From Flagellimonas sp. MMG031 (GTDB lineage Bacteria > Bacteroidota > Bacteroidia > Flavobacteriales > Flavobacteriaceae), in NCBI RefSeq assembly GCF_040112705.1, contig NZ_CP157804.1:250501-314500 (forward strand): a DNA stretch of 64,000 nt, written 5' to 3'. Position 1 is the stretch's first letter. Each line of letters begins with the position of its first letter. The notes under the pieces are model-generated. The model was given only the letters and a program-made list of their open reading frames with translations, was not told the DNA's origin and ran no database searches. Positions 1 through 64,000 of this stretch are shown here, piece by piece. The position numbers and the translations under genes were made by a program.

Positions 1-3000
1 TTCGTAGGCCAGGCCCAATCGCACTTTGGATCCCAAAAAACCGCGCCATACCAATGAGGGTGCAAGCTGTAAAGTACGGATGCGTACCCGATTGTAATCC
101 AAGCCTAAGGGTTCTGTATCATCATTGTTGACCGTTTCGTTTCCAAAGCCGAAAAAGTTACGGGTAAAGTTGGGACTCGTAAACTTGGCATACACCTCAA
201 GGTTCACTTTGTTAAATACATGGGCAAACTCTCCACGATAGCCCAAATCAAACCCATCCGTGGCAAAATAATAGGCCGCATTAAAGGTATGTTGCTGCGT
301 AAATGGGTTTTTCCTAAAACCGTTGAAGGTATAGGTATCGGTAAGCCCAATGCGTACGCCATCGTCAGGATTAAAGCCAATCGTAGGTAATATTTGATTG
401 TTACTGGCCTTGATGTTCAAAAACTCATAAGTGTTAGTGTCATAATCCCTTACAAGGCGAATCTTTCCACCGTAGGCTTCGTCCAGCGTATTTTTTTTGT
501 CTTTAAAATCGTAGACCGATAATTTCTTGGAGCCTTCGGAAATTTTGTACACATCGTTGTTTTGCCCCCCCACAATGCGAACCTTTATTTGTGAGGTTTC
601 GGTACGGGCATCGAATACATCATCATCGTCCAGACCGTACACCCATATCTCCTTGGTATGGGCTGGATCATAAACCTTGTTGAAGAACAAATCGGTCATT
701 TCCCCTACCTTGATGCGATATGCTCGAACCTCAACATGACCGTTGGGCAATGATACGATATTGAAGTAATCATCCTTGTCCGTTCCAGTGACCACACTGT
801 AGCGATTCAAAACAGCGAAATAGTCCTTCGCAGTCTGAACCAGGTTAGCTTTTCTGGCCAATAGTATCCGTTTGATTTCGGTCAACGTTTCGTCCCTGAC
901 CTCTTCTGGAAATGCCAAAAATGCTTCATCGATGATTTCTTCGTTCAGATTTTGCTGAATGAATTCGGCCTGCTCTACCCATGTGTCCAAATCGGTTTCT
1001 GATAACAGGGCCATATCCAAGGCAAAGGTGCGGGGGGAAGAAGTGAATCCTTCCACACTTCGTATTTCTTCGTGGAAACCTTCAAAAATCCGTAATCCAG
1101 GTACGGCCCTGGAACCAAAGCCCATGATCAATCCGTCTCCCCAGCGGGAAAATACTTGGTCCCTGTCCCGAGCAATCGGTTTGTAGACTTTGTTGCCCTC
1201 TTCGGTTTCAAACTCTGCCCACCTCCATTGATCCACGTGTCTATCCCAATCCCCGATCATAATATCAAAAAGCCGGGCCTTGGCGTACTCCTTCTGGTCA
1301 ATGCTATACTCTTCATCTTCGCGGAGCTTGTCCATCAGGTCGTAGGTGCTTTCGATTTTTTTGGTATATCCGAAGCTTTTGAGATTATCATGATCATCGG
1401 AAACATGCTCCTCGATCATATAAAGGCTGTTTCCGAATTCTTTATTGTAATCTCCCAAAACCGATTGTTTGGGCACATAATATAATTTGGGGTTGGTGTG
1501 GAACATCCCTAAGGCATCGGAAAGTTTACCTATGGTAAATGGGGCATAGGGATGTGCTCCGGTATACAGGTCCAGCAACAATTCTTGGGTATAGGTGTCC
1601 TGAAATTCCCCAATGATATATTGCTCTTGGAATGCAATGGCCTGCAGGTATCTTTCGGCGCTCTTCCTTAAATCCCGCATAACATACTCCCGACCTTGCT
1701 TATCTGCCAATCGCAGGGAATTGGATTGGTTGCCGCCACCTTTCCGTACCACAGTGAGTCCTCCAAAAAGTGTATCCAATCGCACCGTAGGTGCCTTGAT
1801 CTGGGTCCCGTAATATTTTCGATACCGCTCTCCCCAAAGCCATTTATGGAATTTGCTTTTTTCAATATCCTCTTGAGCGTAGACCGAAGCCATTTGATAC
1901 GCCGGAAAATCATCATCCATCTCGATTTTCTTGGTTGGCCGATCGGGAGGAAGAACCGGTGTATTGTACAATACAGTGTCTGTTTCCGTTCCGTGGAACA
2001 CCACATCGGAAGAACCATCTTTGTACACGGTCAAAACCGCATACCCGTTCATTCCTGAAGAAAACTTACTGCCATTTAGCAATCGGGTTGCTCCGGTTTT
2101 AGCTCCAGAACCACTAACGATCTGAGGCTTTCCAAATTCTTCAATATATTGGAGCGTATGTTCGTGTCCTGATGCGAAAATAATCTTATCAGAATATTGC
2201 GATAGCGTCAGGATTCGCTTCTTTAACTCGTTGTACAACTGATTGGAAAGGTCTTCTGCGGATGCGCCCGATGTCTTCCGTAGCAGATTGATGGCTGCAC
2301 CCAAAAATGGCATGGGCACCTTACCTCCACTGGGATAAAGCCCCTGCTTAAATGAGAATTGCCCTCCGTGCACTCCATAGGACAACAGGGGGTGGTGCAT
2401 GGCAATGATCACCGTTTTGTCCCTGTTCTTTTTAATCAAACTTTCCAGTTCCTCAAAAAACCGTCCCCTACTTTTGATTTCGCATTCATCGTTCATGGTG
2501 GGATGCTTGTCCCAATTGACCAAGTACCACTCTGTATCAATGGCAATGACCATAACTTTGTCACTGATCTCTATATCCTCAATGGGGCAGCCGTTTTCGG
2601 GTTGAAAGGCCTCATTATCATCCAATACATCCTCTACATACTCCTCTACGCGTTTCAGGCCTTTCAAACCGTCGCTATACCAATCATGGTTTCCTGGGAT
2701 AAATAGTGGTCTGCCTTTAAAGTCTTCCAAGGTGGCCAACTGGGCATCCAAATAATGTTTGGATTGCCGATAGGCCTCTGGGTCGTCATCTTTATCCACA
2801 AAACCAGCGGGATAAATATTATCTCCCAAAAAAATAGCGGTACTGTTGGGCTGGGCGCTCTCCAGTTCTTTCTTGAACCTTTTCAAGGTGGGGTTGAGCT
2901 CTCCCATGGGAGATTTTCCCGCGTCACCAATCAGGTAGAAGGTATGCTCCACTTCCTTTTGAAATTGGCCAGTGGTACCCGGGTAAGAATCCGCATACTT

Positions 3001-3066
3001 GGTTTGGTAGGTGGCGCAACCATGCAATACGCCGATGAGCAGGGCTAGCAAGTAATGTTTCTTCAT
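1..3066 (-). CDS. Lipoprotein calcineurin-like phosphatase fused to outer-membrane beta-barrel domain (3' end outside window)
   Basis: Read directly from the minus strand: an open frame from ATG at 3066 to the window edge (about 1022 residues, no stop). A short signal peptide ends in a lipobox (LHGC, Cys17). Residues about 40-330 carry the metallophosphoesterase motifs in order: GDAG, GDNIYPAG, GNHDWYSDG, HHPLLSYG and SGHEH, so all usual metal ligands are visible. The rest is long; the end reads like beta strands of a surface-antigen type barrel (alternating aromatic and polar residues). Predicted role: cell-envelope phosphatase anchored in or exposed at the outer membrane; substrate unknown. 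It diverges from the HD-PycTM gene with only 53 bp between the starts. The barrel assignment is an inference from residue pattern. Confidence 0.85.
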   Translation of the reverse strand, partial: MKKHYLLALLIGVLHGCATYQTKYADSYPGTTGQFQKEVEHTFYLIGDAGKSPMGELNPTLKRFKKELESAQPNSTAIFLGDNIYPAGFVDKDDDPEAYRQSKHYLDAQLATLEDFKGRPLFIPGNHDWYSDGLKGLKRVEEYVEDVLDDNEAFQPENGCPIEDIEISDKVMVIAIDTEWYLVNWDKHPTMNDECEIKSRGRFFEELESLIKKNRDKTVIIAMHHPLLSYGVHGGQFSFKQGLYPSGGKVPMPFLGAAINLLRKTSGASAEDLSNQLYNELKKRILTLSQYSDKIIFASGHEHTLQYIEEFGKPQIVSGSGAKTGATRLLNGSKFSSGMNGYAVLTVYKDGSSDVVFHGTETDTVLYNTPVLPPDRPTKKIEMDDDFPAYQMASVYAQEDIEKSKFHKWLWGERYRKYYGTQIKAPTVRLDTLFGGLTVVRKGGGNQSNSLRLADKQGREYVMRDLRKSAERYLQAIAFQEQYIIGEFQDTYTQELLLDLYTGAHPYAPFTIGKLSDALGMFHTNPKLYYVPKQSVLGDYNKEFGNSLYMIEEHVSDDHDNLKSFGYTKKIESTYDLMDKLREDEEYSIDQKEYAKARLFDIMIGDWDRHVDQWRWAEFETEEGNKVYKPIARDRDQVFSRWGDGLIMGFGSRAVPGLRIFEGFHEEIRSVEGFTSSPRTFALDMALLSETDLDTWVEQAEFIQQNLNEEIIDEAFLAFPEEVRDETLTEIKRILLARKANLVQTAKDYFAVLNRYSVVTGTDKDDYFNIVSLPNGHVEVRAYRIKVGEMTDLFFNKVYDPAHTKEIWVYGLDDDDVFDARTETSQIKVRIVGGQNNDVYKISEGSKKLSVYDFKDKKNTLDEAYGGKIRLVRDYDTNTYEFLNIKASNNQILPTIGFNPDDGVRIGLTDTYTFNGFRKNPFTQQHTFNAAYYFATDGFDLGYRGEFAHVFNKVNLEVYAKFTSPNFTRNFFGFGNETVNNDDTEPLGLDYNRVRIRTLQLAPSLVWRGFLGSKVRLGLAYE

Positions 3067-3119
3067 ATTGCACGACGTTAATACCAAAATTTCGTAATTT
3101 GGAATTCCAATCAGAATAT

Positions 3120-4310
3120 ATGTCGGAAATTGTTGATAAAACTAAACACTTCGTTTCTAAACTTTTAACGGAGGAACTTGACCCCAAGTTCTTGTACCAC
3201 AACTTGCGACATACCGAACGAGTAGTCAAAAGTACTAAAGAATTGCTCAACTATTATAACTTGGGCGATACGGAGAACGAACAACTGCTATTGGCGGCTT
3301 GGTTTCACGATGTAGGTCACATTAATGGCCATGAAGACCATGAAGAAAGTAGTTGTAAGCTTGCTTCTGATTTTCTTAGGGAACAGGGCTACGACCAAAA
3401 GGGAATCCATCAGGTGTGCACCCTCATCATGGCCACCAAAATGTACAGCGAACCCCAAACCTTGCCGGAAGAAATTATCCGCGATGCCGATATGTCTCAT
3501 TTCGCCAAGCGAAGTTATTGGGAAACCACCGATTTTTTAAAGGAAGAATTCAAGCAATTGGGGATTGCAGACTATTCCTCCAAAAAGTGGCGGGACAAGA
3601 ACATCAAAATGTTCCGCAAGCACCAGTTTTACACGGATTACGCAAAGGAAAACTGGGAAGATGGAAAGCAGAAAAACTTGAAGCAGCTCCTCAAAGAGAA
3701 AAAGGCCGAAAAAAAGATTGCCAAAAAAGAAGCCCTCAAAGCCAAATACAAAAGCGAAAGTCCCGACCGAAGTGTACAAACGCTGTATCGGGTAACCTTA
3801 AAAAACCACTTGAAACTGAGCGATATTGCCGACACCAAGGCGAACATCCTGTTATCGGTGAATGCGATTATCATTTCGCTGGTATTGGCCAATTTGCTTA
3901 CCAAACTGGACAATCCTTCCAATACCTATATGATCTATCCTACCTTGATCTTAATCATGTTCAGTGTCGTTTCCATGGTGCTGTCCGTATTGGCAACAAG
4001 ACCCAATATCACCACTGGCAAGTTCACCAAGGAAGATGTGGAAGAGCGACGTGTAAACCTTCTCTTTTTTGGAAACTTCCATCAAATGGACCTAAAAGAG
4101 TACGAGTGGGCCCTGCAGGAAATGGTGAAGGACAAGGATTATGTGTATTCATCCCTTACCAAAGACCTTTATTATTTAGGTGTTGTTTTGAACAGAAAGT
4201 ACAAGATACTTCGGATTACCTATAACATATTCATGATAGGGATGATCATTTCGGTAATTTCTTTTGGGATTGCCTTCCGATTTTTTGGCCCGGACCGGTT
4301 GATTTTCTGA
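3120..4310 (+). CDS. HD-domain phosphohydrolase fused to Pycsar effector-type transmembrane (PycTM/DUF5706) domain
   Basis: 396 aa from ATG 3120; a TTG 21 bases earlier is less likely. Residues about 20-130 form an HD domain with the metal ligands His31, His63-Asp64 and Asp122 plus extra histidines around 71-74, so it is probably a catalytically competent nucleotide phosphohydrolase. A lysine-rich linker (about 185-212) follows. Residues about 226-390 match the PycTM family: the signature ADTKANILLSVNA at 237-249 leads into hydrophobic segments near 244-262 and 272-292, with a third at 367-387. PycTM domains are the membrane-damaging effectors of Pycsar anti-phage systems, but no uridylate/cytidylate cyclase lies nearby. 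It converges on the GAF gene with one base between stops. Activity and signal are unknown. Confidence 0.85.
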   Translation: MSEIVDKTKHFVSKLLTEELDPKFLYHNLRHTERVVKSTKELLNYYNLGDTENEQLLLAAWFHDVGHINGHEDHEESSCKLASDFLREQGYDQKGIHQVCTLIMATKMYSEPQTLPEEIIRDADMSHFAKRSYWETTDFLKEEFKQLGIADYSSKKWRDKNIKMFRKHQFYTDYAKENWEDGKQKNLKQLLKEKKAEKKIAKKEALKAKYKSESPDRSVQTLYRVTLKNHLKLSDIADTKANILLSVNAIIISLVLANLLTKLDNPSNTYMIYPTLILIMFSVVSMVLSVLATRPNITTGKFTKEDVEERRVNLLFFGNFHQMDLKEYEWALQEMVKDKDYVYSSLTKDLYYLGVVLNRKYKILRITYNIFMIGMIISVISFGIAFRFFGPDRLIF

Positions 4311-4311
4311 T

Positions 4312-6687
4312 CTAGCTGTTGAGTTCCTCCATGAGGTCATCGTAGGTATAGGTGCGCTCGGATTTTTTATCCTTTTGATATAGGATTTCAGCACGAATGG
4401 CTTTCAACCCCGAAACTCCTTGTACACCTTCAAGTTCCACGATTTCGATGTTATTGGTAAAGTAACCTTTGGCTTTTAGGAAACTGATGTATCTCAAATA
4501 TTCCTTTTCGTCCTTGCGCTGGGAGTACACAATGGCCAATTTCCCTTTTTGGGTAAGGCGCTCGTTGGTTCCCTTCACAAAGGATTTATCGATTCGCTTT
4601 TTAATGACCTCGTATCTGGCATTGTAGGTGCCATCCACATCAAAGCGCTTTTCGTCCATCCTAAACCGTATGGCCAAGGACGTACTGTACACCAAGACCA
4701 ATGAAGCCACATCCAACTTAACGGGCAAATGAGGTTTAAGTGCGTAATACTTGTTCTCCATCTCCACCATTACCTGCAACTGCCACAATCTTAGGTTGCT
4801 CAAAAACAGTTCATTGAACTCTCTGTCCTTTGCAATGGAACTGCCGATGTACATATTGTGTTCCACACCGTCGGTTTTGTACCGTTCAAAATAGTGCGGG
4901 AACATTTTTTGGGCCTCTTCCTGCTTTTTATCCAATAGGGCCGCCAATTTCATGTTAGCCTCCATTACACTATCATCGTAGTTTCTACGATGGTCGTAGT
5001 AGCTTTCGGTGGTCTTGTCTATTTTTTGTTTGTACGCTTCAAGTAATCCTGCGATTTCTTCATCTTCCTTTTGTAAATGGTCAAATACAGGGTCTACTTC
5101 CTCTTTAACAAAATCGAAAACCGCTTGTTCGGTGTGGGTAAACAAGGCCTCCTTAACTTCGTTCAGGTAATTGTTGACCCTGAACATCAGTTCCTCATAG
5201 ATGGGAAGTTCATATTTGGAGAAAGCAATTTGGAGGATATCATTGATTTCTGACAGCTGAATCATCAAATCACGTTGGATGGCCAGATTGCGTTCCTTTG
5301 CGGAATCCTTGATATCGATTTGACCGTATAGCGGGTAAACATCCTTAAAGACGATTTCTTTAAAAACGGCTTCGTTGCCCGAAAGCTCATCGGCCATAAA
5401 ACGCTTGGCCTCTTCTTGAAACTTCCAATATACCGACGGGTGTACCGAGGTGCATTCATGCTGGATTACTGCATCAATCAGATTCTCCTCTTCTTCGATG
5501 GTGCGCATCACTGCCGCCACGATGTAAGGCATCACATCGTCCAACTTGTTGGCATTGACGCTATTGAGTTCGTTTACTTTGCCGGAAACCAGTTCCAAGA
5601 CACCCAAAAGTTCGCCGTTAACAGCAATAGGGGCCAAAATGGCACTTCTAATGCCCTGGTCCATCAAATTTTTATAGGGCTGTACTTTGCCTTCAGTTTT
5701 ATTGTAATACTTCTCCACATTGGAAATGGCAAAATACTTGTTCTCCTTAAAAAGCTTTCCATGGGAATAACTACAAAACGTGGAATTACAGTCTTCGGTT
5801 TCCTTTCCATTCAGGATATAGCTATCCATTCCCTTTCCATAAATCTTAAAAAAGCGATCTGCACCGGAATCGTAGCCCGCAAATCCGACCTTAATATCGT
5901 TCAACCTAAAGAAAGATCTAAAGGTATCCTCGAAATTTTCCATAAAGGAGTCGTTCCCACGTTGGGTCTTTCCAATCAAGGTCGACTTGATTTCCGAAAC
6001 GGAATGCTCGGCGGTAACATCGAACATATTGGATATAACAAAACCCCTCGCCAAAAAACTGTTCGGTGGAATTTTTTCCTTCCAGAGATCTAAGTTGTAA
6101 AAGTTCTCCAACAGTTCATCCACATCATCCTGGCTAACGGGCTTTGCTTTGTCTGTTGGGATGATTTCCATAAAATCAGCATTGTACAAAATACGGTAAC
6201 GGCGCATCACACCGTTGGAATCGGGTATATCGAAAAAAAATGGACGTTTAAAATCTAAATTGTAACCGTAATAAAACTGCAAGATCACCGTACACTTCAT
6301 GATGTAATCAAATTCCCTTGGAATGTTGGTGATTTCCGGTTCGTACTCCTCTCCTGCATCCTTCAGAATTTGACGAAACCGTTCAGAAGAGTTAAAAACC
6401 AAGTTCTCGAAGGGCGTTGAAGCTGTTTTTATCTCGTTCTTGGTCAAAATGGGGGCAAAAGAATCCTCTAAAATTATGCTGATTACATCCTTATGTGTCT
6501 CCAACAACGACAGATCGGTGAAGCCTTCACGAAGTTCTGGGTAGGGAGCCTGTGCATCCAAGACATATTTGGCCCGTTGGGCCAAGTGCTTGTTTGAACT
6601 CTTAAGCTGCTCATCGTAATGTTCCAACAATTTGTTGAAACTCACCAATTGAACAAGTGGGCTTTCAGAATGGTAGTCGTGCTTCAT
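4312..6687 (-). CDS. GAF-domain protein of unknown function
   Basis: 791 aa, no signal peptide or membrane segment, so probably cytoplasmic. A GAF-like sensor domain is visible at about residues 240-400, with the typical GIRSAILAPI and NGELLGVLELVSG strands. The N-terminal 240 residues and the mostly helical C-terminal half (about 400-791) match no family I can name. GAF domains bind small ligands such as cyclic nucleotides or nitrogenous compounds; the ligand here is not evident and no kinase, cyclase or phosphodiesterase domain is attached. A perfect TAnnTTTG box lies 26 bases before the start. It lies between the HD-PycTM gene (convergent) and a phosphatase gene (divergent), suggesting a signalling neighbourhood. 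Confidence 0.75.
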   Translation of the reverse strand: MKHDYHSESPLVQLVSFNKLLEHYDEQLKSSNKHLAQRAKYVLDAQAPYPELREGFTDLSLLETHKDVISIILEDSFAPILTKNEIKTASTPFENLVFNSSERFRQILKDAGEEYEPEITNIPREFDYIMKCTVILQFYYGYNLDFKRPFFFDIPDSNGVMRRYRILYNADFMEIIPTDKAKPVSQDDVDELLENFYNLDLWKEKIPPNSFLARGFVISNMFDVTAEHSVSEIKSTLIGKTQRGNDSFMENFEDTFRSFFRLNDIKVGFAGYDSGADRFFKIYGKGMDSYILNGKETEDCNSTFCSYSHGKLFKENKYFAISNVEKYYNKTEGKVQPYKNLMDQGIRSAILAPIAVNGELLGVLELVSGKVNELNSVNANKLDDVMPYIVAAVMRTIEEEENLIDAVIQHECTSVHPSVYWKFQEEAKRFMADELSGNEAVFKEIVFKDVYPLYGQIDIKDSAKERNLAIQRDLMIQLSEINDILQIAFSKYELPIYEELMFRVNNYLNEVKEALFTHTEQAVFDFVKEEVDPVFDHLQKEDEEIAGLLEAYKQKIDKTTESYYDHRRNYDDSVMEANMKLAALLDKKQEEAQKMFPHYFERYKTDGVEHNMYIGSSIAKDREFNELFLSNLRLWQLQVMVEMENKYYALKPHLPVKLDVASLVLVYSTSLAIRFRMDEKRFDVDGTYNARYEVIKKRIDKSFVKGTNERLTQKGKLAIVYSQRKDEKEYLRYISFLKAKGYFTNNIEIVELEGVQGVSGLKAIRAEILYQKDKKSERTYTYDDLMEELNS

Positions 6688-6713
6688 ACACCGTTTAGTC
6701 GAGGTTTCTACTA

Positions 6714-6721
6714 CAAATTTA
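6714..6721 (-). promoter_or_regulatory. Sigma-A -7 box for the GAF gene
   Basis: TAAATTTG on the minus strand, an exact TAnnTTTG match, 26 bases upstream of the ATG at 6687. No TTG at the ideal distance for a -33 element was found; the nearest is 28 bases upstream. Confidence 0.5.
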
Positions 6722-6801
6722 CAAAAAGTAAAGGCGCATATGGTTTTATCAATATCTTTATGGACAAAACGTCCTTTTTTAAGGATTTTAGTACCTTTTT
6801 C

Positions 6802-7698
6802 ATGTCCTCTTCGAGCCGATTAGACAATGCCTACAAAAATGCCAAGGTCATTCCCTTTGATGAAGGCTCCAAATTCATTTTTTTTAGTGATTGTCATCGT
6901 GGGGACAACAGCTTCGCCGACGATTTTGCCAATAATCGGAACATTTACTTTCATGCGCTAAACCATTATTATCGGGAGGGGTTCAGCTACATCGAACTTG
7001 GTGATGGGGACGAGCTTTGGGAAAATATCAGCTTTGACTCCATTTTTGAGGCACACAAGAATGTATACCAATTGTTGCGGAGGTTCCATTTGGAAAACCG
7101 TTTGCATATGCTTTGGGGCAATCACGATATGGTGTACCGCGACCCCGCCTATGTGGATGAGCATCTTTCCCACTATTTTGAGCCCATTGATGGGTCGGAT
7201 AAGGAACTTTTCGAGGGCATTACGTATCACGAAGCTATAGTTTTGAAGCATGCTGAAACGGGTCAGGAGATATTCTGCGTTCATGGGCATCAGGCAGACT
7301 GGTGGAACTATGTCTGCTGGCGGATTGGTCGATTTTTGGTGCGGGTGTTGTGGAAACCGCTTCAGGTAGTGGGCATCGCCGACCCTACGAGTCCTGCCAA
7401 AAATTACAAGGAGCTTATCCGAATCGAAAAGCGCATCAAACGCTGGATTCTTAAAAATGGATTGTTGATTACTATGGCGGGACATACCCACAGACCGAGG
7501 TTTCCAGAGCCTGGGCAAATTCCCTTTTTTAACGATGGTAGCTGTGTGCACCCGCGAAGCATCACCGGTATTGAGTTGGAAAACGGGGAACTATCACTCA
7601 TTAAATGGCACATTGATACGAAGCCAGACGGCACCCTTCAAATTGTTCGGGTATTGTTGGAAGGACCTGAAAAGCTTCGGGATTATATGGATCATTAA
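6802..7698 (+). CDS. Calcineurin-like phosphoesterase (LpxH-like family)
   Basis: 298 aa from ATG 6802; an in-frame ATG at 6760 would add 14 residues but the conserved part begins at the RLDNAYK segment. Metallophosphoesterase motifs in order: FFSDCHRGD, LGDGDELWE, WGNHDM, VHGHQ and AGHTH, giving a complete dinuclear metal site. The spacing resembles UDP-2,3-diacylglucosamine hydrolases and related cytoplasmic phosphoesterases, but the length exceeds classical LpxH (about 240), so the substrate is not assigned. It diverges from the GAF gene. Its stop codon overlaps by two bases with that of the opposite-strand aminotransferase (shared TTAA). Confidence 0.85.
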   Translation: MSSSSRLDNAYKNAKVIPFDEGSKFIFFSDCHRGDNSFADDFANNRNIYFHALNHYYREGFSYIELGDGDELWENISFDSIFEAHKNVYQLLRRFHLENRLHMLWGNHDMVYRDPAYVDEHLSHYFEPIDGSDKELFEGITYHEAIVLKHAETGQEIFCVHGHQADWWNYVCWRIGRFLVRVLWKPLQVVGIADPTSPAKNYKELIRIEKRIKRWILKNGLLITMAGHTHRPRFPEPGQIPFFNDGSCVHPRSITGIELENGELSLIKWHIDTKPDGTLQIVRVLLEGPEKLRDYMDH

Positions 7699-8954
7699 GT
7701 TCGCTTTGCCATCGTTTTGATGGCACTCACGAATTGGTCAAGTTCATTGGTGGTGGTAAACACGTTGGGCGTGATCCTGCAGCCATGGACATTTTCAAAA
7801 TCTATGGCAACGGTCCAGATGTTGAACTCATCCAATAGCGTCTTTGCCATTTCCGAAGGTTTCATATTGGTAAGTCCCACATTGGCAATACCGCAACTGC
7901 GGCGCGGTTCCAAGGGTGTATTGATGACCACATTCTCCACATCCCGGAGTTGGTCGCTCCAATAGCGTTGCAGGTAGCGCATTCGGTTTTCCTTGCGCTC
8001 CAATCCAATCATGTCCAAGTAGTCCACAGCATCATTAATGGTCAAATCTGTATGAACGGGATGGGTTCCTGTATGGTTGAGCCTGCGGATTTTGGTATCA
8101 TCCTCTTCGTGTTCCGCAAACAAGGGCCATATTTTAGAAATATTCTTCTCCGCAACATAGAGCATGCCCGCTCCCAATGGGGAACAAAGCCATTTGTGCA
8201 AACTGGATCCATAGTAATCGCAGTCCAATTCGGCCAAATCTACCCTTATGTGTCCAACACAATGGGCACCGTCCACCATCACCTCGACCCCATGGGCATG
8301 GGCCATATCGCAAATCTTTCGGACGGGCAATATCTGTCCGGTCACATTGATCATATGGCAAATCATCAATAATTTGGTCTTTGGAGTTAATTGCGATTCG
8401 TAGAGCGACACAATTTCCTCATCCGATTCTGGGTGATTGGGCACGGATACCTTTTTGCAAACAATACCATAGCGGTCTTCCATTTGATGAAAATGTATTT
8501 GCATGGCGCCATAATCTTGAACGGCAAAAACAGCTTCGTCACCCTTTTCCCAAGGGAAGCCCCCAATAATCATATCCAGAGACTCGGTGGTATTTCGGGT
8601 AATTATTAATTCCTTTTCAGAACAATTGACGAGTTCCGCCACCCGTGCCGCTGCCTTGTCCTTGTTTTCCCATTGCACGGTACGCATATAGTACGAACCT
8701 TCATAATTTACGTGTTGTACATGTTCGGTGAACTTATTCAGGATGGGAGTGGGAATAATGTTGTAGTACCCACTTTCCAAATTAATGTAATCCGGCTTTA
8801 AGCTGTAATCTTCCCTGATGCGTTCCCAAAATGCTTCACTGTCCTTATCGGGATACGGCCCTTTCTCGGTCATGGCGCCATCCAAAGTAATCGGAAAAAG
8901 AGGGGCGGCCATGGCGGCACTGCCCATATAGCGTAAGAATTGTCGTTTTTTCAT
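7695..8954 (-). CDS. Class V PLP-dependent aminotransferase, exported (isopenicillin-N-epimerase-like)
   Basis: 419 aa from ATG 8954; an upstream in-frame ATG (9011) would put 19 polar residues before the signal and is disfavoured. The N-terminus MKKRQFLRYMG followed by a small-residue stretch resembles a Tat signal with Lys-Arg in place of Arg-Arg. The body is a class V fold: TRNTTESLD for the cofactor phosphate, MVDGAHCVGH with the pyridine-binding Asp, and SSLHKWL with the PLP lysine. Members include cysteine desulfurases and isopenicillin-N epimerases; there is no desulfurase-type catalytic Cys loop that I can identify. The substrate is unknown. An exported PLP enzyme must be loaded with cofactor before Tat export, consistent with that signal type. 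Confidence 0.85.
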   Translation of the reverse strand: MKKRQFLRYMGSAAMAAPLFPITLDGAMTEKGPYPDKDSEAFWERIREDYSLKPDYINLESGYYNIIPTPILNKFTEHVQHVNYEGSYYMRTVQWENKDKAAARVAELVNCSEKELIITRNTTESLDMIIGGFPWEKGDEAVFAVQDYGAMQIHFHQMEDRYGIVCKKVSVPNHPESDEEIVSLYESQLTPKTKLLMICHMINVTGQILPVRKICDMAHAHGVEVMVDGAHCVGHIRVDLAELDCDYYGSSLHKWLCSPLGAGMLYVAEKNISKIWPLFAEHEEDDTKIRRLNHTGTHPVHTDLTINDAVDYLDMIGLERKENRMRYLQRYWSDQLRDVENVVINTPLEPRRSCGIANVGLTNMKPSEMAKTLLDEFNIWTVAIDFENVHGCRITPNVFTTTNELDQFVSAIKTMAKRT

Positions 8955-9032
8955 TTTGGTGTCAGGTTGATTTAAAAAAGAATGGTAATTTTCATTTTTA
9001 CTTGCTTTCAAGATACAACTTATACCCCATAA

Positions 9033-10196
9033 ATGAATGATGTAACGGCCATATTAGATCAAATCCCCATCCGGTACGACCTTGCATCGCACATCATGCT
9101 CTTGGGCATAGTACAGGGGGTTTTCTTGGCCTTGGTCATCTTTTTAAGGGCAAAACGCGATTCGGCCATCATTTTCTTTGGTTGGTCCCTTTTGGTGCAG
9201 TGCCTCGTATTTTTGGACATCTACCTTTGCTACACCGGTTTGATGAAATACACGATGCACTTGAACGATTCAACCGAGTTTCTGGTGCTCTTGATTGCTC
9301 CAACTTTATACTTTTTCTTGTTTGCCCTATTGGAACGGAAGCCCATTGGCCCAAAAAAGCATTGGCCCCATTTTATACTCCCATTGCTCTACGTCATTTC
9401 ACAAGTGAACTTCTATACCAGTCCCATTGAAGTAAAAATCAATGCCTATCTCGGAGCTTACCATAGTGACTTGGGCTTTTTGGAAGTCCCGGGCACTATG
9501 GACTACTCATACCACCATATTAAAGACCAATTTCGATGGTTGGTCCTAATCAGCTTTGCATTTTATCTGATTTTGTCCCTTTTGTTAGTACTAAAGTCCC
9601 GAAAAAAGGGGTGGACCAAGGCCAAAAACATTAAAGTGGACAAGTACATGTTTTCAAGAAACACGGTTATTTTTTTCTTAGTGATCCTACTGACTATATT
9701 TATTATTTATCTCAATTTTGATGATGACGGTGGTGATCATATCATCGGAATCATACAAACTGCCACTATCTTTATCACCTCTTATTTCATACTTTCCGAA
9801 TCGCGCTTTTTTGAAAAATCTTGGATTGCCGATAAGTATGAGACCTTGTCGGGCACTTCCGTTCAATTCAGGACCCTTGAAGCATTTATCGAAGATTCCC
9901 AATATTACACCCATCAGGATATCAGCTTAAAAAAAATATCCGAGCAGCTGGATACCAATAGCAATACCATCTCCAGATTGATCAACTCCGAGACGGGCAA
10001 CAACTTCAACGATTACATCAACCAAAAACGGATTGCACTTGCACAAGTGAGGTTATTCCATCCAGAATTTCAGCAGCTCACGGTTGAGGCTATTGGTGAA
10101 TCGGTCGGGTTCAGGTCCAAATCAGCCTTTTACAGTGCTTTCAAAAAACATACAGGCCAATCCCCTTCCGCTTATATGAAGGAAAATAGAACTTAA
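9033..10196 (+). CDS. Membrane-anchored AraC-family transcriptional regulator
   Basis: 387 aa. About seven hydrophobic segments occupy residues 20-245 (starting LLGIVQGVFLALVIFL), followed by a C-terminal AraC double helix-turn-helix at about 285-385, including KKISEQLDTNSNTISRLIN and VGFRSKSAFYSAFKKHTG. This architecture (multi-pass sensor plus cytoplasmic AraC DNA-binding domain) is common in Bacteroidota. The ligand is unknown. It is divergent from the exported aminotransferase gene (78 bases between starts) and 90 bases upstream of the acyltransferase, so either is a plausible target. Confidence 0.88.
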   Translation: MNDVTAILDQIPIRYDLASHIMLLGIVQGVFLALVIFLRAKRDSAIIFFGWSLLVQCLVFLDIYLCYTGLMKYTMHLNDSTEFLVLLIAPTLYFFLFALLERKPIGPKKHWPHFILPLLYVISQVNFYTSPIEVKINAYLGAYHSDLGFLEVPGTMDYSYHHIKDQFRWLVLISFAFYLILSLLLVLKSRKKGWTKAKNIKVDKYMFSRNTVIFFLVILLTIFIIYLNFDDDGGDHIIGIIQTATIFITSYFILSESRFFEKSWIADKYETLSGTSVQFRTLEAFIEDSQYYTHQDISLKKISEQLDTNSNTISRLINSETGNNFNDYINQKRIALAQVRLFHPEFQQLTVEAIGESVGFRSKSAFYSAFKKHTGQSPSAYMKENRT

Positions 10197-10286
10197 TTCC
10201 TCCAGAATTGCAATTCAGGACATTTACGAGCTCCAAAAAATATGTGGTTTCCCCTATGCTCCACATCTTTGGAAAAAATTTTAGCA

Positions 10287-11441
10287 ATGGATTCTAGCAT
10301 TAGACGTTACGATTTGGATTGGCTTCGGGTGATTGTATTCGGCCTACTTATTTTTTACCACGTGGGGATGTTCTTTGTTCCTTGGGGATGGCATGTAAAA
10401 AACAACATTATTTACGATTGGCTGCGCTGGCCCATGCTGTTTTTAAACCAATGGCGATTGCCCATACTTTTCGTGATATCCGGAATGGGTACGTTTTATG
10501 CCCTGGGCAAACGCGGGATGGGAAAATTTATGTGGGAACGATTTCTGCGCTTGGGGATTCCTTTGGTGGTAGGTATGTTGCTTATTGTGCCCCCTCAAGT
10601 GTACGTGGAACGCTTGGCGGAGGGACAGTTTACGGGTTCCTATTGGGCATTCTTTTCAACAATTGCTTTTGATGGGGTGTATCCCGAAGGAAATTTAAGT
10701 TGGCATCACCTGTGGTTTTTGCCGTATTTGCTGGTTTTCTCGTGGGTCTTGGCCCCGCTTTTCGTCTATTTGAGGAACCACAGCACAAAATTCGTGGAAT
10801 GGGTTAAAAACATCATCCAAAAATCATGGGGCATTTACCTATTCGTGATTCCGCTTTATTTGGTGGAATCCTTGGTAGAACCATTTTTTCCCATTACCCA
10901 TGCTTTGGTGGATGACTGGTTTAATTTTATATTCAGCATCATTCTGTTTTTTTACGGCTTTGTTCTGGTCGCTACAGGAGATATCTTTTGGAATACCTTG
11001 GGCAGGATGAAGAAAAAAGCCCTTCTTTTAGGTATCGTAGGTTTTACGGGGCAGACCATCATCTGGTTATTTTTTGAAGATGGTTATGTGATTCACTTTA
11101 CCGAGGCCCTTCTGAAAGTGGTAAATATCTGGTCGTGGATCTTGGTGCTATTTGCCTACGCCGCCCAATACCTCAACAAGCCGAGCACTGGACTCGCCTA
11201 TGCCAACAGGGCCGTATACCCATTCTACATATTGCACCAGACCATCACGGTCTGCATTGGCTATCTTGTAATGGATTTGGATTTGGGGCTTGCCCCCAAG
11301 GCGTTGATCCTTGTTGCAGGTACCTTTGGACTGAGTTGGCTCATTTACGACTTGATTATCCTTCGGATACCCGTTCTACACCCACTTTTTGGACTTAAAA
11401 AGAGAAAGCACTCCAAAAAAGACTACAGCTTAACGATTTAA
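10287..11441 (+). CDS. Acyltransferase family 3 membrane protein
   Basis: 384 aa from ATG 10287, chosen because the typical N-terminus RRYDLDWLRVIVFGLLIFYHVGMF begins there (split here for description: RRYDLDWLR then a first membrane helix ending with YHVGMF) and a near-match -7 box (CATCTTTG) lies 15 bases upstream. About ten hydrophobic helices. The conserved LDWLR and the His of YHVG are the hallmarks of acyltransferase_3 (OpgC/OafA-like) enzymes, which transfer acyl or succinyl groups to periplasmic or surface glycans. No glycan locus is adjacent, so the acceptor is unknown. It follows the AraC regulator by 90 bases on the same strand. Confidence 0.87.
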   Translation: MDSSIRRYDLDWLRVIVFGLLIFYHVGMFFVPWGWHVKNNIIYDWLRWPMLFLNQWRLPILFVISGMGTFYALGKRGMGKFMWERFLRLGIPLVVGMLLIVPPQVYVERLAEGQFTGSYWAFFSTIAFDGVYPEGNLSWHHLWFLPYLLVFSWVLAPLFVYLRNHSTKFVEWVKNIIQKSWGIYLFVIPLYLVESLVEPFFPITHALVDDWFNFIFSIILFFYGFVLVATGDIFWNTLGRMKKKALLLGIVGFTGQTIIWLFFEDGYVIHFTEALLKVVNIWSWILVLFAYAAQYLNKPSTGLAYANRAVYPFYILHQTITVCIGYLVMDLDLGLAPKALILVAGTFGLSWLIYDLIILRIPVLHPLFGLKKRKHSKKDYSLTI

Positions 11442-11508
11442 CGTCAATTTATACAATTGGTGGCAAGGTATTTGCTAACTTTATAATTAGACCATTGCCT
11501 TAGTTGCC

Positions 11509-12171
11509 ATGAAAAAGAGTGTATTTGCTTTGTTAGGGGTTCTTTTGTTTGCCATGCCCATGCATGCGCAAGGTGACATTCCCACAACCCGGCCCTTAAA
11601 AATTGGCGATAATAATAAACTCGATGTCAAAACCAGCAACCAAGGCACTTTGCTAAGAATGCCTTCCGTATTGGACGAGAGCCTTACCTCCAAGAATGAG
11701 AAGCCCGGAGTTCAAATGTTGCCAGACAGGCAACTTGTTCAGGCAGGTCACGACATGGTCATCGACCCAAAGATCAAAGAAAAAAAGGAAAAAGGCTCCA
11801 ACGAATATTTTGGAGACCAATATTTGGGAGATTTCACTACCAAAGCCAAATTTGTGGGCATTGTGGCCCGCGACCACGAATATGTGGATGGTGACCGCAT
11901 CAAAATATATGTCAACGGTGAAGTTGTAGAATACAATCTGCTACTCGATGGTTCTTTCAAAGGGCTCAATCTGGATTTGGTGGAGGGTTTTAACCGTGTA
12001 GAGTTCGAAGCCTTGAACCAAGGTTCTTCTGGACCGAATACCGCACAGGTAGTAGTCACCGACGACAAGGGCGTGGTTATCCATAACAACCGCTGGAACC
12101 TCTCCACAGGTTCAAAGGCCAGTCTCATCATCGTTAAGGAAGAGGACACTGGCATCGAAAAAAACAACTAA
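11509..12171 (+). CDS. Secreted protein of unknown function
   Basis: 220 aa with a signal peptide MKKSVFALLGVLLFAMPMHAQ (cleavage likely after HAQ, about residue 21). The middle (about 95-205) is beta-rich with the segment VDGDRIKIYVNGEVVEYNL and VEGFNRVEFEALNQG, which reads like an Ig/carbohydrate-binding-type sandwich, but I do not recognise the family. No lipobox and no T9SS sorting domain, so periplasmic location is likely. It stops four bases before the convergent penicillin acylase gene. Confidence 0.7.
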   Translation: MKKSVFALLGVLLFAMPMHAQGDIPTTRPLKIGDNNKLDVKTSNQGTLLRMPSVLDESLTSKNEKPGVQMLPDRQLVQAGHDMVIDPKIKEKKEKGSNEYFGDQYLGDFTTKAKFVGIVARDHEYVDGDRIKIYVNGEVVEYNLLLDGSFKGLNLDLVEGFNRVEFEALNQGSSGPNTAQVVVTDDKGVVIHNNRWNLSTGSKASLIIVKEEDTGIEKNN

Positions 12172-12175
12172 GCCC

Positions 12176-14341
12176 TTACCTTTTACCGGGCGAGTAGGTC
12201 TCTTTTGCACGTTTGAGCACATCTTCTTTGTAATAAGCGGCATCTTTGAATTCCATATCGGCATAGCGCTGTGCCTGATCATTAAAATGTGGCGAATCCG
12301 GGTCGCCGCTCTGTCCACCGGCCAAAATGGTCTTCGCCTTAACTTTATCGCCAAACTCCACCGCCGCTACGAAGCTATTTCCCCGAGTACCGTAGATTTT
12401 TTTGGTATTGTTATCATATCGGGCGCCATAGGCAGCCAATGCCCCCCAAGTACCACTGGCAAAACCAATGGGAATGCTGGGTTTGGCATCATCAAAAGGT
12501 TGACGGATATCACCATTTAAACGTTGGTAACGATTGACCTCGCCCCAAGGCATTTTCCAAGTTCCAAAGTCGGACTCCAAATTACCCAAGGTCTCTTTGA
12601 GTAAGGCAAGCTTTTTATCGTCGTCCCAAGCATCTCCCCAATATTCCACCAATTCCATGGAATACATCCCTTCAGGCCTTTCCGCCTTCGCATAACAAAG
12701 GGTTCCATAATAGTGCGCCAGTGTCATTGCAATGGATTCTTTGGATGTGGTATAGTCCCAATTCCGAAGTGTGTCGATAGCTTCCTGTAATGCTGGGTCC
12801 GGATTATTGTCATACGCCCTAACCAAACCAGGAATCAATGCTTCAAAAGCAGGCAAATAGGAGTCGTGGGCCAGCTCAATCAAACTGTCCAAAGTGTATC
12901 CGCTTCTTCCTGTTAAAAGTTGAATGGCATGGATACCCCTAAAATTTTCTTGGTCCCGGGACATGTAATTGGGATAGTCCTTCCGCTTGGGACTGTACTC
13001 CAAAGCAGAAGTATAAGGGGTAGAGTTACAATTTTGAATCCAACCATTGGCTGGATTGAGTACCAATATATTTTCATCCACCGTATGCAATCCTTGCCAA
13101 TCTGTTTTGGGATTGCTACCATCCACAGGCTCAGTGTAATCAAAAATGGTATCGCGCTTGGGCACAAAATTCCCATGGAAATAGGCAATATTACCTTCGG
13201 CATCCGCATAAACCGTATTATTGGAAGAATTGGTCCGTATATCCATCATGTTGCGAAAACCTTCATAACCGTCTTGCTTGGTTCGGATATAGGACTGTTC
13301 CAACGCCTTGACCGGTTCCCACATCATGGCCGAAGCGGTCCATTGGTCATCCACTTGATGTGTAATCGGTCCGTGATGGGTTCGGTACATGGGGAATGTT
13401 CTTTCTTTCATGGCCTCCCCTTCCTTATATTTTAGGGTGATGGTTGTGGAATCCACAGGTCGTAATTCTTCTCCATATTGATAGAACAGCTTGCCATCGT
13501 TCTTTACAATGGTCTCCTTAAACTCGTCCATTACATCGGTATAGGTCGAGGTATGCATCCAACCGGTCTTTTCATTGAAGCCCTGATACACAAAAAACTG
13601 CCCCCATGTTACAGCTCCGTAGGCGTTCAATCCCTCTTCGCTCACCACATGCACTTCGCCCCTAAAATAAAAGGAGGTATGGGGATTGATCAAGAGCATG
13701 GCATTACCGGATTCGGTCAAATCACCGGAAATGGCGATTCCATTAGAACCTTGGGGTTCTTCCATTTCAGCTTCCTTTTTGAGTTGCAGGGCCTCCATCT
13801 TGGTTAGTTCCATCCCACTTTCATAAAAACTTTTGATTTTTCGTGTGGAAATACGTTCAATATCCCCTCCTATGGAGCCTTCGCTAAAATACATCGGCAT
13901 CCATGGCTCAAAACGGGTCAGCAGTTTTGGTTTCACCTCAGGATGAGTGTGTAGGTAATAATTGATACCATCCGCAAAGGCATCGCACAGCTCCTTGAGC
14001 CACTCGGGACTATTTCTGTAATTGGCCTTGGCCTCTTCTTCGGTCATGAACATTTTTGCCCGAAGGTCGCTGTACAGCGCATCCTCGCCTTCCACTTCGG
14101 CCAATCGGCCCGTGGCCCAAATATAGTTTTGTTCCACCCGGTTAAAATCATCTTCGCATTGGGCATACAACAAGCCAAAAACCGCATCGGCATCTGTTTT
14201 TCCATAGATGTGGGGAACCCCAAAATCATCACGGATAATGGTAATGTTCTCAGCTTGGGCCTCCCATTGTTCCACCTCGGTTTGAGGAGATGGGGAACAG
14301 GATATAAATATCAGGATGGCGGCGAATAGTAAGTTTCTCAT
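12176..14341 (-). CDS. Penicillin acylase family lipoprotein (N-terminal nucleophile hydrolase)
   Basis: 721 aa; signal peptide with lipobox (FISC, Cys15). The family starts with ITIIRDDFGVPHIYG at about residues 33-47 (alpha chain). The autoprocessing site is probably Gly-Ser in GSNGIAISG near residue 198, making that Ser the N-terminal nucleophile of the beta chain; NPHTSFYF and the GWMHTST segment follow as in acyl-homoserine-lactone and aculeacin-type acylases. Such enzymes cleave amide-linked acyl chains in the periplasm; the substrate (AHL, peptide or beta-lactam) cannot be read from sequence. Length is usual for the family. Stand-alone gene. Confidence 0.9.
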   Translation of the reverse strand: MRNLLFAAILIFISCSPSPQTEVEQWEAQAENITIIRDDFGVPHIYGKTDADAVFGLLYAQCEDDFNRVEQNYIWATGRLAEVEGEDALYSDLRAKMFMTEEEAKANYRNSPEWLKELCDAFADGINYYLHTHPEVKPKLLTRFEPWMPMYFSEGSIGGDIERISTRKIKSFYESGMELTKMEALQLKKEAEMEEPQGSNGIAISGDLTESGNAMLLINPHTSFYFRGEVHVVSEEGLNAYGAVTWGQFFVYQGFNEKTGWMHTSTYTDVMDEFKETIVKNDGKLFYQYGEELRPVDSTTITLKYKEGEAMKERTFPMYRTHHGPITHQVDDQWTASAMMWEPVKALEQSYIRTKQDGYEGFRNMMDIRTNSSNNTVYADAEGNIAYFHGNFVPKRDTIFDYTEPVDGSNPKTDWQGLHTVDENILVLNPANGWIQNCNSTPYTSALEYSPKRKDYPNYMSRDQENFRGIHAIQLLTGRSGYTLDSLIELAHDSYLPAFEALIPGLVRAYDNNPDPALQEAIDTLRNWDYTTSKESIAMTLAHYYGTLCYAKAERPEGMYSMELVEYWGDAWDDDKKLALLKETLGNLESDFGTWKMPWGEVNRYQRLNGDIRQPFDDAKPSIPIGFASGTWGALAAYGARYDNNTKKIYGTRGNSFVAAVEFGDKVKAKTILAGGQSGDPDSPHFNDQAQRYADMEFKDAAYYKEDVLKRAKETYSPGKR

Positions 14342-14388
14342 AAGTTAGTTTGAAAAGGTATTAAAGGTTCAATTTGATAAGACCACTT

Positions 14389-14472
14389 TTATTTTTTCTT
14401 TTTAAAGATTGCAAAAAGAACCACCATTCCAACTATAAACCCTAAAATGAAAATCACAAAAGGATTAGCCAT
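14389..14472 (-). CDS. Possible 27-aa single-pass membrane microprotein
   Basis: A short frame ATG (14472) to TAA (14389) in the 185-base gap between two genes. The product begins MANPFVIFILGFIVG, is one hydrophobic helix of about 20 residues and ends in four lysines, a positive-inside stop-transfer pattern. No clear ribosome-binding site, which is usual in this phylum. It would be co-directional with both neighbours (TPM protein upstream, penicillin acylase downstream). Coding status is an inference from the well-formed membrane topology. Confidence 0.4.
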   Translation of the reverse strand: MANPFVIFILGFIVGMVVLFAIFKKKK

Positions 14473-14526
14473 AATAATTGATGGTGTTAAATTTAGTTGT
14501 TGGAAAATACAGAAATTAAACCACAA

Positions 14527-15570
14527 TTACCAACTTCCACTGGCCCCACCACCTCCAGAACTGCCGCCACCTCCGGAAAAACTACTGGATGAGCTTCTTC
14601 CCCCAGAACTAGAACCAAAAGAATGGGTTCCAGATGATGAAAAGGTTTTCTTCATATAGGCCTTATCCGATTTCAACAGGGAAAGTTTAAACCCTTCGTC
14701 TCCTTTTCTCTTGATTTTTAGAATCACCAATATAATGGTCAAAACCCCAAAGGCCAATAGTCCGGAAAGTACCAAAATCCCAACACTTACTCCATTTTCG
14801 AGAAGCACCTCTTCAAACCCCAAGATCATCGCCATAAAAAATAGCGGCATCCCCATAAAAACAAGTCCAAAAACCATGGGAAACGACATGAAAATGGCCA
14901 TAAAAATGCCTCGAACCACGGCCAACTTTCCAGTGAATATGCCCCGCAAAATTTCAATTAGAGTGGAATAGCCCTTATAAAAAACAAATGCGCCAGCGGC
15001 GACGAACATCAACAAGAACAGGCTGATCAATCCCAATAACCACCATGGCATTTCCTCCTCCTCGGCGATTTCTGCCTTAAATTCCTCCAACGCTTCCGGG
15101 TGTTTTAAAAAATCAATGATTTGATCGGTGGCCAGATCCAGTCCACCATAATAATCTTCCTCTTTGAATTTCGGTATCATGGTATTGCGGATGATTCGTG
15201 AGGCAACCGCATCCGTGATGTAGGATTCCAATCCGTAGCCCACCTCAATCCGAACTTCCCGGTCCAGTTTGGAGAAAAGAATCAAAATACCATTGTCCTT
15301 GCCCTCCTGTCCCAATTTGTTTTTGTTGAACACTTCAAACGCATACCCCTCAATGGTTTCGTTGCCCAATGCATCTATGGTCAAAATCACCAATTGGTTG
15401 CTGGTTTCCGATTCAAATTGATAGAGTTTTGTATCAAGCTCTTCCAATTCGGACTGGGCAAAAATCTGGGCTTTGTCTGTTACGATTTCGGTTAAAGTAG
15501 GGTACGTTCCTTGCGCATAAGACAAGGAGCTCATTAAAAACAACAGGATCAGATGTAGTGATTTGGGCAT
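14527..15570 (-). CDS. TPM-domain membrane protein with Gly/Ser-rich tail (YgcG family)
   Basis: 347 aa. Signal peptide ending SLSYAQ (about residue 20), then a TPM domain at about 25-165: VTDKAQIFAQSELEELDTKL, NQLVILTID, NGILILFSK and the GYGLE segment. Two or three membrane helices follow (about 178-290), and the last 40 residues are almost only Ser and Gly with a GGGGSSGGGG-type tail. TPM domains are named after proteins of photosystem II repair and occur in many envelope proteins; the molecular role in bacteria is unclear. The low-complexity tail is characteristic of this family and not a sign of error. Confidence 0.85.
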   Translation of the reverse strand: MPKSLHLILLFLMSSLSYAQGTYPTLTEIVTDKAQIFAQSELEELDTKLYQFESETSNQLVILTIDALGNETIEGYAFEVFNKNKLGQEGKDNGILILFSKLDREVRIEVGYGLESYITDAVASRIIRNTMIPKFKEEDYYGGLDLATDQIIDFLKHPEALEEFKAEIAEEEEMPWWLLGLISLFLLMFVAAGAFVFYKGYSTLIEILRGIFTGKLAVVRGIFMAIFMSFPMVFGLVFMGMPLFFMAMILGFEEVLLENGVSVGILVLSGLLAFGVLTIILVILKIKRKGDEGFKLSLLKSDKAYMKKTFSSSGTHSFGSSSGGRSSSSSFSGGGGSSGGGGASGSW

Positions 15571-15692
15571 GATTAGTGGTCTGGTTTAGATGCCTAAATA
15601 TAACATTTGTAGGCTTTTACACGATTAAAAAAATCAAGATTCGGCATCCCTCCCAATTTGCCGTAACTTGCACCCTCTTTCGAAAAGCTGCT

Positions 15693-17429
15693 ATGTCCAA
15701 CAAAAAAGTAAGTATCCTCACCGCATTTAAAACCATTATTTGGCCCAAACGCAAATTGGTGCTTCTTGGTCTTTTGCTCATCGCCATTAGCAAGGCGGCC
15801 AGTTTTGTGGCTCCAATTGCATCCAAACACCTTATTGATGATGTTATTGTGAACAAAGATGTGGACATGCTGAAATATCTGGTGGCAGGGGTCATGTTCG
15901 CCATTTTTGTACAGGCGGTCACTTCTTTTTTGTTGACGAAAATATTGAGCGTGCAGGCACAGTATCTGATTTCCGAGCTTCGAGCACAGGTACAGAAAAA
16001 GGTGTTGGCCCTGCCCGTCCGATTCTTTGACAATGCAAAATCCGGAGCGCTCGTTTCTCGTATCATGTCCGATGTGGAAGGTGTACGGAACCTCATCGGC
16101 ACGGGTTTGGTGCAACTGGTGGGAGGCATCATTACGGCAGTGGTTTCCCTTATCTTGCTTATGGACATCAGTGTATTCATGACCTTGTTCACCTTTATCC
16201 CGTTGACCATTTTCGCCATTATCGCATTAAAGGCTTTTAAGATCATTCGGCCCATTTTTAGGAACCGTGGGAAAATCAATGCAGAAGTCAAAGGTAGATT
16301 GACAGAAACCTTGGGTGGAATCCGTGTCATTAAAGGGTTCAACGCGGAAAAGCAGGAAGAAGAAGTGTTTGAAGTCGGGGTGGAACGCCTGTATGAAAAC
16401 GTAAAAAAGAGCTTGACCACCACCGCTTTTATGACGAGTTCGTCCACCTTTTTATTGGGTGTGGCAACCACCAGTGTTATGGGTTTTGGCGGCTATAAAA
16501 TCATACAGGATACGCTTACCGTAGGTGAATTTGTGGAATTCACGGTGCTATTGGGTTTGATGATCGCCCCCATCGTTCAAATGAGCAGTGTGGGAAGTCA
16601 ACTTACGGAAGCCTTGGCAGGCTTGGACCGTACCGAAGAACTGATGAACCTGGAAAAGGAGTCCGATGAGGAAAACCGCACCATAGTATTAGATCATGTT
16701 GAAGGACGAATGTCTTTCTCCGATGTGCGCTTTTCCTATGAAGCGGATAAAGAAGTGTTGCACGGCATCAGTTTTGATGTAGCTCCAGGGCAAGTGATTG
16801 CCTTGGTCGGTAGTTCCGGCTCAGGTAAATCCACCATTGCAGGCTTGGCGGCCAGTTTCCTTAATCCTGATTCGGGCACCATCACCATTGATGGGCACGA
16901 TTTGTCCAAAGTAAACCTAAACAGTTTTCGCCAACATTTAGGGGTGGTATTACAGGATGATTTTTTGTTTGAGGGCACTATTCGGGAGAACATTTTGTTT
17001 CCCAGGCCCAATGCCAGTGAGGAAAAATTGATGGAAGCGGTAAAAGCGGCTTACGTGGATGAATTTACCGACCGTTTTGACAAAGGATTGGACACCCTGA
17101 TCGGAGAACGTGGGGTAAAGCTATCTGGAGGTCAGCGCCAACGGATTGCCATTGCGCGAGCCATATTGGCCGACCCAAAAATATTGGTCTTGGACGAAGC
17201 TACCTCTAGTTTGGATACGGAATCCGAAGCCTTGATCCAAAAAAGTTTGGGCGAACTCACCAAGGGCAGAACCACCTTTGTGATTGCGCACCGACTGAGC
17301 ACCATCCGCAAAGCGGACCAAATTTTAGTGATTGAAAATGGTCATATCTTGGAACAGGGTACCCACGAAACATTGATTGCTTCCGAAGGAAGATATTACA
17401 ATCTCTTTACGTACCAAGCGAGGATCTAA
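15693..17429 (+). CDS. ABC exporter, fused permease-ATPase (MsbA-like)
   Basis: 578 aa from ATG 15693; 39 extra in-frame codons upstream are non-conserved. Six-helix type I exporter membrane domain (residues about 20-320), then an ATPase domain with all motifs intact: Walker A GSSGSGKST, Q-loop VVLQDDFLFEG, signature LSGGQRQR, Walker B LVLDEATSSLD and H-loop VIAHRLS. It is a homodimer-type half transporter; MsbA-like lipid A or lipid export is the usual assignment in Bacteroidota, but drug efflux is possible. Its stop overlaps by four bases the stop of the opposite-strand ferredoxin. Confidence 0.9.
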   Translation: MSNKKVSILTAFKTIIWPKRKLVLLGLLLIAISKAASFVAPIASKHLIDDVIVNKDVDMLKYLVAGVMFAIFVQAVTSFLLTKILSVQAQYLISELRAQVQKKVLALPVRFFDNAKSGALVSRIMSDVEGVRNLIGTGLVQLVGGIITAVVSLILLMDISVFMTLFTFIPLTIFAIIALKAFKIIRPIFRNRGKINAEVKGRLTETLGGIRVIKGFNAEKQEEEVFEVGVERLYENVKKSLTTTAFMTSSSTFLLGVATTSVMGFGGYKIIQDTLTVGEFVEFTVLLGLMIAPIVQMSSVGSQLTEALAGLDRTEELMNLEKESDEENRTIVLDHVEGRMSFSDVRFSYEADKEVLHGISFDVAPGQVIALVGSSGSGKSTIAGLAASFLNPDSGTITIDGHDLSKVNLNSFRQHLGVVLQDDFLFEGTIRENILFPRPNASEEKLMEAVKAAYVDEFTDRFDKGLDTLIGERGVKLSGGQRQRIAIARAILADPKILVLDEATSSLDTESEALIQKSLGELTKGRTTFVIAHRLSTIRKADQILVIENGHILEQGTHETLIASEGRYYNLFTYQARI

Positions 17430-17758
17430 GCTTCTTCGGGAGCCAGTTCTACCTCCAGACCGTCCAAATCCTCGGTAATGTGGATTTGACAGCCCAAGCG
17501 GCTATTGTCCTTTACAAAAAAGGCTTCGGCCAACATGGCTTCTTCGTCATCAGACTTTTCAGGCAGCTGATGGTCCGACTGAATATAACACTGGCATGAG
17601 GCGCACATGGCCATACCACCACAAATACCGATGGTTCCTTCTGGAGCCAATTCGTACGAACGAACCACTTCCATGAGGTTCATGTTCATATCGGTAGGGG
17701 CATCCACTTCGTGTGCAACACCTTCCCGGTCAATTATTTTTAATTTGATATCGCTCAT
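17426..17758 (-). CDS. 2Fe-2S ferredoxin, adrenodoxin type
   Basis: 110 aa. Cluster cysteines Cys46, Cys52, Cys55 and Cys90 in GICGGMAMCASC and RLGCQI follow the adrenodoxin spacing C-x5-C-x2-C-x(about 35)-C. A cytoplasmic one-electron carrier, probably reduced by the ferredoxin-NADP reductase encoded 56 bases upstream on the same strand, with which it likely forms a redox pair. The acidic surface (EKSDDEEAMLAEA, TEDLDG) fits docking to a reductase. Part of a minus-strand Fe-S cluster run with Nfu and Mrp. Confidence 0.92.
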   Translation of the reverse strand: MSDIKLKIIDREGVAHEVDAPTDMNMNLMEVVRSYELAPEGTIGICGGMAMCASCQCYIQSDHQLPEKSDDEEAMLAEAFFVKDNSRLGCQIHITEDLDGLEVELAPEEA

Positions 17759-17814
17759 ACCTCGTCGAGAACCTTTGTATACAGTTCCGCTATCTATTTA
17801 AATTGCACTTATAC

Positions 17815-18873
17815 TTAGTCGATTGCTTTCACCACAGCTTTCGGGGCCTCTTTCTTGCTTCCATCGAAACCGGTTACGCCACCAACGGTGGTATACTTCA
17901 TCACGTATTTTTTATCTGGATGGATTTTTTGGTAGGCACTTTGGCACATCAAGGTCGCTTCGTGGAACCCGCACAAGATCAATTTCAACTTGCCCGGATA
18001 GGTATTCACATCACCGATGGCGTAAATCCCAGGAATATTAGTCTGATAATCATAGGTGTTGTCCACCTTGATGGCATTTTTTTCAATCTCCAACCCCCAG
18101 TTGGCTATCGGCCCCAATTTTGGGGACAATCCGAAAAGGGGGATAAAAAAATCAACGGCTATATCGGTTTCTTCGGAAGTATTGGTGTTTTGTACGGTTA
18201 CTTTTTCCAAGCTATCCTCCCCTTTTAGGGCAACTACTTCTGCTGGGGTAATCAGATTGATTTTGCCTTCATTTTTGAGGTGCTGTACCTTCTCTACGGA
18301 ATCCAATGCTCCCCGGAACTCGTTCCGACGGTGTACCAAGGTGACTTCTTCGGCAACATCGGCCAAAAAGATGGACCAATCCAAGGCGGAATCTCCCCCT
18401 CCTGCAATCAGTACTTTTTTACCCCGATAGATTTCCGGCTCCCTGATCATATAGGCTACACCGTTATCTTCATATTTTTCCAGATTTTCCAACAGTGGCT
18501 TTCTGGGCTCAAAACTGCCCAAACCACCTGCGATGGCCACTACTGGCGCGTGGTGCTTGGTCCCTTTGTTGGTAGTGACGATAAAAGTGCCATCATCCAA
18601 TTTTTCGATGGTCTCTGCACGCTCACCCAAGGTGAAACCAGGCTGAAAGGGCTTGATCTGTTCCATCAAATTGTCTACCAAGTCGCCTGCCAATACTTCG
18701 GGGAATCCAGGGATATCGTAAATGGGCTTTTTGGGATATATTTCCGAGCATTGTCCACCAGCTTGCGGCAAGGCATCAATCAAATGGCACTTTAGCTGCA
18801 ACAGGCCAGCTTCAAAAACAGCAAAGAGACCCGTAGGTCCCGCTCCAATTATCAGAATATCTGTTTTGATCAT
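17815..18873 (-). CDS. Ferredoxin--NADP reductase, thioredoxin-reductase-like type
   Basis: 352 aa from ATG 18873 (a TTG two codons earlier is possible). FAD motif IIGAGPTGLFA at about 7-17, NADP motif LIAGGGDSALDW near 160, the VHRRNEFR segment that recognises NADPH phosphate, and the C-terminal FAD motif GIYAIGDVNTYPGKLKLI. There is no redox-active CxxC in the NADPH domain, which separates it from thioredoxin reductase and fits the YumC-type ferredoxin/flavodoxin-NADP reductase. Predicted job: electron transfer between NADPH and the adjacent 2Fe-2S ferredoxin in Fe-S assembly or biosynthesis. Confidence 0.9.
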   Translation of the reverse strand: MIKTDILIIGAGPTGLFAVFEAGLLQLKCHLIDALPQAGGQCSEIYPKKPIYDIPGFPEVLAGDLVDNLMEQIKPFQPGFTLGERAETIEKLDDGTFIVTTNKGTKHHAPVVAIAGGLGSFEPRKPLLENLEKYEDNGVAYMIREPEIYRGKKVLIAGGGDSALDWSIFLADVAEEVTLVHRRNEFRGALDSVEKVQHLKNEGKINLITPAEVVALKGEDSLEKVTVQNTNTSEETDIAVDFFIPLFGLSPKLGPIANWGLEIEKNAIKVDNTYDYQTNIPGIYAIGDVNTYPGKLKLILCGFHEATLMCQSAYQKIHPDKKYVMKYTTVGGVTGFDGSKKEAPKAVVKAID

Positions 18874-18936
18874 ATACAAGAGGTTTTGGCACGCAACTTA
18901 CTGCTTGCCTCAAAAAAGATTTATGATTTTAATCAG

Positions 18937-19180
18937 TTAGGAAATATTGATGACTTCTTCGATTTGAGGGGCATATTTTTTAATGGTCATTTCCACGCCA
19001 CTTCAAGGTCATTTGGTTGACGCTGCAGCCAATGCAGTTACCCTCCAATCGAACCTTCACGGTATTGTCTTCGATGGAAATCAATGTGATGTCTCCACCA
19101 TCGCTCTGCAAGAAAGGTCGGATTTCTTCCAACGCCTTCTCTACATTGCTTCTTGTTTCTTCTGATGTCATTGTTGTCAT
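18937..19180 (-). pseudogene. NifU-like (Nfu) Fe-S scaffold protein, frameshifted near its 3' end
   Basis: The frame starts at ATG 19180 (a GTG at 19186 is also possible) and encodes the Nfu domain: SDGGDITL, then CIGC (Cys49, Cys52), the cluster-binding pair, then SVNQMTLK. At about 19000-19004 the frame breaks: the original frame ends at 18980, while the next frame continues with GVEMTIKKYAPQIEEVINIS and stops at 18937, exactly the conserved family ending. A loss of two bases (AAGAGTGG to AAGTGG) would explain it. Unrepaired product keeps the CxxC but lacks the last helix. It starts two bases after the mrp stop. Either a recent mutation or a sequence error. Confidence 0.85.
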
Positions 19181-19182
19181 GC

Positions 19183-20322
19183 TCACTTCTTTTTAACAGC
19201 GGAACAACCGGCCATTGTTGTAATTTTTATCGCTTCTGTAGGAGGAAGGTCTGTATTCCTTCGTACCAATTCCTGTACCACATTTCTGGTCAGTTCCTCA
19301 AAGGCTTCTTCCGTAAGCGTGGCTGTTTGCATGGCAGCCGGTCTGCCCACATCGGCAGCCTCACGAATACTTTGTACCAACGGGATTTCGCCCAAAAATG
19401 GGACATTTAAATCCTCAGAAAGGTTCTTGGCCCCATTTTTACCAAAGATATGATATTTGTTATCGGGCAATTCCGCAGGTGTAAAATACGCCATATTCTC
19501 GACGATTCCCAACACAGGCACATTGATGGCTTCTTGCTGGAACATAGCGACCCCTTTTCTGGCATCCGCCAAAGCGATTTCCTGAGGTGTACTTACCACC
19601 ACTGCCCCTGTTACGGGCAAGGACTGCATTATGCTCAAATGGATATCCCCTGTTCCTGGAGGTAAATCCAACAAAAGAAAATCCAACTCGCCCCAATGTG
19701 CATCAAAAATCATCTGGTTCAATGCCTTTGCTGCCATGGGCCCCCTCCAAATCACCGCTTGGTTGGGTTGGGTAAAAAATCCAATGGAAAGCAGCTTCAC
19801 CCCATAATTCTCAATAGGCTTCATTTTGGCCTTTCCATCCACATTGATGGACAAAGGTTTCTCTGCGGCCACATCGAACATAATGGGCATGGACGGTCCG
19901 TAGATATCCGTATCCAACAAACCTACTTTAAAGCCCATTTTGGCCAAGGTCACCGCCAAGTTGGCCGTAACCGTAGATTTACCTACGCCCCCTTTGCCGG
20001 ATGCAACGGCAATAATGTTCTGTATACCGGGAATGGGTTTCCCTTTGATTTGGTTTACCTTGGGCTTGGCAGGCGCATCCACCTTTAGGTTGACCTTTAT
20101 TTTGGCTTTTTCATAGACCTCGCTGTGGATAATTTTTAAAATCTCCACCTCGGTCTTCTTTTTTGCCTGTAGACTTGGATTTTTTATAGTGACATCCACT
20201 TCGACCTCGTCGCCAAACACCTGAACATTGTTCACCGAACCGCTTTCTACCAAATTTTGGCCTTCGCCCGGTGCGGAAATTTTTTCCAATGCCTTGAGTA
20301 TATCTGCTTTTTTCAACTTCAT
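19183..20322 (-). CDS. Mrp/ApbC-family P-loop ATPase for Fe-S cluster assembly
   Basis: 379 aa from ATG 20322. An N-terminal MIP18 (DUF59) domain at about 1-80 precedes the Mrp ATPase with deviant Walker A SGKGGVGKST near residue 105, the switch segment LLDTDIYGPSMP and LLLDLPPGTGDIHL. The CxxC that carries the bridging cluster in many ApbC proteins is absent at the usual place (ENMAYFTPAELPDNKYHIFG), which I recall as normal for the Bacteroidota version. Role: cytoplasmic carrier that hands 4Fe-4S clusters to target proteins. Followed by nfu with two bases between, so co-translated. Confidence 0.92.
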   Translation of the reverse strand: MKLKKADILKALEKISAPGEGQNLVESGSVNNVQVFGDEVEVDVTIKNPSLQAKKKTEVEILKIIHSEVYEKAKIKVNLKVDAPAKPKVNQIKGKPIPGIQNIIAVASGKGGVGKSTVTANLAVTLAKMGFKVGLLDTDIYGPSMPIMFDVAAEKPLSINVDGKAKMKPIENYGVKLLSIGFFTQPNQAVIWRGPMAAKALNQMIFDAHWGELDFLLLDLPPGTGDIHLSIMQSLPVTGAVVVSTPQEIALADARKGVAMFQQEAINVPVLGIVENMAYFTPAELPDNKYHIFGKNGAKNLSEDLNVPFLGEIPLVQSIREAADVGRPAAMQTATLTEEAFEELTRNVVQELVRRNTDLPPTEAIKITTMAGCSAVKKK

Positions 20323-20544
20323 GATTTGCAATTTTTTAAACCAATTGTTTGAACTGGTTCTAAACTACAAAGATACGATGTTGGTCTTAGATTAAGAAGT
20401 TGTCCCTCCGATTTTCAAAAAAACTGAGAATCGACCCAAAGTTTCTTTTTAAAAAAGGTTTCGGACACAAAACAAGTCCCAAATGATGCTCTTTTTTTTG
20501 AAAAAATGTAGTTTAGAAGCCGCTATTTCAAATTATCGACCCAT

Positions 20545-22206
20545 ATGCCAACCAAAACCAAATTTCCCCTTATTCTCATTCTTCTGATTTCCCTGACCTG
20601 GATTTCCTGTTCCACCAACAAAAATTCCTTTAGCAAACGGGACGTCAAAAAATCGGAAAAACTCATCGGCTTGCATTTTGCCAACAAACAAATCGATACG
20701 CTTTACCCCTATTTGCAACGAAATAGAAGTGGTTTTGATTCCCTTCGTAAATATCCGTTGGACAACGGTGTTTTTCCCGCTGTCCGTTTTGACCCTACTC
20801 CCTTTGGCTTCCAAATGCCAGAGCAACAAGAAGGAACCCAATGGAACATTCCTGACCATGTGGAGGTACCGGAACCTTATGATTTATTGGCGTTTTACAC
20901 CATACCTCAGCTAGCCTCACTCATCAAAAATCAAAAAATAACCTCAACGGAACTCACAAAGTTCTTTTTGGCGCGATTGAAAAAATACCAGCCCGTACTC
21001 CAATGTTCCATCACCATTACAGATAGTTTGGCCTTGGAACAAGCCAAGCGGGCCGACAAAGAAATTCAAAACGGGAACTATCGTGGCATCTTGCACGGCA
21101 TTCCCTACGGGACCAAAGATTTAATGGCGGTTCCCGGATATCCCACCACTTGGGGCGCGGCTCCTTACAAGGACCAAATAATCGATGAAACAGCAACGGT
21201 GATACAAAAACTGGAAGATGCAGGGGCCGTTCTGGTGGCCAAACTGGTTTCGGGGGCTTTGGCCCGAGGTGATGTTTGGTTCGATGGAAAAACCAAAAAT
21301 CCTTGGGACACCACCCAAGGGGCCAGTGGTTCCTCTGCCGGGTCAGGTTCGGCCACCTCGGCAGGACTTGTTCCGTTTGCCTTGGGAACCGAAACCTTAG
21401 GATCCATTACCTCGCCCAGCACACGGAACGGGGTTACTGGATTGCGGCCTACCTACGGCAGGGTGAGTCGCCATGGAGTGATGAGCCTGAGCTGGTCCAT
21501 GGACAAGGTTGGGCCTCTGGGCCGAAATGCAGAGGACTGTGCCATTGTGTTTGAGGCAATTCAGGGAGAGGATAAAAACGATTTGACTACAGTGGACCTT
21601 CCATTTGGGGTGGATTGGAGCAAAGACATCAAAAATTTACGGGTCGCCTATCTTCAGAAAGACATCGAAAAGGACACAACTGAATCCGGCAACAATCTAA
21701 GAAATGCCCTAAAATCGCTCAAGGAAATGGGCATTGACCCAACGCCAGTGGAAATGCCCGAGGCGGTGCCCTATCGTGGTTTCGACATTATTTTAAGAGC
21801 GGAAGCTGGTGCCTTTTTTGATGAACTGGTCCGTTCGGGAGAGGTGGATTCCATGGTAGAGCAAGACCAGCGTTCCCGCGCAAATTCCCTGCGACAAAGC
21901 CGATTTATTCCCGCTGTGGAATACATTCAGGCGAACCGCCAGCGACAAGTACTTATCCAAAAAATGCAGGATTTGATGAAGAATTATGATGTGTTGATCT
22001 CTCCCACTTTTGGAAACGACCAACTCTTGGCCACCAATTTAACGGGACATCCCGTTATTGCGGTACCTACGGGTTTGGACGATGAAAACCATCCAACAAG
22101 CATGACCTTTGTGGGCAATTTGTATGACGAAGCAAGTATTCTATTGTTGGCCAAAGCGTTTCAGGACAACACCTCTTTTGACGAGTTGCATCCTCCAGGG
22201 TATTGA
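20545..22206 (+). CDS. Amidase signature family lipoprotein
   Basis: 553 aa; signal peptide with lipobox (WISC, Cys22). The amidase core shows the Ser-cisSer-Lys triad: Lys191 in PYGTKDLM, the cis-Ser at about 264 in GASGSSAGS and nucleophile Ser287 in GTETLGSI. Related to GatA and fatty-acid amidases, but the signal peptide and the extra N-terminal 110 residues exclude a role as the tRNA amidotransferase subunit. Expected to hydrolyse amides in the periplasm. Stand-alone gene; 222 bases upstream contain no gene. It ends one base before the convergent stop of the alkyltransferase-like gene. Confidence 0.9.
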   Translation: MPTKTKFPLILILLISLTWISCSTNKNSFSKRDVKKSEKLIGLHFANKQIDTLYPYLQRNRSGFDSLRKYPLDNGVFPAVRFDPTPFGFQMPEQQEGTQWNIPDHVEVPEPYDLLAFYTIPQLASLIKNQKITSTELTKFFLARLKKYQPVLQCSITITDSLALEQAKRADKEIQNGNYRGILHGIPYGTKDLMAVPGYPTTWGAAPYKDQIIDETATVIQKLEDAGAVLVAKLVSGALARGDVWFDGKTKNPWDTTQGASGSSAGSGSATSAGLVPFALGTETLGSITSPSTRNGVTGLRPTYGRVSRHGVMSLSWSMDKVGPLGRNAEDCAIVFEAIQGEDKNDLTTVDLPFGVDWSKDIKNLRVAYLQKDIEKDTTESGNNLRNALKSLKEMGIDPTPVEMPEAVPYRGFDIILRAEAGAFFDELVRSGEVDSMVEQDQRSRANSLRQSRFIPAVEYIQANRQRQVLIQKMQDLMKNYDVLISPTFGNDQLLATNLTGHPVIAVPTGLDDENHPTSMTFVGNLYDEASILLLAKAFQDNTSFDELHPPGY

Positions 22207-22530
22207 TCAAAGTTCTTGGGCAGGGTCCCAGAAGTATTTTTGAAAATCGACAATTTGATTGTCCTTTATTGGGATTCCTTCGTTCTCGAGGAGCTGCTGC
22301 ATTACGTTGGTGCCATCAAAATGGTGCTTTCCCGTGAGCACCCCCACTCGATTCACGACACGATGGGCGGGAACATCCTTTGCCAACGAATTGTTCATCG
22401 CCCAACCCACCATACGGGCGCTGCGGGCAGCTCCCAAATATTTGGCTATTGCTCCGTAAGACGTTGCCCTGCCATAAGGAATCTGCTTGGCCACTTCGTA
22501 GACTTTATCAAAGAAGTTTGTCTCTTCCAT
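22207..22530 (-). CDS. Alkyltransferase-like (ATL) DNA-binding protein, MGMT family without catalytic Cys
   Basis: 107 aa. The fold of the O6-alkylguanine-DNA alkyltransferase C-terminal domain is clear: VAKQIPYGRATSYGAIAKYLG with the helix-turn-helix, the Arg finger region ARSARMVGWAMNNN-type segment, and VPAHRVVNR. In active enzymes the last motif is PCHRV; here Ala55 replaces the acceptor Cys, so the protein cannot remove alkyl groups itself. Known ATL proteins bind O6-alkylguanine and hand it to nucleotide excision repair; that role is an inference here. It precedes nothing on its strand except the amidase stop and follows the LysE gene by four bases. Confidence 0.88.
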   Translation of the reverse strand: MEETNFFDKVYEVAKQIPYGRATSYGAIAKYLGAARSARMVGWAMNNSLAKDVPAHRVVNRVGVLTGKHHFDGTNVMQQLLENEGIPIKDNQIVDFQKYFWDPAQEL

Positions 22531-22534
22531 AGGA

Positions 22535-23170
22535 TCAACGGTACATAATTCGAATCAGGGTAATGATGAGCAAGAGCAACATCAATGCACTCAAAATGTA
22601 GTTGGAGTTCCTCGAAAAGCGACTGTTCTTGGTCTCCAATTTGTCAAAATAAAAGGTATAGAGGTAAAGCACCGAGAAAGTACCTGTGCCAGCTGCGACT
22701 ACAAAGGTGGTGATGTCTTTCGCCTCAAACTTGATCCATCCGGCCTCGTTCCACATGGCATTCAAGCCACTGTAATAGGGAATGGTCAATAAATTAAGGG
22801 CTGCCAACAACACTCCCTTGAAGAAGCTGTTCTTTTTGCTCAGATTCACTTCCTTGATGGCCTGTGCCTTGGCCTTGTTCCGTTTGGCCACTACGAAAAA
22901 GTAAATGGCAAAAAATGCAAAAACGGCCACCGCAATCTTAAAAAGCACATCGACCACTTCTGGGTTTCGATATAAAAACTTTGAAATGTAAACTGCGATA
23001 TAGGCCTGCACCATTATGGTGCTCGAGACGCCCAAACTAAATATGATTCCGTTCAATTTTCCCTTCTCCACGCTCACCTTGGCTGCGTTCATGTTGAGCA
23101 GACCCGGCGGCACCGTTGCCATAAAGGCGGCCGAAAACGTGGCAAAAAAGAGAATGAGTACGTGGGTCAT
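22535..23170 (-). CDS. LysE-family transporter
   Basis: 211 aa with about six hydrophobic helices. The N-terminal PPGLLNMNAAKVSVEKG at residues 21-37 is the LysE/RhtB signature (PGP-type loop before a Lys/Arg-containing helix). Family members export amino acids or small metabolites; the substrate is not determined. The gene lies three bases after the trmB stop and four before the ATL gene, forming a tight minus-strand run trmB-lysE-atl. There is no LysG-type regulator next to it. Confidence 0.8.
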   Translation of the reverse strand: MTHVLILFFATFSAAFMATVPPGLLNMNAAKVSVEKGKLNGIIFSLGVSSTIMVQAYIAVYISKFLYRNPEVVDVLFKIAVAVFAFFAIYFFVVAKRNKAKAQAIKEVNLSKKNSFFKGVLLAALNLLTIPYYSGLNAMWNEAGWIKFEAKDITTFVVAAGTGTFSVLYLYTFYFDKLETKNSRFSRNSNYILSALMLLLLIITLIRIMYR

Positions 23171-23173
23171 TGG

Positions 23174-23842
23174 TTAGTTGATCCTAAATTGGATATAGGT
23201 AATTGGTTTTCCTTTTTCAAGATACTGATTTTCATAGAAAGTTTGAATCCCGAGAACTTCGGGGGGTGCCCCTTCGTTTTTATAAACGTCGTGGTTGGCA
23301 TACAGGATTTCATGGCCCAACCCCTGTAAAAGTCCCAAGGTATAGCCATGCATGTATTCGCTATCGGTCTTAAGGTTGATGAGTCCGCCTGGTTTCAATA
23401 TTTTCTTGTACCGTTCCAGAAATACGGGATTTGTCATACGATGTTTGGTCCGTTTGTACTTGATCTGTGGGTCGGGGAAAGTTATCCAAATTTCGCTGAC
23501 TTCGCCCTCTCCAAAAAGATGGTCCACCAATTCTATCTGAGAACGCAAAAAGGCCACATTGTTCAACTCTTTTTCCAAAGCAGTTTTGGCACCACGCCAG
23601 AACCGCGCCCCTTTGATATCGATGCCAATATGGTTGTTGTTGGGGTTGATTTGCGCAAGACCCACCGTATATTCTCCTTTGCCACAGCCCAGCTCCAAAA
23701 CTATTGGGTTGTTATTGCCAAAAAAGGAAGACCATTTGCCCTTATATTTGAATCCAGCCATGACCTCTTCGCGACTGGGCTGCACCACATTGGCGAATGT
23801 TTCGTTTTCCTTGAACCTTTTGAGTTTGTTCTTACTTCCCAC
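23174..23842 (-). CDS. trmB: tRNA (guanine(46)-N7)-methyltransferase
   Basis: 222 aa from GTG 23842, chosen because the conserved N-terminus GSKNKLKRFKENETF starts there; frames extending to 23905 add a non-conserved hydrophobic stretch. SAM-binding motif LELGCGKGEY at about 62-71, followed by GIDIKGARFWRGAK, and the catalytic/tRNA segment WITFPDPQIKYKRTKHRM, all typical of TrmB. It transfers methyl from SAM to G46 of the tRNA variable loop. It is first gene of a run with a LysE transporter and an ATL protein and diverges from a glycosyltransferase. Confidence 0.95.
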   Translation of the reverse strand: MGSKNKLKRFKENETFANVVQPSREEVMAGFKYKGKWSSFFGNNNPIVLELGCGKGEYTVGLAQINPNNNHIGIDIKGARFWRGAKTALEKELNNVAFLRSQIELVDHLFGEGEVSEIWITFPDPQIKYKRTKHRMTNPVFLERYKKILKPGGLINLKTDSEYMHGYTLGLLQGLGHEILYANHDVYKNEGAPPEVLGIQTFYENQYLEKGKPITYIQFRIN

Positions 23843-23929
23843 TTTTTGGTATTGAATTGAGCAAAAAATTAATGATTTGGCAAAACTAAGGAAATCTAAA
23901 AGCAATTCGCATTTTGTTTTTTTGTGATC

Positions 23930-25069
23930 ATGGAAAGTTCCAAACGTATTCTGGTCGCTCCATTAAATTGGGGACTGGGACATGCCACTAGGTGCATCCC
24001 CATTATCCACGAATTACTGGCCCATGGCCATCAACCCTTTATTGCATCGGATGGGGTGGCCTTATCCTTATTAAAAAAAGAATTTCCCGAATTGCCCGCT
24101 TTTGAATTGCCTTCCTATAAAATCTCCTATGCGGAGAAGGCGAAAAACTTCAAAATCAAGATGATTTGGGATTCCCCCAAGGTCCTCAAGGCCATGGCCA
24201 AGGAAAAGAAGGAAGTAAAACGTTTGGTAAAGGAGCACGGTTTGGATGGCATCATTTCCGATAACCGATTGGGAGCCTATTATAAAAAAGTACCCTGTGT
24301 GTTCATTACGCATCAACTTAACGTACTTTCGGGCAATACTACGTGGATGAGTTCCAAGGCCCATCAAAAAATCATCAAAAAATTTGATGCCTGTTGGGTT
24401 CCCGATGTACAGGACAAACCCAATTTGACCGGGAAGTTGGGCCATTTGAAAAAATCCAAGTTGAACATTGCCTATTTGGGGCCCTTGAGCCGTTTTGAAA
24501 AAAAAGAAATCCCCCCGATGTATGATTTGATGGTTTTGCTATCGGGCCCAGAGCCCCAGCGCACTTTTCTGGAAGAAAAACTGTTGAACGAACTACGGGG
24601 TTTTGAAGGCAACATTCTTTTTGTAAAGGGAAGAATTGAAGATGAACAGGTGAGGGAGGAGATAAAGACACCCAACGGAAACATCATCCATTATAATTTT
24701 ATGAAGTCGGCCAAACTCGAAGAAGCCCTGAACCAAAGCAAACAGGTGCTGTGCCGATCGGGCTACACTACGGTAATGGATCTGGCCAAATTGGAAAAGA
24801 AGGCGTTTTTCATCCCGACCCCCGGGCAATACGAACAGGAATATTTGGCCAAACGGATGCAGAAGCAGGGACTGGTCCCGTTCAGCAGTCAAGAGGACTT
24901 CTCTTTAAATGATTTATCCAGAATTGCCGACTTTAAGGGATTGACGCAATTTGAATCCCAAACGGACTATTCGGACTTGTTTTCGGTCTTTTCTACCACA
25001 GGGGTTTTTGATGCTTTCTCCAGTGTAAATGAAAACTCAGAACCCACGTCCACTTCGCTTTCCACATAG
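23930..25069 (+). CDS. Glycosyltransferase, MurG-like GT-B fold
   Basis: 379 aa from ATG 23930 (GTG at 23924 is possible). The N-terminal motif ILVAPLNWGLGHATRCIPII contains the GxGH loop of MurG/UDP-glycosyltransferases, and the C-terminal half has CRSGYTTVMDLAKLEKKAFF followed by PGQYEQEYLAKRM, the nucleotide-sugar binding region. No membrane segment. It is too divergent from MurG (lacks a neighbouring mur cluster) for a precise acceptor. Unusual: its last 34 codons overlap the 3' end of the opposite-strand histidine kinase gene by 103 bases. Confidence 0.85.
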   Translation: MESSKRILVAPLNWGLGHATRCIPIIHELLAHGHQPFIASDGVALSLLKKEFPELPAFELPSYKISYAEKAKNFKIKMIWDSPKVLKAMAKEKKEVKRLVKEHGLDGIISDNRLGAYYKKVPCVFITHQLNVLSGNTTWMSSKAHQKIIKKFDACWVPDVQDKPNLTGKLGHLKKSKLNIAYLGPLSRFEKKEIPPMYDLMVLLSGPEPQRTFLEEKLLNELRGFEGNILFVKGRIEDEQVREEIKTPNGNIIHYNFMKSAKLEEALNQSKQVLCRSGYTTVMDLAKLEKKAFFIPTPGQYEQEYLAKRMQKQGLVPFSSQEDFSLNDLSRIADFKGLTQFESQTDYSDLFSVFSTTGVFDAFSSVNENSEPTSTSLST

Positions 25070-26049
25070 ATTTTTTCACCATGGGCCTCCACAATGTGCT
25101 TTACAATGGAGAGTCCAAGTCCCGAGCCCCCTTCGGCGCGGCTACCGCTTTGATCTACGCGATAAAAGCGTTCAAACAGGCGCGGTATGTGCTGTTTGGG
25201 AATTCCACCACCATTATCCGTAACCCGAACTATCACCTTGTTCTTAATGAGGTTTTCCACGCTTACTTCCGTAGTTCCCTTAGGCAGTCCGTATTTAATG
25301 GAGTTAACCAGCAAGTTGCTGATCACCTGCTGTATTTTATCACGATCACCGTTAACGTAAATGGGATTGGGGTACTCCATATCAAAGGTTAGGGAAATTT
25401 CCTTTCGGGCGGCTTTCATCTCCAATAGGTCAAAGGTATTTTGAATGAGCTCTATGATGTCGAAATCCTCCTGTTCCAATTTTAATTCCCCAGCTTCCAA
25501 CTTGGTGATCAAATCGAGGTCTTTTACAATATAAATCAAACGTTCGACGCCTTTACTGGCGCGTTGCAAATACTTTTTACGAAGCTTCTTGTCCTTCATT
25601 GCCCCATCCAATAGGGTAAGGATATAGCCTTGAACCGTAAACAAGGGTGTTTTGAGCTCATGGGAAACGTTCCCCAAAAAGTCCTTTCGGTATTCTTCGC
25701 GGATTTTTAAGGTATCGATTTCAATTTTCTTGCCTTCGGCGAACTTTTCGATCTCCTGGACCAAGGTTCGCATATCGGTGGTAACCGGTTTGGAGGAAAA
25801 GGAGGAGGATTCCAAAAGGGAAACATCGTCGTAAATCTTTTTGATACGTCGATAAATAAATCGCTCCACCCGTATTTGAATGATGCCAAAACAGATGCCA
25901 AAACACAATACAACAAAAAGGAGGATATGAATCCAGTCAACACTTCCGGCGTCCCATTGGAAGCCAACGAAAACAGCAGTAATTAAAAGGGTGATGGCCA
26001 GTGAAGACCTTAAGGCAAACTTGTATGATTTCTTTAGTTTTATGGCCAT
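24967..26049 (-). CDS. Sensor histidine kinase, PhoR-like
   Basis: 360 aa. Two N-terminal membrane helices (about 16-30 and 40-58) with almost no periplasmic loop, as in PhoR. The phospho-acceptor is His130 in FLGNVSHELKTPL; N-box NLLVNSIKYG, G1 DNGGGIP, F-box LFERFYRVD and G2 GGSGLGLSIVKHI are complete. The start ATG overlaps the regulator's stop by one base (TAATG), indicating translational coupling. The minimal sensor domain suggests it reads a partner membrane protein (in Pho systems the Pst transporter) and not a soluble ligand. The phosphate assignment rests on similarity to PhoR and the downstream array. Confidence 0.88.
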   Translation of the reverse strand: MAIKLKKSYKFALRSSLAITLLITAVFVGFQWDAGSVDWIHILLFVVLCFGICFGIIQIRVERFIYRRIKKIYDDVSLLESSSFSSKPVTTDMRTLVQEIEKFAEGKKIEIDTLKIREEYRKDFLGNVSHELKTPLFTVQGYILTLLDGAMKDKKLRKKYLQRASKGVERLIYIVKDLDLITKLEAGELKLEQEDFDIIELIQNTFDLLEMKAARKEISLTFDMEYPNPIYVNGDRDKIQQVISNLLVNSIKYGLPKGTTEVSVENLIKNKVIVRVTDNGGGIPKQHIPRLFERFYRVDQSGSRAEGGSGLGLSIVKHIVEAHGEKIYVESEVDVGSEFSFTLEKASKTPVVEKTENKSE

Positions 26050-26735
26050 TAGAGCACAAACTTATACCCAACGCCCTTTACGGTTTTAAAATGGTCATCT
26101 CCAATTTTTTCGCGTAATTTTCGGATATGGACATCGATGGTACGGCCACCAACGACCACCTCGTTGCCCCAAACTTTATCCAGAATCACCTCGCGCTTAA
26201 AAACCTTGTTGGGTTTGGAGGTCAATAGCGACAACAACTCAAATTCCTTGCGGGGCAGCACCATTTCCTCTCCATTGTTCACAATCTTGTATTCTTCCCG
26301 GTTGATGACGATTTCTCCCACCTTTACAATATCCTCTACTTCTTTTTTATCGTCCTTCAACCTGCGCAACAAGGCCTTTACCTTGCTCACCAGCACTTTG
26401 GGCTTAATGGGCTTGGTGATATAGTCATCGGCTCCTGCATCAAACCCCGCCACTTGGGAGTAATCTTCGCCACGGGCGGTCAAAAAGGCAATGATGGTAT
26501 CCTCCAGCCCAGGCGTGTTACGAATTTGTTCACAGGCTTCGATTCCATCCATTTCGGGCATCATCACATCCATAATAATCAGGTGCGGATTCTTCTTCTT
26601 GGCCTTGGCCACGCCATCGGCGCCATTCTTGGCAGTAAATACTTCGTAACCTTCCTCTGCGAGGTTGTAGCTTATAATTTCCAGAATATCAGGTTCATCG
26701 TCTACTAGCAGAATCTTTATGTCCTTGTTTTTCAT
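26049..26735 (-). CDS. OmpR/PhoB-family response regulator
   Basis: 228 aa from ATG 26735. Receiver domain with acidic pocket Asp12-Asp13, phospho-acceptor Asp56 in LIIMDVMMP, the Thr/Ser-Ala in FLTARGED and Lys in ITKPIKPK. The C-terminal winged-helix domain (about 130-226) ends VWGNEVVVGGRTIDVHIRKLREKIG (quoted in pieces: recognition helix TIDVHIRKLREKIG) and VKGVGYKFVL. First gene of the pair with the PhoR-like kinase. The promoter region faces the divergent TonB-receptor gene, and an 11-bp direct-repeat array lies between the two, a likely binding site for this protein. Confidence 0.92.
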   Translation of the reverse strand: MKNKDIKILLVDDEPDILEIISYNLAEEGYEVFTAKNGADGVAKAKKKNPHLIIMDVMMPEMDGIEACEQIRNTPGLEDTIIAFLTARGEDYSQVAGFDAGADDYITKPIKPKVLVSKVKALLRRLKDDKKEVEDIVKVGEIVINREEYKIVNNGEEMVLPRKEFELLSLLTSKPNKVFKREVILDKVWGNEVVVGGRTIDVHIRKLREKIGDDHFKTVKGVGYKFVL

Positions 26736-26816
26736 GGGATGTGGTTTCTGTGTTAATCGCCCAAATGTAAAGATAATACACTTACGGGATAAACGGTTAA
26801 CGTTCATTTAATCTAG

Positions 26817-26876
26817 TAACATTATTGTAACAGAACTGAAATAAACACTTAACATACAACTAACACCGCTTTTACA
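26817..26876 (+). promoter_or_regulatory. Pho-box-like array of 11-bp phased TAACA repeats
   Basis: TAACA starts at 26817, 26828, 26850 and 26861, with a one-mismatch copy TTACA at 26872. All are in exact 11-bp register; the position 26839 lacks a copy. The last copy ends nine bases before a near-consensus -7 box (TTTCTTTG, 26886-26893) of the TonB-receptor gene. OmpR/PhoB-type regulators bind direct repeats with 11-bp spacing and activate from this position, replacing the -33 element. Assignment to the adjacent regulator is an inference. Confidence 0.6.
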
Positions 26877-26920
26877 ACCTCCCCGTTTCTTTGCCCCGAA
26901 TTAATACGACAGCGTAGAGT

Positions 26921-29747
26921 ATGAAAACATATCTATTATTTGCCTTTTCTTTATTCACCCTGGTGCTATCCGCCCAACAGAACGGAAGCGTTGTAGGGAA
27001 ACTTACGGACAAGGAGCTTAACAATGAACCTCTACCCTTTGCCAACGTGCTGATTAAAGGGACTACAAAGGGGACAACTTCCGACTTTGATGGTCTTTTC
27101 CAGATTGAAGATGTAGAACCGGGAACCTATACCTTAGTCTTTAGTTTCTTGGGCTATGAAACCTTGGAAGTGCCTAATGTTGTTGTTGAGGCGGGCAAGG
27201 TAACCGAAATCAATGCCGGTCTTGGTGCCAGTAGCGTAGGTCTTGATGAAGTGGTAGTGACCACAACGGCAAGAAAAGATTCAGAAATAGCCCTTTTGCT
27301 CCAACAAAAGAACGCTTTGGTGATGCAAGAGGCCATAAGTGCAGAAGCATTGACCTTAAAAGGTATTGATGATGCAGCAGCTGCCGTGGCCCAGATTTCA
27401 GGTATTTCAAAACAACAGGGGTCCAGTAACGTATATGTGAGAGGTCTTGGTGATCGTTACCAGAACACCACCATGAACGGTCTTTCACTCCCATCCAATG
27501 ATGTGGAAAAAAAGAACATCAACTTAGATCTTTTCGGTTCCAGTATCATTGAAAATGTGGCCGTTAGCAAAGCATACAGCCCTACATTTTACGGCGATTT
27601 CGCCGCAGGAAATGTTAATGTAGATTCAAAAGAGTACACTGGAGATGGTTACTTGGAAGTTTCTATGGGCAGTGGAATCAACACCAATGCCGCTGGCGAA
27701 GATTTTGTAAAGAGTGAAGGTACCAGCGATTTTGGTTTCTACAATAGATATGACAACAATCCATTTGCAGTAGTTCTCTCCCATGGCGTAGACCCAGAAG
27801 CTGCCTGGGACCCCATTAACATTAACGGGGCAATTGAGGGTGGTTATTCCTTCGACTTCAATGATGACAAGTCCAGATTGAGCTTTTTTGGCGCGGCAAG
27901 TTTTGCCAATGGTTATGAGATTTGGGAAGGACCTGCTAGGGACTTTACCAATGTGCTTAAGGTAGACTTTCCAGATGTTCGAGAGTTTGCATACAAATCG
28001 ACCACAACAGCTTTAGCAAATGTTACATATCGCATCAACACCGAAAACAAGGTGAAGTTCAGTTCATTATTTGTGAATAGCGCCGCCGACAGGGTTGGCT
28101 ATTATGGCGTGAACGGTCAGGGAAGAAACCGTGATGCCATATTGGACACGGACCAAGGCTTTTATGTAATGAACGTTCAGTTTAACCAAGATATGATTTT
28201 TGTAAATCAATTGACCGGTCAACATTTGTTCGATGATAAACTTTCATTGGATTGGGGCGTTGGTTTCAACAAAGTGTTTTCAGATGAGCCGGACAGAAAA
28301 CGTATCACCTTAGAAAACTATCAATTGGCATTGGACAACGACGATACCACCAATCCGGTATTCTACACCAACATTCCTTTTGATAACCAACGTTTTTTCC
28401 AAAGTATAGATGAAAACGAGCTAAACAGCTTTATGAACTTGGGCTATAAGGTTTCTGAAAAGGTTAAGTTCAATTTTGGCTACAATGGAAGGAGGAAAGA
28501 ACGTAGGTTCAGCAGCATCCGTTATGGCTATGATATTGTAAATAGGGACAATACGCCTGTAACCGATGTAAACAACCTCAACTCCATTTTTAATGTAGAA
28601 AACATTAATATTCCCTCAGGTGCAGGACTTTGGAATACCATTGTTCTTAATCCTATCACCAATGAAATTGGCAATACCAACCGACCTGGTTTACCAGAGA
28701 ACACTTATAAAGGTAATTTGGGAATCCATGCTTTCTATACCACGGCAGAGCTAGGCCTAACAGATAAACTAAGCCTTGTTCCCGGTATTCGTATCGAATC
28801 TTTCAGCCAAAAAGTGGAGTACGATGTAATCAATATCAGTCCCGTAGACCCAGGTTTTAGGGAAGTTTACGAAAACATCTTTTTACCTAGCTTGAACGTA
28901 AAATATGCCCTGAATGAAAATTCGAACCTAAGGGCTGGATTCAGCAAAACCGCTTCTTTTCCAGAATTTAAGGAGGTTGCCCCTTTTGTTTACGAATCGG
29001 TAACCCAAAGGGTGGGTGGTAACCCTGATCTTTTGGGCGGTTTGAACGGTGATGGCGCCACTTATTTCAGATATCTATAACTACGACCTTAAATATGAAT
29101 GGTTCTTGGAAAGAGGGGAAATCATCTCCTTGGCGGCTTTCGCAAAAACAATCAAGAACCCTGTGAACCGAGTCGTTGCAGCCGATGCAACAGGTACACA
29201 ACGCTATTTTAGGACAGGTGACCAAGCGGATATTTACGGGGTTGAATTGGAGGCCAGAAAAAATCTTGTGATGGACAGCGACGAAAACGCCATTGTTTCC
29301 ATGGGATTGAATGCGGCCTACACCCACACCGAACAGGACTTAAAAGATATCCCTGCCGGTACTGAAAACACCTTTGGAACCTCATTCGACCGATCCTCAG
29401 ATCAATTGGAAGGAGCGTCTCCATTCATTATTAATGCGGATTTGAACTACAGTCCCACATTTGGAACCTATAAACCGAAAGCCACAGTGGCCTTCTCCTA
29501 TTTTTCCGACCGCATTTTCTCATTAGGAGCCGGTAGCTTGGGCAACATAGTTGAAAAGGCAGTTCCCACACTGAACTTTGTATGGCAAAATTCCTTTGGA
29601 GAGCACTTTGAAGCAAATCTTTCCGCTAAAAACATTTTAGACCCGGACATATCCTTCGTAAGAGAAGGTACCGATTTGGGCGACATTGTAATAAGAGAGT
29701 ATAACCTTGGGGTTAACATTGGGCTAACCCTTAAATATAAATTTTAA
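26921..29747 (+). pseudogene. TonB-dependent receptor with carboxypeptidase-like N-terminal domain, one frameshift
   Basis: The 5' frame (719 codons, to 29080) carries a signal peptide ending LVLSAQQ, a carboxypeptidase-regulatory-like beta domain (GKLTDKELNNEPLPFANV, about 25-105), a plug domain with YVRGLGDRYQNTTMNGLSLP near 185-203, and most of the barrel. It stops after GDGATYFRYL. The next frame, from about 29067, continues the barrel with SDIYNYDLKYEWFLERGE and ends with NLGVNIGLTLKYKF, a normal C-terminal strand. Removing one T from the TTT at 29065-29067 restores a 941-aa receptor of usual size. Predicted role: TonB-driven import of a large or scarce substrate, perhaps phosphorus-related. 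Preceded by a Pho-box-like array. Confidence 0.88.
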
Positions 29748-29768
29748 TTCTATCTAAATTTCTGACAA

Positions 29769-30962
29769 ATGAAAAACAAGTTTTTATTTTTAGGTATAGC
29801 CGCTGCTTTGTTCATTGCCTGTGAAGCAGACGATACCTCAGATATTGTTATCACCGATAACAGTGTAACGAACAATACCACCAACAACACAAGCGGTGGT
29901 GGTGGAGAAGAAGTAACTGCCGTAAGCCTAAATGGGTTGTACACCCAAGATCTTACATTAGATCCAGACATCGCTTACACCGTAACCGGGCCAGTACTTA
30001 TGGCAAACGGAACTACCCTTACTATTCCTGCTGGCATGACCATAGAGGTGGAGCCTATTGGAGTAAACGCCTATATTGCCATTCAGCAAGGGGCGCAAAT
30101 CAATGCAAACGGAACTGCTGCAAATCCAATAGTATTCACTTCAAACAGCTCCGACCCAGGACCTGGTGATTGGGGTGGATTGGTTATCTTGGGAAGAGCG
30201 CCTATAAACTCGACTCCTGATGGTTCTACTGACATTGCTACTTCCGAAGTAGGTGCCTTGGCTTATGGCGGAAATACTCCAGCAGATAATTCTGGAGTTA
30301 TCCGATATGTGCGTATAGAGTATGCCGGTGGTGCCATTGATGGCAATGCCGAGTTGAACGGACTTTCCCTTTACGCTGTAGGAAACGGAACCTTAATCGA
30401 CTATGTGCAAGTGTACGAAGGCTCTGATGACGGATTCGAATTCTTTGGTGGAACAGTTGAAGCTAGCCACTTGGTTGTAGTTAATGCTGAGGATGACTCT
30501 ATCGACTGGACCGAAGGATTTACCGGGGTACTTACAGATGTATATGTACAACACGGAGGTACCATCAACGACAAAGCTTTTGAATGTGACGGTTTCAATA
30601 CTGACTTCAGCAATGAAGCAGGCTATTTCTCCAACCCAACCGTAACCAATGTAACTGTGGTAGGTGGACCCAATAACGCTGGCGAAGCTGTAAGATTGCG
30701 TGCCGGAACACAAGGCACCTTCACAAATGTATTGGTTATCGATTTCGAGGAAGCGTTTGACTTGGATGACGCTGATACGGGTCAAGGTGTATTGGATGAT
30801 CTTTTGAACATTGTAGACGTTACTTTCACCAACGTTACCGTAACCTTGAAAAACGATACTGGAGCTATTTTTGACGAAACCGACGTTATCTCTGGTGTTG
30901 GGAATGGTACTGGTACCGATGTTGCTACTTGGGGTGCTGGTTGGACCGTAGGTATCAACTAA
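29769..30962 (+). CDS. Surface lipoprotein with right-handed beta-helix-like body
   Basis: 397 aa. Lipobox FIAC with Cys18, followed by EADDTSD, an acidic stretch like the lipoprotein export signal that sends Bacteroidota lipoproteins to the cell surface. A Thr/Asn/Gly-rich linker (about 30-48) precedes a body of short repeated strands (ITVTGPVLMANGTTLTIPAG-type, then YAGGAIDGNAELNGLSLYAVGNG) that reads like a parallel beta-helix. It lies 21 bases after the TonB-receptor gene and ends at a strong terminator, so the two form one operon. It likely acts as the receptor's surface partner; such proteins are often misnamed multidrug transporters. Confidence 0.82.
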   Translation: MKNKFLFLGIAAALFIACEADDTSDIVITDNSVTNNTTNNTSGGGGEEVTAVSLNGLYTQDLTLDPDIAYTVTGPVLMANGTTLTIPAGMTIEVEPIGVNAYIAIQQGAQINANGTAANPIVFTSNSSDPGPGDWGGLVILGRAPINSTPDGSTDIATSEVGALAYGGNTPADNSGVIRYVRIEYAGGAIDGNAELNGLSLYAVGNGTLIDYVQVYEGSDDGFEFFGGTVEASHLVVVNAEDDSIDWTEGFTGVLTDVYVQHGGTINDKAFECDGFNTDFSNEAGYFSNPTVTNVTVVGGPNNAGEAVRLRAGTQGTFTNVLVIDFEEAFDLDDADTGQGVLDDLLNIVDVTFTNVTVTLKNDTGAIFDETDVISGVGNGTGTDVATWGAGWTVGIN

Positions 30963-30988
30963 TCATCCTTTCAAAATAAGATATTGTA

Positions 30989-31018
30989 AGCCCCCGGCAT
31001 TCCGGGGGCTTCTTTTTT
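30989..31018 (+). terminator. Rho-independent terminator
   Basis: Perfect GC-rich stem AGCCCCCGG / CCGGGGGCT with a CATT loop, followed by TCTTTTTT. It closes the TonB-receptor/lipoprotein operon. Confidence 0.9.
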
Positions 31019-31116
31019 GCATTTCATCGAAAAGTAAACCTCTATTTGTCAAAAGGTTCCGCTTTCGCATTCCAATTTTTATATATTTGTGGCATAGCCT
31101 TTGTAACCATTAACGT

Positions 31117-31428
31117 ATGAAGCACCTTTACCTCGTCATGTTATTATTTGTCTGCACCCTTGGGTTTTCTCAGGAAAACGCTAGGTCCAACGCAGATATT
31201 GACGGGTTTAAGCTCTACCCCAACCCGGTTACCCAAGGCAAAGTGTATATAGAAACCACCCTTAACGCCCCCAAAAAAATCTTGGTTTTTGATGTGTTGG
31301 GAACGCAAGTCCTCCAAACCACCATTTTAGGCAAGGAACTCAACCTTTCCGAATTGGACAAAGGGGTCTACATTCTTCGCGTGTTCGAGTACAACAAAGT
31401 GGCGACTAGAAAGCTCATTGTGAAATAG
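31117..31428 (+). CDS. Mini-protein: signal peptide plus T9SS type A sorting domain
   Basis: 103 aa. Signal peptide ending TLGFSQ (about residue 19), a 10-residue spacer, then directly the type A C-terminal sorting domain at about 30-103: FKLYPNPV, ILVFDVLGTQVLQT, LNLSELDKGVYILRV and the terminal TRKLIVK. Normally this domain ends a large secreted cargo; here no cargo domain is present. It should be exported by Sec and recognised by the type IX system, which removes or anchors the domain. A TAnnTTTG box (TATATTTG, 31082-31089) lies 27 bases before the start. The next gene is a paralogue. Confidence 0.88.
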   Translation: MKHLYLVMLLFVCTLGFSQENARSNADIDGFKLYPNPVTQGKVYIETTLNAPKKILVFDVLGTQVLQTTILGKELNLSELDKGVYILRVFEYNKVATRKLIVK

Positions 31429-31574
31429 TTCCATACTTTTTCCTTACACACCACTTAGCCAAACCACAACAATCAACGCTTTACCACCCATTTTAGTGTT
31501 TTCACAACATAAAATGGTTCAAATTACCGTGTTGATTTACTTTTATATTGCACATAGACCCCAAATCAGCGCAT

Positions 31575-31901
31575 ATGAAGAAAATCTACTTTGTATTACT
31601 ACTTATGGCTTTACCATTGTTTTCTTTCGGTCAAGATTTAGTTACCGTGAACAACGAACCGGTACAAGAGCTACAGGGTTTTAAAATGTACCCTAATCCC
31701 GCTTATGGGAACGAAGTTTACATTACCACCGAAACCAACGGTGTAAAGGATATTAAGATCTATGATGTATTTGGAGAAGTGGTGCTCACCAGCCGAATCA
31801 CGACCAACACTCTCGACATTTCACGATTGGTTCCAGGTGTTTATGTACTCCAAGTAACAGAACGCAAAAAAACCATGACCAGAAAACTGGTCGTCAAATA
31901 A
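31575..31901 (+). CDS. Mini-protein: signal peptide plus T9SS type A sorting domain (paralogue)
   Basis: 108 aa from ATG 31575. Signal peptide MKKIYFVLLLMALPLFSFGQ, spacer of about 14 residues, then the sorting domain FKMYPNPA, IKIYDVFGEVVLTS, LDISRLVPGVYVLQV and TRKLVVK. Same layout as the preceding gene with clear sequence similarity in the sorting domain and little in the leader and spacer. The 146-base gap between the two has no terminator that I can see, but it may have its own promoter. Function unknown; candidates are competitors for, or modulators of, the sorting machinery. Confidence 0.88.
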   Translation: MKKIYFVLLLMALPLFSFGQDLVTVNNEPVQELQGFKMYPNPAYGNEVYITTETNGVKDIKIYDVFGEVVLTSRITTNTLDISRLVPGVYVLQVTERKKTMTRKLVVK

Positions 31902-31929
31902 ACCATACTTCATCATTTTTAAAAGGCTT

Positions 31930-32046
31930 TCTAAAAAGCGGTAAAATTTGAGCTTTGTCAGGTTGAGCGCAGTCGAAACCCATTGATTATCAATGCGTCT
32001 TAAGTTCTCGACTGCGCTCGAACTGACAGGTAAACTGCTTTTTAGA
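31930..32046. repeat. 117-bp nested palindromic intergenic element
   Basis: Outer arms TCTAAAAAGC (31930-31939) and GCTTTTTAGA (32037-32046) are perfect complements. Inside them, the stretches around TGAGCGCAGTCGA (left) and TCGACTGCGCTCGA (right) also pair, and the centre holds the perfect palindrome CATTGATTATCAATG (31981-31995). The inner arm sequence recurs inside leuS. No transposase or target-site duplication is visible. Confidence 0.85.
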
Positions 32047-32067
32047 CAGCCGCTTTTTATTTTTGGG

Positions 32068-32075
32068 TACTTTTG
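32068..32075 (+). promoter_or_regulatory. Sigma-A -7 box for the LuxE-like gene
   Basis: TACTTTTG, exact TAnnTTTG match, only seven bases before the ATG at 32083. It favours this ATG over the in-frame start at 31993, which lies inside the palindromic element, and implies a leaderless or nearly leaderless transcript. Confidence 0.5.
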
Positions 32076-32082
32076 CCCAAGG

Positions 32083-33069
32083 ATGAAACAGTTTGAGACC
32101 CATCGTATTTTCAATATTGAAAAGGCAAGTGAATTCAATGATTTGGCCTTGGATGTTTTTCGTTTCCAGTTTGAAAACAATGTAGTCTATCAGGACTTTT
32201 GTCAACACCTAAAAAAAGGACCTGAAACCGTTTCGCATTATCTCGACATCCCTTTTTTACCCATATCCTTCTTTAAGACCCATCGCGTGCTTTCCACCCA
32301 AAAAGAAGTCGAAACCATTTTCACGAGCAGCGGCACCACACAAAGCACGACCAGCAAACATTTAGTACCGGACATCAAACTATATGAAAACAGTTTTTTA
32401 AGGGCCTTTGAATATTTTTATGAAGCTCCCGAAGAAATCTGCATTTTGGCATTGTTGCCCTCTTATTTGGAAAGGGAAGGTTCCTCGCTCATTTATATGG
32501 TCGACTATTTAATCAAAAAATCAAATCATCCTGATAGCGGATTTTACCTTCACAACCTCGATGAACTTCACCGAAAATTGCTTGCCCTAGAGCAAAAAAA
32601 CACCAAAACCCTTCTGATAAGCGTGTCGTTTGCTTTGCTGGACCTGGCCGAGCAATTCCCTATGAAACTCAAAAACACGACGGTGATGGAGACGGGAGGG
32701 ATGAAAGGACGTCGTAAGGAACTCATTCGCGAAGAACTCCATCATATCCTAACCCAAGGGTTGGGTGTTGATAGGATTCATTCCGAGTATGGGATGACCG
32801 AGCTCTTATCACAAGCGTATTCCAAGGGCAATGGGATTTTCCAAACACCCCCTTGGATGAAAATCATCACTCGCGATACCGAGGACCCGCTCAGCATACA
32901 AGCCTACGGAAAAACCGGGGGTATCAACGTCATCGATTTAGCCAATGTTTACTCGTGTTCCTTTATCGCCACACAAGATTTAGGGAAGACCCATGCCAAT
33001 GGCAGTTTTGAGGTGTTGGGGCGGTTTGATGATTCCGATATCCGCGGCTGTAATTTGATGGTGCTTTAA
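32083..33069 (+). CDS. LuxE-like acyl-protein synthetase family protein
   Basis: 328 aa from ATG 32083. Similar to the LuxE/acyl-protein synthetase family of adenylate-forming enzymes: the phosphate loop FTSSGTTQSTTSKH at about residues 83-96, a central METGGMKGRRKEL, and the IHSEYGMTELLSQAY motif that binds the adenylate near 245. LuxE activates fatty acids as acyl-AMP for transfer to a Cys. No luciferase or reductase genes are near, so bioluminescence is not implied; a carboxylate-activating step in another pathway is more likely. Upstream of it lies the 117-bp palindromic element; downstream a cupin gene. Confidence 0.85.
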   Translation: MKQFETHRIFNIEKASEFNDLALDVFRFQFENNVVYQDFCQHLKKGPETVSHYLDIPFLPISFFKTHRVLSTQKEVETIFTSSGTTQSTTSKHLVPDIKLYENSFLRAFEYFYEAPEEICILALLPSYLEREGSSLIYMVDYLIKKSNHPDSGFYLHNLDELHRKLLALEQKNTKTLLISVSFALLDLAEQFPMKLKNTTVMETGGMKGRRKELIREELHHILTQGLGVDRIHSEYGMTELLSQAYSKGNGIFQTPPWMKIITRDTEDPLSIQAYGKTGGINVIDLANVYSCSFIATQDLGKTHANGSFEVLGRFDDSDIRGCNLMVL

Positions 33070-33183
33070 GTTCTAAAGGTCACTTTTCTGCAAATTACAC
33101 ATAATACGATACCTTTTACAAGGTATAATATGCACTTATTCAATATTTTACATACTTTAAAAAAGTAACCAAACAAACTAAAC

Positions 33184-33729
33184 ATGAATCGAAATGCATT
33201 CTTAAAAAGAACCGCTCTATCTGCAGCGGCGCTTGCTTCAATGCCCTCATTCGCTCATTTCTCTTCCAAAAATGAAAAAGAGAGCAAGAACCTGAAACCA
33301 AAAATCGTAAGAAAAGGAGAAGGAAAACAAGTAAACGTTATCGGAGACCAACAAACCTTTAAATTGACAAGTGAAGACACCAATGGCCTTTTCACCTTGA
33401 TTGAGGAAGTAAATCCGCCGGGAACCATGATTCCTCCGCATGTACACACCAATGAGGATGAAATCTTCAAGGTTTTGGAAGGAGAGCTTGAAGTTACTGT
33501 GGGCGATGAAACTACTGTTTTAAAAGCAGGTGATTTGGCTTTTGCGCCCAAAAATGTACCGCACACCTGGAAAGTGGTGGGCAATCAAGATTGTAAAACC
33601 ATTTTAAGTGTTTTTCCAGCAGGATTGGAGCTCATGTTCGCCGAATTGGGCAATCTACCACCAGGACCACCAGATTTTGCCAAAGTCAGTGAGATTTGCG
33701 GCAGGTATGGAATTACATTTCTAACATAA
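33184..33729 (+). CDS. Exported cupin-domain protein
   Basis: 181 aa. N-terminal signal NRNAFLKRTALSAAALASMPSFA, Tat-like in shape but without Arg-Arg, so Sec export is possible. A single cupin barrel at about 55-155 with metal ligands in PPHVHTNEDEIFKVLEGELEV (His, His, Glu; described as PPHVH then NEDEIF) and the second-motif His in PKNVPHTWKV. The terminal 25 residues (NLPPGPPDFAKVSEICGRYG) are typical of small quercetinase-like cupins. Substrate unknown. Monocistronic; followed by a palindromic element. Confidence 0.85.
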   Translation: MNRNAFLKRTALSAAALASMPSFAHFSSKNEKESKNLKPKIVRKGEGKQVNVIGDQQTFKLTSEDTNGLFTLIEEVNPPGTMIPPHVHTNEDEIFKVLEGELEVTVGDETTVLKAGDLAFAPKNVPHTWKVVGNQDCKTILSVFPAGLELMFAELGNLPPGPPDFAKVSEICGRYGITFLT

Positions 33730-33733
33730 AAAT

Positions 33734-33898
33734 AAGAGGGTGTCTGAAAATATTGTAATACGTCATTTTGAACCTGCCTGTCGGCAGACAGGTTTATTTC
33801 AGAATCTCATCATACATCATATTGTTAAGCAATGCACTATGAGAACCTGAAACAAGTTCAGGTTGACGAAAACAAAACCGACTTTTAGACACCCTCTT
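33734..33898. repeat. 165-bp nested palindromic intergenic element
   Basis: Outer arms AAGAGGGTGTCT (33734-33745) and AGACACCCTCTT (33887-33898) are perfect complements. Inside are a short hairpin CCTGCCTGTCGGCAGACAGG and a 30-bp unit at 33839-33868 that matches, in reverse complement, 28 of 30 bases of the element at 49316-49345. It lies between the cupin stop and the convergent tyrS stop and could also act as a two-way terminator. Confidence 0.85.
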
Positions 33899-33905
33899 TG
33901 TGTTT

Positions 33906-35201
33906 TTACTCCACTACCAACACAAAGTAGTTCTTTTTCCCCCGTTGCAAGAGCACAAATTTATCATTGATCAAATCGGCCGAAGTAATCAAATAATCTT
34001 CCTTTACTTTTTCTTTGTTGACCGATATGGAATTTTGTTTCAATTCTCGCCTAGCCTCGCCATTGGAGCCCAAAAATCCGGTCTTTGCTGCTAAGGCCCC
34101 GATCATATCCAAGCCTGGTTGAAGCTCTTCTTTGGAAATAGTGGCTTGAGGAACACCATCAAAAACATCTAAAAAAGTCTTCTCGTTCAATTTTTTCAAA
34201 TCCTCGGAAGTGGATTTACCGAACAAAATGTCGCTGGCCTTAATGGCATTTTCCAAATCTTCCTCCGAATGTACCATAATGGTCACCTCTTCCGCCAATT
34301 TCTTTTGAAGTGCCCTTTCATGCGGTGCCTCTTTATGCTGTTCCACAAGGCCTTCTATCTCATCTTTGGTCAAAAACGTGAAGATTTTGATGTATTTTTC
34401 GGCATCCTCATCCGAAGTGTTCAACCAATACTGATAAAATTTATAGGGCGAGGTACGCTCCGCATCCAGCCAGATATTCCCTCCTTCGGTTTTTCCGAAC
34501 TTGGTCCCATCGGCCTTTGTAATCAACGGGCAGGTTAGGGCAAAACCTTTTCCGCCACCTATTCGTCTGATCAATTCCGTTCCAGTGGTGATGTTGCCCC
34601 ATTGGTCACTACCGCCCATCTGAAGGGTACAATCGTGGTTCTGGTAGAGATACAAAAAATCGTAGCCCTGTACCAACTGATAGGTAAACTCTGTGAAGGA
34701 CATCCCTTCCTTTGCATCGGAGGACAACCGCTTTTTCACGGAATCCTTGGCCATCATATAATTGACCGTAATATGTTTTCCCACATCGCGGATAAAGGCC
34801 AAGAACGAAAAGTTTTTCATCCAATCGTAATTGTTCACCAGAACCGCGGCGTTGGGCTCTCCGCTTTCAAAATCCAAAAAACGGCTCAATTGACCTTTAA
34901 GGGCCTCTTCATTATGGCGAAGCGTTTTTTCGTCCAAAAGATTTCGCTCCGCGGATTTTCCAGAAGGATCACCGATCATCCCAGTCGCTCCGCCCACAAG
35001 TGCATAAGGCTTATGGCCCGCCAATTGAAAATGCTTGAGCATCATTACACCCACCAAATGTCCAATGTGCAAAGAATCGGCAGTTGGGTCGATACCCACG
35101 TATGCGGCCCTCATTTCTTCCATTAGGTGTTCCTCGGCTCCTGGCATCACATCGTGCACCATTCCCCTCCATTGCAGTTCTTGAACAAAATTCTTCGTCA
35201 T
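33906..35201 (-). CDS. tyrS: Tyrosyl-tRNA synthetase
   Basis: 431 aa from ATG 35201. Class I synthetase: [18 protein letters not shown] contains the tyrosine pocket and the HIGH motif, [17 protein letters not shown] the nucleotide loop, GGSDQWGN the tyrosine-binding segment, and [15 protein letters not shown] the KMSKS equivalent (KFGKT). A C-terminal S4 RNA-binding domain occupies about 360-425. Length is normal for the bacterial TyrRS. Monocistronic on this strand; it diverges from an epimerase gene with 85 bases between the starts. Confidence 0.96.
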
Positions 35202-35286
35202 GATCGGTTTTTTGGAATAGCTGCAAATATAAAATGAAGTTGGCATTTTGCTCCATATTTCCGCAACAAATAGGTACTTTTACCTT

Positions 35287-36291
35287 ATGATTTTGGTTAC
35301 AGGAGGCACTGGACTTATCGGTTCCCACTTGCTTTTCCATCTGCTGAAAAATGGGAATAAAGTGAGAAGCAACTTCAGGACAAAGGAGTCCATCGACAAG
35401 GTTCGCAAGGTTTTTGGATATTATTCGGGCAATGCGTCCCAACTCGTTGATCAAATTGATTGGGTCCAGGGAGACATTACTGCTTTGGGCGGTTTGGACG
35501 CCCTATTTGAAGGTGTTGAGCAGGTATACCACTGTGCCGCCCTGATTTCTTTTGATCCGAAGGATTACAAACTTCTGAAACAGACCAATGTTCAAGGCAC
35601 GGCCCATATGGTTAACCTATCCCTAAAATATGGTGTAAAAAAACTGTGCTATGTGAGCTCCATTGCAGCTATTGGTCCCAGCCTAAAACAAGCTAAAGTC
35701 ACCGAGGATACGGAGTGGAACGATGCCAACGCTACGGTATACGGCATCACCAAATATGATGCTGAGCTGGAAGTGTGGCGGGGATCACAGGAAGGGCTCT
35801 CCGTGGTGATCGTAAATCCTGGAGTCGTAATCGGGCCCGGCTTTTGGAAATCGGGAAGCGGTAGCTTTTTTTCCTATGCCTCCAAAGGAAAAAAATATGT
35901 TATCCCTGGCGGAACTGGTTTTGTAACGGTAAACGACGTTATCAAGGCCATGACGCGTTTGATGGACTCCAACATACAAACGGAGCGTTTTATTTTGGTC
36001 GACCAACATATGAGCTATGCGAACCTCTTAAAGAAAATCGCGCCCCAATTGGGAGTGGAGCCCCCTCAAAAAGTAATTCCTAAGTTTTGGTTGGAACTCT
36101 TTTGGCGCTGGGATTGGGTCCGAAGCACCATTTTTGGCAAAAGAAGACGCTTGTCGAAAGCGGTGGCAAAGGGACTGTATCAAGAGGAATACTACAGCAA
36201 TGAAAAAATCAAATCCCAACTCAATTTTACCTTTGAAGATATGGACGAGTCCATCGCGTTCTGCTGTCAAATGTTTACAGGGAATCGGTAA
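35287..36291 (+). CDS. NAD-dependent epimerase/dehydratase (extended SDR)
   Basis: 334 aa from ATG 35287. Rossmann nucleotide loop LVTGGTGLIGSHL at residues 3-15, Ser in CYVSSIAAIG, and the catalytic YGITK (Tyr-x-x-x-Lys) near 158. Extended SDR; members act as dihydroflavonol-reductase-like or sugar epimerases and the substrate cannot be assigned. The gene sits between tyrS and the DUF4296-pyrC-glycosyltransferase operon. Its 3' end overlaps the convergent DUF4296 gene by 17 bases. Confidence 0.88.
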   Translation: MILVTGGTGLIGSHLLFHLLKNGNKVRSNFRTKESIDKVRKVFGYYSGNASQLVDQIDWVQGDITALGGLDALFEGVEQVYHCAALISFDPKDYKLLKQTNVQGTAHMVNLSLKYGVKKLCYVSSIAAIGPSLKQAKVTEDTEWNDANATVYGITKYDAELEVWRGSQEGLSVVIVNPGVVIGPGFWKSGSGSFFSYASKGKKYVIPGGTGFVTVNDVIKAMTRLMDSNIQTERFILVDQHMSYANLLKKIAPQLGVEPPQKVIPKFWLELFWRWDWVRSTIFGKRRRLSKAVAKGLYQEEYYSNEKIKSQLNFTFEDMDESIAFCCQMFTGNR

Positions 36292-36724
36292 CGACCTTTT
36301 TTTTGCCCACTCTTTTTTCCTTGACGGACTGCAAAGAATCACGCCGTTGTAGCCCGGCCTCTCGAATACTGTCATTCAAACGCTTGCTAATGGCCTCCAA
36401 TGTATCTTGTTTCCGTTTCAGCATCGCTTCAACATTTTGATAGATCTTTTGGTATTCAGAGGGCAAAGAAGCGTAGTACAGGTCACTCTCGGCAAATTGG
36501 GTACTATCGATACTGTACTTGTTATAGATAAATCCCATGACATCGATATGCGCATCATCAAACTTTCTTTTGGCCCCGGATTTGGCCGCATTCAATATGG
36601 ACAGATCATATAATATTTCGATCATTTGATCTTGGGGTATGAGGTTTTCCGGTTCCTCCACTACTTTTTCGGCACAGGAAAACAAAACCATCAAACTTAA
36701 ATAGACAAGTACCGCCTTCTTCAT
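36275..36724 (-). CDS. DUF4296 lipoprotein
   Basis: 149 aa; signal peptide with lipobox (LFSC, Cys17). Matches the DUF4296 pattern: PENLIPQDQMIEILYDLSILNAAK followed by the FIYNKYSIDSTQFAESDLYYAS segment (cited in parts: IPQDQMIEILYDL; YSIDSTQFAESDLYY). The C-terminal 50 residues are a charged coiled coil. Function unknown; in Flavobacteriia the family is usually linked, as here, to dihydroorotase three bases upstream, so it is part of the glycosyltransferase-pyrC-DUF4296 operon. Confidence 0.88.
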   Translation of the reverse strand: MKKAVLVYLSLMVLFSCAEKVVEEPENLIPQDQMIEILYDLSILNAAKSGAKRKFDDAHIDVMGFIYNKYSIDSTQFAESDLYYASLPSEYQKIYQNVEAMLKRKQDTLEAISKRLNDSIREAGLQRRDSLQSVKEKRVGKKKVVTDSL

Positions 36725-36727
36725 TAT

Positions 36728-38062
36728 TTACCTGTTAAAGGTCAATCTTTTCGCATGTTTTTTGTCACTGAAGGTACCATTGTCGTACGCCAAATGCCCA
36801 TTCACAAAAGTACGTTTCACTTCCGATTCAAAAGTAACACCTTCAAAGGGTGACCAACCACATTTATAGAAAAGATTGGCTTTTGTTACCTCATTTTTAA
36901 CGTTTCGGCCCACTTGGACCAAATCGGCAAAGTACCCCTCCCGGATATATCCCCTGCGGTCAATATCAAAGAGTTTTGCAGGGTTATGGCACATCTTTTC
37001 TACCATTTTTTCCAAGCTGATGATTCCTTCCTTTTCTTTTTGCAGCATGGCCAAAAGCGCATGTTGGACCAAAGGTCCACCCGATGGGGCACTGGTATAG
37101 GGATTATCTTTTTCTTCCAAGGTATGGGGCGCATGGTCGGTCGCAATCACATCAATGCGATCGTCCAAAAGGGCTTTCCACAGTTGCTCCCTGTCCGTCT
37201 TGGTCTTCACGGCGGGGTTCCATTTAATATGGGTCCCTTTTGTGGCATAATCCTCATCGGAAAACCACAAGTGATGTATACATACCTCAGCTGTAATCTG
37301 TTTCTTTTCCAGCGGAATTTCGTTCGTGAACAAGTCGGTCTCTATTCCTGTGGACAAATGGAACACATGCAATCTGGCGCCCGTTTTTTTCGCCAAGGCA
37401 ATAGCTTTGGACGATGAAAGATAGCAGGCTTCGGCACTTCGGATGATGGGATGCAGTTCTATGGGAATATCATCCCCGTACATGGCCTGGTACTTTTCCA
37501 TATTGGCCCTAATGGTACCTTCGTCTTCGCAATGTGTGGAAATGACCATCTCGGTATTACTGAAAATCTTTTCCAACACCTCTTCATTGTCCACCAGCAT
37601 ATTTCCTGTAGAAGACCCTAAAAACAACTTTACCCCGGAACAGGCATTTCGGTCGAGTCGCTTTAATTCCTCCAAATTGTCGTTGGTTCCCCCAAACAAA
37701 AAGGAATAGTTGGCCGAGGCATCTTTGGCCGCCATGGCAAATTTTTCTTCCAATTTTTCTATGGTCGTGGTCTGTGGATTGGTATTGGGCTGTTCCATGA
37801 ACGTAGTTATGCCCCCCGCAATGGCCGCTCGGCTCTCCGTGGCAATGGTGCCCTTATGGGTAAGACCCGGCTCCCTAAAATGGACCTGATCATCGATGAC
37901 GCCCGGCAATAAAAGGTCGCCTTCCAAATCGATGACCTGGGCATTGGCATCTGAAATATCGGAGTCTATTCGGGAAATAAAGTCCCCATCCAACAACATA
38001 TCGGATTCGAAAATGCGGTTTTCATTGACAATCTTTGCATTTTTCAGCAGGATTCTTGACAT
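36728..38062 (-). CDS. pyrC: Dihydroorotase
   Basis: 444 aa. Cyclic amidohydrolase of the pyrimidine pathway that closes carbamoyl-aspartate to dihydroorotate. First metal motif DDQVHFREPGLTHKG near residue 60, then KLFLGSSTGNM, STHCEDEG, HVFHLST and the catalytic ATDHAPHT near 307. The long class I form. It lies between a glycosyltransferase (two bases upstream) and the DUF4296 gene (three bases downstream), a co-translated operon. Confidence 0.94.
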   Translation of the reverse strand: MSRILLKNAKIVNENRIFESDMLLDGDFISRIDSDISDANAQVIDLEGDLLLPGVIDDQVHFREPGLTHKGTIATESRAAIAGGITTFMEQPNTNPQTTTIEKLEEKFAMAAKDASANYSFLFGGTNDNLEELKRLDRNACSGVKLFLGSSTGNMLVDNEEVLEKIFSNTEMVISTHCEDEGTIRANMEKYQAMYGDDIPIELHPIIRSAEACYLSSSKAIALAKKTGARLHVFHLSTGIETDLFTNEIPLEKKQITAEVCIHHLWFSDEDYATKGTHIKWNPAVKTKTDREQLWKALLDDRIDVIATDHAPHTLEEKDNPYTSAPSGGPLVQHALLAMLQKEKEGIISLEKMVEKMCHNPAKLFDIDRRGYIREGYFADLVQVGRNVKNEVTKANLFYKCGWSPFEGVTFESEVKRTFVNGHLAYDNGTFSDKKHAKRLTFNR

Positions 38063-38064
38063 AA

Positions 38065-38793
38065 CTAAAAGCTCTTTTTAAAAAATATACTTCTGAATTT
38101 CATGGCGATGACCCCAAAAACGGCCTCTCGTATAATGGCGGAGTTCATTTTTGACTTTCCGTTTACCCGATCAGTAAAAATAATCGAAACCTCTTCAATT
38201 TTGAATTTTTTGAGGTAGGCCCTGTACTTCATCTCTATCTGGAAGGCATATCCGATAAACCGCACATGGTCCAAATTGATGGTCTCCAAAACCTTTCTTC
38301 GGTAACAAACGAATCCCGCAGTGGGATCGTGCACCTTCATCCCAGTAATCAGTTTTACATAGAACGAAGCACCGTAGGAGAGCAAAATACGCGCCAAGGG
38401 CCAGTTGACCACGTTTACCCCTTTTTTATAACGGGAACCCACGGCCACATCGGCCCCGTTCAAACAGGCGCGGTGCAATCTGGAAAGGTCGGCAGGACGA
38501 TGCGAAAAATCGGCGTCCATCTCAAAAATGTACTCATACCCTTTTTCCAAGGCCCATTTAAATCCATGGATATAGGCCGTACCCAATCCTGATTTCTCCT
38601 TGCGCACCTCCAAAAATAGCTGGTCTGAAAACTCCTCTTGTAATTTACGAACAGCATCTGCGGTACCATCTGGAGAGTTATCATCCACTACAAGTACATG
38701 AAAATCCTTTTTTAGGTCGAAAACCGTCCTTACAATGGCCTCGATGTTTTCAATTTCGTTGAATGTGGGTATAATGACCAAGCCGTCTGCCAT
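38065..38793 (-). CDS. Polyprenol-phosphate mannosyltransferase-type glycosyltransferase (GT2)
   Basis: 242 aa, no C-terminal membrane domain. GT2 start VIIPTFNEIENIEAIV at about 6-21, DDNSPDGTAD for the nucleotide sugar, EMDADFSH as the DxD metal motif near residue 95, and VGSRYKKGVN. These match Dpm1-like dolichol/polyprenol-phosphate mannose synthases, which make lipid-linked mannose for periplasmic glycosylation. The divergent GT39 enzyme next door (starts 119 bases apart) would be a natural user of such a donor. First gene of the operon with pyrC and DUF4296. Confidence 0.9.
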   Translation of the reverse strand: MADGLVIIPTFNEIENIEAIVRTVFDLKKDFHVLVVDDNSPDGTADAVRKLQEEFSDQLFLEVRKEKSGLGTAYIHGFKWALEKGYEYIFEMDADFSHRPADLSRLHRACLNGADVAVGSRYKKGVNVVNWPLARILLSYGASFYVKLITGMKVHDPTAGFVCYRRKVLETINLDHVRFIGYAFQIEMKYRAYLKKFKIEEVSIIFTDRVNGKSKMNSAIIREAVFGVIAMKFRSIFFKKSF

Positions 38794-38860
38794 TCGCGCT
38801 AGATTAGAAATTCAAAAATACGGTTTTCTATCTTGCCCGCACAAGTTCCAGTTCACATGC

Positions 38861-38893
38861 TTGCTCGGAACAAACCCAATATTTGTAACTTTG
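38861..38893 (+). promoter_or_regulatory. Sigma-A promoter of the GT39 gene
   Basis: TTG at 38861-38863 and TAACTTTG at 38886-38893 (exact TAnnTTTG) with a 22-base spacer, 19 bases before the ATG at 38913. Confidence 0.55.
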
Positions 38894-38912
38894 CCGCTTA
38901 AAACTCACTTGA

Positions 38913-40568
38913 ATGTCGCAAAAGTTTCCCAGACTTTTTTATGTGCTCTTAGCGGTCCTTTTGGTACTTAACTTGATTCAAGCATCCGTAACAGAGCTCA
39001 TTTATGATGAAGCTTATTATTGGTATTATGCTCAAGAGTTGGCGTGGGGCTACTTTGACCATCCTTCCATGGTGGCTTTTTTAATCAGATTGAGCAGCTT
39101 ATTTTTTGACGGTGAACTTGGCGTAAGGCTAATGAGTTGCATACTATCGGCAGGTACTTATGTATTGCTCTGGTTGATGGTGGACAACCCCAAAAAGAAG
39201 GAATATGTCATCCATTTTTTTCTATTGGTATTCTCCTTCACTTTAATGAACGCTTATGGGTTCTTGACGCTTCCCGATACCTCCCTCTTGTTTTTTACCG
39301 CCCTGTTCCTTTGGTTGTACAAACGTTTTTTGGCCAACGAGAGCATTGCAACAGCGCTTCTATTGGGAGTGGTTATGGCGGCACTCATGTACAGCAAGTA
39401 CCATGCGGTTTTGGTCATCTTTTTCGTGCTGCTGTCCAATTACAAACTGGTCCTCAATAAAAAAGCTTGGTTAGCCGTGGGGATTGCACTGGCGTGTTAT
39501 CTTCCACACTTTGTGTGGCTCTACCAAAATGATTTTGTATCCATCACCTTTCATTTATATGAGCGTCCCAACCAACCCTATTCGTTTGACGAGTTTACCT
39601 TGGGCTACTTTTTAAACATCATAGTGATTATAGGCCTATTGTTTTACTGGGTCTATGGTGCCTTGTTCAAGTTTAGGGCCACGGATAAGTTTTCCAAAGC
39701 CTTGGTGTATTTGATTTATGGGGTTTTGATTTTCTTCTTTATTTCCAGTTTCAACCGACGGGTACAGGCGCAATGGGCCATTGTTATCTCCATTCCGTTG
39801 GCCATCATTGCCTTCAATCATCTATTGACGCATGCCAAAAGCCGAAAATGGATGTATCGTGTAGGTTTGGTGAGTTTGGTGCTCTTGCTGTATGCGCGGG
39901 CATGGATGGTGTATTATCCCTTGTTCCCCATGTTTTTTGAAACCCACGGCAACAAGGAATGGACCAGTGAACTCAAAACAAAGTCCGGTGGGGTGCCCAT
40001 TATTTTTGAGAATTCCTATCGTCGCGCCTCGATGTACGAGTTTTATGCCGATGTTCCTGCCATCTCCCTCAACAACTACATGTACCGGAAAAACCAGTAT
40101 TCCATTGATGGTTCGGAAGAGCGGGTAAGAGGCAAAAAGGTTCTGTATGTTTCCAAATACCTTAAAAAAGGTGAGGTGAGTTATATGCATTTGGACAGTA
40201 CTATCTTTTATGGAAATTTTATCGATGATTTTCAATCCTATCGAAGGTTGGAATGTATAGTTGAAAAACCAAGCGCAGGCATCGGGTATGCATTAAAAGT
40301 ATACAATCCCTATCCTTTTGATGTTCCCTTGGAGCAATTAAAGTTTACCATTTCGTACTCCAACGAGCACAAACAGGTAAAACAAACACAGCGATTAAAA
40401 GTTAAGAGCAGCGAGCCACCACAGGTGCTCCTTAAATCCAAGGATACGCTCCACTATACGTTTCAGTTGCCGCTGTCGTCCATGGAAAATCCGTCGTACT
40501 TTAGGATTGGGATTTCGGAGAACAACCTTCCCGCTGGTCTCAATGGCAAACCGATAAAGATTGAATAA
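38913..40568 (+). CDS. GT39 (ArnT-like) membrane glycosyltransferase
   Basis: 551 aa. First helix, then ELIYDEAYYWYYAQE with the catalytic-type Asp32-Glu33 pair and GYFDHPSMVAF, both hallmarks of the GT39/ArnT (PMT_2) family. About ten helices cover residues 10-360; the last 190 residues form a soluble periplasmic domain. The enzyme uses a polyprenyl-phosphate sugar to glycosylate lipid A, protein or another envelope target. The divergent Dpm1-like gene may supply the donor. Its stop overlaps the start of the DUF4271 gene by one base (TAATG). Confidence 0.9.
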   Translation: MSQKFPRLFYVLLAVLLVLNLIQASVTELIYDEAYYWYYAQELAWGYFDHPSMVAFLIRLSSLFFDGELGVRLMSCILSAGTYVLLWLMVDNPKKKEYVIHFFLLVFSFTLMNAYGFLTLPDTSLLFFTALFLWLYKRFLANESIATALLLGVVMAALMYSKYHAVLVIFFVLLSNYKLVLNKKAWLAVGIALACYLPHFVWLYQNDFVSITFHLYERPNQPYSFDEFTLGYFLNIIVIIGLLFYWVYGALFKFRATDKFSKALVYLIYGVLIFFFISSFNRRVQAQWAIVISIPLAIIAFNHLLTHAKSRKWMYRVGLVSLVLLLYARAWMVYYPLFPMFFETHGNKEWTSELKTKSGGVPIIFENSYRRASMYEFYADVPAISLNNYMYRKNQYSIDGSEERVRGKKVLYVSKYLKKGEVSYMHLDSTIFYGNFIDDFQSYRRLECIVEKPSAGIGYALKVYNPYPFDVPLEQLKFTISYSNEHKQVKQTQRLKVKSSEPPQVLLKSKDTLHYTFQLPLSSMENPSYFRIGISENNLPAGLNGKPIKIE

Positions 40569-41224
40569 TGGAACCCATAGAAAAAACAATCATTTCGTTG
40601 GATTGGATGACGTTAACACTGTTTATCGGTCTGGTTGTTTTGGCGCTTGGCAAATATCTTTTTCACAAAAAGTTCCTCAATTTCATCATTCTTCCCTTCA
40701 ACGATAAGTATATCCTTCTCCATAATAAAAAGGGACAATTTTCACATTGGTTCCATTTGCTCTTGACACTATTCCAGCTCATCAATATATCACTCTTCCT
40801 ATTTCTTATTTTACAAACTTTTGAGCTCGCCCCGGTTCCAAATTCGTTCCTCTCCTACCTCATTGTTTTAGGGTTTTTGGCCCTGTTCGAATTGGTTAAA
40901 TTTCTGGTTCAAATGTTTACCGGGTTTGTGTTCAATAACCTAGGGCTCTTTGGAAGTGTGGTCTTCAGTAAAATCTCATATCTCAATTATAGCGGCATCA
41001 TCATCGCTGTTGCCAATATTTTATTGATTTACATTACTCCCCTCTCAAAAACCACTATTTATGTGGTTTTGGCACTGGTATTCTTGATTAATGGCATCGG
41101 TATCACAAAGCTGCTGAAGAACCATCAAAAAGCACTCTTCCCATTTTTTGTGTATTTTATTTTGTACCTTTGCGCACTCGAAATTGCGCCCTTGGTGTTA
41201 ATTGGAAGCTATTTTAAAGGTTGA
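40568..41224 (+). CDS. DUF4271 membrane protein
   Basis: 218 aa with seven or so hydrophobic helices, starting MEPIEKTIISLDWMTLTLFI. It fits the DUF4271 family found almost only in Bacteroidota, typically directly before hemD as here (six bases apart). ATG overlaps the preceding stop (TAATG), so it is translated together with the GT39 gene. Function unknown. A TACCTTTG box at 41166-41173 inside its 3' part could serve hemD. Confidence 0.85.
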   Translation: MEPIEKTIISLDWMTLTLFIGLVVLALGKYLFHKKFLNFIILPFNDKYILLHNKKGQFSHWFHLLLTLFQLINISLFLFLILQTFELAPVPNSFLSYLIVLGFLALFELVKFLVQMFTGFVFNNLGLFGSVVFSKISYLNYSGIIIAVANILLIYITPLSKTTIYVVLALVFLINGIGITKLLKNHQKALFPFFVYFILYLCALEIAPLVLIGSYFKG

Positions 41225-41230
41225 AAACTT

Positions 41231-41974
41231 ATGAAAGTAAAAACAATTTTGGTTTCCCAACCGGAACCCAAAGTCGAAAACTCACCCTATTCAAGATTAA
41301 TTGAAAAGGAGAAAGTAAAAGTAGATTTTAGACCTTTCATACACGTTGAAGGCGTAGAAGCCAAAAATGTGAGACAGCAGAAAATCGACTTGAACAACTT
41401 TACGGCAATCATCCTAACGAGCCGAAACTCCGTGGATCACTTCTTTAGAATTGCCGAGGAAATGCGCTTCAAAGTTCCAGATTCCATGAAATATTTTTGT
41501 CAGTCGGAGGCGGTGGCCTACTACTTACAAAAATACGTGGTATACAGAAAAAGAAAGATTTATGTTGGGAAGAGAACGTTCAACGAATTGATTCCCTTGA
41601 TCAAGAAGTATAAAGACGAAAAGTTCCTTTTACCTTCTTCCGATTCCCTAAAGCCCATCGTCCCCGAATTGTTGGACGAGGTCGGCGTAAATTGGACCCG
41701 CGGTATATTCTACAAAACGGTAATCAGCGACCTATCGGACCTAAGAAATGTGTATTATGACATTTTGGTGTTCTTTAGTCCCTCAGGAATCGAATCCCTA
41801 ATGAAGAACTTCCCCGATTTTGAACAGAACGATACTAGAATTGCCGTTTTTGGCAACAGTACGGTAAAAGCAGCCACCAATGCAGGCCTTCGGATTGACA
41901 TTCAGGCACCAACGCCCGAAACACCTTCCATGACCATGGCTCTACAGAAGTACATTACCAGTGTGAACAAATAG
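41231..41974 (+). CDS. hemD: Uroporphyrinogen-III synthase
   Basis: 247 aa. The family is weakly conserved, but the pattern is clear: ILVSQPEPKVENSPYSRLIE at the start, FTAIILTSRNSVDHFF near 57-72, the CQSEAVAYYL stretch and the C-terminal VFFSPSGIESLMKNFPDF with IAVFGNSTVKAATNAGL. It cyclises and inverts ring D of hydroxymethylbilane in tetrapyrrole synthesis. Last gene of the GT39-DUF4271-hemD operon, which ends at a strong terminator. Confidence 0.9.
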   Translation: MKVKTILVSQPEPKVENSPYSRLIEKEKVKVDFRPFIHVEGVEAKNVRQQKIDLNNFTAIILTSRNSVDHFFRIAEEMRFKVPDSMKYFCQSEAVAYYLQKYVVYRKRKIYVGKRTFNELIPLIKKYKDEKFLLPSSDSLKPIVPELLDEVGVNWTRGIFYKTVISDLSDLRNVYYDILVFFSPSGIESLMKNFPDFEQNDTRIAVFGNSTVKAATNAGLRIDIQAPTPETPSMTMALQKYITSVNK

Positions 41975-41995
41975 TTCGCAGCACAAAAGAATAAA

Positions 41996-42026
41996 AAAGC
42001 CCCGTGAGAACGGGGCTTTGTTTTTT
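41996..42026. terminator. Bidirectional rho-independent terminator
   Basis: Stem AAAGCCCCG / CGGGGCTTT with loop TGAGAA, A-run on one side and TTTTTT on the other. It serves hemD on the plus strand and pckA, whose stop it touches, on the minus strand. Confidence 0.88.
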
Positions 42027-43641
42027 AAAAGGCATATCGTTGTGGTCCGCCCCGCCTGATTTCCTCACTTGCGTAAGCTTCAAACTTTTTAAAGTTTTCC
42101 CTAAAAGCATTGGTCAGCTTAAAGGCAGTTTTGTAGTAGGCTTCATCGTTGTTCCACGTTGCCCTTGGGCTAAGCACTTGTGTAGGTACGCCTGGACATT
42201 CCCTTGGCTGCGCCACCCCAAATACGGAATGGATATGGTATTTCTCATAATTGTAAAGGCCCAGCTCGCCACTGAGTGCCGCACTGATCATGGCACGGGT
42301 GTATTTCAGCTTCATTCGGGTGCCCACACCGTAGGGTCCACCGGTCCAACCCGTGTTCACCAACCATACATCGACCCCAGACTCTTTCATCTTCTTGCTC
42401 AGCATCTCCGCATATTTCGCAGGATGCAAAGGCATAAAGGGAGCGCCAAAACAGGCCGAGAAGGAAGGTTGCGGTTCCACCACACCAGCTTCCGTACCGG
42501 CAACCTTCGCCGTATATCCCGAAATAAAATGATAAGCGGCTTGGGCCGGGGTCAATTTGGAAATTGGAGGTAACACCCCGAAGGCATCCGCCGTTAAAAA
42601 GAAAATATTCTTTACGTTCTCTCCAATGGAAGGCCACTGTATGTTTTCAATATGGTGGATGGGGTAGCTTACCCTTGTATTTTGTGTGATGGAGGTATCG
42701 GAGAAATCGACCACACCCTTGTCGTCCATGACCACATTTTCCAAAATAGCTCCTTTTTTGATGGCCCCGTAGATTTCAGGTTCCTTCTTTTGGGAAAGGT
42801 CAATGACCTTGGCATAGCAGCCTCCCTCAAAGTTGAAAACCGTATTGTCGGGTGTCCAGCCGTGTTCATCGTCCCCGATCAATTTTCTGTCTGGATCGGT
42901 GGACAAAGTAGTTTTTCCTGTTCCGGACAGACCGAAGAAAATGGCAGTATCGCCAGATTCGCCCACATTGGCCGAACAGTGCATGGGTAGCGTATTCTTA
43001 TAAACGGGAAGAATAAAGTTCAAGGCGGAGAAAATACCTTTTTTGATTTCACCGGTATACCCTGTTCCTCCGATCAAAGCGATTTTTCGGGTAAAGTTAA
43101 GGATGGCAAAATTATGCTGACGGGTTCCGTCTTCTTCAGGATTGGCCATAAAGCCGGGTGCATTCACCACGGTCCATTCCGGGTCAAAATCCTCCAACTC
43201 ATCCTCCGCAGGACGCAGGAACATGTTATAGGCAAACATATTGGACCAAGGATATTCGTTGATTACCCGAATATTCAACTTATAATCCGCATCCGCACAG
43301 GCATAGGAATCCCGAACATACAATTCTTTGGTATTGAGGTAGGCAATGACCTTATCGTACAGTTGGTCGAACTTTTCGCTCTCAAAAGGAATGTTGATGT
43401 TTCCCCACCACACCTTATCCGAAGTAATATCGTCCTTAACAATGAAGCGGTCCATGGGCGACCTACCTGTAAACTCTCCAGTATTTACTGCCAAGGCCCC
43501 GGAAGAACCTTCTTGGCCCATTTCCTTTTCAATGGTAATGTCGTGTAATTCGTCTGGGGAAAGCTGGTAATTCACATTGTCATGGGTTATTCCATAGGAG
43601 TGTAACGAAATCGTTTTCGTAATTGAAGTGGAATCCTTCAT
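42025..43641 (-). CDS. pckA: Phosphoenolpyruvate carboxykinase (ATP)
   Basis: 538 aa. Full ATP-type PEPCK: NTGEFTGRSPMDRF at the N-terminus, GTGYTGEIKKG, the kinase-1a P-loop FFGLSGTGKTTLS with the metal motif LIGDDEHGW, and FEGGCYAK. Converts oxaloacetate to PEP with ATP, the first committed step of gluconeogenesis. The length is standard. Single gene, with the shared terminator downstream. Confidence 0.97.
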   Translation of the reverse strand: MKDSTSITKTISLHSYGITHDNVNYQLSPDELHDITIEKEMGQEGSSGALAVNTGEFTGRSPMDRFIVKDDITSDKVWWGNINIPFESEKFDQLYDKVIAYLNTKELYVRDSYACADADYKLNIRVINEYPWSNMFAYNMFLRPAEDELEDFDPEWTVVNAPGFMANPEEDGTRQHNFAILNFTRKIALIGGTGYTGEIKKGIFSALNFILPVYKNTLPMHCSANVGESGDTAIFFGLSGTGKTTLSTDPDRKLIGDDEHGWTPDNTVFNFEGGCYAKVIDLSQKKEPEIYGAIKKGAILENVVMDDKGVVDFSDTSITQNTRVSYPIHHIENIQWPSIGENVKNIFFLTADAFGVLPPISKLTPAQAAYHFISGYTAKVAGTEAGVVEPQPSFSACFGAPFMPLHPAKYAEMLSKKMKESGVDVWLVNTGWTGGPYGVGTRMKLKYTRAMISAALSGELGLYNYEKYHIHSVFGVAQPRECPGVPTQVLSPRATWNNDEAYYKTAFKLTNAFRENFKKFEAYASEEIRRGGPQRYAF

Positions 43642-43705
43642 AGTTTAGATTTTTATGTTGGTACAAAGCTAGAAAATAATAGTTTTTCGTCCTTTTAAAT
43701 CTTGC

Positions 43706-44098
43706 TTAATTGAGTGTTTTCTTGGTTAAAATGTGATATCCCAATAAAATCCAACCTAAGATCAACAAAACCCCTCCAAAAGGTGTTAAAAAACCTATGA
43801 TTTTAAAGTCAAAAGCAGTCAAACTGTTCAATGCCAAAAGGTAAATTGAGAAGGAGAACAGCACCACGCCTGCCACAACAAGTCCATAAATGTACCTTTT
43901 TGGCTTACTGGACAGACCATCCCACATTCCCAAAAAAAGTAGGAACAGGGCGTGATACATTTGATACTTCACCCCAGTTTCAAAAGTGTCGATAGCTTCC
44001 GCATCTACCAATTTTTCCAAGCCATGGGCCCCAAAAGCACCCAAACCAATGGCCAACAAACCGAATACCATTCCCGTTAACAAAATTGTTCTGTTCAT
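43706..44098 (-). CDS. DUF423 membrane protein
   Basis: 130 aa with four hydrophobic helices; LAIGLGAFGAHGLEK at the N-terminus and FETGVKYQMYHALFLLFLG are the DUF423 (YgdD) signature. A small inner-membrane protein of unknown function. Monocistronic and divergent from the saccharopine dehydrogenase-like gene (78 bases between the starts). Confidence 0.92.
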   Translation of the reverse strand: MNRTILLTGMVFGLLAIGLGAFGAHGLEKLVDAEAIDTFETGVKYQMYHALFLLFLGMWDGLSSKPKRYIYGLVVAGVVLFSFSIYLLALNSLTAFDFKIIGFLTPFGGVLLILGWILLGYHILTKKTLN

Positions 44099-44176
44099 AA
44101 CTTTAACACGCTATTTTTTTAGAGATATAACATTTTAATACCTTAGTATCCCGAATATCAAAAGTAAACAAAACAC

Positions 44177-45550
44177 ATGGCCCGTACTATTTTAGTTGTT
44201 GGAGCAGGCAAATCAACCTCTTACCTCTTGGATTATCTCCTCGAAAAATCAGCAGAAGAACAGATTCACCTCAATATCGGGGATCTTCACCCGGAGAACA
44301 TTCCCGATAAATTTGCTTCGCATCCCAACTGTACGGTCTTTCAATTGGATATTTTCAACGAGACCGAACGCAAGAAAGCGGTTTCCGGAGCCTCCATTGT
44401 GGTTTCCATGCTGCCCGCCAGTCTGCACATCAATGTCGCACACGACTGTTTGGAGTTTGAAAAGCATTTTATTACCGCTTCCTATGTCAGCGATCAATTG
44501 CGGGCATTGGACGAGGATGTCAAGAAAAAAGAACTAGTTTTTATGAACGAAATCGGTCTTGATCCCGGTATCGACCACATGAGTGCAATGGAAGTCATTG
44601 ACCGAATTCGCGATGCGGGTGGAAAAATGTTGTTGTTCGAATCCTTTACAGGTGGATTGGTTGCTCCGCAAAGCGATACCAATCTTTGGCACTACAAATT
44701 TACCTGGAACCCTCGGAATGTTGTCTTGGCTGGCCAAGGAGGGGCTGCCAAATTTATTCAGGAGGGCACTTACAAGTATATTCCTTACCAGAAACTCTTT
44801 AGGAGAACCGAGTTTATGGATATTGAAGGATACGGCACTTTTGAGGCCTACGCCAACCGGGATTCGCTAAAATATCGGGAGGCCTACGGGTTAGAAAATG
44901 CATTGACCCTATTCCGTGGAACCATGAGGCGCGTCGGCTTTTCCAAAGCGTGGCAAATGTTCGTGATTTTGGGCATGACGGATGACAGCTACTCCATTGA
45001 AAATTCGGAAGGTATGTCGTACCGTGAATTCGTCAACCTCTTTTTGCCCTATTCCCCTACCGATTCCGTAGAACTTAAAATGCGACATTACCTTAAAATT
45101 GACCAAGATGACATTATGTGGGGAAAACTGTTGGAGCTGGACCTTTTTAATCCATCCAAAAAAATCCCATTAAAAAATGCGACACCTGCCCAGATGCTCC
45201 AATACATTTTGGAAGATAGCTGGACCCTGAAAGAGGATGAAAAGGATATGATCGTGATGTACCATAAATTCGGCTACGAACTGAACGGTAAAAAGAAGCA
45301 GATAGATGCCAACATGGTCGTGATTGGAGAGAACAGCGCCTACACCGCTATGTCCAAAACGGTTGGATTGCCGGTAGCCATGGCCACGTTGCTCATCCTT
45401 AATGAAAAAATAACGACCCCAGGGGTACAAATACCCATCTTGAAAGAGGTGTACGGACCTATTTTAAAAGAGTTGAAAACCTATGGCATCAGTTTTAAGG
45501 AATATGACAAACCCTATTTGGGCTATAATCCTGACTCTGTTGCAGGATAG
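44177..45550 (+). CDS. Saccharopine dehydrogenase-like oxidoreductase
   Basis: 457 aa. N-terminal Rossmann loop ILVVGAGKSTSYLLDYL, then VVSMLPASLH and NEIGLDPGIDHMSAMEVID, all conserved in saccharopine dehydrogenase (glutamate-forming) and related reductases. The family handles lysine degradation or synthesis, but carboxynorspermidine-synthase-like and other activities exist, so the reaction is not fixed. An Lrp-family regulator lies 49 bases downstream on the same strand, which fits amino-acid-responsive control. Confidence 0.88.
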   Translation: MARTILVVGAGKSTSYLLDYLLEKSAEEQIHLNIGDLHPENIPDKFASHPNCTVFQLDIFNETERKKAVSGASIVVSMLPASLHINVAHDCLEFEKHFITASYVSDQLRALDEDVKKKELVFMNEIGLDPGIDHMSAMEVIDRIRDAGGKMLLFESFTGGLVAPQSDTNLWHYKFTWNPRNVVLAGQGGAAKFIQEGTYKYIPYQKLFRRTEFMDIEGYGTFEAYANRDSLKYREAYGLENALTLFRGTMRRVGFSKAWQMFVILGMTDDSYSIENSEGMSYREFVNLFLPYSPTDSVELKMRHYLKIDQDDIMWGKLLELDLFNPSKKIPLKNATPAQMLQYILEDSWTLKEDEKDMIVMYHKFGYELNGKKKQIDANMVVIGENSAYTAMSKTVGLPVAMATLLILNEKITTPGVQIPILKEVYGPILKELKTYGISFKEYDKPYLGYNPDSVAG

Positions 45551-45599
45551 TCAACTGAAAGTTTTTCTATACCTTTGACTTCAAATCAACATCCATATT

Positions 45600-46070
45600 G
45601 TGAAAAACAATAACAATTCGGTTAAAATAGATGGTATTGACAAGAAAATCCTAAGATACCTGATGGAAGATGCGCGAAAGCCCATCTTGGAGATTGCGAG
45701 GAACATTGGGATTTCTGGAGCGGCCATTCACCAGCGGCTTCGCAAATTGGAAAGCTCGGGGCTTATCGCTGGGTCCAAGTTTGTTATCAACCCTAAAGTC
45801 TTGGGCTACTCTACCATGGCCTATATTGGTATTTATCTGGATAAAGCTATGACCAACCCAAGGGCGGTAAAGCAGCTAAAGGAAATCCCTGAGGTCTTGG
45901 AATGCCACTATACCACGGGAAACTGGTCCATACTCATTAAAGTATTGTGCCAGGACAACGAACATTTAATGCAGGTCCTCAACAAAAAAATACAGCAAAT
46001 CGAAGGAGTTTCGAGAACAGAGACCTTCATCTCATTAGATCAACAAATCGATCGTCAAATACGGATTTGA
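45600..46070 (+). CDS. Lrp/AsnC-family transcriptional regulator
   Basis: 156 aa from GTG 45600, chosen because TACCTTTG (exact -7 box, 45570-45577) lies 22 bases upstream. N-terminal helix-turn-helix: DGIDKKILRYLMEDARKPI, IARNIGISGAAIHQRLRKLE; C-terminal RAM ligand domain with VLECHYTTGNWSILIKV. It binds amino acids and controls their metabolism. Probably regulates the saccharopine dehydrogenase-like gene upstream or itself. Confidence 0.92.
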   Translation: MKNNNNSVKIDGIDKKILRYLMEDARKPILEIARNIGISGAAIHQRLRKLESSGLIAGSKFVINPKVLGYSTMAYIGIYLDKAMTNPRAVKQLKEIPEVLECHYTTGNWSILIKVLCQDNEHLMQVLNKKIQQIEGVSRTETFISLDQQIDRQIRI

Positions 46071-46073
46071 TAT

Positions 46074-46104
46074 TTGTATTAAATCTAAATAAGCATTACA
46101 TTTG
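46074..46104 (+). promoter_or_regulatory. Sigma-A promoter of the 107-aa orphan gene
   Basis: TTG at 46074-46076 and TACATTTG at 46097-46104 (exact TAnnTTTG), spacer 20 bases, the best -33/-7 pair in the window. Only five bases separate the box from the ATG at 46110, so the transcript is probably leaderless. Confidence 0.6.
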
Positions 46105-46109
46105 TCCCC

Positions 46110-46433
46110 ATGAATGTAATAGTTCAATCTACATATTACACTCTCTACCAAGCTGTGGACGAACGCTGTTTTTATCTTGACTTTGGTCAAAAAACAGTAC
46201 GTATGTCCTTATGTCAGCTTCTTTCGCTTCGCCATAAGGTGATGAGCATCAACATTGAAAGCCACTTTGATAGCGACCTCAACGCCCACGGTTTCGAGGT
46301 ATTGATGCTGTGCAATAAAGAACACCTGTTCATTCTAAACACTTTGGAGGTGTTGGATCTGAAAAAATTGGTGTCCAACAGTTTTGTATCCCTTGGTCTT
46401 TCCGCCGATGTTGCAGAAATGGCCGTTTCCTAA
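46110..46433 (+). CDS. Orphan protein of unknown function, 107 aa
   Basis: 107 aa, no signal peptide or membrane helix. Starts MNVIVQSTYYTLYQAVDERC; notable are two Cys-rich spots (VDERCFYL and SLCQLLSLRHKV) and a final helix LGLSADVAEMAVS. I do not recognise the family. It has its own strong promoter and stands 121 bases before ferritin on the same strand, after the Lrp gene, so a link to iron or amino-acid metabolism can be no more than a guess. A weak hairpin (AATGAG / CTCATT, 46457-46493) may end its transcript. Confidence 0.65.
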   Translation: MNVIVQSTYYTLYQAVDERCFYLDFGQKTVRMSLCQLLSLRHKVMSINIESHFDSDLNAHGFEVLMLCNKEHLFILNTLEVLDLKKLVSNSFVSLGLSADVAEMAVS

Positions 46434-46554
46434 ACAAGGATAACCCTTTATTTTTAATGAGTCTTAAACCGCCTTAAAACAAAGGGCTCATTTTTAAAAC
46501 CCCCTAAAATTCAGTACCTTTATAGGGTATAATTGGATTAAAATCATAGTATTT

Positions 46555-47073
46555 ATGAAAGATATAGCAAGACAAAGTATGAGCATTAAAGTGGAGTCCA
46601 TGGATTTGCTCAACGGACAGATAAAAATGGAGGCCCACGCCTCGGCAACCTATTTGGCCATGGCCTCTTGGTGCGAACAGAACGGTTTTTTCACCAGCGC
46701 CAAATTCTTCTTCAAGCAAGCTGAGGAGGAACGTGAGCACATGATGAAAATCTTTAACTTTTTGGTGGATACGGGTGGCAACCCCATTTCTCCAGAGGTT
46801 ACGGGCATCAATCACGATTATTCCTCCATCGTCGATGTTTTTGAATCTACCTTGGAGCACGAGGTGAAAGTGACCAAATCCATCCATAACATCGTAAAAA
46901 AAGCTAGGGAGATTGGTGATTTTGCCACAGAACGTTTCTTGGATTGGTTTGTAATGGAGCAGGTAGAAGAAGAAAACACCATCAGGGATATCTTGGATAT
47001 GATCGAAGTGACCGGCACCGAAGGTGTAGGCCTGCAAATGATCGATAACCAAGTTGCCAATTGGATTGAGTAA
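46555..47073 (+). CDS. Ferritin
   Basis: 172 aa, bacterial non-haem ferritin (FtnA type). Four-helix bundle with ferroxidase ligands visible: Glu in NGQIKMEAHASATY, Glu-Glu-x-x-His in FFKQAEEEREHMMK, and the C-terminal EQVEEENTIRDIL. It stores iron as ferric mineral in a 24-subunit cage. A box TACCTTTA (one mismatch from the -7 consensus) lies about 33 bases upstream. Ends at a bidirectional terminator. Confidence 0.95.
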   Translation: MKDIARQSMSIKVESMDLLNGQIKMEAHASATYLAMASWCEQNGFFTSAKFFFKQAEEEREHMMKIFNFLVDTGGNPISPEVTGINHDYSSIVDVFESTLEHEVKVTKSIHNIVKKAREIGDFATERFLDWFVMEQVEEENTIRDILDMIEVTGTEGVGLQMIDNQVANWIE

Positions 47074-47092
47074 ACCACAAAATTAAGTATAG

Positions 47093-47118
47093 AAAAAGGG
47101 GCCGCTTGGCCCCTTTTT
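47093..47118. terminator. Bidirectional rho-independent terminator
   Basis: Stem GGGGCC / GGCCCC with loop GCTT, flanked by AAAAA and TTTTT; separates the convergent ferritin and metallopeptidase genes. Confidence 0.85.
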
Positions 47119-47137
47119 ATTTTATTTCATTTAGCTG

Positions 47138-47839
47138 TTAATCCCTGCCACCGAAGACCTGAAAAGCCCAGTACAACAGGGAAGCCAATGCACCCAAAGC
47201 AGCAACCACATAGGTTCTTGCGGCCCATTTTAGGGCGTCTTCGGCACCTGCATGTTCTTGCTGGCTTACCATGTTCTTCTGCTTGAGCCATACCAAGGCC
47301 CTTTTACTGGCATCGTATTCAACAGGAAGGGTCACAAAACTGAACAAAGTCGCAAAACCCATCATGATCAATCCGGCTACGGCGATGTAAAAACCGATGC
47401 CTCCCGCCACGCCTGTGGCGGCCATCAGCATAATACCCCCAAATACCACCCAGGTAGACATACCGGAGGTAACGCTTACCACGGGCACCAATTTAGATCG
47501 CATGGTCAACCACTCATAAGCCTGTGCATGCTGAACAGCGTGGCCGCATTCGTGAGCCGCTACTGCGGCTGCAGCTGCATTGCGCTGATTGTACACTCCT
47601 TCACTCAGGTTTACAGTCTTATCCTTTGGATTGTAATGGTCTGTTAGCATTCCGGGAGTGGATATCACCTTTACATCCCGAATACCGTGGTCATCGAGCA
47701 TTTTTTGGGCGATTTCGGCGCCGCTCATGCCATTCCTCAAATGAACCTTGGAATATTGCTTAAACTTACTTTTCAATCGGCTGCTTACCAACCAGCTCAC
47801 TAGGGCAATTCCACCAATCAATATATAATATGTCATCAT
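47138..47839 (-). CDS. Zinc metallopeptidase, YugP family
   Basis: 233 aa from ATG-ATG at 47839. N-terminal membrane helix, then NLSEGVYNQRNAAAAAVAAHECGHAVQHA with the HExxH-like zinc motif written HECGH (residues about 112-116), followed by two or three more helices. Matches the YugP/DUF (zinc_peptidase_2) family of membrane neutral proteases of unknown substrate. Stand-alone gene. Confidence 0.92.
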   Translation of the reverse strand: MMTYYILIGGIALVSWLVSSRLKSKFKQYSKVHLRNGMSGAEIAQKMLDDHGIRDVKVISTPGMLTDHYNPKDKTVNLSEGVYNQRNAAAAAVAAHECGHAVQHAQAYEWLTMRSKLVPVVSVTSGMSTWVVFGGIMLMAATGVAGGIGFYIAVAGLIMMGFATLFSFVTLPVEYDASKRALVWLKQKNMVSQQEHAGAEDALKWAARTYVVAALGALASLLYWAFQVFGGRD

Positions 47840-47880
47840 AGCTTTTTCATTTTATACAAACTAATATACTACATAAAAGC

Positions 47881-47907
47881 AAAAACCCCGCCAAATAGGG
47901 TCGGGGT
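47881..47907 (-). terminator. Terminator of the alanine dehydrogenase gene
   Basis: On the minus strand: stem ACCCCG / CGGGGT with an 11-base loop followed by TTTT, 27 bases beyond the ald stop. Confidence 0.7.
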
Positions 47908-47933
47908 AATTTTGCTGTCAAAATGTTAGTGGA

Positions 47934-49034
47934 TCATGCCATCACAGGCTCCAACTGAAAGGTTTCGGCAATTTCTTTGTAAACTACCTCACCTTCTACC
48001 ACATTCAATCCCTTTTCCAAGGATTTGTCCAATTTACAGGCACTTCGCCATCCCATGTTCGCCAATTTTAGCACATAGGGCAGTGTTACATTCGTCAAGG
48101 CAACAGTAGAAGTATAAGGCACTGCCCCTGGCATATTGGCTACACAGTAATGGACCACATCATCAATTATATAGATGGGGTCTTCATGTGTGGTTGGTTT
48201 AGTGGTTTCCACACATCCGCCTTGATCTACCGCCACATCAACAATTACGGTTCCCGGATGCATGTCCTTGAGCATGTCCCTGGTAATTAAGTTGGGTGCT
48301 TTTGCTCCTTTCAACAGGACTCCACCAATGATCAAGTCGTGTGTTTTGATATATTTTCTGATATTGAATTCGTTGGAAAAACCAGTAATCACATGGCTGG
48401 GCATAATATCGTTGACATATCTGAGACGTTTCATGTTCACATCCAAAATCGTAACCTGTGCCCCTAACCCTGCTGCCATTTTAGCAGCCTGAATGCCAAC
48501 CGTACCGGCACCAAGGACCAAAACTCGCCCAGGGGACACCCCTGGTACTCCGCCCAAAAGCACACCTTTGCCTTTTACGGGCTTCTCCAAATATTTGGCG
48601 CCCTGTTGTATTGCCATTCTACCGGCAACTTCGGACATTGGAGTTAGCAATGGTAATGTACCGTCTTCGTCCTCAACGGTTTCATAAGCAATACAGATGG
48701 ATTTACTCCTGATCATAGCCTTGGTTAAGGCCTCGCTGGAAGCAAAATGAAAATAGGTAAACACTATTTGACCTTCCTGAATCAAATGGTACTCCTCCGC
48801 AATGGGCTCTTTCACCTTTACGATCATATCGCTCATGGCATACACCTGACCAATGGTATCCAAAATAGTGGCCCCTGCCTGTTGGTAATCCTGGTTAAAA
48901 AAACCACTTCCTTCGCCAGCACCCGATTGCACATACACGGTGTGGTTGTTCTTGACCAATTCAAAGACCCCGGCAGGCGTCATGCCGACCCGACTCTCGT
49001 TGTTCTTGATTTCTTTAGGTATTCCAACAGTCAT
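47934..49034 (-). CDS. ald: Alanine dehydrogenase
   Basis: 366 aa from ATG 49034, where the conserved start TVGIPKEIKNNESRVGMTP begins; 20 more codons upstream are not conserved. The NAD-binding loop VLGAGTVGIQAAKMAAGLGA lies near 175-194 and the C-terminal VHYCVANMPGAVPYTST contains the catalytic segment. Reversible NAD-linked deamination of L-alanine to pyruvate. A CAACTTTG box about 15 bases upstream of the ATG is a likely -7 element. The upstream region (49035-49408) has no gene but an inverted repeat, a terminator and a palindromic repeat. Confidence 0.95.
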   Translation of the reverse strand: MTVGIPKEIKNNESRVGMTPAGVFELVKNNHTVYVQSGAGEGSGFFNQDYQQAGATILDTIGQVYAMSDMIVKVKEPIAEEYHLIQEGQIVFTYFHFASSEALTKAMIRSKSICIAYETVEDEDGTLPLLTPMSEVAGRMAIQQGAKYLEKPVKGKGVLLGGVPGVSPGRVLVLGAGTVGIQAAKMAAGLGAQVTILDVNMKRLRYVNDIMPSHVITGFSNEFNIRKYIKTHDLIIGGVLLKGAKAPNLITRDMLKDMHPGTVIVDVAVDQGGCVETTKPTTHEDPIYIIDDVVHYCVANMPGAVPYTSTVALTNVTLPYVLKLANMGWRSACKLDKSLEKGLNVVEGEVVYKEIAETFQLEPVMA

Positions 49035-49149
49035 TTTGTTGCTTTTAATGGTTGATGTGTCAAAGTTGAACAAAAAAATCAAATTAAAACGCAAAAATTC
49101 GATAAAATACAGGGGTCAATGGTTAAAAAAGGTATTTTTAACATCTATA

Positions 49150-49210
49150 CCCTATTTTAATAGGGGTTAATCATTCTTTTTTATATTTTTTTAAAGTGTG
49201 TACCCCTATT
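49150..49210. promoter_or_regulatory. Inverted repeat CCCTATT-TT-AATAGGG and a second half-site
   Basis: Perfect palindrome CCCTATTTTAATAGGG at 49150-49165 and the half-site ACCCCTATT at 49202-49210, all 115-175 bases upstream of ald. The pattern suits a dimeric regulator. Regulator unknown. Confidence 0.4.
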
Positions 49211-49236
49211 TTTTACACCTATACTGTTTTGAAAAT

Positions 49237-49266
49237 AAAAAAGCATGCCGAATGGCATGCTTTTTT
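49237..49266 (-). terminator. Terminator of leuS
   Basis: Perfect stem GCATGCC / GGCATGC with GAAT loop, flanked by A6 and T6, so it may work in both directions. Positioned 143 bases after the leuS stop on the minus strand, beyond the repeat at 49316. Confidence 0.85.
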
Positions 49267-49315
49267 AGGGTATTTCTATAAGAATCGTATTGATTTTATC
49301 GTAAGGTGATGTTTT

Positions 49316-49393
49316 CGTCAACCTGAACTTGATTCAGGTTCCCATAAAACTGATTTAATTGTATGAGATTCCAAATCAAGTTCGGAATGACAG
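49316..49393. repeat. 78-bp palindromic intergenic element
   Basis: Imperfect inverted repeat with arms of about 30 bases: left CGTCAACCTGAACTTGATTC onward (49316), right ATGAGATTCCAAATCAAGTT onward (49363). The left arm matches the element at 33839-33868 (reverse complement) in 28 of 30 bases. Same family as the 165-bp element. Confidence 0.85.
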
Positions 49394-49408
49394 CAACGAT
49401 GTTTCGGA

Positions 49409-52400
49409 TTACCCGACAATATTCACAATCTTGCCAGGCACCACAATGACTTTCTTGGGTTCCCTGCCCTGTAACTGCTCTTTTGTTTTTTCATGGGCCA
49501 AAACAGCGGCTTCAATCTCATCCTTGCCCATATCCAAGGGTAATTCCAATTTGAAACGCATTTTCCCATTAAAAGATATCGGATATTCCTTGCTGCTTTC
49601 CACCAAATACTTTTCCTCAAATGTAGGGAAGGGGGCTTCCGCAATAGATTCCGTATGCCCCAAACGACTCCACAGCTCTTCGGCTATATGGGGCGCATAA
49701 GGTGATACCAGAATAGCCAATGGCTCCAGAATAGCTTTACTGGTACATTTTTGGGCCGTCAATTCGTTAACACAGATCATAAAAGTGGATACAGAGGTGT
49801 TGAACGAAAAGTTCTCGATATCCTCTTCCACCTTTTTGATGGTTTTGTGCAAGGTTTTTAGATTTTCGGCAGTGGGTTCCGCTTCGGCTCCGCTCAGCGA
49901 CCCATTTGTATATGGCGCATACAACTTCCATAGTTTCTTTAAGAAGGAATGTACTCCTGTAATCCCCGCCGTATTCCAAGGCTTGGATTGCTCCAAGGGT
50001 CCCAAGAACATTTCGTACAAACGCAACGAGTCTGCCCCGTACTCCTCACAAATGGCATCGGGGTTGACGACATTGTATTTGGATTTGGACATTTTTTCGA
50101 CTTCGCGGCCTACGATATACTTTTCATTGTTTTCTGTCAAAATCAATCGCCCATTATCTGAAAAAAATAATGATTCTTTTAGTTCAGGTTGCCAGTTCAA
50201 AAACGCATCGATATCCAGTTCATCAGAACTATTGACCAAAGTTACATCAGCATGGATGGGTTGTGTATTATGAATATTAATGGAAATATTAATTAAATTA
50301 GGACCCAGTACCCCGCTCAGCGCAATTTTCAAGGTCTCCTTGAAATCTTCCAATACGTCTTTATCAATTTTAAGGGAATCAAAAAGACCTTTTGAAACAA
50401 ACACATCAGTTTTCTTATTTGAACGTTGTCCCTCACTACTATCAAAACCCGGAATATAATCCAGCCTATAAACAAACGCACTCGTCCCCGTAATCATCCC
50501 TTGGTTGATCAACTTTTGGGCAAACTCATCTTTGGGCACATAGCCCATATCGAACATAAACTTCTGCCAAAAACGGGAATACAACAAGTGGCCCGTAGCG
50601 TGCTCGCTACCTCCTATGTATAAGTCCACATCTTGCCAATAGTTGATGGCTTCTGGAGAGAAAATAGCCTCATCGTTCAGCGGGTCCATATACCTATTAA
50701 AGTATTGGGAACTTCCTGCCCAACCCGGCATGGTGTTTAACTCCAATGGGAAAACAGTTTTATGGTCAATCAAGTCATTGGAAACTACTTTTTTATTCTT
50801 CGCGTCCCATGCCCATTCTGTAGCATTGCCCAATGGTGGCTCACCTGTTTCGGTGGGGAGGTATTTTTCCACTTTGGGCAGTTCCAAAGGCAAATATTTT
50901 TCATCGATCATCTGCGGCATACCATCCACATAATACACGGGGAAGGGTTCCCCCCAATATCGCTGACGGCTAAATACGGCATCACGCAAACGATAATTCA
51001 CTTTGCCCTTGCCATGTCCGATTCGTTCCAATTCGGCAATGATTTTCTTCATCGCATCCTTGTAGGAAAGTCCGTTTAGAAAATCGGAATTCGCAATGAC
51101 GGTAGTTTCTTTGTCAGCGAAGGCCTCTTCGGAAATATCGACCCCTTCAAAAATATTGGGGATATCTATATTGTAATGTTTTGCAAAATCGTAGTCACGT
51201 TGATCGCCACAGGGCACAGCCATCACCGCACCGGTTCCATAGCTCGCCAGTACGTAGTCGCCAATCCAAATGGGAATGGGCTCCTTGGTGAACGGATGCT
51301 CTGCATATGCTCCTGTAAATACTCCGGAAATGGTTTTTACATCGGCCATACGATCACGTTCGGACCGTTTTGCCGTGGCTTCCACATAAGCCTCCACCTC
51401 AGCTTTTTGTTCTGGCGTAGTGATTTTAGCCACCAGCTCATGCTCCGGGGCCAAGGTCATAAAACTTACCCCAAAAATGGTATCGGGACGGGTGGTGAAG
51501 ACTTCTATCTCGTAAGGCTTCTCGACTGCGCTCGAAGTGACATCGTCATTCGAAATCACCTCTTGGTCGCTTCGACTACGCTCAGCGTCCAATACATTAA
51601 AAGTAACGGATGCCCCAACCGAGCGTCCAATCCAATTGGTTTGGGAATCTTTTAGTGGTTGTGGCCAATCAATTTTATCCAATCCGTCCAATAAACGCTG
51701 TGCGTATGCGGTAATACGCATACTCCATTGCGTCATTTTTTTGCGGATCACGGGATGACCACCACGCTCGGAAACTCCGTTTACGATTTCATCGTTCGCC
51801 AAAACGGTTCCCAAGGCAGGACACCAGTTTACTTCGGTATCCGCCAAATAGGTCAATCGATAATTTAACAGGATTTCCTGTTTTTCTTTTTCTGAATACG
51901 CATTCCAGGTCGCTGCATCAAAACTTGGGGTGTCATCATCACAAGCGGCTTCGACATTGATATTTCCCTCTTTTTCAAAAATGGAAATCAAACTATCAAT
52001 GTTTTCAGCTTTATCGGATTTCTTGTTGTACCAAGCGTTGAACAATTGGATAAAAATCCATTGCGTCCATTTATAATATTGTGGATTTGAGGTTCGCACT
52101 TCGCGGCTCCAATCAAAAGAAAAACCAAGCTGGTCCAGTTGCTCACGGTACCGGTTGATGTTATTTTCCGTAGTAATGGCCGGATGCTGACCCGTTTGAA
52201 TGGCGTACTGCTCAGCAGGTAATCCAAAGGAATCGTAGCCCATGGGATGCAACACATTGAACCCCTTGTGACGTTTATAACGTGAATAGATGTCCGTTGC
52301 TATGTAACCCAGCGGATGCCCTACGTGCAACCCTGCACCGGACGGGTAGGGAAACATCGACAATGCATAAAATTTAGGCTTGTCGGAATCGTTGGATGCC

Positions 52401-52468
52401 TTAAAGGTTTCGTTTTCTGCCCAATACTTCTGCCATTTGGCCTCAATCTCGCGGAAATCGTAATTCAT
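49409..52468 (-). CDS. leuS: Leucyl-tRNA synthetase with in-frame repeat insertions
   Basis: 1019 aa, longer than the roughly 930-970 aa I expect in this class. HIGH motif in MFPYPSGAGLHVGHPLGY near residue 40, CP1 editing domain with FTTRPDTIFG near 325, KMSKS in REVEKMSKSKYNVVNP near 820 and a C-terminal anticodon-binding domain. Residues about 292-317 (LDAERSRSDQEVISNDDVTS) are encoded by the palindromic repeat at 51519-51590. Residues about 856-862 (SLSGAEA) come from a shorter copy at 49881-49900. A further stretch of about 45 residues near 700-735 also seems extra. Catalytic motifs are intact, so the enzyme should work. Confidence 0.95.
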   Translation of the reverse strand: MNYDFREIEAKWQKYWAENETFKASNDSDKPKFYALSMFPYPSGAGLHVGHPLGYIATDIYSRYKRHKGFNVLHPMGYDSFGLPAEQYAIQTGQHPAITTENNINRYREQLDQLGFSFDWSREVRTSNPQYYKWTQWIFIQLFNAWYNKKSDKAENIDSLISIFEKEGNINVEAACDDDTPSFDAATWNAYSEKEKQEILLNYRLTYLADTEVNWCPALGTVLANDEIVNGVSERGGHPVIRKKMTQWSMRITAYAQRLLDGLDKIDWPQPLKDSQTNWIGRSVGASVTFNVLDAERSRSDQEVISNDDVTSSAVEKPYEIEVFTTRPDTIFGVSFMTLAPEHELVAKITTPEQKAEVEAYVEATAKRSERDRMADVKTISGVFTGAYAEHPFTKEPIPIWIGDYVLASYGTGAVMAVPCGDQRDYDFAKHYNIDIPNIFEGVDISEEAFADKETTVIANSDFLNGLSYKDAMKKIIAELERIGHGKGKVNYRLRDAVFSRQRYWGEPFPVYYVDGMPQMIDEKYLPLELPKVEKYLPTETGEPPLGNATEWAWDAKNKKVVSNDLIDHKTVFPLELNTMPGWAGSSQYFNRYMDPLNDEAIFSPEAINYWQDVDLYIGGSEHATGHLLYSRFWQKFMFDMGYVPKDEFAQKLINQGMITGTSAFVYRLDYIPGFDSSEGQRSNKKTDVFVSKGLFDSLKIDKDVLEDFKETLKIALSGVLGPNLINISINIHNTQPIHADVTLVNSSDELDIDAFLNWQPELKESLFFSDNGRLILTENNEKYIVGREVEKMSKSKYNVVNPDAICEEYGADSLRLYEMFLGPLEQSKPWNTAGITGVHSFLKKLWKLYAPYTNGSLSGAEAEPTAENLKTLHKTIKKVEEDIENFSFNTSVSTFMICVNELTAQKCTSKAILEPLAILVSPYAPHIAEELWSRLGHTESIAEAPFPTFEEKYLVESSKEYPISFNGKMRFKLELPLDMGKDEIEAAVLAHEKTKEQLQGREPKKVIVVPGKIVNIVG
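49881..49900. repeat. Short palindromic repeat copy inside leuS
   Basis: GCTTCGGCTCCGCTCAGCGA differs at only two of 19 bases from the unit at 51569-51587. It is read in a different frame (peptide SLSGAEA), while the AERSRS frame is closed here. Confidence 0.7.
51519..51590. repeat. Palindromic repeat inserted in frame in leuS
   Basis: TTCTCGACTGCGCTCGAA at 51519-51536 is identical to bases at 32006 onward in the intergenic 117-bp element; counting six following bases, 23 of 24 agree. A second unit, CGCTTCGACTACGCTCAGCG (51568-51587), follows after 31 bases. On the leuS strand it is translated, giving the peptide AERSRS. Confidence 0.85.
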
Positions 52469-52557
52469 TGTTAATCTTGTTCAATTTCGTGTGCAAAAAT
52501 AGGTTTAATCCCCTAAATACAATTTACTTTTCTATTTTTACGTACTGATTCTACCGT

Positions 52558-53436
52558 ATGAGCCAATATATTGAACGATATCAGCGCCGAAAACTGATTT
52601 CCTCCTATTTTTCCGTGGCTTTGAGCATTGCCTTGGTCCTATTTCTATTGGGTGTCTTGGGTCTTTTGGTGCTCAATACCAAAAAATTGGCCGACCACTT
52701 TAAGGAACAGATAACCATTTCAGTGTACTTGAAGGATACGGCCAAACCCGTTGAAATCGACCAATTGCAAAAAAGCCTTGCCCTTGCCGAGTACACCAAA
52801 TCGGCAGCCTATATTTCCAAAGAAGATGCCGCAGAACAGTATAGTGAGGACATCGGAGAAAACTTTGTGGAGTTTTTAGGGTACAACCCCCTTAAAAATT
52901 CCATTGATGTCAACCTAAAGGCTGACTTTGTATCGCCACAACAGATTGATGAGATTGCTGCCGAGATTACCGAAAAAGCATACGTGGATGAAGTAAGCTA
53001 CGATAAACCCTTGATTTCGTTGCTGAACAACAATGCCCGGAAAATAAGCCTTTGGATTTTGGTGGCCAGTGCCGTGTTTACACTCATCGCCGTGTTGCTT
53101 ATCAATAGCTCCATTCGCCTGTCCATTTACTCCAAACGGTTTATCATCAAAACCATGCAAATGGTGGGTGCCACTAAGACCTTTATCCGCAGGCCCTTTA
53201 TTTGGACCAACATTAAGCTGGGCATGGCAGGCGCCGTTGTTGCCCTTATCGGGTTGGGCGTTTTGGTGTACTACATCGACAAAAATTTCCCCGAACTGAA
53301 CTTGTTACAGGATTACATAGTCCTCATACTTTTGTTTGTTGGTGTTTTTGGTTTGGGGGTAATCATTTCTTGGGCCAGCACGCATTTTGCCACCCAACGT
53401 TTTTTAAACTTAAGGACGGACGATCTTTATTATTAA
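52558..53436 (+). CDS. ftsX: Cell-division protein FtsX
   Basis: 292 aa. One N-terminal helix (about 20-42), an extracellular domain (about 45-165: ITISVYLKDTAKPVEI and YISKEDAAEQY), then three helices, with the conserved MQMVGATKTFIRRPFIW near 200. FtsX is the membrane part of the FtsEX complex that activates cell-wall hydrolases at the septum. The ATPase FtsE is not adjacent. First gene of ftsX-DUF3098-uppP-truB, divergent from leuS. Confidence 0.93.
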   Translation: MSQYIERYQRRKLISSYFSVALSIALVLFLLGVLGLLVLNTKKLADHFKEQITISVYLKDTAKPVEIDQLQKSLALAEYTKSAAYISKEDAAEQYSEDIGENFVEFLGYNPLKNSIDVNLKADFVSPQQIDEIAAEITEKAYVDEVSYDKPLISLLNNNARKISLWILVASAVFTLIAVLLINSSIRLSIYSKRFIIKTMQMVGATKTFIRRPFIWTNIKLGMAGAVVALIGLGVLVYYIDKNFPELNLLQDYIVLILLFVGVFGLGVIISWASTHFATQRFLNLRTDDLYY

Positions 53437-53445
53437 CTTTGCGAC

Positions 53446-53712
53446 ATGAGCAAGAACAACAAAAACGGTCAAAAACCGACAAAGGAGTTTGTTTTTCAAC
53501 GAAAAAACTACCTCTTTCTCTTCATCGGCATTGCCTTTATAGCCCTTGGTTATATTTTGATGAGTGGAGGCGGAAGCGACGACCCAGAGGTTTTCAATCC
53601 CGAGATCTACAATTTTAGACGGATACGCCTTGCGCCGACCTTGATCTTGATAGGGCTTGGCATTCAGGTCTATGCCATTTTGTTGAATCCTAACAAGAAA
53701 AACAAAGAGTAA
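53446..53712 (+). CDS. DUF3098 membrane protein
   Basis: 88 aa with two hydrophobic helices (about 27-45 and 63-81) and a lysine-rich start. YLFLFIGIAFIALGYILMSGGGSDDPEVFNPEIY (first part YLFLFIGIAF, then GYILMSGGGSDDPEVFNP) is the DUF3098 pattern, a Bacteroidota-specific family normally placed between ftsX and uppP. Function unknown. A TAACTTTG box at 53434-53441 ends four bases before the ATG, so it may also be transcribed leaderless from within the operon. Confidence 0.88.
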   Translation: MSKNNKNGQKPTKEFVFQRKNYLFLFIGIAFIALGYILMSGGGSDDPEVFNPEIYNFRRIRLAPTLILIGLGIQVYAILLNPNKKNKE

Positions 53713-53713
53713 T

Positions 53714-54541
53714 TTGGAATTGATCGATGCCATTATCCTTGGGATTATTCAGGGATTGACCGAATTTTTGCCAGTTTCCTCCAGCGGTCATTTAGAATTG
53801 GGAAAAGCCATTTTGGGCGCACAGGCCGTTCCCGAAGAAAGTTTGTTGTTCACCGTCATCCTTCACTTTGCCACTGCCTTGAGTACGTTAGTGGTATTTC
53901 GGAAAGATGTTTTTGAAATTTTAAAGGGCCTATTTCAATTCAAATGGAACGAGGAAACCCAGTTTTCCTTAAAAATTATCATCTCCATGATACCTGCCGC
54001 CTTGGTCGGTCTTTTTTTGAATGATTTTATTGAGGTCTTTTTCGATGGTGCCATTGTGATTGTGGGCATCATGTTGATCATTACTGCATTTTTATTGTAT
54101 TTGGCAGATTTGGCCAAAACCACCGATAAAAACGTATCCTTCCGCAGCGCATTTGCTATTGGCATGGCGCAAGCCGTAGCCATACTTCCCGGAATTTCCA
54201 GAAGTGGCGCCACAATTTCAGCTGCGGTTCTCTTGGGGGTTGATAAGACCAAATCAGCACGTTTTTCCTTTTTGATGGTAGTTCCGTTGATCTTGGGCAA
54301 AGTGGCCAAAGATTTGATGGGAGGGGAAATTTCCTTTCATGGCGACCAAGCTGTGGCCATGGGTGCGGGATTTGTTGCTGCCTTTATTGCAGGACTTGCC
54401 GCCTGTACGTGGATGATCAAACTGGTGCGACAAAGCAAACTTACCTATTTTGCCATTTACTGTTTGGTTGTGGGCCTCATAGCTCTTGCGTGGAGTATTT
54501 GGGATAGATCAGTATATTTGCCACAAACCCCAAGTTTTTGA
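53714..54541 (+). CDS. uppP: Undecaprenyl-diphosphatase
   Basis: 275 aa from TTG 53714, one base after the DUF3098 stop; no better start exists because the conserved region begins ELIDAIILGIIQGLTEFLPV. About eight helices; catalytic motifs GLTEFLPVSSSGHLELG and LPGISRSGATI match BacA/UppP. It dephosphorylates undecaprenyl diphosphate to recycle the lipid carrier for cell-wall and glycan synthesis, and can give bacitracin tolerance. The stop overlaps the truB start by four bases. Confidence 0.95.
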   Translation: MELIDAIILGIIQGLTEFLPVSSSGHLELGKAILGAQAVPEESLLFTVILHFATALSTLVVFRKDVFEILKGLFQFKWNEETQFSLKIIISMIPAALVGLFLNDFIEVFFDGAIVIVGIMLIITAFLLYLADLAKTTDKNVSFRSAFAIGMAQAVAILPGISRSGATISAAVLLGVDKTKSARFSFLMVVPLILGKVAKDLMGGEISFHGDQAVAMGAGFVAAFIAGLAACTWMIKLVRQSKLTYFAIYCLVVGLIALAWSIWDRSVYLPQTPSF

Positions 54542-55242
54542 ACACCAAAGAAGATTTCTTGAACGGTCAGATACTCTTGATCGACAAACCCTTGGAATGG
54601 AGTTCGTTCCAAGCGGTGAATGCCCTTAAATGGGCGATTCGCAAAAAATTTAGCCTTAAAAAAATCAAAATTGGCCATGCCGGGACCCTTGATCCGTTGG
54701 CCACGGGTCTATTGATTATCTGCACCGGTAAATTCACCAAAAAAATTCCGGAGCTTCAAGGACAAGTGAAAGAGTACACGGGAACCTTCACTTTGGGCGC
54801 CACTACGCCTTCCTACGATATGGAAACCGAAGTGAACGAAACCTTTCCCACAAATCATCTTTCCGATAAGCTCATTCACGAAGCCACAAAGTCATTTTTG
54901 GGCGAAATTGAACAAGTACCGCCCATCTTTTCAGCCTTAAAAAAGGATGGAAAACGATTGTACGAATTGGCCCGTGAAGGGAAGCAAGTGGAGATAAAAT
55001 CAAGGAAAATCGAGATTTTGGAATTTGAGATTACCCGAATTGCCCTTCCCGAAGTGGATTTTAGGGTGGTTTGCAGCAAAGGAACCTACATCCGTTCCTT
55101 GGCCCACGATTTTGGAAAGGCAGTGGGTTCGGGTGCCTACTTATCTAAGCTCAGAAGAACCAAAATAGGGGATTTCAACGTAGATAATGCTACAACGCCC
55201 CAAATGTTCAAGGAGAGATTAGGGGTAAACACCTCAACCTAG
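54538..55242 (+). CDS. truB: tRNA pseudouridine(55) synthase
   Basis: 234 aa from TTG 54538, overlapping the uppP stop. Motifs: LLIDKPLEWSSFQAVNALK, the catalytic Asp in GHAGTLDPLATGLL, VKEYTGTFTLGATTPSYD and GTYIRSLAHDFG. Makes pseudouridine at U55 in the T-loop of tRNAs. The C-terminal PUA-like extension is short, as common in this phylum. Last gene of the ftsX operon. Confidence 0.95.
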   Translation: MNTKEDFLNGQILLIDKPLEWSSFQAVNALKWAIRKKFSLKKIKIGHAGTLDPLATGLLIICTGKFTKKIPELQGQVKEYTGTFTLGATTPSYDMETEVNETFPTNHLSDKLIHEATKSFLGEIEQVPPIFSALKKDGKRLYELAREGKQVEIKSRKIEILEFEITRIALPEVDFRVVCSKGTYIRSLAHDFGKAVGSGAYLSKLRRTKIGDFNVDNATTPQMFKERLGVNTST

Positions 55243-55290
55243 AGGGGTTGGGATAAAATATTTTAGAAAAAAAGCGGTTATAGTTAAACC

Positions 55291-56010
55291 ATGAACCTTA
55301 ACAAGAGCCAGTTATCACTTTTGATCACTTTCTTCGCTATGTCCATAGTGGTTTTGTTGCTTTTCAACATTCACTTAGGAGGTATGCAGGAGGATGAATA
55401 TGTGATTGAAATGAGCTTGGCCGACGAGGATATCGAAAAGCTCCTGGAAGAAGAGGAACAACGACTTGAGGAGATGGAGGCCGCCAACGACCCAATCAAA
55501 AGCCATATGGCCCTCAATGAAACTGCAAAGCCGAGTGTGGGCAATCCGGAACCTCTGAAGACACTGGAGGAACTTATGGAAGAAAGAGCACTGAACAGCG
55601 AAACAGGTGAATACGCCGATAATTCAGGATTTGAGGAGCAACTGAAGCAGTTAAAGGCCCAACGGGACGAAAAAAAGCAAAAGCTCGGGGAACGCGACGC
55701 CCAAAAAGAAGAATTCACCAACTACTTGAAAGACAGACGCACCTCCATTTCGTACTCTTTGGTGGAGCGAAATGCCTATTACCTCCCCCCGCCCATCTAC
55801 ACCTGCATTGAAGGTGGCAAGGTAGTGGTGAACATTACCGTAGACAACAATGGCTATGTTACTGAAGCAAGTTTTAATGATAAAAGTTCGGGGACAGACA
55901 ACGGTTGTTTGGTAGACAATGCCATCGCTTACGCACTTAAGGCACGTTTTAGCCCCGATTCCAAAGCAGCACAGATCGGAACCATTACCTATCTATTCCA
56001 AAGCAAGTAA
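55291..56010 (+). CDS. TonB-like energy-transducer-family protein
   Basis: 239 aa. One N-terminal membrane helix (about 7-26), a long charged coiled-coil region (about 40-150, rich in Glu, Lys and Gln) and a C-terminal TonB-like domain (about 165-239: GGKVVVNITVDNNGYVTEAS, DNAIAYALKARFSPDSKAAQ, GTITYLF). The coiled-coil linker replaces the usual Pro-rich one. Predicted to span the periplasm and couple ExbBD energy to a receptor, although no exbBD is nearby. The 3' end overlaps the convergent thioredoxin-like gene by 18 bases. Confidence 0.82.
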   Translation: MNLNKSQLSLLITFFAMSIVVLLLFNIHLGGMQEDEYVIEMSLADEDIEKLLEEEEQRLEEMEAANDPIKSHMALNETAKPSVGNPEPLKTLEELMEERALNSETGEYADNSGFEEQLKQLKAQRDEKKQKLGERDAQKEEFTNYLKDRRTSISYSLVERNAYYLPPPIYTCIEGGKVVVNITVDNNGYVTEASFNDKSSGTDNGCLVDNAIAYALKARFSPDSKAAQIGTITYLFQSK

Positions 56011-56613
56011 CTTTAGGATATCCTGTAGTATATTTTGTCCCTTGTCCTTATTGTACCAAAGCTGTAATTCCTGTTTGAACTCATCGGTAAGTTTACCGTG
56101 TTCCGCTTTATAATCTTCCACCATTTTGGTGGCAAGGCTTGGTCTTGGACCCCAATCACCAACTATTTCTTGCTGGGAGTTGTCCAAAACAATCACTTTG
56201 GGAATGGAACGGGCACCATGGGTCAAAAAAGCATCCATCAATTCCAGGCTTTCATCCCTCAGCACAACTTTGAGGTCGATTTTGGGTGTTGATTCCGCAA
56301 TTTTTTGAAGTATGGGCAAGCTTGCCGCAGCATCTCCGCACCAGCTTTCGGTGAGCACCAAGAAAGTTAATTCCCTATCCAAGTGGGTCAACTTTTCTTG
56401 AATTTCCTCCGAAATGTTGAAGGTTTTCTCCCAGCGAACCATTCTACGGTCGCTCAACTTGGTATAGTTAATCATGGCTTCGGACTGGTTGGGACCGGTT
56501 GCCTTACCCAATTTGGCCAACTCACTTACCAGTTTACGGTATCTGGAATAATCCATCGCCTTGGGAATAAAATCCTGTACCAACTCCAACTTATCGTTCT
56601 CCAAAACTTCCAT
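55993..56613 (-). CDS. Thioredoxin-family protein with a single active-site Cys
   Basis: 206 aa from ATG 56613, supported by an exact -7 box (TACTTTTG, 56628-56635) 14 bases upstream. Thioredoxin fold at about 65-175 with LVLTESWCGDAAASLPIL at the active site: CGDA in place of CxxC, so the resolving Cys is missing. The cis-Pro region reads GARSIPKVIVLD. Family members in Bacteroidota are annotated thioredoxin-like; without the second Cys it is more likely a binding or glutathione/bacillithiol-type protein than a disulfide reductase. Confidence 0.82.
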   Translation of the reverse strand: MEVLENDKLELVQDFIPKAMDYSRYRKLVSELAKLGKATGPNQSEAMINYTKLSDRRMVRWEKTFNISEEIQEKLTHLDRELTFLVLTESWCGDAAASLPILQKIAESTPKIDLKVVLRDESLELMDAFLTHGARSIPKVIVLDNSQQEIVGDWGPRPSLATKMVEDYKAEHGKLTDEFKQELQLWYNKDKGQNILQDILKLLALE

Positions 56614-56627
56614 AAAAAATGTTTTTA

Positions 56628-56635
56628 CAAAAGTA
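56628..56635 (-). promoter_or_regulatory. Sigma-A -7 box for the thioredoxin-like gene
   Basis: TACTTTTG on the minus strand, exact TAnnTTTG, 14 bases before the ATG at 56613; it lies after the alternative start at 56640 and so decides the start. Confidence 0.5.
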
Positions 56636-56694
56636 ACCATGAGCTATCGCCTATTTGGTGACTTTTATCATTGGTTGTTTTTGAAACGGATTCC

Positions 56695-58113
56695 TTACAG
56701 TGCCTCCGGGTTGATGGCCAAGCTCTTGAACAGCATCGCTTTGGTGTAAAAGAACTTGTTCTGCATCTCGTTCTGTTTCAGATAGGCATCAATGAGTTTG
56801 CTTTCCCGTGAGTTGATCAAAAAGAGGGAACTTTCCCCAAAACTGAACTTTCGTTCCTCCGCCTGAAGCAAAGTACCGTAATCCCTCACGATATTGGCGA
56901 TCAATGTATTTTGGGTAATGTAGGAGTCCAACTCACGATAAATGGCGATTACCTTATTCTGAATTTCAACTTGGGCATTATCGCGATCAAATTCCGCATC
57001 TCTCAGTTTAAATTTGGCCAATTTTAAGTCCCCTCTTTCTTTTCGTAAAAATAAGGGTACGCTAAAGGTGAAACCTCCCTTGAAGTTTTCAGTGACCAAG
57101 GAATTGATCAATTCAGGGGTTTCGGTAATAAAATTGTATTCCACATCCAGTTTGGGCAGCAGTTTATTGGCTTTTAGGCGGCGGTCCACCACAAGTCCAT
57201 CGATTTTGAAATCGAGGGAACGTATTTTGGGATGGTTCTCCAAGGTAAAGCTGTCCAAAGGTTTGCCCAAAATCTCCAAAGTGGTATCAATTTCGCCTTC
57301 CACGTCCAAATTTGGCATAATATTGTCCTGTAGCTCAACGGGAACATCCTCTATCCAAAGAAAATTGGATAGCTCCAATGATCGTTTCATCAACTTCACA
57401 TTGGCTTGCTCTAGGCTCAACGCCCTATTTTCGACAGCGATTTTTGCTTCAACCGTGTCGATGATGGAAATATCACCTGCAAGGGCACTGCTCTTAACGC
57501 CCTGAAACCTGACCTCTGCGTTTTCCAAGAAATCCTCAAAAACCTGTGCATCGCGGTAGGCCCGTAACCAATCGAAATAGGCAAGGGCGGCATCATACAG
57601 CACTTGGTTCACCAATAAATCCTGATCTGCCTTGGACTGCTCCCTAAAGAATTTGGCTTTCCTGAGGGTGGCCATGCGCTCATTGATCCAAAATCCCTGC
57701 AAAACGGACATGGATACCCCGGCGCTGTACAGACCATCATCGGGAACAGTTGCTTCATCACTCAAAAAACTGCCCTCATTCTGTTCCAAGTTCCCCTTAA
57801 GTTCTATTCCGAACCAAGTAGGTATTTTGAAGGTTGCATTTAACTTGTCCCAGTATTCTGTTCCCTTGAACTCTTTCCGATTGTAATCCACCTCGACTTT
57901 GGGATCAAAACCTCCCCTGGCCTTCATAAGATTGGCCTGACCAATGGCGATGGTCAGCTGGGCCTGCTTGGCCACGGGGTGGTATTTTTTTACATAGCCC
58001 AAATACTCCTTAAACCCTAGGACCATTAATGAATCCTGTTGGGCATGAGAAAAGCTTATATAAAAGAAAAAGAGGGTACAGTATAAAAGTAAACTTCTAT
58101 TTCTTTGCAGCAT
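56695..58113 (-). CDS. TolC-family outer-membrane efflux channel
   Basis: 472 aa from ATG 58113 (GTG at 58119 possible). Signal peptide ending SFSHAQ. Two outer-membrane efflux repeats with long amphipathic helices (VLYDAALAYFDWLRAYRDAQ and the second half NKVIAIYRELDSYI). It forms a trimeric exit duct with the HlyD and ABC proteins encoded just upstream. Its start overlaps the hlyD stop by 17 bases. Last gene of the tetR-ABC-hlyD-tolC operon. Confidence 0.9.
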   Translation of the reverse strand: MLQRNRSLLLYCTLFFFYISFSHAQQDSLMVLGFKEYLGYVKKYHPVAKQAQLTIAIGQANLMKARGGFDPKVEVDYNRKEFKGTEYWDKLNATFKIPTWFGIELKGNLEQNEGSFLSDEATVPDDGLYSAGVSMSVLQGFWINERMATLRKAKFFREQSKADQDLLVNQVLYDAALAYFDWLRAYRDAQVFEDFLENAEVRFQGVKSSALAGDISIIDTVEAKIAVENRALSLEQANVKLMKRSLELSNFLWIEDVPVELQDNIMPNLDVEGEIDTTLEILGKPLDSFTLENHPKIRSLDFKIDGLVVDRRLKANKLLPKLDVEYNFITETPELINSLVTENFKGGFTFSVPLFLRKERGDLKLAKFKLRDAEFDRDNAQVEIQNKVIAIYRELDSYITQNTLIANIVRDYGTLLQAEERKFSFGESSLFLINSRESKLIDAYLKQNEMQNKFFYTKAMLFKSLAINPEAL

Positions 58114-59449
58114 TTGCACTTTTGTTTTCGGGTTGATAATAATTGGGCGGGAAGCCGTTCAACTGTCTCCATAATTCAAACCAGATGGGGACATCCTCCA
58201 ATAGGGCAATGGTATTGGCACCCGACCCTACTCTAAGGTCTTTAGGCCAGGGATGGTCCTCCGGGTCTGGAGCCAACAAAACCCTATATTTCCCATTATC
58301 GCTAATAAAGGTCTCAATCGCGACGACTACCCCACCGTAGGTTCCATAGGACACATTGGGCCATCCGCTGAAAATAATCACGGGCCAACCATCAAACTGT
58401 ATCCGTACTTTTTCCCCAAGGTGTATCAAAGGCAAATCAATCGGCTCCACAAAGGTTTCTACCGCCATATCGTACTTTGCCGGCATAATACCTACCAATC
58501 GGTCGCCTTCCTTGAAGGTTTCCCCTATACCGCCTTGAATAGCCTTATTTATAAATCCGGTTTGGGGCGCCCTAATGTAGTACAAGTCATTCCGAATGGA
58601 ATAGTTGGTGAATTCGTTCTCCAGCTTGGTCACTTGGGCCTCTGAGTCGAACTGATTGGATTGGGCGGTGAACTTCTCACTTCGTGCCTTGGATATTTTG
58701 TCGGCATACTCCGCTTCTACCCTGGTAATTTCCACTTGGGCGTTCAACACCTCGTTTTTACTGGCCAATAGTTTGTTTTCCTGCGAAATCAATTTAGCCT
58801 GTGTCTCTTGCAGCTTAAGGCGTTTCTCCTCCACATCGGTCACTGCCTTAAGTCCCTCGGATTCCAATTGAGTGGTACGATCAAACTGCCTTTGGGCAAT
58901 CATAATGTTTGTTTTGGCCGCTTCAAAATCGATGCTATCGCTCTCCACTTTCAAATTGGCCTGTAACAATTTGTTCCGCGCTTGTTCCAATTTCAAGGCC
59001 CTTTCGGTGGTCAAAGCCGCTATTTGGGCATCAAGGGCCTTTACTTTTTCTTGATAAGAGGTAACGGACATTTCTTTGGCCCTGATCTGCTGCCCTGTCC
59101 GTTCCACCAAATTGGGGTCGAAATACTCGTTCTTGATTTCAGAAATATGCAAAATCGTATCGCCCTTCTCCACAAAATCCCCTTCGCGAACAAACCATTT
59201 CTCAATCCGACCTGGTATTGGGGATTGAATGGTCTGTGGGCGTTGGTCGGGCGTTAAGGTGGTCAAAAAACCTTTGCCGGATACGTTCTGGGTCCAAGGC
59301 AGGAATAAAATGATAACAAGAATAACGGTGAACACCACAAGGAACCGATTGAAATGCTTGTAATGTCTTCGGTGGGATACCCTTTGGACTGCCCTGAAGT
59401 GGGAAAGGTCTACCTTTCTATTTAAAACTGATTTAGAAATATTCAACAT
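58097..59449 (-). CDS. HlyD-family periplasmic adaptor
   Basis: 450 aa. One membrane helix (about 34-55, HFNRFLVVFTVILVIILFLPW in pieces), then the lipoyl half-motif IQSPIPGRIEKWFVREGDFVEKGD near 93, a long coiled coil (about 130-285) and the beta-barrel with the second lipoyl half YIRAPQTGFINKAI near 304. Connects the inner-membrane ABC protein to the TolC channel. Eleven bases after the ABC stop. Confidence 0.9.
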   Translation of the reverse strand: MLNISKSVLNRKVDLSHFRAVQRVSHRRHYKHFNRFLVVFTVILVIILFLPWTQNVSGKGFLTTLTPDQRPQTIQSPIPGRIEKWFVREGDFVEKGDTILHISEIKNEYFDPNLVERTGQQIRAKEMSVTSYQEKVKALDAQIAALTTERALKLEQARNKLLQANLKVESDSIDFEAAKTNIMIAQRQFDRTTQLESEGLKAVTDVEEKRLKLQETQAKLISQENKLLASKNEVLNAQVEITRVEAEYADKISKARSEKFTAQSNQFDSEAQVTKLENEFTNYSIRNDLYYIRAPQTGFINKAIQGGIGETFKEGDRLVGIMPAKYDMAVETFVEPIDLPLIHLGEKVRIQFDGWPVIIFSGWPNVSYGTYGGVVVAIETFISDNGKYRVLLAPDPEDHPWPKDLRVGSGANTIALLEDVPIWFELWRQLNGFPPNYYQPENKSANAAKK

Positions 59450-59460
59450 GGCGTTTCGCG

Positions 59461-61122
59461 TTATTGCTTAATTGTTCCATTTTCAATGGTCAGGATACGA
59501 CCACATTTGTTTACCCATTTTTTATCATCGCTTACCACGACCAGACTCCATGGCTGGGCCGGGTCGGTTAAAAAGTCCATGATACGCGTGGTCTCATCTT
59601 CGTCAAACTGATCTAACGGATCACGTAGCACCAAGAGTTTAGGTCTTTTTACCAAGCTTCTTGCAAGCACGATCTTTTTGGCCACGGTATATGAAATTTG
59701 CTTTCCTTCGGGAAAAATAACCGTATCAATACCATCTTCCATATCCTTGACCACTTTGCTGAGTCCCGTAACATCCAGCACCCAAAGTATGTCTTCCTTC
59801 GTAATTTCAGGGTTGCCGAATGTGATATTTTCCTTAAGAGTGCCCTCAAAGGGGGTCTCCAATTTTAAGGATTGTCCTATTTTGGACCTAAAGTGGTTCA
59901 AATTTTCGGATTTCAAGCGTACACCGTTTACATAGATGCTTCCCCTAGTGGGTTCAATAAGTCCAGAAATAAGGTGCAGCAAGGTGGATTTTCCGGATCC
60001 ATTGGCCCCTGTGATCAATATCCGATCTTTTTTCTCAATACTCATCGAAAGTCCGCTGAGTATATTGATATCGGTTTTTGGAACATTGTAAACAATATTC
60101 TCCAAGTCCATTTTAAAATCTTCTTGTTCAAAAAGTTCCAAATCCTTCTGATCTGTTTCTACTTCTTTGTCCACCACTTGGCCCAACTTTTCCAATGCAG
60201 TAAGCACGTCGTAAAAGGATTCCAATCCAACAATAAGTTTTTCCACCGAACTGATCACCAATAAAATAATGATCTCTGCGGCGACAAACTGCCCAATGTT
60301 CATCTCTTGGTTCAGTACCAAGAGCCCTCCTATGATCAGCAAGCCAGCGGTGACCAAGATTTTAAATCCAATCATCTGAATAAACTGCAGCACCAAAATG
60401 CGGAAGTGGCTTTCCCGTGCCTCTAAATAGCCACTTACCAAATAGTCGTTCTTTTGAAGTGCATGGCTGGTTTTACCGGAAAGCTTGAAACTAACAATGC
60501 TTCTGGCCACTTCCTGGATCCAATGGGCGACCTTATATTTTTGTTTGGATTCCGCAAGGCTCGTCTCCAGCCCCCTTGATATGGTATACTTAAAAACCAC
60601 ATATATCAATCCCAAAAGCAACACACCATAAACAATAAAGAAAGGGTGATACAAGGACAATAAAAGCAGTCCAAAAACAATCTGCAGGAGTGCCGTTGGA
60701 AAATCGATCAAAAGTTTGGACACCCCTTTTTGTATGTTGAGCGTATCAAAAAAGCGGTTGGCCAATTCCGGGGGATAGTAATTCCGAAGCTCGGACATCT
60801 TTATTTTGGGGAATCGATACGTAAATTCAAACGAACTCCGCGTAAATATCTTTTGCTGGATATTTTCAATGATGCGTATTTGCATCAACTGTAAGACACC
60901 CGAAAAGGCAACCCCCAAGGTGACCAAGATTACAAGTATAATCCATGAGGTACTTACCTGTGCGCCTTGAATCAGGTTGATAATAGCCTGAATACCCAAT
61001 GGAAGTGATAGACCCACCAAACCTGAAAAAATAGCGTAGTAAAAGACCTGAAGTACATCTTTTCTGTCCAATTTTAACAAGTTGACGAGTCGCTGCCAAG
61101 AAGTAAGTATTTGTTTTGCCAT
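59461..61122 (-). CDS. ABC-type export protein with degenerate ATPase domain
   Basis: 553 aa. Membrane domain of a type I exporter (about residues 18-310), no N-terminal peptidase domain. The nucleotide-binding domain keeps Walker A GANGSGKST (372-380) but has lost the rest: Q-loop Gln is Lys420, the LSGGQ signature is replaced by ISYTVAKK (about 476-483), Walker B ends LLVLRDP with Arg for Asp and Asp for Glu (500-501), and the H-loop reads VVSDDK without His. From memory, relatives in this operon type share the signature loss. It probably binds ATP but should not hydrolyse it in the usual way. ATG directly follows the tetR stop. Confidence 0.88.
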   Translation of the reverse strand: MAKQILTSWQRLVNLLKLDRKDVLQVFYYAIFSGLVGLSLPLGIQAIINLIQGAQVSTSWIILVILVTLGVAFSGVLQLMQIRIIENIQQKIFTRSSFEFTYRFPKIKMSELRNYYPPELANRFFDTLNIQKGVSKLLIDFPTALLQIVFGLLLLSLYHPFFIVYGVLLLGLIYVVFKYTISRGLETSLAESKQKYKVAHWIQEVARSIVSFKLSGKTSHALQKNDYLVSGYLEARESHFRILVLQFIQMIGFKILVTAGLLIIGGLLVLNQEMNIGQFVAAEIIILLVISSVEKLIVGLESFYDVLTALEKLGQVVDKEVETDQKDLELFEQEDFKMDLENIVYNVPKTDINILSGLSMSIEKKDRILITGANGSGKSTLLHLISGLIEPTRGSIYVNGVRLKSENLNHFRSKIGQSLKLETPFEGTLKENITFGNPEITKEDILWVLDVTGLSKVVKDMEDGIDTVIFPEGKQISYTVAKKIVLARSLVKRPKLLVLRDPLDQFDEDETTRIMDFLTDPAQPWSLVVVSDDKKWVNKCGRILTIENGTIKQ

Positions 61123-61800
61123 CTATTTTTTATTTAAAGTACGGAAAATGAGGTCTGTAAAAAACTCGGTTGGTGAAATGGTGCTGTTGCAATTGGTAAG
61201 CGTGGGGAAATGCTCCTTTAAAAAATACTGGTGGAGCGACCCTTCCATGACGTTGCTTGCCAAACTTATGGGATAGGGGTACTTTTGGTCCACAGCAGAG
61301 ATCATATCGCTCAATCGGTTGACCAATCGTTTACAAACGATAAAAAAACTATCCTTATCCTCTTGATTGACCTCCTTCACCAAATAGGATTTTGAGTACT
61401 CGTTGATGATTATCCGGTTCAACACTACTTCATTCACATGCGAAATGGTACTGTCCTCCTCCACATTCTGGGTCAAAACCTCCACGGCTTTCTCCAGCTT
61501 TTTGACGGGATCATCTATACCATTGGTGGCAAATACCATACGATACTCTACCCAGCCCCAGTACCAAGTGGCCAAATACAGCAAAAGTTTGTGTTTATTC
61601 TCAAAATATCGGTAAATGGAGCTTTCGTTGGAGTTGATCTTTACGCCCAACTTCTTGAACGTAAAACTGTCAAAGCCAAGTTCATCGATCATCAGGATAC
61701 TGTGCTCAATAATATTCTTTCCCAAAGTGGAGGACTCGGGGTCTTTAATGTAAAGTTTTTCGTTAACCCCGATCTTCAGGGACTGCATCAATAAATCCAT
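61123..61800 (-). CDS. TetR/AcrR-family repressor
   Basis: 225 aa. N-terminal TetR DNA-binding domain with FTFKKLGVKINSNESSIYRYFENKHKLLLYLATWYW (recognised by LGVKINSNESSIYRYFENK at about 50-68) and a helical C-terminal ligand domain. It is the first gene of the export operon, directly abutting the ABC gene, and is probably autoregulated: a 10-bp perfect inverted repeat overlaps the upstream region of its -7 box. The ligand is unknown; the natural assumption is the exported compound. Confidence 0.9.
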   Translation of the reverse strand: MDLLMQSLKIGVNEKLYIKDPESSTLGKNIIEHSILMIDELGFDSFTFKKLGVKINSNESSIYRYFENKHKLLLYLATWYWGWVEYRMVFATNGIDDPVKKLEKAVEVLTQNVEEDSTISHVNEVVLNRIIINEYSKSYLVKEVNQEDKDSFFIVCKRLVNRLSDMISAVDQKYPYPISLASNVMEGSLHQYFLKEHFPTLTNCNSTISPTEFFTDLIFRTLNKK

Positions 61801-61828
61801 CGCACATCACTTTTAAAATTTTGCCTCG

Positions 61829-61865
61829 CAAATATAAAAGTATTACTATCGATTGGTAATACTTT
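61829..61865 (-). promoter_or_regulatory. tetR promoter -7 box and adjoining operator
   Basis: TATATTTG (61829-61836, minus strand, exact -7 match). Directly upstream is a perfect inverted repeat AAAGTATTAC-N9-GTAATACTTT (61837-61865). A protein bound there would block the -33 to -7 region. It lies between the divergent tetR and tag genes. Confidence 0.7.
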
Positions 61866-61895
61866 AACTTTCAATTAACGCTTCGATTTTTCCCT

Positions 61896-61903
61896 TACTT
61901 TTG
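61896..61903 (+). promoter_or_regulatory. Sigma-A -7 box for tag
   Basis: TACTTTTG, exact TAnnTTTG match, 17 bases before the ATG at 61921 and 30 bases after the tetR operator. Confidence 0.5.
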
Positions 61904-61920
61904 ATAAAAATTCTAGCACT

Positions 61921-62484
61921 ATGGACAAACATCGGTGTGGTTGGTGCCTTGGCGACCCCTTGTACGAAGCTTATCACGATACGGAATGGGGCGTTCCCGT
62001 GCGGGATGATGATACACTCTTTGAATTTTTGATATTGGAGACCTTTCAAGCCGGATTGAGCTGGATTACCGTATTGCGCAAACGAGAAAATTTTAGGAAA
62101 GCCTTCGACCGGTTCAATTACCGAAAAATTGCTGCCTACGACCAAAAAAAGGTCGATTCCCTGCTACAGGATCCCGGCATCATCAGAAATAAATTAAAAG
62201 TGAACGCTACCATATCCAACGCCAAAGCTTTTATGGAAATCCAAAAAGAATTTGGTAGCTTCAATACCTACATTTGGGATTTTGTGGATGGTGAGCCCAT
62301 CAAAAACCAATGGAAAAATTACAAGGATGCCCCTGCGACCACCACTGTTTCCGATGCCATTAGCAAAGATTTAAAGAAAAGAGGCTTCAAGTTTGTTGGT
62401 AGTACCGTAATTTACGCCCACATGCAGGCCACCGGTATGGTCAACGACCACGAAGTAAACTGTTTTAGATACCATGAAGTTTAA
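61921..62484 (+). CDS. tag: DNA-3-methyladenine glycosylase I
   Basis: 187 aa. Zinc ligands Cys6 and His19 (RCGWCLGDP and YHDTEWGVP) and the C-terminal His and Cys in HEVNCFRYH match the Tag zinc snap. TFQAGLSWITVLRKRENFR carries the helix-hairpin region, and Glu in LILETFQAGLSW binds the base. It removes 3-methyladenine from alkylated DNA. Its stop overlaps the next gene by 11 bases. Confidence 0.95.
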   Translation: MDKHRCGWCLGDPLYEAYHDTEWGVPVRDDDTLFEFLILETFQAGLSWITVLRKRENFRKAFDRFNYRKIAAYDQKKVDSLLQDPGIIRNKLKVNATISNAKAFMEIQKEFGSFNTYIWDFVDGEPIKNQWKNYKDAPATTTVSDAISKDLKKRGFKFVGSTVIYAHMQATGMVNDHEVNCFRYHEV

Positions 62485-63055
62485 CCCTTTACTCCTTTTT
62501 ATGCTTGTGACAATGCAATTTGGTGTTGCACAGAACAAGTACGAACGTGAATCAAGGATAGATGAGGAAGAATTCCCCAAAGCTTCCTACCTGTTGATAC
62601 AAGATTACTTGGACGATGCCAAACGCATCCGTTTTTATAAAGAAACGGACAGCATCAAAAAAAGCTACGAAGCCAAGTTTAAAAAAGGAAGGCTTCACTA
62701 CAGCGTGGAATTTGATGAAAATGGAAAATTGGAGGATGTCGAGTTTATCATAAAGGAGCAGGATGTTCCCAACGAGACTTGGGGCACCATTCTGTTCTAT
62801 CTTGATGAAAACCATGCCAAATATCGAATCAAAAAAATCCAACAGCAATATCCTTTGCTGGATGGGCAATCCGAGAAAAAGCTCCTGCACAATGCCTTCC
62901 AAAACCTGATTTTGCCCGTGGTGAACTATGAACTGATTTTTTCCGCCAAAAAGGACAAGGAATTTCAAGAGTACGAAGCGCTGTTTGATGCAGAGGGCCA
63001 ATTGATACAAATCCGCAAATCGTTCCCACCAAGTTATGACCATGTACTTTACTAG
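62474..63055 (+). CDS. Exported protein of unknown function
   Basis: 193 aa; signal peptide ending QFGVAQ (about residue 20). The mature part has a repeated pattern resembling a PepSY-like or SmpA-like alpha/beta unit (KGRLHYSVEFDENGKLEDVEF and EALFDAEGQLIQIRK). No lipobox. Function not recognised. It overlaps the stop of tag (11 bases) and the start of the DUF2490 gene (20 bases), so the three are translated together. Confidence 0.75.
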   Translation: MKFNPLLLFMLVTMQFGVAQNKYERESRIDEEEFPKASYLLIQDYLDDAKRIRFYKETDSIKKSYEAKFKKGRLHYSVEFDENGKLEDVEFIIKEQDVPNETWGTILFYLDENHAKYRIKKIQQQYPLLDGQSEKKLLHNAFQNLILPVVNYELIFSAKKDKEFQEYEALFDAEGQLIQIRKSFPPSYDHVLY

Positions 63056-63725
63056 GTGGTTTTTTGGGCTGCTGCTATTGTTGTCTTTGGTCAGCGTTCG
63101 GGCCCAAGAAAACCTTACAGCCTATTGGCAGCCACAAGTGGCCGTCAATTACAAGGTTTCCGGGTCCTATTCGCACAATTTTTCATTGGCCAACCGAAAT
63201 TACATTTTTGACGATGAAGTGGCGACCTTGCGGGTGAGGCAATTGGATCTTGCGCATTTTTCCAACCTTAAGATTCAGGGGAACCAAAGTGTGGCCCTTG
63301 GTATCCAATACCGTTTCCGAAATACCTTTGAGGATAGGGAAAACGAACTGCGGCTCACCCAACAATACAACATTACCCACAAACCTCTCGCTATCCGCTA
63401 CGGACACCGGCTTAGGGCAGAGCAGCGAATTACCAACTCCTTGACCACACATCGGTTCCGATATCGCTTTGCCGTGGATTTTCCATTACAGGGCGAAAAA
63501 TTGGACCCTGGGGAACCCTACTTTGTGGGCAGCCTGGAAAGCCTATTGAGCGTGGCGAAGCAAAACCTCCCTGAGTACGATACCCGATTATCGGGACAGA
63601 TAGGCTGGGAACTTAACGGTGGCCTTAAGTTCCAAATGGGTGTAGAATATCGGATAGAGGATTTTACGGCCAGTCAACCACAAAATGTGCTTTTTTTATT
63701 GACGAGTGCGCAGTTCTCCCTGTAA
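63036..63725 (+). CDS. DUF2490 outer-membrane-barrel-like protein
   Basis: 229 aa from ATG 63036 (63042 also possible). Signal peptide ending VSVRAQ. The mature part has regularly spaced aromatic and polar strands (ENLTAYWQPQVAVNYKVSGS-type start, GIQYRFRNTFEDRENELRL, HRLRAEQRITNSLTTHRFRYR) as in DUF2490 proteins, which are thought to be outer-membrane barrels. Function unknown. It ends overlapping the 3' end of the opposite-strand aat gene by 30 bases. Confidence 0.85.
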   Translation: MTMYFTRWFFGLLLLLSLVSVRAQENLTAYWQPQVAVNYKVSGSYSHNFSLANRNYIFDDEVATLRVRQLDLAHFSNLKIQGNQSVALGIQYRFRNTFEDRENELRLTQQYNITHKPLAIRYGHRLRAEQRITNSLTTHRFRYRFAVDFPLQGEKLDPGEPYFVGSLESLLSVAKQNLPEYDTRLSGQIGWELNGGLKFQMGVEYRIEDFTASQPQNVLFLLTSAQFSL

Positions 63726-64000
63726 AATTTTTACGAATTCCGCTCGTGGGACCAATTCTGCACCCAAACTCTCCAAATGGGGGGTATACACTTGACAATC
63801 GATGGCCAAGTATCCGTTCTTATCCAGTTCCCGGGCCATTTGGATGAACGCAAATTTAGACGCATTGGGCCGTAAACTGAACATGCTTTCCCCGCAAAAT
63901 ACGTGTCCAAGGTCAACCCCGTAGAGTCCGCCCACCAGCTCACCGTCCTCCCAGACTTCATAAGAGCGTGTATGGCCTTTTTGGTGCAGATTCATATAGG
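63696..64000 (-). CDS. aat: Leucyl/phenylalanyl-tRNA--protein transferase (5' end outside window)
   Basis: The frame is open through the window edge; about 101 C-terminal residues are visible: SYEVWEDGELVGGLYGV, FCGESMFSLRPNASKFAF, DCQVYTPHLESLGAELVPR. These are highly conserved in Aat, which adds Leu or Phe from tRNA to N-terminal Lys/Arg of proteins, marking them for ClpAP degradation in the N-degron pathway. The ATG at 63995 is internal. Confidence 0.92.
   Translation of the reverse strand, partial: YMNLHQKGHTRSYEVWEDGELVGGLYGVDLGHVFCGESMFSLRPNASKFAFIQMARELDKNGYLAIDCQVYTPHLESLGAELVPRAEFVKILQGELRTRQ

Follow-up and report, generated by a model that had tools for sequence, protein, structure and literature searches.

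A short TGTC-tagged hairpin repeat probably copied into the leucyl-tRNA synthetase gene of Flagellimonas sp. MMG031

The leucyl-tRNA synthetase gene (leuS) of Flagellimonas sp. MMG031 raises the question of whether an essential enzyme can carry, translated within its own reading frame, copies of a repeat that also lies between genes. The window analysed is a stretch of 64,000 nucleotides, and among the LeuRS matches listed genome-wide its leuS alone is full-length. A sequence-only reading had proposed that palindromic intergenic repeats are inserted in this gene at two places. The similarity on which it relied was confirmed: the leuS 24-mer at 51519 is identical to the intergenic element at 32005 in 23 of 24 bases, and 200 other leuS 24-mers matched the window outside leuS at no more than 19 bases. 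A short copy at 49881–49899 differs from 51569–51587 at 2 of 19 bases, and the segments are translated in different frames, as AERSRS (from residue 295) and SLSGAEA (from residue 857). The second unit said to follow at site 1 is also present, with the correction that both units there have the same orientation and read AERSRS and SSAVEK. Feature positions are collected in Table 1.

Table 1. Features of leuS and of the matching intergenic element, by position in the window
Feature	Position	Strand	Remarks
leuS, leucyl-tRNA synthetase, 1019 aa	49409..52468	-	HVGH 48-51 and KMSKS 792-796 present
leuS unit A, site 1	51568..51587	-	stem CGCT/AGCG flanking GAGCGTAGTCGA; reads DAERSRS; without TGTCA tag
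leuS unit B, site 1	51518..51542	-	TGTCA tag, stem CTTC/GAAG flanking GAGCGCAGTCGA; reads VTSSAVEK
leuS unit C, site 3	49880..49899	-	stem CGCT/AGCG flanking GAGCGGAGCCGA, 1 core mismatch; reads SLSGAEA
leuS site 4 (LIDHKTV)	50753..50773	-	residue ~566; without repeat here
leuS hypervariable region, directly before KMSKS	50099..50491	-	varies even within species
Composite intergenic element, ~130 bp, two units tail to tail	31923..32052	+	leuS units match it
Left unit core of intergenic element	31965..31976	+	core search
Right unit core of intergenic element	32008..32019	-	core search

Structure of the repeat unit and its sites in leuS

The unit consists of a TGTCA tag, a 4–5-bp stem, and the fixed core GAGCGNAGTCGA, together a hairpin of 24–27 bp. 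Exact cores number 112 (67 + 45) genome-wide, with 0 in a reversed control, and 105 of the 112 (100 listed places and 5 more in fetched stretches) were examined further. When one mismatch was allowed, 5 cores were found in the window against 0.21 expected, a count reached in 0 of 100 shuffles. Chance similarity of the leuS segments to the intergenic repeat was ruled out by the genome copy number, the shuffles, and the 24-mer control.

Stem positions −1 to −4 are Watson–Crick paired in 101, 104, 102, and 99 of the 105 copies (shuffle means of 52, 64, 27, and 37, respectively), with 23 distinct fully paired 4-bp stems and complete pairing in 85 of 95 distinct copies (30-mers). Pairing falls to chance level from the sixth stem position, leaving 4–5 paired positions outside the 12-nt core. 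At tag positions −9 to −6, T, G, T, and C occur in 79, 72, 73, and 70 of the copies, and downstream of the stem the bases are without conservation. Neighbouring units less than 100 bp apart (19 pairs) are arranged tail to tail in 12 cases, head to tail in 5, and head to head in 2. Units and another hairpin repeat were found nested in each other's loops. At least one core is present in 34 of 35 congeners searched, with a maximum of 119. The highest copy numbers are those of G005 and G000.

The intergenic element is missing at the same place in G059, a genome of the same species, where a different terminator-like hairpin is found. Considered as a MITE, the element has inverted ends, and the different hairpin in G059 leaves no target-site duplication readable. 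Membership in a known RNA family was rejected, as one 351-base stretch searched against Rfam gave no match above the gathering score, only a sub-threshold one.

Both insertion places claimed for leuS are real, and a further in-frame site was added to them (site 4), which is filled in frame in G059 and several congeners. Because G029 carries an insert near-identical to that of G059, the within-species difference at site 4 looks like imported DNA when the sequences are compared. Site 1 had been placed at the entry to the CP1 editing domain, and this was confirmed: PF13603 spans residues 278–480, and sequence alignment, from which the site placement was derived, sets the site against residue ~238 in Thermus LeuRS (1h3n). 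The hypervariable region, which we take to be the position of the leucine-specific domain, was matched across residues 660–790 only by the species' own cluster among 24 candidates, with limited sensitivity. No repeat was seen there in that comparison, and a repeat origin for the region was dropped.

Copies in other genes and conservation at the DNA level

The proposed genome search for palindromes inside coding regions returned ten exact copies within eight genes: leuS, purL, hemW, prmC, argD, trpF, DNA ligase, and a GSCFA gene. All eight are backed by a family or orthologue match on both sides of the unit; for argD and trpF the family-model match is full-length but scores under the curated cut-off. 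With gene calling by a crude codon score, 12 of the 105 copies are internal to high-scoring ORFs. Two mfd copies were left out of the supported genes owing to an interrupted frame, and copies near ORF starts (contig positions 52268, 282508, and 1713241) were left out of the in-gene count. The units are read in four ways (ERSRS, RAQSR, SSAVE, and STALD), and their frame and orientation differ between genes, even at a single site: at one purL place, orthologues carry the unit in either orientation and in differing frames, or have a hairpin of another type instead. Site 1 of purL is filled in 4 of 30 rows and the hemW site in 17 of 30, with patchy presence in the latter (6 changes on a 26-row tree). 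For prmC, empty and filled orthologues were found, and the unit of G000 has 21 nt of a second repeat inserted that is absent from same-species G059, a clean same-species event.

Site 1 of leuS is empty in congeners, including G018, the first 668 residues of which are 95% identical, and the AERSRSD segment is kept there in many other congeners. In relatives the loop holds unrelated peptides that are read from different strands and frames. Of 113 distinct site-1 segments, 47 bear one or more of eight repeat signatures and 66 bear none. Scored as filled or empty by length, the site can be explained by as few as 3 changes on a tree of 28 rows, and the case for recurrence is therefore based on the differing contents. 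Orthologues in other genera carry a short turn or other repeat-like sequence at this position, leaving the repeat origin standing, and where the VTSSAVE peptide recurs in other genera, the underlying DNA is the repeat itself. The AGCGACGAGGAATC type from relatives' loops gave 3, 3, 3, 1, 1, 4, 2, and 0 matches with at most one mismatch in eight genomes, leuS copies included, using a pattern that holds stem letters and could miss stem variants. An abundant resident repeat in the leuS loop, as supposed for each relative, was shown in this genus for the GAGCGNAGTCGA unit, but the supposition did not hold up for the AGCGACGAGGAATC type. Other sequence types in the loop are presumably common repeats outside this genus.

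Synonymous differences within the hemW unit were observed in 22 of 435 comparisons versus 43–44% in the flanks (13 of 17 filled rows, with two nested-insert rows excluded deliberately and two more by filter). For leuS, compared over the 15 of 81 rows that have a VTSSAVE-type motif, the values were 84 of 633 in the unit versus 5229 of 10392 outside it in the flanks. Because synonymous codons vary far less in the units than in the flanks, the conserved entity is, as judged from these alignments, the DNA and not the peptide. Together with the empty sites in congeners and the ten copies in eight genes, this DNA-level conservation upholds the claim that repeat-derived DNA was inserted in frame in leuS.

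The synonymous constancy would also fit selection on hairpin function, and retention of the hairpin for a role in mRNA or DNA (pausing, mRNA stability, or a protein-binding site), with in-gene copies used too, is consistent with the strong stem covariation, the invariant core, and the few synonymous changes in coding copies. The patchy presence per gene (as in hemW), the orthologues that manage without the unit, and the Rfam result for the intergenic element count against this explanation, which is rather unlikely. It is highly improbable that the inserted peptides are adaptive and kept for their amino acids, whether for LeuRS editing, stability, or partner binding. The persistence of AERSRSD at site 1 fits such a role, and an insert at the editing-domain entry could matter, but the same loop accommodates unrelated peptides and is empty in G018, and amino-acid selection alone does not yield constant synonymous sites in the unit.

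The likely source of the leuS segments is thus a short hairpin repeat with a TGTC tag, REP/RPE in type, of which they would be copies. Against this reading, no target-site duplication was established, and the Y1_Tnp and RAYT models gave no mobilizing enzyme in the genome. We infer that the unit is a selfish or structural DNA element and that some enzyme acting on the hairpin in single-stranded DNA copies it in. Most in-gene insertions would be purged, with the survivors keeping frame and falling in variable loops, of which the LeuRS editing-domain entry may be one, filled repeatedly with different sequences. Existing repeats may serve as further insertion targets, and filled alleles may spread by recombination too. 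The encoded peptide is probably neutral ballast, and the hairpin DNA could be held constant via re-insertion, conversion from other copies, or selection on the hairpin. The constant synonymous codons show DNA-level processes shaping stretches of essential proteins, and with sites that are empty, filled, nested, or polymorphic within a species, one can trace base by base how units are gained, which frame they take, and how they decay.

DUF559 nuclease genes within reading frames of relatives

In G001, G007, and G033 the leuS site-1 loop accommodates a whole DUF559 ORF in frame. Such in-frame ORFs also lie in recG of G000, G001, and G012 and in an hsdR-like gene of G000; other records contain in-frame DUF559 in LeuRS, methionine synthase, and one protein labelled IleRS. 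These observations allow an alternative in which DUF559 (Vsr-like) nucleases spread such hairpins, a hairpin–DUF559 ORF–hairpin arrangement being the full in-frame element and solo hairpins its remains. GC hairpins were found upstream of DUF559 at 20, downstream at 16, and on both sides at 10 of 27 sites, compared with 1.7, 1.5, and 0.17% of 600 random positions, a control that is mostly coding and not terminator-matched. The 27 usable sites came from 33 loci, and this test was run after one for terminal inverted repeats, in which sequence alignment put just 8 of 32 rows, from 6 of the 25 distinct places, above the highest of 400 controls. Apparent in-frame hairpin scars in recG of G007, G021, and G026 and in leuS of an Aquimarina record fit the alternative, but the hairpins beside DUF559 are of CCCTCC/GGAGGG types and not the GAGCGNAGTCGA unit. 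As an account of such hairpin repeats in general, spread by DUF559 nucleases is unlikely.

A broader proposal is that in Flavobacteriaceae several hairpin elements use loops of essential enzymes, and most of all the entry of the LeuRS editing domain, as permanent landing pads. In one family the full-size member would be a hairpin-bounded DUF559 gene that is inserted in frame and translated within the host enzyme, and the short palindromes its remains or dependants. We advance this tentatively and judge it unlikely, the more so as the AGCGACGAGGAATC-type leuS sequence was not shown to be abundant in its own genomes. If true, it would represent a new kind of mobile element, living inside essential reading frames without self-splicing. 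For some of the hairpin repeats known to lack a transposase, the DUF559 cases point to a specific enzyme as a candidate.

Mobilization and comparison with known repeats

RAYT-type tyrosine transposases, as proposed for GTAG REPs, were also weighed as agents spreading the units. Three congeners (G001, G013, and G020) out of the 23 searched have REP-associated transposases above the curated cut-off, as would suit this explanation, but Y1_Tnp and RAYT models gave zero matches in the MMG031 genome, and the highest-copy genomes, G005 and G000, are without RAYT. The GAGCGNAGTCGA core was absent from the 12 Y1_Tnp loci read (of 17 matches listed), including those of G001, G013, and G020. Mobilization by a RAYT or IS200-type transposase gained no support from the two models and these loci, and spread by RAYT is very unlikely. 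The units resemble GTAG REPs in being tagged hairpins with many copies and paired units, and differ in their tag (TGTC) and in having no RAYT in this genome or beside them in the loci read.

The available text of Di Nocera, De Gregorio, and Rocco (2013, PMC3733652) describes REPs with an unpaired CGTC, TGTC, or CCTC tag at one end, an 8–9-bp stem, a loop of 4–5 nt, and a three-base tail, mostly CCA, and is said to include RPE-4, RPE-6, and dRS3 among them. In that text they form dimers mainly head to head, have high copy numbers, are mostly intergenic with some in ORFs (including tRNA synthetases and repair genes), and are without a dedicated transposase; Bacteroidetes is one of five phyla named, and reuse of one site by different repeats is described only for recB of two Xanthomonas species. 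The MMG031 unit shares the high copy number, the unpaired TGTC tag, an accepted variant (lacking in leuS unit A), a mainly intergenic location with some units in ORFs, and a genome with no Y1_Tnp or RAYT match. Unlike these REPs, it has a freely variable 4–5-bp stem around a fixed 12-nt core, no conserved tail, and close pairs that are mostly tail to tail. By sequence, the units are REP/RPE-like, near the CGTC/TGTC-tagged REPs but a distinct variant, and nearer to them than to the long RPE-1.

The in-frame ORFs of relatives have the DUF559 domain in common with the Vsr-like VsrA of Caulobacter, studied as a mismatch-repair-type nuclease (PMC12907096); in-frame insertion goes unmentioned in the available part of that article. 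A literature search, mainly of titles and abstract openings among the matches listed, returned no paper dealing with repeats inserted in frame in leuS of Flavobacteriaceae or with DUF559 ORFs in frame.

The likeness to Rickettsia palindromic elements drawn in the sequence-only reading holds in kind and not in membership. RPE-1 is described, in the available text of a review (PMC10969869, citing Ogata et al. 2000, 2002), as palindromic selfish DNA of ~150 bp found in frame in unrelated genes and encoding a conserved peptide, whereas the present units are TGTC-tagged hairpins of 24–27 bp with four readings in several frames. Like RPE-1, they are in frame in unrelated protein genes, here eight in number. 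Rickettsia is the best-known source of palindromic repeats inserted in frame, and a marine genus now shows the same in core enzymes.

Structure and abundance of the repeat unit

The genome of Flagellimonas sp. MMG031 is a single contig of 3.76 Mb, of which the window is 64 kb, and its closest named relatives belong to Flagellimonas, Allomuricauda or Muricauda. leuS, the only full-length LeuRS gene in the genome among the matches listed, had been reported in the sequence-only reading to share 23 of 24 bases with an intergenic repeat and to hold a second copy with two differences in 19 bases; both counts were exact on recount. The unit occurs five times in the window (0.21 expected), and its exact core, GAGCGNAGTCGA, was found in 112 copies genome-wide against none for a reversed control. 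At least one core was present in 34 of 35 other genomes of the genus (maximum 119); among 23 genomes not belonging to it, 21 cores were present in G036, 25 in G051 and 0 to 2 in each of the rest. A cluster of seven cores in 800 bases of the MMG031 contig was also seen, with no convincing genes there.

Across 105 copies, a common TGTCA lead is followed by a stem, the core and the complementary stem. The four core-adjacent stem positions were Watson–Crick paired in 101, 104, 102 and 99 of these, compared with means of 52, 64, 27 and 37 when partners were shuffled; pairing was weaker at the fifth position (66 versus 42 shuffled) and at chance from the sixth onward. Fully paired 4-bp stems were of 23 different kinds, and 85 of 95 distinct 30-mers were fully paired. 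Structure and core are conserved, and stem letters vary. Units nested in the loops of other units at a 24-nt step were found at five places; such composites are a natural place for reading insertion boundaries, and three further sites are similar in look. Nested GC-repeat inserts measured 21 nt in each of three genes and 19 nt at one intergenic place; the cases are few but fit frame selection. A second intergenic repeat family, of AACCTGAAACAAGTTCAGGTT type, has inverted copies in the window, and some congeners carry in leuS a sequence resembling it that is read as LKQVQHD.

Features in MMG031, by window or contig position
Feature	Position	Content	Basis or note
leuS	window 49409-52468	LeuRS, 1019 residues; two exact-core units	HVGH and KMSKS present; orthologue alignments
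leuS residues 660-790	window 50099-50491	hypervariable region	before KMSKS
130-bp intergenic element	window 31923-32052	two units tail to tail	
AACCTGAAACAAGTTCAGGTT-type repeat	window 33838-33879, 49305-49346	inverted copies	
Core cluster (L001-L007)	contig 43896-44668	seven cores	
Nested units	contig 749185, 752078, 757717, 798274, 940507	24-nt step	
Similar in look	contig 748755, 752449, 2785080	resemble nested composites	
purL		two units	orthologue alignments
hemW, prmC		in-gene units	orthologue alignments; family-model matches
ATP-dependent DNA ligase		in-gene unit	family-model match
argD, trpF		in-gene units	family models, both below curated cut-off
GSCFA gene		in-gene unit	family-model match
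mfd (L212)	contig 938897-939907	two units	ORF lengths 336 and 769 aa
recG (L191)	contig 2639599	complete in-frame DUF559 ORF	GC hairpins adjoining
Presumed hsdR-like gene (L192)	contig 582597	complete in-frame DUF559 ORF	GC hairpins adjoining
Presumed rnpA-like gene (L193)	contig 600656	complete in-frame DUF559 ORF joined upstream of gene	GC hairpins adjoining

Units within coding sequences

By crude gene calling on MMG031 stretches, most copies were intergenic, and 12 of 105 exact cores were internal to high-scoring ORFs, away from the start. Since bacterial genomes are mostly coding, in-gene insertions are probably usually lost. Ten of the 12, in eight genes, had support on both sides of the unit. 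The other two lie in mfd, which seems interrupted in MMG031, by sequencing error or as a pseudogene; the matching frame is 1132-1186 aa in most congeners. Units are read as ERSRS, RAQSR/RAKSR or SSAVE, and on the opposite strand as STALD/STTLN.

Within the hemW unit, 22 of 435 same-residue codon comparisons differed, compared with 43-44% in flanking sequence; elsewhere in the gene, the figure for Ser, Arg, Ala and Gln codons was 50%. For the leuS unit the values were 84 of 633 versus 5229 of 10392 in the flanks (15 rows, several genera). The conserved entity is DNA, not peptide. Because a peptide kept for its amino acids alone would allow synonymous drift, an adaptive peptide is unlikely, and the constancy points either to repeated insertion or overwriting of copies or, possibly, to a hairpin whose function is under selection.

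Occupancy of insertion sites among relatives

The editing-domain entry loop of leuS (site 1) consists of a short turn in some congeners (e.g. FNVKDEDDTI in G018) and in most orthologues from other families, with a CCCTCC hairpin instead in G041. Elsewhere it is filled by DAERSRSDQ, VTSSAVEK, ISTPLNH (an inverted arm), nested PAGQAGS, LKQVQHD or an entire DUF559 ORF; in 80 named records its contents included the repeat-like GTCATTGCGAGCGAAGCGAAGCAATC (VIASEAKQS), VIPTERSDEES, VTSSAVEK, LKHVQHD, GAATTCAGAATTC runs and, in Aquimarina, a DUF559 remnant. At least one of eight signatures was found in 47 of 113 distinct segments, pooled from two sets with partly shared genomes, and none in 66, some of which resemble worn copies. 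Filling of the loop from each genome's own abundant repeats was not borne out for the one type checked, AGCGACGAGGAATC, which gave 0 to 4 matches (up to one mismatch) in each of eight genomes, leuS copies included; the pattern includes stem letters, and as stems vary, relatives may be missed.

The hemW site was filled in 17 of 30 rows and purL site 1 in 4 of 30, purL site 2 held the unit in either orientation and differing frames or a CCCTC..GAGGG-like hairpin, and the prmC linker (30 rows) held at least three kinds of content: the unit, TCAGAAGTCAGAAATC-type runs and a nested CCTGCC/GGCAGG repeat. On a 29-genome PurL + RecG tree, minimum changes numbered three for leuS site 1 (28 rows, scored filled or empty by length), six for the hemW unit (26 rows), two for purL site 1 and three for DUF559 in recG (29 rows each).

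Differences extend to G059, a genome labelled as the same species. The 130-bp intergenic element is absent from the corresponding place, where a terminator-like hairpin stands instead; at least 14 other G059 places match at least 95 of its bases (40 of 112 candidates scored). MMG031 prmC has 21 extra nucleotides of CCTGCC/GGCAGG-type repeat within the unit's loop, and G059 the plain unit. At leuS site 4 (residue ~566), G059 has VTLSAVDGSDKGDEMLNQVQHDG versus LIDHKTV in MMG031; because G029 has a near-identical string, recombination import is likelier than fresh insertion. The recG DUF559 ORF is present in MMG031 and absent from G059, and as flanking bases also differ, its import or loss is possible.

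The region of leuS residues 660-790, the position of the leucine-specific domain, ranged from 73 to 162 residues across 34 genomes of the genus, MMG031 included, with a median pairwise identity of 38% versus 88% in the remaining LeuRS. The MMG031 and G059 versions differ, and in a protein collection the former matched only its own cluster, in a search of limited sensitivity with 24 candidates. An essential synthetase may thus be subject here to exchange of alleles or to diversifying selection.

The data show that the segments are repeats and establish their structure, reading frames, empty and nested sites and constancy at the DNA level. The most likely course is that hairpin DNA would be inserted by a putative enzyme, probably through a single-stranded step, and that frame-keeping copies would then survive in tolerant loops, the inserted peptide being presumably neutral. 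RAYT-type transposases could spread such units, but a search of MMG031 found none, and the Y1_Tnp genes examined in relatives had no adjoining unit.

DUF559 ORFs and comparison with known REPs

Three congeners contain an in-frame ORF for DUF559, a Vsr-like nuclease domain, at leuS site 1, and recG has apparent in-frame scars in congeners lacking the ORF. With the leuS-borne domain as query, 1180 proteins were matched; of 120 listed, 105 had the LeuRS editing-domain family and nine methionine-synthase domains (rechecked for three proteins). GC hairpins lay upstream at 20 of 27 DUF559 sites, downstream at 16 and on both sides at 10, compared with 1.7, 1.5 and 0.17% of random positions, a control unmatched for terminators; a stricter inverted-repeat test of the ends was positive at 6 of 25 places. 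These nuclease genes are fair candidates for mobile elements bounded by hairpins; their moving the GAGCGNAGTCGA unit would be hypothetical.

The nearest described class is the CGTC/TGTC-tagged REPs (PMC3733652), some of which likewise lie within ORFs and which likewise lack a transposase. The unit differs from them, as described there, in how long its stem and loop are, in its tail and in the type of dimer, and was therefore kept out of the four families. The paper also describes recB of two Xanthomonas species, where distinct REPs lie at nearly one position, a kind of site reuse that the leuS loop extends to many genera.
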